This document shows, piece by piece, positions 1 to 34,065 of a DNA stretch of 34,065 nucleotides. The number at the start of each line of letters is the position of its first letter. Within the stretch, counting starts at the first letter, position 1. The stretch covers positions 1-34,065 of the forward strand of contig NETF01000202.1 of assembly GCA_002172675.1 (NCBI GenBank), written 5' to 3'. The DNA is from an unicellular cyanobacterium SU3. GTDB lineage: Bacteria; Cyanobacteriota; Cyanobacteriia; Cyanobacteriales; Microcystaceae. Under the pieces are notes generated by a model. That model was given only the letters and a program-made list of their open reading frames with translations. It was not told where the DNA came from and made no database searches. A program made the position numbers and the translations under genes.

Positions 1-138
1 CAAAGCAAGGAGGCATGGCCGTTGAAATCGTTTCTCTCATAGGAACAAGGGCAATCGCTATCAACCTAAAAAGCTTATTGCGTCTATATTAGCGCATGAT
101 TCATCTTAGATTCTCGCTAAAGTCCCAGTAAGAAAAAC

Positions 139-732
139 TGGACTCCTGTTCCTCGTATTGTGGAAATTTTAGATAAAGCAGTAGAATTATCCTTTAATAT
201 GGCTTAATCCACAGGGAAGGTGTTTCTCCATGCGGTGGATATTTCTAGTTCCATGTCTTGGGGTGTAGTGGACTCTGTGGGGTTAAGTTGTTGTGAAATT
301 GCAATAGCAATGGCGTTGGTGACAGCTAAAGCGGAGAAAAACTACACAATTCGAGGATTTTCTACTAAATTTATCGATTTAGGAATCTCTCAGAAAGATA
401 GTTTTCAGTCTGCGTTGAAAAAAACTAACGATCGCAACTTTGGGGGAACGGATGCTAGTGTGGCTTATGATTGGGCGATTAAAAACAAGTTTAAAGCAGA
501 TGTGATCTGTTTTTGGACTGATAGCGAAAGTTGGGCCGGATATCATCATCCTTGTGAAGCTTTAGCACAATATCGCAAAAAAGTCAACCCTAACGTTAAA
601 GCAGTTTATATTACTTTAGCCCCTTATCGTATTAGTTTAGTTGATCCACAAGATCCCTTATCTTGGGACTTAGGAGGATTTGATCCAGGAACACCTCGGT
701 TAATTCGAATGTTAGCACAAGACGAAGTGTAA
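139..732 (+). pseudogene. Ro60/Rsr (TROVE-vWA) protein remnant, C-terminal vWA half
   Basis: Ro60/Rsr proteins are ring-shaped RNA chaperones that bind Y RNAs and misfolded RNA. Only the C-terminal von Willebrand A domain is readable. From the GTG at 220 there are 170 codons with a MIDAS metal site: DISSS (residues 7-11), the Thr of GGTDAS (T77) and the Asp of WTDSES (D101). The stretch after that (HHPCEALAQYRKK) and the ending (GGFDPGTP) also look like Ro60. Upstream in the same frame (139-204) the family linker is recognisable as WTPVPRIVEILDKAVELSF, but a TAA at 205-207 separates it from TGKVFLHAVD. The sequence before about 130 is too degraded to read. Either the 3' half survives as a stand-alone vWA protein started at GTG 220, or the gene is dead. 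I favour a pseudogene. The N-terminal TROVE domain may lie partly outside the window. Confidence 0.72.
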
Positions 733-739
733 TGGTTAT

Positions 740-780
740 TGTAGGGTTCAACTGTCGTTGAACCCTACATTTTTGTTTTT
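740..780 (+). terminator. Rho-independent terminator after the Ro60 remnant
   Basis: A perfect 13-bp inverted repeat (740-752 with 757-769) with a TGTC loop is followed directly by a T-rich run (770-780). The stop codon of the out-of-frame Uma2 tail on the other strand (765-767) falls inside it, so the hairpin sits between two convergent genes. Confidence 0.8.
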
Positions 781-918
781 GTTTGTCCTTTTATCCATTC
801 TCGAACTTGTTTTAAAGTAGCATTTTCTCCTATTATTAACCGTTGCTTTAACCATTGAGGAATTAAAGTAATATCTAATAAAGGAAAGGCTAAACTTTTT
901 TTAATTTCTTCATACTCT
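765..918 (-). pseudogene. Out-of-frame C-terminal tail of the Uma2 gene
   Basis: On the minus strand a second frame stays open from the Uma2 stop to a TAG at 765-767. It encodes KEYEEIKKSLAFPLLDIT, then a helix-rich end containing QVREWIKGQ. SLAFP followed by a hydrophobic residue is the usual end of cyanobacterial Uma2 proteins, so this is the missing tail of the gene at 919-1419, displaced by one base. Confidence 0.75.
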
Positions 919-1419
919 TTATTTTTGATTGTTTAACCCATAAAATTGTAAAACTTCACCATTATATCGCCAAATTTCTGGAATACCTAATGCACTATAA
1001 ATAGGAAATTTATCTAAAGAACCACTGGTAATATCAATTTCAATCACTAAATCTGGAGGTATATCTCCTTGATTTAAGTCAATATTTTGTTTATTTCTTA
1101 CTTCTGCTTCATGCTTAATATAAAAACAAGCATCGGGTTCTACTCCTTTTTGAATATCATTTCTTTTTAAGGTTAAAGACCCAAAACTTTTAATATTTAT
1201 ATCCCATTCCTCTGCCATTGTAAAAATAAGACGGCTAATAAACCAATTATTATTTTCATGTTCTCCTAAAGGACTCATAATTTGTAAATATCCTTCATGA
1301 TAAGTCAGTTTTTTACTGGGACTTTGACTTAATTCTTGACTCATACGATCAAAGGTTTCCCAACTAATGGGATACAAGATTATATAATTTTCTGCTTGAG
1401 GTTTTGTAAGGGTTTTCAT
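919..1419 (-). CDS. Uma2 family endonuclease (DUF820), C-terminus frameshifted
   Basis: The Uma2/DUF820 family has a PD-(D/E)xK nuclease fold. It is greatly expanded in cyanobacteria and its biological role is mostly unknown. The core is present: PDACF (95-99), PDLVIEID (122-129) and a following Lys in LDKFPIYSALGIPEIW (K137) give the expected D-E-K set. The frame ends at residue 166, soon after YNGEVLQFYGL. Family members normally continue with a short segment containing S-L-A-F-P. That segment exists in another frame just downstream (see 765-918), so the gene has a one-base frameshift in an A-rich run near 919-928. The catalytic part could still fold. It is separated by 23 bp from the membrane-protein gene upstream on the same strand. 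Confidence 0.8.
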   Translation of the reverse strand: MKTLTKPQAENYIILYPISWETFDRMSQELSQSPSKKLTYHEGYLQIMSPLGEHENNNWFISRLIFTMAEEWDINIKSFGSLTLKRNDIQKGVEPDACFYIKHEAEVRNKQNIDLNQGDIPPDLVIEIDITSGSLDKFPIYSALGIPEIWRYNGEVLQFYGLNNQK

Positions 1420-1442
1420 AGTATTTTATAAGATAAATTATT

Positions 1443-1721
1443 CTAATCACTAGGAGGAGTTTCTAACCACATTACAATACCTGTTACTCCTAACATTAAT
1501 AAACCAAAACCATTAAAAAAAGGATAAATCATTTCTAGGTTAATGCGACCAAACTTTCCCCGATGTAATTCTAATAACCAGGTAAAATCATTAGCATTTC
1601 CTGTTACGACTGCGACTTGGAATAGGGTTCCTGTGAGTACAGTTAATAATAAAGGAAAGATCAGAAAAGGAACAAATTTATAATGAAGTTGACGTAAATA
1701 ATTAATATTTATTCGATTCAT
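1443..1721 (-). CDS. Small two-helix membrane protein, PepSY-associated TM-like
   Basis: A 92-residue protein with two hydrophobic helices (about residues 17-40 and 64-87) joined by a loop containing LELHRGKFG. The first helix begins after LRQLHYKF and resembles the start of PepSY-associated transmembrane proteins, in which conserved His residues lie near the membrane. That family call is tentative, since the protein is far shorter than full PepSY proteins. Its ATG overlaps the TGA of the upstream gene in an ATGA arrangement (1718-1721), which implies translational coupling and a shared job. The partner has a His-rich periplasmic segment, so a role in metal handling or membrane redox is conceivable but unproven. 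Confidence 0.6.
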   Translation of the reverse strand: MNRININYLRQLHYKFVPFLIFPLLLTVLTGTLFQVAVVTGNANDFTWLLELHRGKFGRINLEMIYPFFNGFGLLMLGVTGIVMWLETPPSD

Positions 1722-2050
1722 AATTTTTGTTTAATGAGTTTTAAAACAACGGGACTAACAACTAACAATAAAAAGATGATTTCTGATGTTTGAGGAATGA
1801 AATTAAATTGCTTGGTTTCTTGCAAAGTAACATTAATAGTTTTGTTTTCTGGTTTTTGGGGTTCTTGAGTTTCAGAAGTTGGAGAAGACTGTGTATTTTC
1901 TTTTTCTATTTTTGTATTTTGGGGTTCAGGTTGAGAATGATCATGACCAGCATGAGCTAAACTAGGTTTTATAGGTAAAACTAATGTTATCAGAATTGTG
2001 ATAGTAATAAGAAAGGTAATTTTTTGGGTGTTTAATGAATTCATAAGCAT
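1718..2050 (-). CDS. Secreted or membrane protein with His-rich N-terminus
   Basis: A 110-residue protein with a signal peptide (hydrophobic residues about 12-31, ending near SLAHA), directly followed by the metal-ligand-like segment HAGHDHS (about 33-39). Next comes a Pro/Glu/Gln/Thr-rich low-complexity linker (about 40-75) and a C-terminal membrane helix (about 89-105) ending in basic residues. I recognise no named family. The HAGHDH cluster after a signal peptide is common in periplasmic metal-binding proteins, so copper, nickel or zinc binding is a guess from composition. It is the first gene of a two-gene unit with the PepSY-like protein (4-bp overlap). Confidence 0.6.
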   Translation of the reverse strand: MLMNSLNTQKITFLITITILITLVLPIKPSLAHAGHDHSQPEPQNTKIEKENTQSSPTSETQEPQKPENKTINVTLQETKQFNFIPQTSEIIFLLLVVSPVVLKLIKQKL

Positions 2051-2103
2051 TAAAAATTTTTTTAGCTATTTTATCATATTTCAATTTTATAACAGTAGAG
2101 TAG

Positions 2104-2152
2104 GGTGGGTTAGACGGCTATGATTTAGATTATCATAGCCGTCTAACCCACC
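2104..2152. repeat. 21-bp perfect inverted repeat, dispersed-hairpin type
   Basis: Arms 2104-2124 and 2132-2152 are perfectly complementary with a 7-nt loop, starting GGTGGGTTAGACGG. The length, perfection and GGTGGG start resemble the short palindromic repeats scattered in cyanobacterial intergenic DNA (compare 26660-26676). No T-run follows on either strand, so a simple terminator is less likely. The rest of 2051-2330 shows no gene. Confidence 0.75.
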
Positions 2153-2330
2153 ATTTTAGTTAAAACATCCCTTATTTAATGTTTTTTTGAGTAAGAGGGA
2201 ATAATTATTGATACTTCAATTTTATATTAATTTTTTTAAACAATCTGGGGGAAATTGTGTATGAAGTGAACAATAAAGTAAATAATAAAATTAGGCGAGT
2301 TTAATCACTACATTATCCGAAGGAAGTTAA

Positions 2331-3005
2331 ATGTCTCGTTTATTAATTAATCAGTATCAAGCAGAAGTAGAACGCATTATCCAATATGGGGGAAGTCGCA
2401 ATGAAAGTTCTATTAGAAATGCGTTTCAAAGTTTATTGAATGAATATTGTAAAACTAGGGATTTTTTGTTAATTCCTGAGTTACCTTATAAAGATCAAAC
2501 TATTCGACCTGATGGCACAGTAAAAGATGCGTTACGGTTAGATTGGGGTTACTGGGAAAGTAAGGATCAATATGATAATTTAGATGAGGAAATAGAGAAG
2601 AAATTAAGCAAAGGATACCCTAACGATAACATTTTATTTGAGGATTCTCAAACCGCAGTTTTAATACAGAGAGGAGAAGAGAAACTGCGAGTTTCTATGA
2701 AGGATAGCGAGGGGTTGGATGGGTTAATTAATGGGTTTATTAATTATGTTCGTCCAGAGGTTAAAGACTTTCGAGAAGCGATAGATAGTTTTAAGGAAGA
2801 TTTACCAACTATTTTAGATTCTTTACGGGAAATTATCGCTAAACAGTCCCAAGAAAATAAGAATTTTATAGCAGCAAGGGATAAGTTTTTAACTATCTGT
2901 CAAGAGTCTATAAACCCTGAGATTACTAGCGAAGATGTGAGAGAAATGATTATCCAACATATGAATATTATCAAGAACAAGAGAATGCAGAATTTCCAAA
3001 TGTAA
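2331..3005 (+). pseudogene. Type ISP restriction-modification enzyme, N-terminal nuclease part
   Basis: Type ISP enzymes (LlaBIII/LlaGI-like) are single polypeptides with, in order, an Mrr-like nuclease, a helicase-like translocase, an N6-adenine methyltransferase and a target-recognition domain. The first about 209 residues are present. They include the conserved start ESSIRNAFQSLLNEY and the nuclease motif D71...E75-S-K77 in LDWGYWESKD. They also include the linker ending in INPEITSEDVREMIIQH. In the family that linker leads into the translocase, but here the frame runs into unrelated codons and stops at 3003. The ATG at 2331 follows an AGGAAG ribosome site. Translocase and methyltransferase motifs (GxGKT, NPPY) are absent from the window. 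The fragment is probably inactive. Confidence 0.82.
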
Positions 3006-3937
3006 TTAAGTGGTCTAGAAATTTAAAAAGACGTTATCTCAACAAAAAACAAGAACAATTTGACAACAATAAAGTAATTTTTCATTATTATCGACCTTAT
3101 TTTAAAGTATTACTTTATCAATCAGATTTATTCATTGATGAATTAGGATCTCCACATCAAATATTACCTCAAGATAAAAATAATATAATCATAACTTATT
3201 CTTATGGTAAAAGAGCAGATTTTGCTGTACTTTCGACAAAATACACTTTTAATTTAGATATTTATCTTCCTAATGCCACGAAATCTTTTCCTTTATATCG
3301 TTATGATGAAAATGGCAACAAAATAGATAATATAACCGACTGGGGACTAACCCAAATACAAAATCATTATTCCTCTCCTCTTAGTAAGGGGGAAAAAAGG
3401 GGGGATCAAATCACTAAATTAAACATCTTTCATTATACTTATGCAGTCTTACATAACCCCAACTATCGCAAAAAATACGAACTCAACCTAAAACAAGACT
3501 TTCCCAGACTTCCCTTATATGACAACTTTTTTCAATGGGTAAACTGGGGAAAAAAACTAATGGAATTACATCTAAACTATGAAACCATAACCCCTTATTC
3601 CCTCAACCGTATTGATATTGCTTTAAAAGACGAAAACCAAACCCCTAAACCTAAACTAAAAGCAGACAAAACCAAAGGAAAAATTATCTTAGATACCGTC
3701 ACAACCTTAGAAGGAATACCACCCATTGCATGGGAATATAAACTAGGAAACCGTTGCGCTTTAGAATGGATATTAGACCAATATAAAGAAAAGAAACCCA
3801 GAGATAAAACCATCGCCGAAAAATTCAATAACTATCGTTTTGCCGACTATAAAGAACAAGTCATTGACTTATTAACAAGAGTTTGTACCGTTAGCGTCGA
3901 AACCATAAAAATTATTGAAGAAATGGAGAATATTTAA
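2957..3937 (+). pseudogene. Type ISP restriction-modification enzyme, C-terminal specificity part
   Basis: In the next frame an uninterrupted reading frame of about 325 codons, without its own early start, encodes the target-recognition end of the same enzyme. IKWSRNLKRRY followed by HYYRPYF, then FPLYRYDENGN, HYTYAVLHNPNYRKKY and FPRLPLYDNF, are typical of the LlaBIII-type C-terminal domain. The order and strand match the nuclease part at 2331, and the two overlap by about 50 bp in different frames. The simplest reading is one gene that lost its central 2 kb or more with a frame change near 2955-2968. An internal ATG at 3560 could start a 125-residue product, but nothing supports its use. 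Confidence 0.8.
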
Positions 3938-3992
3938 TCAAGCCTCATGTTAGAATTATAAGTAGTTAATATTCTTATATAAAACACAAAAA

Positions 3993-6056
3993 ATGTCATC
4001 CCCGTTTTCTTATCCAACCACCCCACAACAAGAGATTACCGATGTTTATCACGGTGTAAAAATAAAAGATCCCTATCGTTGGTTAGAAAACCCTGACTCA
4101 GAGGAAACCCAAGCATGGATAACAGCACAAAATAAAGTTACTTTTGACTATTTATCCACTATTTCAGCAAGGGAAAAAATAAAACAACGCTTAACAAAAC
4201 TGTGGGATTATGAAAAATATGGGACTCCTTTCAAAAAAGCTGAAAGATACTTTTATTTTAAGAATAATGGCTTACAAAATCAAAGTGTTTTATACACCCT
4301 AAAAAATCTTGAAGATGAACCCACTATCTTATTAGATCCTAACACTTTATCAGAAGATGGAACTGTTGCTTTATCGGGGTTATCTATCTCAGAAAATGGT
4401 CAATATTTAGCTTATGGTTTATCCACATCGGGATCAGATTGGGTAGAATGGAAAGTGAGAGAAATAGAAACAGGAAAAGATTTATCTGATCACTTAAAAT
4501 GGACTAAGTTTACAGGGACATCTTGGACAAAAGATAATCAAGGTTTCTTTTATAGTCGTTATAATGAACCCAACGAAAAAACGAAACTAGAAGATACAAA
4601 TTACTATCAAAAACTTTACTATCATAAGTTAGGAACCTCCCAAGATGAAGATGTATTAATTTATGATCGTCCCGACGAAAAAGAATGGGGTTTTAGTGGA
4701 AGAGTTACCGAAGATGGACAGTATTTAATCATCAGTGTCTGGAAAGGAACCGACTCTAAAAATCTTGTTTTTTATAAAGATTTAAGTCAAGAAAATGCCC
4801 AAGTTGTTGAACTTATCAATAAATTTGAAGCAGATTATAGTTTTATTGATAATGAAGGATCACTGTTTTATTTTCGTACTGATTTAAACGCACCAAAAGG
4901 GAAAGTAATTGGTATTAATATTAACAACTCAAACAAAGAAAAATGGCAAAAAATTATAACAGAAAGTAACGAAACTTTAGAAGGGGTTGGTATTTTAAAT
5001 AATCAATTTGTTTGTGATTATCTTCAAGATGCAAAATCCGCTATCAAAATTCATGATTTACAAGGTAACTTTATCCGAGAAGTAAACTTACCTGGAATTG
5101 GCTCAGTCGGTGGCTTTAAGGGTAAAAAAGCGGATACTGACACCTTTTACGTTTTCACTAATTTTACCACTCCCACAACTATCTACCGCTACGATATGGT
5201 AACAGGAGAAAGTACCGTCTTTCGTCAGCCAATGGTAGACTTTAATCCCGAAGATTACGAAATTAAACAAGTTTTTTATGAGAGCAAAGATGGAACAAAA
5301 ATTCCTATGTTCATCACTCATAAAAAAGGCTTAAAGCTAAATGGTAATAACCCCACCTATCTCTATAGTTATGGTGGTTTTAATATTTCTTTGACTCCTA
5401 GTTTTTCCATTAGTAACCTTGTTTGGATGGAAATGGGCGGCGTTTATGCTGTTCCTAATCTTAGGGGTGGGGGAGAATATGGTGAAGAATGGCATCAAGC
5501 CGGAATGAAAAATAAGAAACAAAATGTCTTTGATGACTTCATCTGTGCTGCTGAATGGTTAATCAAAAACAACTATACTTCTTCCCAAAAATTAGCCATT
5601 GGAGGAGGCAGTAACGGCGGTTTATTAGTGGGTGCCTGCATGACACAAAAACCAGATCTATTTGCTGTTGCTTTGCCCGCAGTAGGTGTATTAGATATGC
5701 TACGTTTTCATCAATTTACCATCGGTTGGGCTTGGTGTCCAGAGTATGGAAGTTCCGAAAATAAAGAAGACTTTAAAACACTTTTAGCCTATTCTCCTTT
5801 ACATAATTTAACCTCAAATACCGCTTATCCTGCTACCATGATTACCACAGCTGATCATGATGATCGTGTGGTGCCGGCACATAGTTTTAAGTTTGCAGCA
5901 GCCTTACAAAAGGCTCATAATGGAGAGAAACCTGTCTTAATTCGTATTGAAACAAAAGCCGGTCATGGTGCCGGAAAACCCACAACTAAAGTAATAGAAA
6001 CAATTGCCGATAAGTGGGCTTTTTTAGTTGATAATTTAGACATAAATATGATATGA
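3993..6056 (+). CDS. Prolyl oligopeptidase family serine peptidase (S9A)
   Basis: This 687-residue enzyme cleaves short peptides after proline. Its length and order are those of complete S9A peptidases: an N-terminal segment (TDVYHGVKIKDPYRWLENP), a seven-bladed propeller (about 75-420) and a C-terminal alpha/beta-hydrolase domain. The catalytic triad is Ser540 in GGGSNGG, Asp623 in DHDDRV and His658 in KAGHGAGKPT. There is no signal peptide, so it is probably cytoplasmic. It starts 55 bp after the type ISP remnant and is followed 28 bp later by a DUF3082 gene on the same strand. It looks intact. Confidence 0.95.
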   Translation: MSSPFSYPTTPQQEITDVYHGVKIKDPYRWLENPDSEETQAWITAQNKVTFDYLSTISAREKIKQRLTKLWDYEKYGTPFKKAERYFYFKNNGLQNQSVLYTLKNLEDEPTILLDPNTLSEDGTVALSGLSISENGQYLAYGLSTSGSDWVEWKVREIETGKDLSDHLKWTKFTGTSWTKDNQGFFYSRYNEPNEKTKLEDTNYYQKLYYHKLGTSQDEDVLIYDRPDEKEWGFSGRVTEDGQYLIISVWKGTDSKNLVFYKDLSQENAQVVELINKFEADYSFIDNEGSLFYFRTDLNAPKGKVIGININNSNKEKWQKIITESNETLEGVGILNNQFVCDYLQDAKSAIKIHDLQGNFIREVNLPGIGSVGGFKGKKADTDTFYVFTNFTTPTTIYRYDMVTGESTVFRQPMVDFNPEDYEIKQVFYESKDGTKIPMFITHKKGLKLNGNNPTYLYSYGGFNISLTPSFSISNLVWMEMGGVYAVPNLRGGGEYGEEWHQAGMKNKKQNVFDDFICAAEWLIKNNYTSSQKLAIGGGSNGGLLVGACMTQKPDLFAVALPAVGVLDMLRFHQFTIGWAWCPEYGSSENKEDFKTLLAYSPLHNLTSNTAYPATMITTADHDDRVVPAHSFKFAAALQKAHNGEKPVLIRIETKAGHGAGKPTTKVIETIADKWAFLVDNLDINMI

Positions 6057-6084
6057 TAAAAAATAGAATATTATAACTTTTCCT

Positions 6085-6390
6085 ATGAGCAACTCCTCAG
6101 AAAAACCTAACCCAAAACAACCCACTCCTGCAAACTGTTTAATGGGTGCCACCATTTCAGGGGCGTTAGGTTATGCACTCTACACCTTAACCGCTTCAAT
6201 TATCCAAACTTTTGCCAGCAAACCGTTAACCTCTTCTAATACTTTAGTATTAAGAATTGGCTCATTAGTAAGAACCCTAGTTATGGGTGTCGCTTCTTTA
6301 GGTACATTTGTTTTCTTTTTCGTTGCTTTTGGTTTAATTTTATTAGCCATTCAATTATTATTGCAAAAAGAAGAAACAACAGAAAGCTAA
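6085..6390 (+). CDS. DUF3082 family membrane protein
   Basis: A 101-residue protein with a Pro/Asn-rich polar N-terminus, a first hydrophobic helix (about 22-44, CLMGATISGALGYALYTLT) and a longer hydrophobic region (about 58-93). This is the pattern of the cyanobacterial and plastid-lineage DUF3082 proteins, whose function is unknown. It is 28 bp downstream of the prolyl oligopeptidase gene and may be co-transcribed with it. It converges on the cytochrome gene, and a short palindrome (CTTAAAATTTAAG, 6391-6403) spans the gap between the stops. Confidence 0.75.
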   Translation: MSNSSEKPNPKQPTPANCLMGATISGALGYALYTLTASIIQTFASKPLTSSNTLVLRIGSLVRTLVMGVASLGTFVFFFVAFGLILLAIQLLLQKEETTES

Positions 6391-6398
6391 CTTAAAAT

Positions 6399-6746
6399 TT
6401 AAGGGTTGCGCCAATTATTTCTAGCTTGATCAAGTACATATTCAGATACTGTTTTAATCTCATCTTTGGTCAGTTTTCCTTTGTAAGCTGACATATTATT
6501 TTTGCCATAAGTTACGATATTAATAACAGCATCTAAAGTATCAACTTTATTTCTTTTTAATGCCCTCATTTTTAAATTCTTTCCTCGTCGAATAATATTA
6601 TTGCCATTCGGATGACATCCAACACAATGAACCGTAAAAATTTCCGCCCCGTCTGTCATTTCTTCTGCTATTGCTAAAGTTGGGGAAACTATCAGGAATA
6701 ATAGCAAAAATACTGTTAAAAAAATTGAGTAAATTTTAAATCTCAT
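6399..6746 (-). CDS. Cytochrome c6-like protein, single haem
   Basis: A 115-residue precursor with a signal peptide (about 1-27, ending AIA) followed by a small class I cytochrome c. Haem is attached through CVGCH (Cys41, Cys44, His45), with Met85 in GKNNMSAYKGKLT as the likely sixth ligand. The C-terminal helix ends DQARNNW, as in c6. The segment after the haem site (HPNGNNIIRRGKNLK) differs from textbook c6/PetJ and recalls the alternative c6B/c6C-type lumenal cytochromes, so I do not use the symbol petJ. It acts in the thylakoid lumen or periplasm as an electron carrier. Maturation would use the Ccs pathway, one member of which is at 26685-27692. Confidence 0.85.
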   Translation of the reverse strand: MRFKIYSIFLTVFLLLFLIVSPTLAIAEEMTDGAEIFTVHCVGCHPNGNNIIRRGKNLKMRALKRNKVDTLDAVINIVTYGKNNMSAYKGKLTKDEIKTVSEYVLDQARNNWRNP

Positions 6747-6918
6747 TGATATTCATTCTAATGCAAGTATTGATTTTTATTATAATACGAAATTGATTGA
6801 ATAGATATTATCAATTCACCGATAACATTATTTAAGATAACAAATATAGAAAATAGTTGGCGCATTAAGATAAAATGGTCAATAATTGCTCACTGGATAA
6901 ATAAATTTACCTCATCCT

Positions 6919-8127
6919 ATGGATACAAAAGCTTTTAAACGTTCTTTACAACAGTCTAACAACTATCACCGTAAAGGGTTTGGCCATGAAACCGAAGTCA
7001 TGGGAACCATGAATACAGAGTATCAAAGTTCTCTAATTCAAAAAATTCGTGAAAATAATTATCAATGGCAAGAAGGAGATGTTACCATTAAATTAGCCGA
7101 AGCCTTTGGCTTTTGTTGGGGAGTCGAAAGGGCAGTTGCTATGGCTTATGAAACCCGTCAACATTTTCCCACAGAAAAGATTTGGATAACTAATGAAATT
7201 ATTCATAATCCCTCAGTTAATCAGCGTTTATTAGAGATGAATGTTGGTTTTATTGAAGTGGTTAATGGAAATAAAGATTTTTCTATAGTAGAAGCAGGAG
7301 ATGTCGTTATCTTACCTGCTTTTGGTGCAAGTGTAACGGAAATGCAACTATTAAATGATAAAGGTTGCACCATTGTTGATACAACTTGTCCCTGGGTTTC
7401 TAAAGTTTGGAACTCGGTCGAAAAACACAAGAAAAAAGATTACACTTCTATTATTCATGGTAAATATCGTCATGAAGAAACCGTCGCAACCAGTTCTTTT
7501 GCAGGAACTTATTTAGTGGTTTTAAACCTAAAAGAAGCGCAATATGTCTGTGATTATATCCTCAATGGTGGTAATAAAGAAGAGTTTTTAGAGAAGTTTA
7601 AAAATGCTCATTCAGAAGGATTTGACCCTGATAAAGATTTAATCCGTTTGGGTATTGCTAATCAAACCACCATGTTAAAAAGTGAAACCGAACAAATAGG
7701 GAAACTCTTTGAAACTACTATGTTGAAAAAGTATGGACCCACTGAACTAAACGAGCATTTTATGAGTTTTAATACTATCTGTGATGCCACTCAAGAACGT
7801 CAAGATGCTATGTTAAACTTAGTAGAAGAAAAAGTTGATTTAATGGTTGTTATTGGTGGGTTTAACTCCTCTAATACAACTCATTTACAAGAAATTTCTA
7901 TTGAAAAAGGAATTGACTCTTATCACATTGATAGCGACAAACGAATCTTACCAGGAAATACAATCGAACATAAACCCTTGGAAAAAGATATAGAAACTAA
8001 GGGAAATTGGCTACCTGACGGTAAAATTATAGTTGGTGTTACCTCTGGTGCATCCACCCCTGATAAGGTAGTAGAAGCAGTTATCGAACGTATTTTTGAA
8101 GAAAAGAAAGCAAGTATTTTAGTGTAA
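6919..8127 (+). CDS. ispH: 4-hydroxy-3-methylbut-2-enyl diphosphate reductase
   Basis: IspH performs the last step of the methylerythritol phosphate pathway, reducing HMBPP to IPP and DMAPP. The 402-residue length with an N-terminal extension is the cyanobacterial/plastid form. The three iron-sulfur cysteines are at C66 ([11 protein letters not shown]), C157 (DTTCPWV) and C288 ([13 protein letters not shown]). [11 protein letters not shown] and [10 protein letters not shown] are also typical. The products feed carotenoid synthesis, to which crtO (29894-31576) contributes, but the genes are not linked. The gene is monocistronic by position. An imperfect inverted repeat with little T-run lies at about 8139-8194. 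Confidence 0.96.
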
Positions 8128-8218
8128 GTTAACTGGTAGGGTAGGCAATTTTAACACTGTTATATAGTTACCTACCTTACTTTATTCTGTAAAAAATTCT
8201 GAAAAAGCAGAGGTTAAT

Positions 8219-8560
8219 ATGACAGTCCAAATAGAGAAAAGATACTATACACCTGAAGAATATTTGAAGTTAGAAGAAATAGCAAAAGACAAACATGAAT
8301 ACCGAGATGGAGAGATTATTCCCATGACTGGTGCCACCACTAATCATATTCTCATCGCTGGTAATTTTTATCAACAATTTCCCACTACAATAAATAATGA
8401 AAATTACTGGATTTTTATGAGTGATGTTCGTTTGTGGATGTCAACATATCGTATCTATACCTATCCAGATGTAATGATAATTAAAAATCAACCTATTTAT
8501 GAAGGTAAAGGAACAAATAACGCACCCTACTTAATGTTGTCTTTAGAAACAGTCTCTTAA
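8219..8560 (+). pseudogene. Uma2 family endonuclease, truncated after 113 residues
   Basis: The gene begins normally for Uma2/DUF820, with an AGAGG ribosome site 6 nt before the ATG, then RYYTPEEYLKLEE, KHEYRDGEIIPMTGATTNH and the first nuclease motif YPDVMII. It then degenerates (TNNAPYLMLSLETVS) and stops. The second motif (IEVLS-type Glu) and the catalytic Lys segment are missing, which removes about 70 residues. Its stop overlaps the stop of the convergent DUF2993 gene by 3-4 bp, so any original 3' end has been replaced or deleted. It is unlikely to be active. It is a different subfamily from the Uma2 gene at 919-1419. Confidence 0.78.
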
Positions 8561-9297
8561 AGTGTAGGAAATTGAGTAATGTCGGCCGCAGCAGAGAGGG
8601 TAATTTTATCAGCGTCTATATTAAGATGATTAATGCGTAAAGCAAGACCTTGTTTTTCAAAATGACTTAAATTAAGCATTTTTTTTGCTACTTCTAAAAA
8701 AGCTTCTGTTAAATCCTCTGATACTTCCTTTCCGGGTGCGTATTCAATATCTTTTAAGATAACACTTCTACCTCCTTCGGCAATTTTAGGAGTGGTGGTA
8801 AAAGCAACTTCTTTCGTTTCTCCTGACGGTTGTAACTTGATTAGGGTTTCTACTCCTACGGTTCCATTTGCGTACAGTTCACATTTTTTTTCAGGAACAG
8901 TTACCTTTTTTTCTCCTCTGGATAAATAGGTGTCTAAGACATTTATTTTGGTTCTAAGATCACGGGAGTTGAAAGCGCGGTTTAGATCGGTTTGGGTTAA
9001 GGTTAAATGTGCAGTTCCTACGGTAGGTTGGGTTAGTTCAATATTACCAGTTAAAGCTTTGAGAGGATCGATCGCAATTTCTTTCATGGCAATTTCTAAA
9101 CTGTCTACTCGCAAGTCTGTTTCAATCACCAATCCTTTCCCTTCGATTAACAGGGATTCAACCTCACCGTTAACTATTTTTTCTGGAGATGTTTTTACTT
9201 TTACCTCTAAATGATCTGAATCTTTGAGTTGAGAAGATAACGCTAATTTAGCGATCGTGTTTAATGTTTGTTCTCCGAGGTTTTCTGTTCCTAACAT
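8557..9297 (-). CDS. DUF2993 (LmeA-like) protein
   Basis: A 246-residue protein matching the DUF2993 pattern: alternating beta-strand segments around GEVESLLIEGKGLVIETDL, then ALTGNIELTQPTVGTAHLTLT and the conserved LTQTDLNRAFNS. LmeA-type relatives in actinobacteria are lipid-associated periplasmic proteins, while the cyanobacterial members are uncharacterised. There is no clear signal peptide from this start. No better upstream start is visible. The family call is firm, the function unknown. Confidence 0.78.
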   Translation of the reverse strand: MLGTENLGEQTLNTIAKLALSSQLKDSDHLEVKVKTSPEKIVNGEVESLLIEGKGLVIETDLRVDSLEIAMKEIAIDPLKALTGNIELTQPTVGTAHLTLTQTDLNRAFNSRDLRTKINVLDTYLSRGEKKVTVPEKKCELYANGTVGVETLIKLQPSGETKEVAFTTTPKIAEGGRSVILKDIEYAPGKEVSEDLTEAFLEVAKKMLNLSHFEKQGLALRINHLNIDADKITLSAAADITQFPTL

Positions 9298-10203
9298 ATT
9301 TATTTTACTTTTGCTTAACCCATCATTGTTAATCTTTTCTAGACTACCTTAAAAAAGGGTTAATTTTCCCTCTATCAGAGGATAGAATTATTAAAATATA
9401 GAAATCTAAGCCATTATTATAAGTAATAGCTTAGATACGCTTGGTAAATTGTTTTGAAAGTGAAAAATAAGCAATGTTCTCTAACGCTGTTTTCTCAATG
9501 CACACTTACGTATGAACATAGTGAGACAACATGAAAAAATAGCTTATATAACTGAGAAGAAAATGGTAAGCTTTTTTAAGGCTGAAGTCGATTAAAAGTA
9601 GGTGAGGATGGGTTTTCATGGTGTTTATATCTTTCGTTCGGATTGGAATTTATAATTAACAGCATGGATTCAGTTAAAGCGGATATAGTCAGGACAAACT
9701 AGACAAATGTATACTTGCCTAAACTCATTGAGATGGGTTATTTTTCATAACTTCTCGAAGAGACTATTATTTTGCCTTCACCTCAAAAACCAACTTTTTA
9801 AAACAATGAAAGTTAGTTTTTTATTACGAGTAACTAAATTATTTCTCTGTTAGTTTCATTATAAAGGTTAAACCTAGATTCCGCAAGGGGTTATCTGATA
9901 ATTTATGATAATTTAAAACTATTGAGATCACTTATCAATTAACTTTGAAATCCGTTAGGAATGAGTTAGTTTAGTACAAAATTATTTATAGAAAAGTAGC
10001 GATCGCAGTTAAGAACATATATATTATTGAGAAGTTAGGAATGCACATTTAGGCGATCGCCACTATATCCTTAAAAGTAGAATAATCAGGTATTTTGTCA
10101 AGAGCAGTTAATAAAAATTAAAGATAATTATCTTAGAGTAATCTTATCTGTCTCCATAAATATATTCATTTGCGATCGTTTCCTGGAAGGCCTACAAAGA
10201 AGG
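9298..10203. other. 906-bp gene-free region
   Basis: No coding frame of convincing length exists on either strand. The stretch is AT-rich with two HIP1 octamers (9999-10006 and 10053-10060) and one substantial inverted repeat (9404-9436). The right end runs into the decayed IS4-family transposase. It may contain degraded mobile DNA or an unrecognised RNA, but I can support neither. Confidence 0.6.
9404..9436. repeat. Inverted repeat of unknown role
   Basis: ATCTAAGC (9404-9411) pairs with GCTTAGAT (9429-9436). After one mismatch, ATTA pairs with TAAT inside. There is no adjacent T-run. It could be a hairpin of an untranslated RNA or a protein site. Confidence 0.5.
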
Positions 10204-11200
10204 TCAAAAAGCTGATTGAATAATGGTTGCAGTCTTCAGACCTCTCGAATAATAAGCGCGTTTGCTAGGAACAAGACGTATCAATTGTTGAACTTCTTCA
10301 GCAAAAAATGATAATGAGTTAAGCCAGAAATAGGCTTTCAATCCGATAGAAAAACGACTATTTCTTCTATGACGACGTTTTGATTCAGTCGGACGAGTAA
10401 CATAGTTTGCGACTCCTTTTCTTAGGATTAGGTTTCCTTTGAAAGTTGCTATTGAATAAGCTAAGGTTGCTAATAAGAGGAGACCTATTAATCGCTCTCC
10501 GTTTACTTGAGTTTTTTCTATATTATAGCCCCCTAACTTGAAATCCCTGAACATCTCTTCAATGCCCATTCTATAAGAATAAGCTAAGCTTCAGTGGCTG
10601 CGAATAAACTTTCTAAATTAGTTAAAATATACCAGGGGTCTTTTTGTGATTTATCTCGATAATTTCGTGACCACTTCGCTGCAAAATTCACCCTACCAAA
10701 TCCTTTGGTCTTAGTAACTTTTACTCCTTGATAAAATAGAGATGAACCAGGGAGCAATCCTAATTCTTTTAACTGAAACCAGATTTTGTCTTCTAGCTCC
10801 ACATATTCATGTTTTTTTAGTCTAAGTGAAAAGTACGTTTTCATTGTACCTAGCCATCTAGCTAAATCCACATTACAAAAATCACGGACATCTCACGGTG
10901 GCGAATTCGATTCGCCACCCGTGTCCTCCTCTATCTCCTAAAACCACCAATTTATAATCTTTTAGTAATGAAATTACAGGCTCTAAGGCTTCTTTTTGAG
11001 ATGTCAAATTACTATTTTCCTTCTTCGGAAGTAGCTTAAAATATAAAGGAATAGCTCTTCTATTATATACTAAACTTACCATCAAGAGATTTATGTCTCT
11101 CCATTGACTTCTATCCATCACCAAAAATAAATATTCTTGTCGATGATACTTATTTTCTATCCATTCTAAAATAAGCGGGGTCGCACCGCTTCTTCCTATC
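10204..11200 (-). pseudogene. IS4-family transposase remnant (broken, 5' end lost)
   Basis: Three consecutive pieces on the minus strand reassemble into the C-terminal two thirds of an IS4-family DDE transposase. The catalytic positions are recognisable: Asp in LVMDRSQWRD, Asp in LVVLGDR and Glu in MGIEEMFRDFK. Breaks: (a) a hairpin-forming insertion of about 45 bp right after LGDR (10881-10925) shifts the frame; (b) a GCTTA GCTTA tandem duplication just before MGIEEMF (about 10580-10590) shifts it again; (c) the N-terminal part is missing, replaced at about 11190-11200 by an IS701-type fragment. No terminal inverted repeats are identifiable. It cannot encode an active transposase. Confidence 0.85.
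10881..10925. repeat. Hairpin-forming mini-insertion inside the IS4 remnant
   Basis: GGTGGCGAAT (10897-10906) pairs with ATTCGCCACC (10910-10919) around a 3-nt loop. Outside it GGACA (10886-10890) pairs with TGTCC (10921-10925) after a 5-nt bulge. Removing about 45 bp would restore the expected transition from LGDR to VDLARWLG, so this is an inserted palindromic element rather than part of the transposase. Confidence 0.65.
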
Positions 11201-11537
11201 TCCAGTTTCATCAATGATTATGATAATTTTCTCCTCTTTTAATGCTTGTAAGGTTTTCTGTAATCTCCTATGTCTCAATTTAGTGACTTCCCAAGGAGAA
11301 TAGGCTATAAAGTGATGTAGAGATTGAGGTCAATTTATCCCTACTATCTTAGCAATTTCGGGTAAGGATTTTTTCTTAATTGGTGAGATAATTCCGTTTA
11401 GGTAAATATTTAAAACATTCGTAGCTTGTGACTTCATTAAAAAGAGACTTGTACCCTTCACAATATTGATCAATAACTGATACTGTTGGTTGTGCATCTC
11501 TAGCCAAATGTTTGAGAATTTGTAACTCTACATCCAT
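11190..11537 (-). pseudogene. IS701-family transposase N-terminal remnant
   Basis: From ATG 11537 the minus strand reads MDVELQILKHLARDAQPT and continues through SYECFKYL. After a one-base insertion it continues in the next frame as GIISPIKKKSLPEIAKIVG, then SLHHFIAYSPWEVTKLRHRR and IIIIIDETGDRKK. That is the start of an IS701-family transposase, including the first catalytic Asp in IDETGDRKK. A TGA replaces a Ser codon near 11330. The sequence stops matching right after GDRKK, where the IS4 remnant begins. It is about 120 residues of an enzyme of about 400, dead by frameshift, nonsense and truncation. Confidence 0.75.
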
Positions 11538-11872
11538 TGTCCCCTCTGCTTTCTAGCCGTTTGTCGCTCTCTTTATTTTACTTTGATTTTCGGAGAGTGA
11601 CAGAAGAGGGATATATAATTAAATTTATTTTATCGTAAGCTTTGCGGATGGGAATATCTGGTTATTTATTAGTTATTTTTGTATGAGCCATCGTCCTTCT
11701 CGAATCCCCCGTTATAGCGACGGCAGGAACTTAAGGGTGGGAGTTATTAACCGAAAAGGGAGATGCTAAACTTCCCCAATTGGTGGTAAGTCAAGCAAAA
11801 AAGTTTTAGACTAATCTAAATACTTTGTTAATATTATTGACATAAGCAATCCGACGGAGAAACACTATTATT
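11538..11872. other. Intergenic region before rpe
   Basis: No gene is supported. The first part is the 5' flank of the IS701-type fragment. A stretch at about 11699-11760 (CCCCGTTATAGCGACGG) loosely resembles the right end of IS200/IS605 elements but lacks a tnpB remnant. A GGAGA ribosome site (11856-11860) lies 12 nt before the rpe ATG. Confidence 0.45.
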
Positions 11873-12574
11873 ATGACTCAATCGACCAAATCTACTGTTA
11901 TTTCCCCTTCCATCCTATCGGCTGATTTTAGCCGTTTAGGTGCAGAAATTGAGGCAGTAGATAAAGCGGGCGCAGACTGGATTCATGTTGATGTCATGGA
12001 CGGTCGTTTTGTTCCTAACATCACCATCGGCCCCTTAATTGTTGATGCGATTCGCCCCCACACCAAAAAACCTCTCGATGTTCATTTAATGATCGTTGAA
12101 CCTGAAAAATATGTAGCTGACTTTGCTAAAGCAGGGGCTGATATTATCTCCGTTCATGCAGAACATAATGCTTCCCCCCATTTACACCGTACGCTAGGCC
12201 AAATTCGGGAATTAGGAAAACAAGCAGGGGTTGTTCTCAATCCTTCTACTCCCTTAGATTTAATTGAATATGTCTTAGAATTGTGCGATCTAGTCTTGAT
12301 TATGAGTGTTAACCCTGGGTTCGGGGGTCAAAGTTTCATTCCTGAGATGGTGGATAAAATTCGCCGATTACGTCAAATGTGTGATGAAAAAGGACTTGAT
12401 CCTTGGATTGAAGTGGATGGTGGTCTTAAGCCTGGTAATACTTGGCAGGTGTTAGAAACTGGTGCTAATGCCATTGTGGCAGGTTCTGCTGTCTTTAAAG
12501 CTGATGATTATGCAGAAGCCATTGAAGGGATTCGTAACAGCAAGCGTCCTGAACCTGAGTTAGCAACTGTATAA
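11873..12574 (+). CDS. rpe: Ribulose-phosphate 3-epimerase
   Basis: This enzyme interconverts ribulose-5-phosphate and xylulose-5-phosphate in the Calvin cycle and pentose phosphate pathway. The 233-residue TIM barrel has all family motifs: [17 protein letters not shown] (start), [12 protein letters not shown] with metal-binding His and Asp, DVHLMI, the phosphate loop [14 protein letters not shown], and [10 protein letters not shown]. Codon use is less AT-biased than in neighbouring accessory genes, as expected for a well-expressed gene. A terminator-like hairpin containing a HIP1 site follows the stop. It is flanked by transposon debris upstream. Confidence 0.97.
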
Positions 12575-12585
12575 TTTTTTCACGA

Positions 12586-12615
12586 GAAAAAGCGATCGCC
12601 ATTGATGGCTTTTTC
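12586..12615 (+). terminator. Terminator-like hairpin after rpe
   Basis: GAAAAAGC (12586-12593) pairs with GCTTTTTC (12608-12615). The loop contains a HIP1 octamer, and the T-rich 3' arm serves as the tail. Confidence 0.55.
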
Positions 12616-12680
12616 AGATGATCATTGAGAACAGTACAGTGGGGGTCAACAGTAGTTGCCCCCTATCTTATCTTACTGAT

Positions 12681-13751
12681 TTAGGAAAAAGTCATTTGAG
12701 ACGGATTAAGATATTGATAACTCAGATCAGAATCTTGCCAAACTTTACCATCTAAAGCCATTTGCTCAATCAAACTCGCTAATCGTAACGCTTTTAACGC
12801 CTGAGTGCCTCCTACAGAAGGCTGATCCCCTCCTCGAACACAATGAACAAAATGTTCTAATTCAGCGTGTAGGGGTTCTATTTTGGTGGTATGGACTTTT
12901 TCAATTAATCCATCTTGACGGTATAAAACCTGTCCGTAGTCGGTACTATAATTAGCCGTTGTTTGTCGGTGAATTAAAATATCGTTATTAAGAAAATCCG
13001 CTTCAGTTAAACAGTTTTTACAATGGGCTGCTAAACGACGAATTTTTCGATGAGTCACTTTACTTGCTGTTAAAGTGGCAACAATGCCATTGGCAAACCC
13101 TAGAGTTGCTGTTACATAATCTAAATGACCCGAATTAGAGGCACAACTACCACTGGCGGTGAGTTTGACCACAGGAGATCCCACTAACTCTAAGAGTAAA
13201 TCAATGTCGTGGATCATTAAATCTAGTACCACAGAAACATCATTGGCCCGTTGAGAATAAGGACTCATGCGATGGGCTTCTAAAGCCAAGACTTCCTCTG
13301 TTTTTAAGACTTTGCTCAGTTCCTGGAAAGCAGGGTTAAACCGTTCAATATGACCCACTTGGAGAATACCATGAGAACTAGCAGCCGCATTAACTAAAGA
13401 TTCTGCTTCGGCAATACTAGCAGCGATCGGTTTTTCAATCAGGGTGTGGACTCCAGCCCGTAAACAATCCATTCCCACGGAGTGATGCAAGCGAGTGGGA
13501 ACGGCAATACACACTGCATCAACATGGGGCAGAAGATCCTGATAATTCTCAAAAAAACGGACTCGATATTTACTCGCAATATCGATACCCCGTTCGACAT
13601 TAACATCAGACACGCCGACTAATTCTACATCTTTCAGTAAACTAAGAATTCGGCTATGATGTTGTCCCATGTTACCCACTCCAATCACACCGATACGAAT
13701 GGGATCAAAAAGACTTCTCTGAGATGTTAGGGGTTGTTGTGTATCTGACAT
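12681..13751 (-). CDS. Gfo/Idh/MocA family NAD(P)-dependent oxidoreductase
   Basis: This is a sugar or inositol dehydrogenase-like enzyme of unknown substrate. It has an N-terminal Rossmann fold (IGVIGVGNMGQHHSRIL, then a V-S-D end to the second strand) and the family signature EKPIAASIAEAE. A Gfo/Idh/MocA C-terminal domain follows, with VLDLMIHDIDLLLEL carrying the catalytic-region His-Asp. I prefer the ATG at 13751 (MSDTQQPL), which has AGGAG 11 nt upstream. A GTG at 13784 would add 11 residues. Full-length is about 356 residues, and the gene is intact. Related cyanobacterial genes are often annotated only by family. Confidence 0.85.
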   Translation of the reverse strand: MSDTQQPLTSQRSLFDPIRIGVIGVGNMGQHHSRILSLLKDVELVGVSDVNVERGIDIASKYRVRFFENYQDLLPHVDAVCIAVPTRLHHSVGMDCLRAGVHTLIEKPIAASIAEAESLVNAAASSHGILQVGHIERFNPAFQELSKVLKTEEVLALEAHRMSPYSQRANDVSVVLDLMIHDIDLLLELVGSPVVKLTASGSCASNSGHLDYVTATLGFANGIVATLTASKVTHRKIRRLAAHCKNCLTEADFLNNDILIHRQTTANYSTDYGQVLYRQDGLIEKVHTTKIEPLHAELEHFVHCVRGGDQPSVGGTQALKALRLASLIEQMALDGKVWQDSDLSYQYLNPSQMTFS

Positions 13752-13784
13752 TTTCTGGGTCGCTCCTGTAAACTCCTCCACCAA

Positions 13785-13944
13785 CTTTGATTGTCTCGCC
13801 TTTGCATAAGTTAGTTAATGAGTCAATCACCCAAGATGGTAACACAGTTTGCCAGAATGTAAAGAAATAGTAGGATTAGGGGTCAAAAAGCAAGTCGCCT
13901 TCCTCTTCTTCCATTCCGAACCGTACATGGGTAGAGTCGAGGGA
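13785..13944. other. Flank of the IS1182 element, possible group II intron scrap
   Basis: No gene. Read on the minus strand, 13919-13931 gives CCATGTACGGTTC, which resembles the 3' strand of a group II intron domain V, but the matching 5' strand and GAAA loop are missing. The resemblance is short and I treat it as weak. Confidence 0.3.
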
Positions 13945-13992
13945 AGATACTGTTGGCGAAAGTAATCTAAACGTACTTCAAAATGTAATATA
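13945..13992 (+). repeat. Left arm of the long inverted repeat around the IS
   Basis: These 48 bp, starting GATACTGTTGGCGAAAGTAA, match the reverse complement of 16269-16316 at 45 of 48 positions. The match continues more weakly inward: the 24 bp ending at 14033 match at about 16 of 24 after an indel. Confidence 0.85.
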
Positions 13993-14029
13993 AGAAGAAT
14001 TTTTAGCAGAATGATGGGGATAGGTTAGT

Positions 14030-14079
14030 CAAGTAATACATGGTCAGGAGATGTTAAACTTCTTCCATGTATTACTTGG
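14030..14079. repeat. Left paired dyads, 21-nt spacing
   Basis: Two inverted copies of a 15-mer that is itself nearly palindromic (CCA-A/T-GTA-N-TAC-A/T-TGG, 6 of 7 pairs). They flank a 21-nt spacer and lie just upstream of the RHH-like gene. They can be read as a 50-nt hairpin or as two protein-binding sites. Confidence 0.75.
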
Positions 14080-14086
14080 AAAAAAC

Positions 14087-14461
14087 ATGAAACGTAAACG
14101 AGATATTCAAGGGAAGTTTGCTCTAAAAAATGATGATTACCGTCAAGTCCGCTCTTTAAGACTTACCGATGAAACTTGGCGAGCTTTAGGAATTGCTTCG
14201 GAGTGTCTTGGATGGACGAGGGCTGACTTACTCGAAAAATTAGTTAAATCTAATCAAGGAAGTTTTCCTTATTATCCAAATTGTGAAGAAGTTCCTAGTG
14301 ATACTGACCCCATAGTTTCTGAAAAACCTATCAATCAAGACAATTTAGAAATTCTAGCCAAAATAGTTTTAAAAGAATTAAAATATGGAAAACAATCTTC
14401 TTATTATAAAGTAGCAAAAAAAGCTTTGAAACGATTAATTGAACTTTCTTCTACCTTGTAA
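14087..14461 (+). CDS. Ribbon-helix-helix-like small protein, IS passenger
   Basis: A basic protein of about 125 residues from ATG 14087 (MKRKRDIQGKFA). A longer start at 14051 would read through the dyad and has a poorly spaced ribosome site. Residues about 18-55 fit an RHH/CopG fold: a strand (VRSLRLT), a helix (DETWRALGIASECLG) and a second helix (WTRADLLEKLVKS). The C-terminal half is helical, Lys-rich and unrecognised. It lies convergent with the transposase inside the IS boundaries and is bracketed by near-palindromic 15-mers. Such a protein could bind the dyads and control the element or its own gene, but that is inference. It could also be a host gene captured by the IS. Confidence 0.65.
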   Translation: MKRKRDIQGKFALKNDDYRQVRSLRLTDETWRALGIASECLGWTRADLLEKLVKSNQGSFPYYPNCEEVPSDTDPIVSEKPINQDNLEILAKIVLKELKYGKQSSYYKVAKKALKRLIELSSTL

Positions 14462-14468
14462 TACATGG
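14456..14468. repeat. Partial fifth copy of the dyad, between the two IS genes
   Basis: TTGTAATACATGG matches the last 11 bases of the 15-mer. The TAA stop of the RHH-like gene (14459-14461) is inside it. The transposase gene ends 28 bp further on. Confidence 0.6.
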
Positions 14469-14496
14469 AAAATTATTCGACAATGGAGAGCAAAAG

Positions 14497-16152
14497 TTAA
14501 GCTGTTTTGGACTTAAGAGAACAAAAACGAGAATAACGAGTAGATGCTAAAGGAATACCATTTAACCAGTTATCAAGACGATATAAATTTAAGGCTGCTG
14601 CTGTAAAAATATGTTGTAAATGAGTTTTAGCTAAACCAACATATCGAGATTGACGCAAACCCGATTTTCTAATCCCTTGTGATAAAGTTCCTTCTATTCC
14701 TGCTCTTTTTCGATAAGTATTTTGAAACTCACGAGTATTTTGTGCTTCTCTACGATTTTTTAAAGCCAGATACTCATTTTTGTCTCGAATAGTTAATCCT
14801 CTCGGTTCAATTTTAGCACGGGTACATCGAGAACGAGAACGACAATTATTACAAGAAAATCTTGAAAATGTAATCTGAATAATCGGTTGTCCTCCCACAT
14901 CTTTCTTTTGTTTCCACGTCGTACTTTGCTGTCCTTTCGGACAAGTTGCTACTTTTTTCTCCCAATCAATTTTGAAATTTTTAGCGGCGAATTTTGGGTG
15001 ATTTCGAGTTTGCCAAGAAGGGTCACTTCTGACTGGTCCAATTAATTCTATACCATAGTCTCTTTGAGATGAAATTAAATTTTCAGCTGGAGTATAACCC
15101 AGATCAACTAAATGCTTATCGGGCAGCAAAGATTTCTTTTCTAAAGCTTCATGAATAGGTGAGATAACTACTTCATCCGTTACCGTAGACAAAGTGGTAG
15201 TAACATGAGTAATAAAGTGAGGAGAATCTTCGTCACAAATCTCTGTTAAATGAACTTTATAGCCAACCCAATTAACGCTACGTTTAGACGAATAGTGAGC
15301 CTCCAAATCATAGGGAGAATGGATGGCTATGGTAGAGGGAGACATCTCTTTTGGAGGTCTTAACTGAACCCTGTCTATTTCTGGGGCATAGAATTGTTGA
15401 ATCCAGACTTGTCTTAAAGTTTCGACGGCTGCAATATGACGTAACCAGTCAGGACTATCATGATGATAAATTTTATTCAGTAATTTGAAACCATCTTTTC
15501 CAATTTTCTCCCCTAGTTGGTTTCGTTCTGAATCGAGTTTCGGCAGACGGTAATTTTCAACCCTTCTTCCATAAAAATCATACCAATCTTTGATAATATT
15601 TCTTCTTAACCAATCAGGGGCAGCTACTGATAAACTATTAAGGGCTGCCCTCATCGTCTCCCCCAACGTTTCTAAACGGTTTAAGGGTCGAATGGCTGCG
15701 AGGATATGAGTTGAATCAGTTCTTTGTTGCTTTGGGGTTTTTAATATTCCTTTTTCTTTGAACTTTTCAAGGATTTTATTAAGTAATAGTTCTTCAGATC
15801 CTCCTTTAATTAAACGTTTACGAAATTCACTTAATACAGAGTAATCAAACCCACTGTCTTCTAAGGGTAAAGAAAGTACATATTTCCAATCAATTCGCCC
15901 TCGTACTGCTTCTGCTACTTGGCGGTCTGAGAGGTTTTCCATATATTGCATTATACAGATTAAAGCTAATCGCCAAGGTGATTGGGCTGGTTGTCCTTTG
16001 ACAGAGAATAAATCAGCGAAATCTTCATCAACATAGAGAGTTTCCAAAGTATCTCGTAGTTGTAAATAAATATTTCCTTTGGGGAAAGCTGCACGGGCTA
16101 CTCGTGCTGTATCTTCAGGAATTGGCGGAATTGGTTTGGGATGTAAGGACAT
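14497..16152 (-). CDS. IS1182-family DDE transposase
   Basis: A transposase of about 551 residues from MSLHPKPIPPIPEDTARVA. An extended frame to 16233 runs through the terminal dyads and is unlikely to be the start; MLIKIEEENK at 16182 is an alternative. N-terminal signatures are FADLFSVKGQPAQSPWRLAL and QYMENLSDRQVAEAVRGRID. The catalytic set is Asp in QRTDSTHILAAIR, Asp in HLVDLGYTPAEN and Glu in RAGIEGTLSQGIRKSGLRQ. A zinc-ribbon-like CNNCRSRSRC segment precedes the last. No frameshift or stop interrupts it, unlike the other transposase genes in the window. Confidence 0.9.
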   Translation of the reverse strand: MSLHPKPIPPIPEDTARVARAAFPKGNIYLQLRDTLETLYVDEDFADLFSVKGQPAQSPWRLALICIMQYMENLSDRQVAEAVRGRIDWKYVLSLPLEDSGFDYSVLSEFRKRLIKGGSEELLLNKILEKFKEKGILKTPKQQRTDSTHILAAIRPLNRLETLGETMRAALNSLSVAAPDWLRRNIIKDWYDFYGRRVENYRLPKLDSERNQLGEKIGKDGFKLLNKIYHHDSPDWLRHIAAVETLRQVWIQQFYAPEIDRVQLRPPKEMSPSTIAIHSPYDLEAHYSSKRSVNWVGYKVHLTEICDEDSPHFITHVTTTLSTVTDEVVISPIHEALEKKSLLPDKHLVDLGYTPAENLISSQRDYGIELIGPVRSDPSWQTRNHPKFAAKNFKIDWEKKVATCPKGQQSTTWKQKKDVGGQPIIQITFSRFSCNNCRSRSRCTRAKIEPRGLTIRDKNEYLALKNRREAQNTREFQNTYRKRAGIEGTLSQGIRKSGLRQSRYVGLAKTHLQHIFTAAALNLYRLDNWLNGIPLASTRYSRFCSLKSKTA

Positions 16153-16193
16153 TTTATTTTCTTCTTCTATTTTTATCAGCATATTAGATTTTT

Positions 16194-16244
16194 CCAAGTA
16201 ATACATGGAAAAAATAACTTCCCTTTTCCCCATGTATTACTTGG
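16194..16244. repeat. Right paired dyads, 21-nt spacing
   Basis: CCAAGTAATACATGG and its inverse again surround exactly 21 nt, mirroring the left end. The spacer sequences at the two ends are not clearly alike, so the spacing is conserved while the sequence is not. The site lies upstream of the transposase start. Confidence 0.8.
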
Positions 16245-16268
16245 TTGACCGCTTTTCATCAATGCCTT

Positions 16269-16316
16269 TTATATTACATTTTGAAACACGCTTAGATTAC
16301 TTTCGCCAACAGTATC
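16269..16316 (-). repeat. Right arm of the long inverted repeat around the IS
   Basis: Inverted copy of 13945-13992 with three mismatches. The arms lie 37 bp (left) and 24 bp (right) outside the outermost 15-mers of the IS. Confidence 0.85.
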
Positions 16317-16533
16317 AGGGAAGCTATCATGCTTCGCTCCTCTTTGTGAAATCCGAGCCTACTCGACAGTGCCAGATAAAAAGTCATTTGTCTCTTAGAT
16401 GGTGGGACTCTAACCCATATCCAATTTTTCAGGGGGAGGGTTTAGTCAGCGTTATCTTATTTGTCTCTTTTGGCAGAGTCGAAAAAAGATAATATTTTGT
16501 TATCTAAATAGTAAAGCTAACTAAATATTTGTA
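16317..16533. other. Intergenic region right of the IS
   Basis: A 95-codon frame crosses 16205-16492, but it starts inside the terminal dyads, runs through the inverted arm and has no family resemblance, so I do not call it a gene. Nothing else is evident before the DUF3611 gene. Confidence 0.5.
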
Positions 16534-17100
16534 ATGCAAAATAAATTAAATTCTCCTAACCTTCCTGACAAAGCTAAATTTGCGGGTGTTTTACGCCTTT
16601 TAGGTCAAATCAGTTACTGGATTCATCTAATTCTGGGTGCAGTTTCAGCCCTAATTTTGGGATTAATTTTATTTAGCCGTAAACTAGGCACACCTGCTAA
16701 TAATACAGCCATTAGTATCAGTATTTTTTTGACGATTGCTAGCTTGGTCGCTTTGGGAATTAGAATCTTTTTTGCTTGGCGTTATAGGCGTGTAGCGAAG
16801 CAATTGCAATCAGCAACGCCTAAGCAACCCAATCGCTTAGAGGTCGCTAATTTATTACGGATTGCGCTAACCATTAGTTTAACTGGACTAATTTTGGCAT
16901 TTTTGGCTTCAGAAACGATAGTAATCAGTATAATTGCCCAAGCGATCGCTCAACCTCAAGGTCCTAGAGTCTACGAACAACAGCAAGCTATTGAAACAGC
17001 AGATTTGTTTTTGGATTTTGTCAACGTCACGATTTTAGGCGCACACGCACTGGGAACCATAAATTCTTTAGGATTGCTCAACTGGATTACACGAGACTAA
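16534..17100 (+). CDS. DUF3611 family membrane protein
   Basis: A 188-residue protein with four hydrophobic helices (about 27-48, 60-82, 106-130 and 160-182) and the family pattern FAGVLRLLGQISYWIHLILG near the N-terminus. DUF3611 is found in cyanobacteria and plant chloroplasts and is thought to be a thylakoid or envelope membrane protein of unknown function. It is intact and starts about 290 bp to the right of the IS1182 element, so its promoter region may have been altered by the insertion. It converges on ackA, with 19 bp between the stops. Confidence 0.78.
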   Translation: MQNKLNSPNLPDKAKFAGVLRLLGQISYWIHLILGAVSALILGLILFSRKLGTPANNTAISISIFLTIASLVALGIRIFFAWRYRRVAKQLQSATPKQPNRLEVANLLRIALTISLTGLILAFLASETIVISIIAQAIAQPQGPRVYEQQQAIETADLFLDFVNVTILGAHALGTINSLGLLNWITRD

Positions 17101-17119
17101 ACTAAAAAAATAATATTTA

Positions 17120-18331
17120 TCAGTGACAAAGATGCCAACATTGTCTCGCGATCGCCCAATCTTCTTGGGTATGAATGACTAAAATTCTTACAGATGAGTC
17201 TTCTGTGGCAATATCTTCATTCGTCGGAGATGATTCGTTTTTTGTTTTATCTAATTTTAATCCCAAAAATTCAAAGGCTTCACAGGCTTTTTCTCGGACT
17301 ATACCGTTATTTTCTCCTACCCCTGCGGTAAAGATCAAAACGTCTAAGCCTCCTAAAACAGCTAACATCGAACCTAACTGCGATCGCAAACGATGAATAT
17401 ACATATCAAAGGCTAATTGAGCGCGAAAATCATTCTCTTTTATCCCTTTTAAAATAGCTCTCATATCGGCAGAAATTCCTGACACTCCTTGTAACCCTGA
17501 TTCTTTGTTTAATAGAGTGTTTAATTCATCAGCAGTTAAAGAATATTCTTGCATTAAATAAATTAAAATAGCCGAATCAATAGAACCGCTACGGGTTCCC
17601 ATCATTAATCCTTCTAAGGGAGTGAATCCCATAGTAGTATCGATACTTTTACCGTCTTTTATAGCAGTTAAAGAGCAACCATTACCGAGATGACAGTTAA
17701 TTAACTTTAAAGAAGATAAAGGTTGATTTAAGATTTCTGCTGCACGATTAGCGCAATATTCATGACTAATGCCATGAAATCCATAGCGACGAATTCCTTT
17801 ATCTAACCATTCAAAAGGGATAGGATAAGCAGCATTTTCTAAGGGAATAGTTTGATGAAAGGCTGTATCAAACATAGCGACTTGAGGCACATCTGATAAC
17901 ACTTTTTCAATGGCTTCTATTCCTTCAATATGACCCGGATTGTGATTAGGGGCTAAAGGAATTAATTCCCTAATTTTTGCTTTAACTTCGGGGGTTATTT
18001 TAGTTGCTTCAGAATAGTTTTTTCCGCCATGAACCACTCGATGACCAACTACATTAATATCTTTTAAGTTGTCAATCACTTTTGTTTCACTTTGGGTTAA
18101 TGTCTCGAGCATTTTAGAAATTGCTTCTGCTTTATTTTCCTTGTTTAAGGTAATAGTTTGTTTAATTTCGTTAGCTTTTACTGTTAAGATGCCTTCATTT
18201 TTTGATACAGTCCAATCAATATTGCCTGTCCAAATCGGTTCAGGAGAATGTTGGGGTAATGTGTTTCCTTCTATACTATATAAACAACTTTTTTGACTGC
18301 TCGATCCCGCATTGAGTACCAAAATTTTCAT
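17120..18331 (-). CDS. ackA: Acetate kinase
   Basis: It interconverts acetate plus ATP and acetyl phosphate plus ADP, which matters in fermentation in the dark and in acetate use. The 403-residue protein has the ASKHA-fold motifs: NAGSSSQKSCLY at the start, HGISHEYC, LGNGCSLTAIKDGKSIDTTM, GLMMGTRSGSID and FTAGVGENN. No pta gene (phosphotransacetylase) lies in the window. The upstream neighbour on the same strand is tRNA-Trp, 106 bp away. Confidence 0.96.
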   Translation of the reverse strand: MKILVLNAGSSSQKSCLYSIEGNTLPQHSPEPIWTGNIDWTVSKNEGILTVKANEIKQTITLNKENKAEAISKMLETLTQSETKVIDNLKDINVVGHRVVHGGKNYSEATKITPEVKAKIRELIPLAPNHNPGHIEGIEAIEKVLSDVPQVAMFDTAFHQTIPLENAAYPIPFEWLDKGIRRYGFHGISHEYCANRAAEILNQPLSSLKLINCHLGNGCSLTAIKDGKSIDTTMGFTPLEGLMMGTRSGSIDSAILIYLMQEYSLTADELNTLLNKESGLQGVSGISADMRAILKGIKENDFRAQLAFDMYIHRLRSQLGSMLAVLGGLDVLIFTAGVGENNGIVREKACEAFEFLGLKLDKTKNESSPTNEDIATEDSSVRILVIHTQEDWAIARQCWHLCH

Positions 18332-18437
18332 GATCTTTTCTAAATAAAATCATGTTTTTATCATACCTTGAAATTTCAAAAGCAGTCAGTGTTCAGCACT
18401 CAGCATTTTTCAAATATAGCTGATGGCTAGTTGAAGA

Positions 18438-18510
18438 CGCGCCCTGGAGGACTTGAACCCCCGACATCAGGTTTTGGAGACCTGCGTTCTACCAACTGAA
18501 CTAAGAGCGC
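18438..18510 (-). tRNA. trnW: tRNA-Trp (CCA anticodon)
   Basis: On the minus strand the 73-nt sequence folds as a cloverleaf. The acceptor arm is GCGCTCT with AGGGCGC plus discriminator G. The D arm is TTCAGTTGGTAGAA, and the anticodon loop is CTCCAAA with anticodon CCA. The T arm is GGGGGTTCAAGTCCTCC. CCA is not encoded. It lies downstream of rplS on the same strand. Confidence 0.95.
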
Positions 18511-18522
18511 ATGATAGGAGCG

Positions 18523-18556
18523 ATAGTTAAGGACTATGCTTCTAAGCCTTAACTAT
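18523..18556 (-). repeat. Inverted repeat between rplS and trnW
   Basis: ATAGTTAAGG (18523-18532) pairs with CCTTAACTAT (18547-18556) around 14 nt. On the minus strand a TATAAT (18555-18560) sits at its start without a good -35. It may end the rplS transcript or be a processing site for the tRNA. Confidence 0.5.
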
Positions 18557-18611
18557 TATAGCGCAGTTTGACCTTTTTTTGTGGGTTATGTGCGCTATCG
18601 GTAAAGTCATT

Positions 18612-18974
18612 TTAAACAGGACGATCAAAACGTTGACGGATTCTAGTCGCTTTACCAACTCGTTTGCGTAAATAGTATAGTTTGGCTCGACGTACTTTAC
18701 CGCGACGAATAACTTTAATATCAGCAACCCGAGGAGAATGAAGAAGAAATACTCTTTCTACTCCCACCCCTTGGAAAACTTTGCGAACGGTAATGGTTTC
18801 GTTAATTCCTCCATTCCGCATGGCAATAATGGTGCCTTCATAAGGCTGAACCCGTTCTTTTCCACCTTCTCGAATACGAACCCCTACCCGAACGGTATCA
18901 CCAACATGGATGGTGGGTAAGTCTTTCTTGAGATATTCCGATTCTATATCTTTTATTATCGTTTGGGCATTCAT
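18612..18974 (-). CDS. rplS: 50S ribosomal protein L19
   Basis: This 120-residue ribosomal protein lies at the interface of the 30S and 50S subunits. Full-length family features include the start [12 protein letters not shown]-like helix, [40 protein letters not shown] and [13 protein letters not shown]. The C-terminus is basic: [19 protein letters not shown]. It is followed on the same strand by tRNA-Trp. In several cyanobacteria this pair is followed by secE-nusG-rplK, but here ackA follows instead. Confidence 0.97.
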
Positions 18975-19034
18975 GGCTTTTGCAAAAACTCACAATTTCT
19001 TATCTTACCTTAATTGTCAATAAAAATCAAGGCT

Positions 19035-19652
19035 TTAAAATTCAATCCCTGCTTGAGCTTTAATCCCTTGTTCTTTGAAAGGATGTTTAATCAATTTCAT
19101 TTCTGTGACAAGATCAGCAATTTCAATTACTTCAATAGGCGCACCTCTTCCTGTTAAGATAACATGGGTTTGTTCTGGTTTAGTTTGTAAGGCTTTGACC
19201 ACAGTTTCAGCTTTTAAATAGCCTAACTTTAAAGCCACATTTATCTCATCAAGTAATACTAATTGATAGTCTAAATTATTAATAAAAGAAACGGCGGTTT
19301 CCCAAGCTTTTTGGGCGTTTAAAATATCCCTTTCTCTGTCTTGTGTTTCCCAGGTAAATCCTTCTCCCATCGCTAAAAAGTCTAGCTGGTTTTCCCATTG
19401 ACTTAAAACGGCTTTTTCGGCTGGTTCCCAGGCACCTTTTATAAATTGAACAATAGCCACTCGAAAACCATGACCTAGCGATCGCATGACCATCCCTAAT
19501 GCTGCGGTGGTTTTCCCTTTCCCGTTACCGGTATTAACAATAATTAGTCCTTTTTCTTTTGATGCTTCTGCCAGACGTTTTTCTTGAATTTCTTTCCGTC
19601 TTTGCATTTTTTGTTGATATTGTTCTGATGAAAGATTAGTATCAGTGGTCAT
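19035..19652 (-). CDS. cobO: Cob(I)yrinic acid a,c-diamide adenosyltransferase
   Basis: It transfers the adenosyl group of ATP to cob(I)alamin or precursors, making the coenzyme form of (pseudo)cobalamin. The 205-residue protein has an N-terminal charged helix and then the unusual P-loop TGNGKGKTTAALG (42-49 core). Next are AIVQFIKGAWEPAEKAVL, LLDEINVALKLGYL (Walker B-like) and VILTGRGAPIEVIEIADLVTEM. The C-terminus HPFKEQGIKAQAGIEF is also typical of CobO/BtuR. It lies between rplS and maf on the same strand, 63 bp after the end of maf. No other cobalamin gene lies in the window. Confidence 0.95.
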   Translation of the reverse strand: MTTDTNLSSEQYQQKMQRRKEIQEKRLAEASKEKGLIIVNTGNGKGKTTAALGMVMRSLGHGFRVAIVQFIKGAWEPAEKAVLSQWENQLDFLAMGEGFTWETQDRERDILNAQKAWETAVSFINNLDYQLVLLDEINVALKLGYLKAETVVKALQTKPEQTHVILTGRGAPIEVIEIADLVTEMKLIKHPFKEQGIKAQAGIEF

Positions 19653-19715
19653 TTTAAATAAGCTAATAAAAATATAAATTTTGCTTTAGTTATCAATAAA
19701 CTTAAGTTTATCAGA

Positions 19716-20309
19716 TTACCAAAAACTTTGAATAGAGTAATCCAATTTTTGTAACATTTCTCGTAATAATGGTAAACTTAAGCCAATCACATTACTATGA
19801 CATCCTTCTATTTTTTCAATCAATACGCTTCCTTTTCCTTCTAAGGCAAAACTACCAGCACATTTAAGTGGTTCTCCGGTGTTAACATAGGCTTCAATAG
19901 TATGATCATCAATATTAGCAAAATAGACTTTGGTAACACCACAAGATAGTAAAGTTTTTTGTTTTTTTCCGTCTAAAAGTGTATGACCCGTGTATAAAGT
20001 TCCGTGATTATTTCTCATAATTTTCCAACGAGCGATCGCTTGTTCTGGAGAGTCTGGTTTACCATAAATTTGGCCATCAATAGCTAGGACAGAATCACAC
20101 CCTAAAACTAGACAATCTTGATAGGTTTGAGCAACAATTTCTGCTTTACATTGTGCTAAAATTTGCACTAATTTTAGGGGATTGGTTTCTGTAATTTGAG
20201 ATTCATCAAAATTACTCGAGCAAACAATCGGATTAATTCCTACAGTTTTGAGAAGTTTTAGACGTGCAGTAGAAGCAGAAGCAAGAACAAAAGGGGGAGA
20301 TTGGTTCAT
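19716..20309 (-). CDS. maf: Maf/YceF family nucleotide pyrophosphatase
   Basis: Maf proteins hydrolyse non-canonical or canonical nucleoside triphosphates to monophosphates as house-cleaning enzymes. The signature start is [18 protein letters not shown], then an acidic SNFDES motif, the catalytic region [16 protein letters not shown], and LYTGHTLLD with [19 protein letters not shown] start at 20309 (MNQSPPF) places the signature at residue 7, as in family members. The frame extends to 20348, but that would add 13 unusual residues. About 197 residues, intact. Substrate specificity cannot be told from the sequence. Confidence 0.92.
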
Positions 20310-20467
20310 TTTTAAGTAGTTTTTAGTTGATTTTAATAAAAAAGACAAAAGATATTGTTAAACTTTTAATCATCTGTAAGTAGTTAATATAAATATCCAC
20401 TCACCAGTTTAGAGATACAATAGTTTAACAACATCTCCATCTAAATTATATCTTTGCTCTAATCTAA

Positions 20468-21019
20468 TTAATACACTGAAAAAGAATTAACGGAAGTTTC
20501 AAATAAATCCTTAACTTTATTCCAGCGTTCTTGTACTGTAGATAAATTAAAGGTAAAAAGCTTACCACGACTTACAGCAATACTAGCCAGATTATGGCGT
20601 TGCTCTTGATTAGGTAAGGTTACTTCATATTCTAAATTATAATAAGTTTGTCCTTCTACTTCCCGTGATTCAGCATTAATTAAATCAACCTTACGGTCAT
20701 TTTCTTCATTATTATTCATTTGTTTTAATAAATAATATCCCACTTCTGTTGGGGTTCCTAAGTCGGATAATGTTTTTTCTTTATCCACATCGCTAACAAT
20801 GACGCTTAAATTTTCACTGGGTTCGATGATATCACGAAAAATGACATCGACTCCTTGAGACGACTGCTTGACATCAACCCCAACCCAACCATTAGGATAC
20901 AAAAATTGATACCCATCACCGGCATCGACATAACTTTGTAAACCACCTAACCCAATCGAGCAACTAAATAAAGTTAAACTGATTATTGTAAGAACAACGA
21001 TTCGTAAAGACTTAAACAT
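20468..21019 (-). CDS. CyanoP, PsbP-family photosystem II lipoprotein
   Basis: A 183-residue precursor with a lipoprotein signal (hydrophobic residues 6-18, lipobox LTLFSC, Cys20). A PsbP fold follows: LQSYVDAGDGYQFLYPNGWVG at the start of the domain, then VDVIFRDIIEPSENLSVIV, YYNLEYEV and a C-terminal SVNSF. CyanoP is a thylakoid-lumen lipoprotein that takes part in early photosystem II assembly rather than being a stable oxygen-evolving subunit as in plants. The gene is divergent from the CsgG-like gene, with a 311-bp spacer. Confidence 0.88.
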   Translation of the reverse strand: MFKSLRIVVLTIISLTLFSCSIGLGGLQSYVDAGDGYQFLYPNGWVGVDVKQSSQGVDVIFRDIIEPSENLSVIVSDVDKEKTLSDLGTPTEVGYYLLKQMNNNEENDRKVDLINAESREVEGQTYYNLEYEVTLPNQEQRHNLASIAVSRGKLFTFNLSTVQERWNKVKDLFETSVNSFSVY

Positions 21020-21166
21020 AAACTTTTCCTGACTTTAGCGGTTCTATTGTCGCATTGCAGTGGGAATTTTGTCATCTTAAAATTAACCATAGAAAAAGAT
21101 AAAGTGACGTTCAAACATAAACTCGCTATAGTTAGCTAAATTTGTCTAATCCCCCTGTTTTCATTG

Positions 21167-21189
21167 CTGTAGCTAAGCTACAGATTTTT
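21167..21189 (+). terminator. Small hairpin with T-run
   Basis: CTGTAGC (21167-21173) pairs with GCTACAG (21177-21183) over a TAA loop and is followed by ATTTTTG. It has the form of a weak terminator but lies between divergent promoters, so it may end a short leftover transcript or be a regulatory dyad. Confidence 0.4.
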
Positions 21190-21285
21190 GTAGATGTCTA
21201 ATACAGGAAATTGAGAGAAAACAAACATTTAACCTTGGAAACAAGAATTAAGAAATTGCAAAAGAAAGGTTTTATCTTGAGATTT

Positions 21286-21294
21286 TGATATAAT
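21286..21294 (+). promoter_or_regulatory. Extended -10 promoter of the CsgG-like gene
   Basis: TGATATAAT is a full extended -10 (TGnTATAAT). No good -35 lies 16-18 bp upstream, as is usual for this promoter class. Transcription would begin near 21301, giving a leader of about 30 nt. Confidence 0.5.
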
Positions 21295-21330
21295 ATCGCA
21301 AACTTAAAATCCTTATTGATCACATAATTT

Positions 21331-22119
21331 ATGAAAATTTCCCATTTTTTGAGACCATTCGGGCATTGTGCAACTTTTGCTTTAGCTGCAGTAACCTTTA
21401 GTCTTTTTGGGGGTTATTTAACTACTCTTGCCCAAGACAAACTAACAATTTCAGTCCCAGAGTTCAAAAACGAAACCAATTGGTGGTGGTGGCGACGGGG
21501 AACTTCTCGAGAATTAGCTGATGCTTTGATCAATGAATTAACATCAACTGGTAATTTTACGGTAGTAGAACGACAAAAACTTGATGAAGTCCTTTCAGAA
21601 CAAGAACTGGCCGAATTGGGTTTAGTTCGCCCAGAAACGGCTCCTGAAAGTGCTAATCTGACAGGGGCTAAATATATTGTTCTTGGTCGAGTAACTTCCT
21701 ATGAAGAAGGGGTTTCTCAGGAGTCCTCTGGAGGAAGAGTGGGTGGATTTAATATCGGTCCTATTAATTTGGGAAGTAGTAGCGGTCGTACCACTAAAGA
21801 ACAAGCTTATGTAGCGATTGATTTACGTGTTGTTGACACTACCACTGCTGAAGTGGTTTACACTCGTACTGTTGAAGGACGGGCAACCAACGAAGCGAAA
21901 AGTATGTCTAGTGGTTTCAGTATATTGGGTCTTGGCATGAGTGGGGACCAACAAAGTAGCAATAAAGCTCCTGTCGGTCAAGCACTTCGGGCTGCTTTAA
22001 TTGAAATTACGGATTATCTCAATTGTGTCATGGTTGAGAAAGGCAGTTGTTTAGCTAAATTTGAGGCAAAAGAAGAGCGTCGTCGTGACAACACAAGAGG
22101 AGTTCTAGAACTCAATTAA
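21331..22119 (+). CDS. CsgG/HfaB-family secreted protein
   Basis: A 262-residue protein with a signal peptide (hydrophobic residues about 15-33, cleavage near TLAQDK). The CsgG-type domain includes LTISVPEFKNETN, ELADALINELTSTGNFTVVE, RQKLDEVLSEQELAELGLV, LTGAKYIVLGRVTSYEEG and AYVAIDLRVVDTTTAEVVY. In curli systems CsgG forms the outer-membrane export pore. There is no lipobox, and no curli subunit or partner gene is nearby, so a general envelope role is safer than curli export. An unusual WWWWRRG run sits near the start of the mature protein. The gene stands alone with its own extended -10 promoter. Confidence 0.8.
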   Translation: MKISHFLRPFGHCATFALAAVTFSLFGGYLTTLAQDKLTISVPEFKNETNWWWWRRGTSRELADALINELTSTGNFTVVERQKLDEVLSEQELAELGLVRPETAPESANLTGAKYIVLGRVTSYEEGVSQESSGGRVGGFNIGPINLGSSSGRTTKEQAYVAIDLRVVDTTTAEVVYTRTVEGRATNEAKSMSSGFSILGLGMSGDQQSSNKAPVGQALRAALIEITDYLNCVMVEKGSCLAKFEAKEERRRDNTRGVLELN

Positions 22120-22351
22120 ATCGCGGATAAGGGATCAATAATCGGACTAAATACCAGGGTAATCCCATTTAGTTTCGGCAAAAGAAGGCTGTACCTGATT
22201 TTAACTGTTTAAAATTCATTATTTAAGACGGCGATCGCTTTATATTTCAAGTGATCGCTTTATTATTTAAAAGAAAGTAGCTTTCATGACGATACTTTAA
22301 TTAATGCTGTTATCGATTTCATTGAAAAAAATGAGGTTTAAGTAAGATTAG

Positions 22352-24196
22352 TTAATAAGTAGGACTCTCTTCGTATCCCATCATTTGCAATTGATATAAG
22401 CTATGATATAAGCCTTTTTCTTTTAGTAATTGTTGATGATTACCTGATTCAATAATCTGACCTTCTTTTAAAACAAAAATTTTATCTACATCCCGAATGG
22501 TTGATAAACGATGAGCAATAATAACGGCTGTTCTATTAATGAGGAGTTTTTGTAAAGCTTCTTGAATTAAGGCTTCTGTTTGCACATCTAAACTAGCAGT
22601 TGCTTCATCTAAAACTAAAATATGAGGGTTACGAATAGCAACTCTAGCAAAGGCTAATAATTGTTTTTGGCCTCCCGATAAATTGGTTCCTCTTTCTCGT
22701 AATTGAGTGTGATACCCTTGGGGCAAGTCTTCAATTAAATGATGAACATTGGTCAATTTAGCTGCATTATGTACCGCTTCTAAAGAATAATTTTCTCCTA
22801 AAGTAATATTACGTTTGACATCTCCTGCAAATAAAAAACTTTCTTGTAAAATCATTCCGACATATTGTCTTAATTCCTTTTTAGAAATATCTCTAATATC
22901 AACCCCATCAATTAAAATTCTTCCTTTTGTGGGTTCGTATAAACGAGAAAGAAGACGAATAATTGAACTTTTTCCTGCGCCGGTTGGACCGACTAACGCC
23001 ACCTTTTCCCCAGGAAAAATAGTAAAGTTTAAGTCCTTAAGAACATATTCATCGGGTTTATAACCGAACCAAACATGATCAAAACAAATTTCTCCAATTT
23101 TATCCTGATATTTTATATTGTCTAAAAATTGAATATTTTTATCACTTTCTTTAATTTCTATAGGTTCTTTCATTAGCTCTGTAATCCGTTCGATAGCGGT
23201 AAAACCTGCCTGAAACATGGTAAATTTATCCGCAAATTGACGTAAAGGATTAAAGAGACGTTGAGCGTATAAAATGAAGGCTGATAAAGTTCCAAAAGTG
23301 ATAGTATCATCAATAATAAAAATTCCACCCAACCAAAGAACTGATGCGATCGCAACTAAACTAATCCATTCTAAGGTAGCAGAGACCGCCGAATCATGAA
23401 AAATTGTTTTATTAGTGGCCTGACGATAATCACTATTAACTGCCCGAAATAATTCACTATTAAACTGTTCTCGTCTAAACAATTGAACCACATTAATTCC
23501 TGCTAAATTTTCTTGTAACATGGAATTCAGTTCTGATAGTTTTTCCCTTGCTTTATAATTAGCTTTGCGATATTGTCGTTGAAAATATACAATTAATACA
23601 GTAATAGGAAGCATCATTAAGACCAACATTAAGGCTAATTTTGCTTGAACTGTAAACATGGTGACAATAATAAATAGGATATAAATCGTATCACTAACCA
23701 CACCAATGGCACCACTGGCAAACACATCTCCTAATGCTTCAACATCACTGGTTAAACGAGTAATTAAACGCCCCACAGGGGTTCGATTAAAAAAACTGGT
23801 TCCTAAAGAAGTGACATGAGTAAATAAATCGTCTCGTATAGCTGCTGTAATATTTTGTCCTAATTTTTGAACAATAAATCCTTGAGTAGACGTACAAACT
23901 AAACGAATAATAATGGTAACTAATAATGTGACGATAAGAATTTGTAATCCTTTTTCTAGGGAAAATTGTTCTAAAAATCCCCAAGTTTGTTCTTGACGCA
24001 ATAAAGACACCGCTTGGCCGATAATTAGAGGTTGTATTGCCCCGGCGATGGATAAGGGCAATAATAAGGAAACAGAAAGTAATAATAGACGAGGATACCG
24101 ACGTAGATAGGGTATTAGCTTGAGAATTAATCCGCGATCGCTCGTTTTTAAATCCTTGACAGATTCTGTGAACTGTGCATCAGGAGAAATGGCCAT
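22352..24196 (-). CDS. ABC exporter, fused permease-ATPase (MsbA/MdlB-like)
   Basis: A 614-residue half-transporter that would work as a homodimer or heterodimer. The N-terminal six-helix exporter domain (about 35-330) contains the coupling-loop region FFNRTPVGRLITRLTSDVEA. The C-terminal ATPase has Walker A GPTGAGKS (403-410), the Q-loop ILQES, signature LSGGQ (506-510), Walker B ILVLDE (526-531) and switch His in IIAHRLST. The substrate (lipid, peptide or drug) cannot be deduced. The monooxygenase gene upstream is on the same strand, but a hairpin separates the two transcripts. Confidence 0.92.
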   Translation of the reverse strand: MAISPDAQFTESVKDLKTSDRGLILKLIPYLRRYPRLLLLSVSLLLPLSIAGAIQPLIIGQAVSLLRQEQTWGFLEQFSLEKGLQILIVTLLVTIIIRLVCTSTQGFIVQKLGQNITAAIRDDLFTHVTSLGTSFFNRTPVGRLITRLTSDVEALGDVFASGAIGVVSDTIYILFIIVTMFTVQAKLALMLVLMMLPITVLIVYFQRQYRKANYKAREKLSELNSMLQENLAGINVVQLFRREQFNSELFRAVNSDYRQATNKTIFHDSAVSATLEWISLVAIASVLWLGGIFIIDDTITFGTLSAFILYAQRLFNPLRQFADKFTMFQAGFTAIERITELMKEPIEIKESDKNIQFLDNIKYQDKIGEICFDHVWFGYKPDEYVLKDLNFTIFPGEKVALVGPTGAGKSSIIRLLSRLYEPTKGRILIDGVDIRDISKKELRQYVGMILQESFLFAGDVKRNITLGENYSLEAVHNAAKLTNVHHLIEDLPQGYHTQLRERGTNLSGGQKQLLAFARVAIRNPHILVLDEATASLDVQTEALIQEALQKLLINRTAVIIAHRLSTIRDVDKIFVLKEGQIIESGNHQQLLKEKGLYHSLYQLQMMGYEESPTY

Positions 24197-24307
24197 AGAG
24201 AAGGGAAATATTAATGATTGTTACCTAAATTAACACGGTAACACATCTAAAGTCGTTATCAATAAGAAGTCACTAAGGAAGCCAATTAATATCTAACAAA
24301 AGAAATA

Positions 24308-24342
24308 CCAGTAATTCTCTTTATCAAAATGAGAATCACTGG
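24308..24342 (-). terminator. Terminator of the flavin monooxygenase gene
   Basis: A 12-bp stem (24308-24319 with 24331-24342, one mismatch) with an 11-nt loop lies 20-55 bp past the monooxygenase stop. On the minus strand the sequence after it is T-rich (TATTTCTTTT). Confidence 0.6.
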
Positions 24343-24362
24343 CTTATCAAACTAGAGCTTGT

Positions 24363-25937
24363 TTAGAGAATCTTTTGCATTAAACCAACTTTTTCAAAAT
24401 AGAATTTTATATCATTTAACAAAGGTTCAGTAGATATGAATACGATATGGTTATCGGGTCGCAGTAAGACCTTAAAAAAATGATGATTACCGAAAATTTC
24501 AGCAATATGTGGGTAAAGAGGAATAATGTTAAAGTCGATCAAATGTCCAAATTCATTTTTAAGTTCCAAATGCCAATTTTGATCATTATCTTTTTCTTTA
24601 CAAAAAATGAGTAAATGAAACTTAGGCCCAGCCAGTTGCTCATAAACGTTCATACCATCAATCAAAAAATAAGGCATTCTATCACCAGCTTTGACTTTAA
24701 AAGAATGATCATTTTTATGTTGGCTTAAAGAACTATCTCGGTAGTTTATGCCAATTTCAGAAACCAGTTTAAACAGAAATTCTTTGACCACACTCATCTG
24801 TGTTATTAAATTGGCAAGACTTGGCAAAATGTTGTCACGAAAAAAACGAAAATACCACTGGTTGCTGACTGCCACATCGAAAAACTGGTCAGTTGATGAT
24901 AGAAGCTTTTTCGCGTTAGCCAACCGTTCTTCATTATAGGTTTTAAGCAGTGAGTGGTCAGCTTGGTTTTGTAAAACAAGTGCTAGTTTCCAGGCAAGAT
25001 TATAAGCGTCTTGTATTCCAGTATTCATGCCTTGACCGCCTGCGGGGGTGTGTATATGAGCAGCGTCCCCAGCAAGAAAACAGCGACCGATAGCAAAGGG
25101 TTCAGCATGACGAGTATGCACTTTATAACTGGAAAACCAACGTACATTGATAATATTAAGAGGACGTTTGACAAGTTGTGCGGCTTTTTTTTCGATTTGC
25201 TCAAAGGTCACTTCTGGCTCAATTTCGTGATCGTATTCGGGCATATTACCAATAAGTCGCCAGTGATTTTTCCCTGCCATAGGAACAATTAATATGAAGG
25301 AGTCTACTCCTAGTGGGGCATAAAAAGTCGCATCCTCAGCTAAAAATTCCATCTCTACATCTGCAACATAAAATAGGCGTGGATAGGTTGAACCTTCAAA
25401 GGGAAGACCTAAGCAATGTCGGGTGGGACTACTCGCACCGTCACAACCGACTAAATACTGGGCTTCAACTGCTGAAGTTTTTCCGTTGCTATCTTTGATA
25501 ACTGCTTTGACTCTCTCTATATCTTGTGTCAAATTTTCTAATTCGGTCTGCCACTGAACGTCTTTTCCGTTTTCTTGGAGATATTCATATAGAAGACGCT
25601 CGTTTTTACTTTGTTCAAACACCAGGAGAAATGGAAAGGGACTCAGTTGGCCACCAAAATCTGAAAAGTCTAAAGATGCGCTAATTTTGCCATGGTGCAT
25701 TAAGGCTCCTTTCTGCACAATTTCCCCATTCTCAACAGCTTTTTGGGCTAAACCAACTTGATCGTAAATTTCAAGGGTTCGTGCATGAACAACGAGAGCT
25801 TTGGATAAGTCGGTGAGATTTTCCTTTTTATCGAAAATAACGAAATCAATGCCGTAACGGATTAGTTGTACTGCCAGTGACAGTCCCGTCGGTCCAGCAC
25901 CGACAATGATAACGTCTGTTTTGATCGTTGTTTCCAT
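24363..25937 (-). CDS. FAD-dependent aromatic-ring monooxygenase (PHBH family)
   Basis: A 524-residue group A flavoprotein hydroxylase of the kind that hydroxylates phenolic or polyketide rings using NAD(P)H and oxygen. The ADP-binding fold is at the N-terminus (GAGPTG 13-18, then FDKKENL). The DG motif is CDGASSPTRH (D166-G167), and the ribityl-binding GD motif is CFLAGDAAHIHTPAGGQGMN (D291). The length includes a C-terminal thioredoxin-like domain as in phenol hydroxylase and RdmE/MhpA types. It is transcribed away from a TetR gene, with a 33-bp perfect palindrome between them, so an aromatic compound probably induces it by releasing the repressor. The substrate is unknown. It is closer to heterotrophic enzymes than to core cyanobacterial ones, so transfer is possible. 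Confidence 0.9.
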   Translation of the reverse strand: METTIKTDVIIVGAGPTGLSLAVQLIRYGIDFVIFDKKENLTDLSKALVVHARTLEIYDQVGLAQKAVENGEIVQKGALMHHGKISASLDFSDFGGQLSPFPFLLVFEQSKNERLLYEYLQENGKDVQWQTELENLTQDIERVKAVIKDSNGKTSAVEAQYLVGCDGASSPTRHCLGLPFEGSTYPRLFYVADVEMEFLAEDATFYAPLGVDSFILIVPMAGKNHWRLIGNMPEYDHEIEPEVTFEQIEKKAAQLVKRPLNIINVRWFSSYKVHTRHAEPFAIGRCFLAGDAAHIHTPAGGQGMNTGIQDAYNLAWKLALVLQNQADHSLLKTYNEERLANAKKLLSSTDQFFDVAVSNQWYFRFFRDNILPSLANLITQMSVVKEFLFKLVSEIGINYRDSSLSQHKNDHSFKVKAGDRMPYFLIDGMNVYEQLAGPKFHLLIFCKEKDNDQNWHLELKNEFGHLIDFNIIPLYPHIAEIFGNHHFFKVLLRPDNHIVFISTEPLLNDIKFYFEKVGLMQKIL

Positions 25938-25969
25938 AGTGATTCCTAAAGTCAGTTTTTAGTTTTCTC

Positions 25970-26002
25970 TTTTATTTTACTAAACAGTTTAGTAAAATAA
26001 AA
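25970..26002. promoter_or_regulatory. Perfect 33-bp palindromic operator for TetR
   Basis: Sixteen-base arms (25970-25985 and 25987-26002) surround a single central base, with the core ACTAAAC-A-GTTTAGT. It lies between two divergent starts, 32 bp before the monooxygenase ATG. It covers the -35 region of a tetR promoter whose extended -10 (TGATAAAAT) is at 26011-26019. It would thus repress both genes. Confidence 0.85.
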
Positions 26003-26044
26003 CCCTAACCTGATAAAATTAAGGTCATTTGATTAACTCAACAC

Positions 26045-26048
26045 GAGG
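26045..26048 (+). promoter_or_regulatory. Ribosome-binding site deciding the TetR start
   Basis: GAGG lies 7 nt before TTG 26056. An alternative TTG at 26029 has no purine-rich site at the right distance, so the shorter start is preferred. Confidence 0.55.
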
Positions 26049-26055
26049 CGTACTT

Positions 26056-26652
26056 TTGAGCAGACAAAAATCTCCTGAAAAAATTCAAGCGATTCTTGAT
26101 GGTGCAATGCAAGTCTTTGTCAGTCATGGCTATGCTGCAGCCAGTATGGATCAGATCGCTGCTACGGCTGGAGTTTCTAAGCCCACTCTCTATAACTACT
26201 TCAAAAATAAAGAAGGTTTGTTTACTGCTTTAATTGAGCAAATGGTATCAGGAGATTCAATTCACAATTTGTTAGGCGATCGCAGATTTATTGAATTACC
26301 GCTACGGGATAGCTTAAAGGAACTAGCTTATCTATTACTTGATAAATTTTCTAATGAGAAACCACTTTTTACTTTATTTCGTTTGTTGATTGGTGAATCT
26401 GGACGGTTTCCTAATTTAGCACAAACGTTTATTTGCAATATAGAGAAACCCCTTCTTGAGGAACTAACTTATTTATTTGCTAATCATTCTGATTCAAAAA
26501 CAACTGAGCCAGGGTTAACGGCACGATTTTTTCACGGCTCTATTGTGCATTATGTTATTGTTCAAGAAATTTTACACGGTCAAGAGATTTTACCTTTAGA
26601 ACGTGATTACTTTATTAATAATTTGATTAATGTACTTTTAAATAATAAATAA
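26056..26652 (+). CDS. TetR/AcrR family transcriptional regulator
   Basis: A repressor of about 198 residues from TTG 26056 (reading MSRQKSPEK). The N-terminal TetR helix-turn-helix is complete: ILDGAMQVFVSHGYAAASMD, then QIAATAGVSKPTLYNYFKNK and EGLF. The remaining about 140 residues form the helical ligand and dimer domain, ending with the TetR_C-like FFHGSIVHYVIVQE. It is divergent from the flavin monooxygenase and very probably binds the palindrome between them, controlling both. The inducer is unknown. Confidence 0.9.
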   Translation: MSRQKSPEKIQAILDGAMQVFVSHGYAAASMDQIAATAGVSKPTLYNYFKNKEGLFTALIEQMVSGDSIHNLLGDRRFIELPLRDSLKELAYLLLDKFSNEKPLFTLFRLLIGESGRFPNLAQTFICNIEKPLLEELTYLFANHSDSKTTEPGLTARFFHGSIVHYVIVQEILHGQEILPLERDYFINNLINVLLNNK

Positions 26653-26659
26653 TGATTAA

Positions 26660-26676
26660 GGTGGGCAATGCCCACC
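26660..26676. repeat. Short dispersed hairpin between tetR and ccsA
   Basis: GGTGGGCA-A-TGCCCACC is a perfect 8-bp dyad with a one-base centre, between convergent genes. It shares the GGTGGG start with the repeat at 2104-2152. It may act as a bidirectional terminator. Confidence 0.6.
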
Positions 26677-26684
26677 CGACAAAA

Positions 26685-27692
26685 TTAGAAAAACCAGCCG
26701 TAAGAATGTAAGCCTTTTCCTAATAAATTAACCCCTAAATAACATACCCAAACCACGACAAAACCACTCGCGGCTAAAAGCGCAGGTTTACGTCCTTGCC
26801 AACCTTTGGTAATGCGAGCATGAAGATAAGCAGCAAATACCAACCAAGTGATTAACGCCCAAGTTTCTTTTGGGTCCCAACTCCAATAAGATCCCCAAGC
26901 TTCATTAGCCCACACAGCACCAGCGATAATACCAATAGTAAGCAGAGGAAACCCTAAGCCAATGATACGATAACTAATATTATCAAGGGTATCAGCTAAA
27001 CTCAGGCGTTGGGGAGAAAGGGTAACGGTTTCCGTGTCAAGAGCAACGTTTTCTAAGACTGCTGTTCCTCCATTGCCGTTGCTTTGAGCTAAATTAACCG
27101 TAGGTTGTTTATGATTATTATTGAGTAATGAGCGTCCCAACTTATCCCGATAACTACCCGTTCCCACGGAACTGCCTTTAAGTTCTATGTCTTGGTTACG
27201 AGTCACTACCAAAAAGGCGATCGCTAAAACTGATCCCACCATTAAAGTAGCATAACTCAACATCATTACGCTCACGTGCATCATTAACCAGTTCGACTTT
27301 AACGCAGGAACCAGAGGGGCAGAGGTTTGCATTTCTGGAGGTAAAGACAGGGCTGCAAAGGCAGTAATTCCCATAGCGACAGGGGTTGTTACCACCCCAA
27401 CCAAGGCGCTGCAACTCATTTGTTCAGCCACTAGGTGCATAGCGGTTACACCCCAAGCTAAGAAGAATAAGGACTCATAAAGATTACTGAGAGGAAAATA
27501 ACCGGCTTCTAACCATCGGGCCCCTAATAAAGTAGCCATACATAAATTAGCCATCGCCACTCCAGTTGTCCCGAGAGTTGGCAACCAGGTTAACCTCGGA
27601 AAAGCAGCCCCTGCCCAATAAATGAGCATGGTTATAAATAATAATAGAAAGGAACTGTTATCGAGAAAATTTTGTAACGTTATTAAATCCAT
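26685..27692 (-). CDS. ccsA: Cytochrome c biogenesis protein CcsA (ResC-type, also named CcsB)
   Basis: A 335-residue polytopic membrane protein of the system II cytochrome c maturation pathway. It handles haem and, with its partner Ccs1/ResB, attaches it to apocytochromes on the lumen side. The haem-binding WWD motif is clear: [18 protein letters not shown] near the C-terminus, with conserved His residues on either side. About eight hydrophobic helices are seen, with a polar insert at about 170-225. Plastid and UniProt usage is CcsA (Ycf5), while many bacterial pipelines call the same protein CcsB. The partner gene is not in the window. It would serve cytochrome c6, cytochrome f and the cytochrome at 6399-6746. 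Confidence 0.9.
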
Positions 27693-27728
27693 ATTTTTGA
27701 ATTTTCCGATGAGAAGTTAATTTTTAGA

Positions 27729-28301
27729 TCAACAGTAGGTTAAAGGGACAATGACAAAATCACCTCTGATCCATCCTATTGCTTGAGATTCAAGAAATTG
27801 AACCTTGATCCAAGGGGTTCGATCTTGATCAGGTCCTGTTTGACATTCTAAAACTTTAATGCGATCCCCTACTAACCCATAACCTAAAAAATCAGAAGCA
27901 ATACTCGGCCCTTTACGAAGGTTAATGCGAGCGTTGGAGTCATTGGCCGTTAAGATAGTAATATCTGTTTTAACAAAATCACCCCTGATCCAACCGATCG
28001 CCCCTGACTTTATAAATTTTACCTTAATCCAAGGGACTCTCGGTTCATTATCTGTTCCTTTATTAAAGTCTAATAAGGTGACTTGATCCCCAGGTAAACC
28101 ATAACCCAACGAAGTTGAATTGATACTCGGTCCAGATCGTAAATTAATGCGAGAGTTGGGGTCTTTGGTTATTAGAGTTGTCTGAGTAATGGCTATTTGT
28201 GCTAACCCAGGAAACACCCCAGTTAGAGATAGAGTTAACCCAAAAAAACAACTCAACAATAATTTTGACCAAGCATTACTCATTGTCTTGTGTGTGTTCA
28301 T
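27729..28301 (-). CDS. Secreted protein with two bacterial SH3 repeats
   Basis: A 190-residue precursor with a signal peptide (about 12-35) followed by two bacterial SH3 (SH3b) domains of about 70 residues (about 40-107 and 115-185). The two copies are clearly duplicated: each has N-A/S-RINLR-GPSI, then LGYGL-GD, a PWIKV segment and AIGWIRGDFV. Such domains bind peptidoglycan peptides or serve as cell-surface adapters. No enzymatic domain is attached, so it is probably a periplasmic or envelope-associated binding module. It is divergent from pyrF-pyrE with a 73-bp spacer. Confidence 0.8.
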   Translation of the reverse strand: MNTHKTMSNAWSKLLLSCFFGLTLSLTGVFPGLAQIAITQTTLITKDPNSRINLRSGPSINSTSLGYGLPGDQVTLLDFNKGTDNEPRVPWIKVKFIKSGAIGWIRGDFVKTDITILTANDSNARINLRKGPSIASDFLGYGLVGDRIKVLECQTGPDQDRTPWIKVQFLESQAIGWIRGDFVIVPLTYC

Positions 28302-28374
28302 GATGGTTCTAGGTTACACAGGAGAAAGATGGGTCATTGTGAGGTAAAATCAGTAGTATTCTAAAGCTATTACT

Positions 28375-29820
28375 ATGAATTTTTTTGAGAAATTAACCCA
28401 ACGGATCACTAATTATCAAAGTTTCTTGATCCTTGGTCTTGATCCTAACCCAGAAATGATGCCTCAAGGCCAGAATCCCCATCAAGAGCAACAAAGTTTA
28501 ATTATTGCCTTAGAAATGTGGTTAAAATGGGTGATTGAACAAACATCGGGTGTAGTTTGTGCTTATAAACCAACGTTAGGATTTTATGAAGCATTAGGCA
28601 GTGAAGGATTAGAGTTATTGTTAAAAGTTATTGATGCTATTCCTGATGATATTCCTATCATTTTAGACGCAAAACATGGAGATATTAATACCAGTACCAT
28701 TTTTGCTAAAACCATTTTTGAACAGTGGCAAGTGGATGCAGTGACAGTCAGTCCTTATGCTGGACACGATCACGTTGCACCTTTTTTAGTTTATCCTGAT
28801 CAAGGGGTTTTTGTCCTTTGTCATACATCAAATCCTTCTGCAATTGTCTTACAAGAATATCCCACAGATGAAGCTCCTTTTTATTTACAAGTTATCAAAG
28901 AAGCAAGGACTTGGGCAACCCCAGAACAGTTATTTTTAGAAGTAGGGACGACGAATTTAGAAGTTATCAAGAAGATCCGTTCTCTTGCCCCTGAACGATT
29001 ATTGTTAATGCGTAGTATTTGGAGTAAGGGTAATGATCTTCATGAGATATTAAAAGTTGCTTTAAATCCGACAGGAGATGGTGTCTTAATTCCTGTTCCC
29101 CAAGACTGTTTGAAATCTAATAATTTACAAGAAGACGTTAAAAATCTCAACCAAGAAATTAATGAGTATCGACAAAGTATTGCTCAAACTTCGCAAAACT
29201 GTGATCTTTGGAGTCCTAATGTTTGTTTATTGAATTCTCATCCCCATCAAGATTTAATTTTACAGTTGTACGATATTGGTTGTTTATTATTTGGGGAATA
29301 TGTACAAGCGTCTGGGGCAACTTTTTCTTATTATATTGATCTCAGAAAAATCATTTCTAAACCTCAATTATTCCATCAAGTATTGAGCGCTTATGCTAAT
29401 ATTTTAAAGACCTTAAAGTTTGACAGAATTGCAGGAATTCCTTACGGCTCTTTACCCACAGCTACAGGATTATCTTTAATGTTACATCATCCGATGATTT
29501 ATCCGAGAAAAGAAGTAAAAGCACACGGAACCCGTCGTTTAATCGAAGGAAATTTTAAAGCAGGGGAAAAAGTGGTGATTGTTGATGATATTTTAATTAC
29601 AGGAAAAAGTGTTAAAGAAGGAGCCGAAAAATTAACTTCTTCGGGGTTAGTTGTCAAAGATATTGTGGTCTTTATCGATCATGAACAAGGGGTTAAAGAT
29701 AACCTGAAAATAGAAGGATACAAGGCTTATTCTGTGTTAACTATTTCTGAAATCACAGAAACGTTATACGAAGCAGGAAGACTGAATGAACAACAATATA
29801 ATAGCTTTTTTAAACATTAA
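28375..29820 (+). CDS. PyrF-PyrE fusion: OMP decarboxylase / orotate phosphoribosyltransferase
   Basis: A 481-residue bifunctional enzyme for the last two steps of UMP synthesis. Residues about 1-280 are an OMP decarboxylase of the longer subfamily, with FLILGLDPNPEMMP near the N-terminus and the catalytic LDAKHGDINTS (Lys100, Asp103). Residues about 285-481 are a complete orotate phosphoribosyltransferase with IAGIPYGSLPTATG, PMIYPRKEVKAHGT and the PRPP motif VVIVDDILITGKS (400-412). The order is the reverse of animal UMP synthase, a known inverted fusion found in cyanobacteria and kinetoplastids. It lies 73 bp before crtO on the same strand, the gap holding a short low-complexity repeat. 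Confidence 0.93.
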   Translation: MNFFEKLTQRITNYQSFLILGLDPNPEMMPQGQNPHQEQQSLIIALEMWLKWVIEQTSGVVCAYKPTLGFYEALGSEGLELLLKVIDAIPDDIPIILDAKHGDINTSTIFAKTIFEQWQVDAVTVSPYAGHDHVAPFLVYPDQGVFVLCHTSNPSAIVLQEYPTDEAPFYLQVIKEARTWATPEQLFLEVGTTNLEVIKKIRSLAPERLLLMRSIWSKGNDLHEILKVALNPTGDGVLIPVPQDCLKSNNLQEDVKNLNQEINEYRQSIAQTSQNCDLWSPNVCLLNSHPHQDLILQLYDIGCLLFGEYVQASGATFSYYIDLRKIISKPQLFHQVLSAYANILKTLKFDRIAGIPYGSLPTATGLSLMLHHPMIYPRKEVKAHGTRRLIEGNFKAGEKVVIVDDILITGKSVKEGAEKLTSSGLVVKDIVVFIDHEQGVKDNLKIEGYKAYSVLTISEITETLYEAGRLNEQQYNSFFKH

Positions 29821-29853
29821 GGCAAAAGGCAAGAGTCAAGAGGCAAGAGGGAA
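29820..29853 (+). repeat. Short low-complexity GGCAAGA repeat
   Basis: The 73-bp gap between pyrF-pyrE and crtO contains degenerate repeats of GGCAAGAG (29822-29852). Similar purine-rich heptamer repeats occur widely between cyanobacterial genes. Confidence 0.55.
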
Positions 29854-29893
29854 AAAATTGTTAAGATTAAAAACTAAATAAACAGTTAAACTC

Positions 29894-31576
29894 ATGGAAA
29901 CTTTTGATGTCATTATAATTGGTGCGGGTCATAACGGCTTAGTGTGTGCAGCTTATCTTCTCAAAGCAGGATATAAAGTATTATTACTTGAAAAGCGAGC
30001 CGTACCCGGAGGCGCAGCCACTACCGAAGAAGCGATGCCAGAACAAGCCCCAGGGTTTAAATTTAATCTTTGTGCGATCGACCACGAATTTATCCATCTA
30101 AGCCCTGTTATCGAAGAATTAGAGTTAAATCGGTTCGGTTTAGAATACCTCTATTGTGATCCCGTGGTTTTTTGTCCTCATCCTGACGGAAAATACTTTT
30201 TAGGCCATCGTTCTCTTGACCAAACTTGCGCTAATATTGCTCAATATAATCCTCAAGAAGCGCAACAGTATCGAGAATTTACCGAATATTGGCAACAGAT
30301 TGTTAATGCTCTGATTCCTATGTTTAACGCACCACCCAAGTCAATTATTGATATTGCCGGTGGTTATAACATTAATGCCCTTAAAGATGTGCTGAACGTG
30401 GTAGGAAGCCCCAATAAAGCCTTAGACTTTGTTCGTACCATGCTCACAAGTGCTGAGGATATTCTCGATGAATGGTTCACCGAACCCTGGTTAAAAGCCC
30501 CCCTAGCCCGTCTTTCTGCTGAATTAGGGCTTGCTCCGTCTCAGAAAAGTCTGGCTATTGGTGCGATGATGATGAGCTTACGGCATAACCCTGGGATGGC
30601 GCGTCCGAGAGGCGGTACAGGGGCTTTAGTTGATGCTCTGCTCAAATGTGTTAAGCATTATAATGGGGTGGTTTTGACAGAGCAAACCGTAGAGAAAGTT
30701 CTAGTGGATAATGGTAAAGCCGTTGGTGTGAGAATTGCCAATGGGAAAGAATATCGGGCAAAACATGGGGTAATTTCTAATATTGATGCAAAACGCTTGT
30801 TTTTAAATTTGGTCGATTCGGCTGACATTGACAGTGCTGATCCCAAACTTCGTCACCGTCTCGATAAACGTATCATTAATAATAACGAAAGCCTCTTAAA
30901 AATTGACTGTGCTTTATCCGAACCCCTAAAATTTGAACATCATAACCATCAAGATGATTATTTAATCGGATCTATTTTAATTGCTGATTCTGTTGAACAA
31001 GTAGAAACCGCTCACCATGAAGCAGCAAGGGGACGTATTCCGGATCACGATCCTTCAATGTATGTAGTCATGCCCACTCAGTTAGATCCATCAATGGCAC
31101 CTGATGGAAAACATACGTTATGGATCGAATTTTTTGCCCCTTATCAAATTGCTGGAGCCGAAAATACCGGGTTAAATGGGACAGGATGGACTGATACCCT
31201 TAAAAATCAAGTGGCTGACCGTGTATTAGAAAAATTAGCCGATTATTCTCCTAATTTAAAACATTCAGTGATCGCCCGTCGGGTAGAAAGTCCCGCAGAG
31301 TTAGGGGAAAGATTGGGAGCTTATCGGGGTAACTATTATCATGTAGATATGTCCCTAGAACAAATGGTATTTTTACGCCCGTTACCAGAAATTGCTAATT
31401 ATCAAACCCCCATTAAAGGCTTATTTCTCACTGGTGCCGGAACCCATCCAGGGGGATCAATTTCGGGAATGCCTGGCCGTAACTGCGCCCGTGTATTTTT
31501 AAAGTCACAGAAAGGTATATCGAAAGTCTTGGAAGCCTTGGGTCAGTTTGTTGCGGCGATCGTACCGAATTTTTAA
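29894..31576 (+). CDS. crtO: Beta-carotene ketolase, CrtO type
   Basis: CrtO introduces a 4-keto group into beta-carotene to make echinenone, the chromophore precursor for orange carotenoid protein. It is a phytoene-desaturase-like flavoprotein, unrelated to CrtW. The 560-residue protein starts with the FAD-binding fold FDVIIIGAGHNGLVCAAYLL, then EKRAVPGGAATTEE and CAIDHEFIHLSPV. The C-terminal FLTGAGTHPGGSISGMPGRN completes the cofactor fold. It closely resembles the characterised Synechocystis enzyme along its whole length, with 18 extra residues or so. A saccharopine-dehydrogenase-like gene follows 39 bp later in the same direction. Confidence 0.93.
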   Translation: METFDVIIIGAGHNGLVCAAYLLKAGYKVLLLEKRAVPGGAATTEEAMPEQAPGFKFNLCAIDHEFIHLSPVIEELELNRFGLEYLYCDPVVFCPHPDGKYFLGHRSLDQTCANIAQYNPQEAQQYREFTEYWQQIVNALIPMFNAPPKSIIDIAGGYNINALKDVLNVVGSPNKALDFVRTMLTSAEDILDEWFTEPWLKAPLARLSAELGLAPSQKSLAIGAMMMSLRHNPGMARPRGGTGALVDALLKCVKHYNGVVLTEQTVEKVLVDNGKAVGVRIANGKEYRAKHGVISNIDAKRLFLNLVDSADIDSADPKLRHRLDKRIINNNESLLKIDCALSEPLKFEHHNHQDDYLIGSILIADSVEQVETAHHEAARGRIPDHDPSMYVVMPTQLDPSMAPDGKHTLWIEFFAPYQIAGAENTGLNGTGWTDTLKNQVADRVLEKLADYSPNLKHSVIARRVESPAELGERLGAYRGNYYHVDMSLEQMVFLRPLPEIANYQTPIKGLFLTGAGTHPGGSISGMPGRNCARVFLKSQKGISKVLEALGQFVAAIVPNF

Positions 31577-31615
31577 AGAAATTTTCTCTTTTTTTGTTGA
31601 TCTCAATGAGAAATC

Positions 31616-32737
31616 ATGCAACGAGTATTGATTATTGGTGGTTGTGGACGCATTGGCAGCAGTATTGCCCAAGATATTATTAATCATACTGAGGCTGAAG
31701 TTACCATCACCGGACGTAACCCCCAACTGGGGATGACGGCCCTAGAACGTTTTAAGGATAAGGTACAGTTTCAAGTTTTGGACTTATCTGACTTACCACA
31801 GGTTAAAACAGCCGTCTCTAAAGCGGATGTGGTGGTTCATTCTGCTGGGCCGTTTCATTATCGAGACGCTGATGTGTTACGCATTTGTATTGAGGAAGGG
31901 GTTAATTATGTAGATGTTAGTGATCAACGGAGTTTTACCCTTAAAGCTTTAGGGCAACATTCAGCAGCCAAAACTGCAGGAGTGACGGCGATTATCAATA
32001 CTGGGGTTTTTCCTGGTATTTCTAACAGTATGGTACGTCAAGGGGTAGAAGCCTTAGAGAAGGCTGATGAAATTAAATTAAGTTATATTGTGGCTGGTTC
32101 CGGTGGTGCAGGGGTTACGGTAATGCGGACGACTTTTATCGGCATACAACAACCCTTTGAAGCGTGGATTAATAACCGTTGGCAAACCATTAAACCTTAT
32201 ACGGGACGAGAATGTTTAAATTTTGGCCAACCCTACGGAAAGGCTCATGTTTACTGGTACGATATGCCAGAAACCACTACCCTACAAGATACATTTTCCG
32301 TTAACAGTGTCATTACAAAGTTTGGATCGGTACCTGATTTTTATAATTATGCCACTTGGATGATGGCGCATGGTTTGCCTGAGACGGTACTAAAAAGTCC
32401 GAAAACAGTGGAATTTTTAGCACAAGTAAGTCATGTGATGACGGATGTGAGCGATCGCTTTACGGGAACAGGGGTGGCTATGCGCTGTGATGTTAAAGGT
32501 CATTGCTCAGGTGATAAAGCCCATTATATCAGTACCTTCAGCCATGAAAGTGCTTCGGTGGCTGCTGGTATGGGAACGGGTAGCATTGTTGAGTTATTAC
32601 TTAAGGGGGAATTGGTTCAACCTGGGGTGCATCCTGTTGAGCAAGTGTTATCAACGGAATTATTTCAATCTATTTTAGAAAGTCGTCAGTTAAGCATTGA
32701 AGAAACGATTAATTTTCTTCAGGAGAGGGAACAGTGA
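31616..32737 (+). CDS. Saccharopine dehydrogenase-like NAD(P)-binding protein
   Basis: A 373-residue protein whose first about 130 residues are a Rossmann domain: RVLIIGGCGRIGSSIAQDI, VTITGRNPQ, VVVHSAGPFHYRDADVLRIC, NYVDVSDQRSF. The C-terminal part fits the saccharopine dehydrogenase/Lys9-like superfamily, which in cyanobacteria does not make lysine by that route, so the true substrate is unknown. It is 39 bp after crtO in the same direction and probably co-transcribed. A role in carotenoid or isoprenoid conversion is suggested only by that linkage. Intact. Confidence 0.82.
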   Translation: MQRVLIIGGCGRIGSSIAQDIINHTEAEVTITGRNPQLGMTALERFKDKVQFQVLDLSDLPQVKTAVSKADVVVHSAGPFHYRDADVLRICIEEGVNYVDVSDQRSFTLKALGQHSAAKTAGVTAIINTGVFPGISNSMVRQGVEALEKADEIKLSYIVAGSGGAGVTVMRTTFIGIQQPFEAWINNRWQTIKPYTGRECLNFGQPYGKAHVYWYDMPETTTLQDTFSVNSVITKFGSVPDFYNYATWMMAHGLPETVLKSPKTVEFLAQVSHVMTDVSDRFTGTGVAMRCDVKGHCSGDKAHYISTFSHESASVAAGMGTGSIVELLLKGELVQPGVHPVEQVLSTELFQSILESRQLSIEETINFLQEREQ

Positions 32738-32799
32738 GGGTTGATATTCGTGAGAAAAAAAGCACTTTTTGTAGAAGTCGCCTTAGTTATTAAGTAAAG

Positions 32800-33072
32800 A
32801 TGAAAACAGATACTATTTTTTACCGTCTCTTTCAATCTTTTCCCTCGATTTTCTTTGAATTGATTCAACTTCCTGTAACCGAAACAGATAACTATTCTTT
32901 TGACTCGGTAGAGGTTAAGCAATTATCCTTTCGCATTGATGGGGTATTCTTACCCGAAAATAACAATCCTGATACACCGATTTACTTTTGTGAGGTACAG
33001 TTTCAAAAAGACGATAACTTTTACAGTCGCTTTTTCGCAGAAATCTTCTTATATCTGAGTAAAACTAATTTA
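32800..33072 (+). pseudogene. DUF2887 (Rpn/PD-(D/E)xK-like) protein cut by a group II intron
   Basis: The first about 91 residues of a DUF2887 family protein: MKTDTIFYRLFQSFPSIFFE, YSFDSVEVKQLSFRIDGVFL, then the nuclease-like FCEVQFQKDDNFYSRFFAEI. These families are related to recombination-promoting nucleases and are abundant in cyanobacteria; full length is about 250-290 residues. The match ends at LYLSKTN, exactly where the 3' end of an antisense group II intron begins (about 33073). The frame then runs into intron sequence and stops at 33118. The rest of the gene is not found before the window ends. Confidence 0.82.
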
Positions 33073-33079
33073 GTAAAGT

Positions 33080-33105
33080 CAGTGAAGAGGTTGCCCTCTC
33101 CACTG
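33080..33105 (-). ncRNA. Group II intron domain VI
   Basis: Eleven-base arms (33095-33105 and 33080-33090) with one G-T pair and a GCAA loop directly follow domain V. The intron ends about 7 nt later. The branch-point A is not assigned with certainty. Confidence 0.75.
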
Positions 33106-33111
33106 CTCTCC

Positions 33112-33146
33112 AAAACGTAGCGTGATAGTTTCCCATCACTACGCTC
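33112..33146 (-). ncRNA. Group II intron domain V
   Basis: A 35-nt hairpin on the minus strand. The basal stem starts GAGC (the catalytic AGC triad) and pairs with CTACGTTTT. A two-base CG bulge sits on the 3' strand. The upper 6-bp stem (TGATGG/CTATCA) is closed by a GAAA tetraloop. Every hallmark of domain V is present. Confidence 0.88.
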
Positions 33147-33168
33147 CTCGTTACAGAAGCTATTGTCC

Positions 33169-33945
33169 TTAGTACATCAGGATTAGAGTATCGTTGACCC
33201 ACTTGTAATTGTCTGGGATTGGCCATAGGCTGTTACCAGAAATTTTATGTTTATTAAGTGAGCCATCTCTTCTTGTCTTTTCATCATGGCAATGCCTATG
33301 AAGTAGTTGGAGGTTTTCTATACCCCTTGAGCCACCTAATTTAAGGGGTTTTTTGTGGTCTGTCTCCATGATGTCTCCATATTTGAAAATCAGTCCGCAA
33401 TGAGTACATTTCCCTTTTTGTCGTTTTAGCAGATTTGCTGCACGTTTTGACATATCTGGGTTACGTCCCATTCTTGTACTCCAGTAGATACTATTGCCGT
33501 CGTATGGGCTGGCAGTTCCTTTGACCTTGATGTGTCTGGTGATAGGTGTTTCAAAGTGAGAAATTAGAGGGAGTAAATTTTCACTCTTTATTCTTATTGA
33601 AAATCGCCAGGTATTGTTCCCAATTGTATGAAAATACTTCTTGGCAACAAATTTTTTGCTTTTTTTTGGGTGTCTTCTGATATCCCATTTCATGAGCTTC
33701 CAGTAAAGTATAGAGTCTAATTTATTGAACACTTCCTTTGCTACCGATGTTGAGTAATAGTTGCACCATCCTTTGATAATAGGATTTAAGGATTTAATCA
33801 GAAATTCCTGTTTTTGTCCTTTGTGTTTATCTATTACTTTACACAGTTTTTGGTAATGTTCCCTTATCTTTTCTTTACTGGGTTTTATGAGGGTTTTAAA
33901 ACCTAATAATTTGCCATTGATCTTTCCCGATTGGTATTTATAGCA
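33169..33945 (-). pseudogene. Group II intron-encoded protein, maturase X and HNH domains
   Basis: An open frame of about 259 codons without its own start. It begins KYQSGKINGKLLGFKTLIKP, then the maturase (domain X) sequence SKEKIREHYQKL, IIKGWCNYYS and LDSILYWKLMKWDIRRHPKK. The C-terminal HNH endonuclease is complete: CTHCGLIFKYGDIMETDH, then LQLLHRHCHDEKT with four zinc-binding Cys/His pairs. The reverse transcriptase (YADD) part is absent because the sequence is lost upstream of 33945. A GTG at 33732 could start a 187-residue fragment, but nothing supports translation. Confidence 0.85.
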
Positions 33946-34001
33946 CTACGCATTTTGGTTAGGACGTTTTTATAATAGAAAGGAAGTCATCAAGTGATCA
34001 G

Positions 34002-34033
34002 GCGGTCTCGCTCCGCGAGTGCGGCTGCACCGC
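34002..34033. repeat. GC-rich short palindromic repeat
   Basis: GCGGT (34002-34006) pairs with ACCGC (34029-34033), enclosing CTCGC-TCC-GCGAG (34007-34019). It is strikingly GC-rich against the AT-rich surroundings and typical of dispersed cyanobacterial repeats. The window ends 32 bp later. Confidence 0.6.
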
Positions 34034-34065
34034 TACCAGTCATGCCAGCACCTTATAGTTATGAT

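Follow-up and report, generated by a model that had tools for sequence, protein, structure and literature searches.

A predicted ribbon-helix-helix passenger and its candidate operator dyads appear to travel together among cyanobacterial transposons

Introduction

Insertion sequences (IS) usually carry a transposase alone. Here, we describe an IS1182-family element from a unicellular cyanobacterium (SU3) that also carries a small passenger gene and several copies of a 15-bp dyad, and we set it beside the closest described systems. V-K CAST elements carry small Arc-like ribbon-helix-helix (RHH) regulators, Arc_1 and Arc_2, which have been proposed to repress transposon genes (PMC9938897). Like our passenger, for which an RHH fold is predicted, these are small regulators on cyanobacterial transposons. 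They are 53–72 aa long and lie upstream of cas12k, whereas the passenger has 124 aa, occurs in IS1182 and IS1634 elements and beside TnsAB/TnsC genes, and is accompanied by one common dyad motif; the two are set apart here by description, not by sequence. The same source describes CvkR, a MerR-type V-K CAST repressor whose palindromic site is found in the promoters of cas12k and tnsB. CvkR is comparable as a transposon-borne repressor with a palindromic site, but it has a MerR fold and the assays of that paper point away from autoregulation (PMC9938897), whereas our passenger is RHH-like and has its sites chiefly before its own gene.

A third parallel is CopG of pMV158-type plasmids, an RHH protein that represses a key replicon gene and its own operon; its dimers bind cooperatively, and copG and repB share one operon (PMC5703833). 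The likeness lies in an RHH repressor controlling a mobile replicon. However, the copG-repB operon is found on a plasmid, whereas the passenger is found in transposons and, in our element, is convergent with the transposase gene (tnp); one relative shares a Planktothrix plasmid with a rep gene. As for the host element, according to PMC5678879 palindromes are the targets of some IS1182 members, and IS1272 takes the place of inverted repeats without creating target-site duplications (TSDs); a TSD is present at our element. Among the matches listed in literature searches on IS passengers and RHH regulators, there was no description of such a module. One of six dyad strings occurs in 22 papers, and the 20 of these that were listed all look unrelated by their titles and the start of their abstracts.

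Results

Anatomy of the IS1182 element

The window, by which we mean the whole 34,065-nt stretch that was analyzed, contains one complete IS1182-family element of 2371 bp (13946–16316). It is bounded by a long, imperfect inverted repeat (IR) of 56 bp with 89% identity between the left arm (13946–14001, plus strand) and the right arm (16261–16316, minus strand), and it is flanked on both sides by the 6-bp TSD AGGGAA (13940–13945 and 16317–16322, both plus strand). Target duplication upon insertion is a feature of IS1182; 6-bp flanking repeats were also found at L037, L115, L147, and L167, and among the 21 elements tested, 12 yielded none and four yielded repeats of 4, 5, or 7 bp. The tip of the left arm, GATACTGTTGGCGAAAGTAATCT, is common to other copies: it is seen again with new flanks elsewhere in the same genome and, with changes, in related IS1182 elements.

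The transposase gene (14497–16152, minus strand) encodes a protein that scored 325.6 bits against the family model NF033551, above the cut-off of 270, and is therefore assigned to IS1182. The passenger gene (14087–14461, plus strand) is convergent with it and encodes 124 aa from ATG 14087, one residue fewer than the 125 aa originally given. Apart from these two genes, the only open reading frame (ORF) of ≥80 aa, the size range covered in looking for the adjacent toxin gene that a type II toxin-antitoxin pair would have, is one of 95 aa (16205–16492) that overlaps the right end. A promoter and terminator scan was uninformative. Elsewhere in the window, positions 28375–31576 hold ordinary cyanobacterial genes, including PyrF/PyrE and CrtO ketolase.

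Five plus-strand sites in the element match the dyad CCRWGTAWTACWYGG with at most one mismatch, compared with none in each of 2000 dinucleotide shuffles of its sequence. Two precede the passenger, a distal copy at 14029–14043 (one mismatch) and a proximal copy at 14065–14079 that ends 7 nt ahead of the ATG; two more, at 16194–16208 and 16230–16244, lie 41 and 77 nt ahead of the likely tnp start. These four paired copies are those of the original prediction, and both spacers are indeed 21 nt long and different in sequence. The copy reported between the two genes is also real (14454–14468, one mismatch), but it overlaps the passenger stop codon. The longest-ORF start of tnp, at 16233, falls inside a dyad, and comparison with homologues points to ATG 16152 as the likely start. 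The dyads had also been taken for the ends of the IS. Because the true IR and the TSD lie outside them, the four paired dyads are instead internal, 72–119 bp inward of the tips.

A related IS end terminates nine contigs of the same genome (L288–L296), which are not necessarily nine copies. By eye, ATCTCT adjoins the tip in seven of these nine and lies in a dispersed palindromic repeat, which suggests a site preference.

Dyads follow the passenger

The link between passenger and dyads is strong across many elements. Among 60 non-redundant passengers (77 before the removal of near-copies), 51 have a dyad with ≤1 mismatch within 200 nt upstream, and in 40 of the 51 the nearest one ends 7–12 nt ahead of the start. 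The nine exceptions are L147, which has a 2-mismatch site, and eight diverged homologues. Three of these (L064 and L068, which are near relatives, and L065) have paired inverted dyads of different sequence, and L055 has 2-mismatch sites; inspection of L053, L061, L062, and L066 showed no comparable dyad pair. The 21-nt spacing seen in the window is not fixed, as 41 adjacent upstream pairs span 30–51 nt start to start.

At the genome loci, the 15.7 kb immediately preceding passengers contained 164 dyads and the 198 kb lying >3.5 kb away contained 10, both counts including multi-copy elements. Passenger-free IS1182, IS1634, and TnsAB loci (65) contained one dyad in 333 kb, and it lay within a longer hairpin. 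Sixteen of these places, refetched with wider limits and several of them cut by contig ends, contained no passenger, and ≤2-mismatch dyads occurred at two of the 16. The 16 passenger-free IS1182 loci (L097–L112) share the transposase family with our element and differ from it in lacking the passenger and being shorter (L097, for example, is 1873 bp). Ends of the GATACTGTTGGCGAA type, present in the window element, were found at 13 of these 16 relatives (≤7 mismatches in 23) and at both ends in seven; none of the 16 has a dyad with ≤1 mismatch, and the single 2-mismatch match is in L102.

Across 196 genomes, the passenger was found in 34, the exact dyad in 36, and both in 23 (Fisher p = 5e-13); a reversed control pattern matched in nine. 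The exact dyad was absent from 11 of the 34 passenger genomes, and at least three of the 23 genomes with both (G065, G092, and G095) have it somewhere other than beside the passenger. Thirteen genomes had the dyad and no passenger match. One locus was inspected in each of six of them: those in G126 and G021 are IS remnants, and the other four showed no IS end or passenger nearby and may be chance occurrences. At another locus, L304, a stretch at ~1300–1560 has IS1182-type end sequences and two dyads with no passenger or transposase match, and looks like a miniature element (MITE) derived from such an IS.

Dyads also occur within the passenger gene. Counting 60 passengers of ≥300 nt, not de-duplicated, 44 contain in-gene dyads, with 76 of 79 sites in frame 0, and in 10 of the 60 a dyad lies at the stop codon, as in the window. 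Most in-gene sites encode P[SC][IN]T[RW] or a one-step variant, which is the translation of CCR WGT AWT ACW YGG. Protein variation at these sites thus largely mirrors what the DNA motif permits, suggesting selection on the DNA. Over 312 sites, the GTA.TAC core is 98–100% fixed, a figure that choosing sites at ≤1 mismatch favors.

The pairing of dyads raises the question of RNA. Dyad 1 could pair with dyad 2 in an incoming transcript and hide the start region, protecting the element from read-through expression and leaving the protein secondary. Consistent with this, 31 of the 41 adjacent upstream pairs (all those ≤60 nt apart, a test that superseded 24 hand-picked pairs) are more alike inverted than direct, and the nearest dyad mostly stands 7–12 nt ahead of the passenger start. 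Strong RNA hairpins from paired dyads were predicted in four of six stretches tried, with z scores of −5.7 and −5.1 for the two window leaders, −8.9 for L128, and −7.0 for L306. However, the dyad-on-dyad fold is not unusually strong in L142 (z = −1.6), and L145, with one dyad in its leader, has no such hairpin (z = −1.9). Single dyads are common, the hairpin before tnp would end 41 nt ahead of the start, and neither the fixed core nor the near absence of dyads where the protein is missing fits an RNA-based role. We therefore regard fold-back as quite unlikely to be the main function. Read-through protection may be an added role of dyad pairs, but it leaves the single dyads, the fixed core, and the tie to the protein unexplained.

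The passenger has a predicted RHH-like core

The suggestion that the passenger is RHH-like was supported at the level of a predicted fold. Against family models, the 124-aa protein had no match above cut-off, and no Pfam RHH match reached its cut-off. Aligning 14 relatives brings out two parts, a conserved RSxRxTDxTW core and a separate C-terminal region. Proteins of the RHH superfamily have a strand-helix-helix core and bind DNA as dimers through the strands. Modeled alone, the 45-residue core (pLDDT 86.6) forms an extended stretch followed by two helices; the RHH strand is unformed in this single-chain model. The 18 best Foldseek matches of the core model in the PDB (probability 0.35–0.96, E ≥ 0.46) are proteins that we take to be of the RHH class (PutA, Arc, CopG, MatP, and antitoxins), with no E-value reaching significance; the match at rank 19 is not obviously RHH. 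With the full model, Foldseek found nothing significant, and RHH proteins were among the top rows.

Sequence profiles gave a similar picture. The core gave 19 Pfam member matches, 18 of them to RHH_1/3/4, MatP_C, or NikA-like models (best E 0.001), and among core relatives RHH_4 was matched in 8/29 and RHH_1 in 5/29 (best E 0.001). Whole proteins weakly matched a PHROGs phage Arc-like repressor family in 10 of 44 cases (best E 0.0012), the best Pfam match of one member is HTH_Tnp_2, a transposon HTH model (E = 5e-4), and the relative on the Planktothrix plasmid carries the annotation "ribbon-helix-helix protein." A sequence search of solved structures returned no match named RHH. Taken from these models and profiles, an RHH fold is very likely.

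The L128 passenger had no match among phage records. A viral-contig scan turned up two loci: at L311, on a viral-database contig, a partial passenger is accompanied by five exact dyads, and L312 has no dyads.

The module occurs in several mobile contexts

The device had been proposed as specific to IS1182, and this did not hold: passenger homologues exist without IS1182, mostly still with dyads. Passenger and dyads occur with IS1182 in three gene orders (convergent, tandem, and divergent) and, in Nostoc carneum, with IS1634. Both borders are common to 11 of the 13 IS1634 loci compared, and six of those 11 have, by eye, a 5–6-bp flanking repeat. The module is also found beside TnsAB/TnsC (Tn7-like) genes, where it is known by gene neighborhood, not element borders; in Nostoc carneum NIES-2107 it occurs both there and in IS1634 copies. 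Other neighbors are a serine recombinase, at two places, and Rep, KilA-N, or Rha genes. A 4.5-kb Planktothrix plasmid (L306) carries the module and a rep gene, with no transposase listed; relatives lie near rep genes only in L048, L055, L056, and this plasmid. Some loci, such as L113, have no recognized partner within 3.6 kb. Among TnsAB and IS1634 relatives, the module is a minority feature: in those drawn from the 196 genomes, 0/49 loci for which DNA was fetched had the passenger. Passenger homologues outside IS1182, mostly with dyads, and the passenger-free IS1182 relatives, most of which keep IS1182-type terminal repeats, together give a mixed outcome for the refuting condition set by the original prediction: passenger and dyads are separable from IS1182 and tied more closely to each other.

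This spread bears on whether the passenger is neutral or decaying cargo whose dyads are own-gene repeats with no regulatory effect. Many carrier copies are broken, as decay would predict, but operator-like sites are kept over wide divergence (altered in form in some distant homologues) and next to transposition genes of several kinds. We find this explanation scarcely credible.

In the passenger tree, convergent IS1182 carriers form one clade (10 rows, support 96/90), as do those of IS1634 (four rows, 100/97). By contrast, the eight convergent carriers in the IS1182 transposase tree are split among three places, and a single clade is rejected (p-AU = 9e-71); L041, a convergent carrier, is absent from the passenger tree, and the three transposase places stay without it. 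The passenger-free label requires at least five changes on the transposase tree. Because the two trees conflict, the module has probably moved between IS1182 lineages.

Several further loci deserve mention. We considered Tn3 as another host family and rejected it, as L123 is an early-ending passenger joined to a Tn3 transposase, for which a Tn3 insertion is likelier. Seven equal-score passenger matches in one genome (L056–L058 and L310) belong to an element that contains Rep_1 and KilA-N genes. Its pieces are in permuted order among the compared copies, and it may be a small plasmid that has integrated. At L047/L188 and L049, the passenger has on one side a group II intron reverse transcriptase gene reduced to an N-terminal fragment, with a similar cut point in both cases, and on the other side a convergent recombinase gene; this is possibly a separate element inserted in the reverse transcriptase gene.

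Sites before the transposase

A dyad lies within 200 nt before tnp in 16 of the 28 passenger-carrying IS1182 elements examined, compared with 0 of 15 passenger-free ones. The 12 carriers without such a site comprise 9/15 tandem, 2/5 divergent, and 1/8 convergent elements, so transposase repression is not universal. Repression of tnp by the passenger is likely in the window element, not in general.

Dyads could instead act as subterminal sites, with the protein binding both transposon ends and controlling synapsis or transposase access rather than transcription. In the IS1634 element L128, dyads lie ~90 and 125 bp from each tip, with the cluster on the right past the transposase stop, and in the divergent IS1182 elements L145 (whose tip is uncertain), L147, and L154, a pair lies ~135–217 bp from an end without a gene start. 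However, dyads are missing near the left end of the tandem elements L165–L168 and L170, the module-carrying plasmid has no transposase gene listed, and sites before the passenger are more constant than end sites. We consider an end-binding function unlikely to be the main one, although dyads at ends without a gene start may have a role there.

Discussion

Our computations show how the element is built, that passenger and dyads co-occur when set against controls, which fold is predicted, that some diverged homologues have operators of altered sequence, and that the trees conflict; from these we infer DNA binding, repression, and an effect on transposition by the passenger. The reading that we favor, and hold to be probable, is that the dyads are bound by an RHH regulator that represses its own gene and also, in some of the elements including that in the window, the transposase gene. 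The 15-bp dyads would be the operators of this transposon-borne regulator, with one protein dimer per dyad. The pair just before the passenger start would bring about autorepression, and the pair before tnp would let the same protein lower transposase expression, here and in other elements with such sites, so that transposition would drop as the regulator accumulates. Regulator and operators would travel as one module, repeatedly acquired by IS1182 lineages. Autoregulation is the safest part of this reading because the site before the passenger is the most constant feature. As a whole, then, the original prediction is partly supported.

More tentatively, one regulator-operator code could be common to unrelated transposon families and plasmids in one cell, such that an RHH protein made by one element could act in trans to repress or exclude others, forming a cross-family copy-number network; we regard this as possible but doubtful.

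What appears to move among unrelated transposon families is a cassette made up of a regulator and its likely binding sites. That it is found next to transposition genes of unrelated kinds, and also on a small plasmid, suggests a shared, mobile control circuit. This opens a testable question, namely how transposons in one cell limit their copy number, across families or not, and both the predicted operator and the small protein can now be tested directly.
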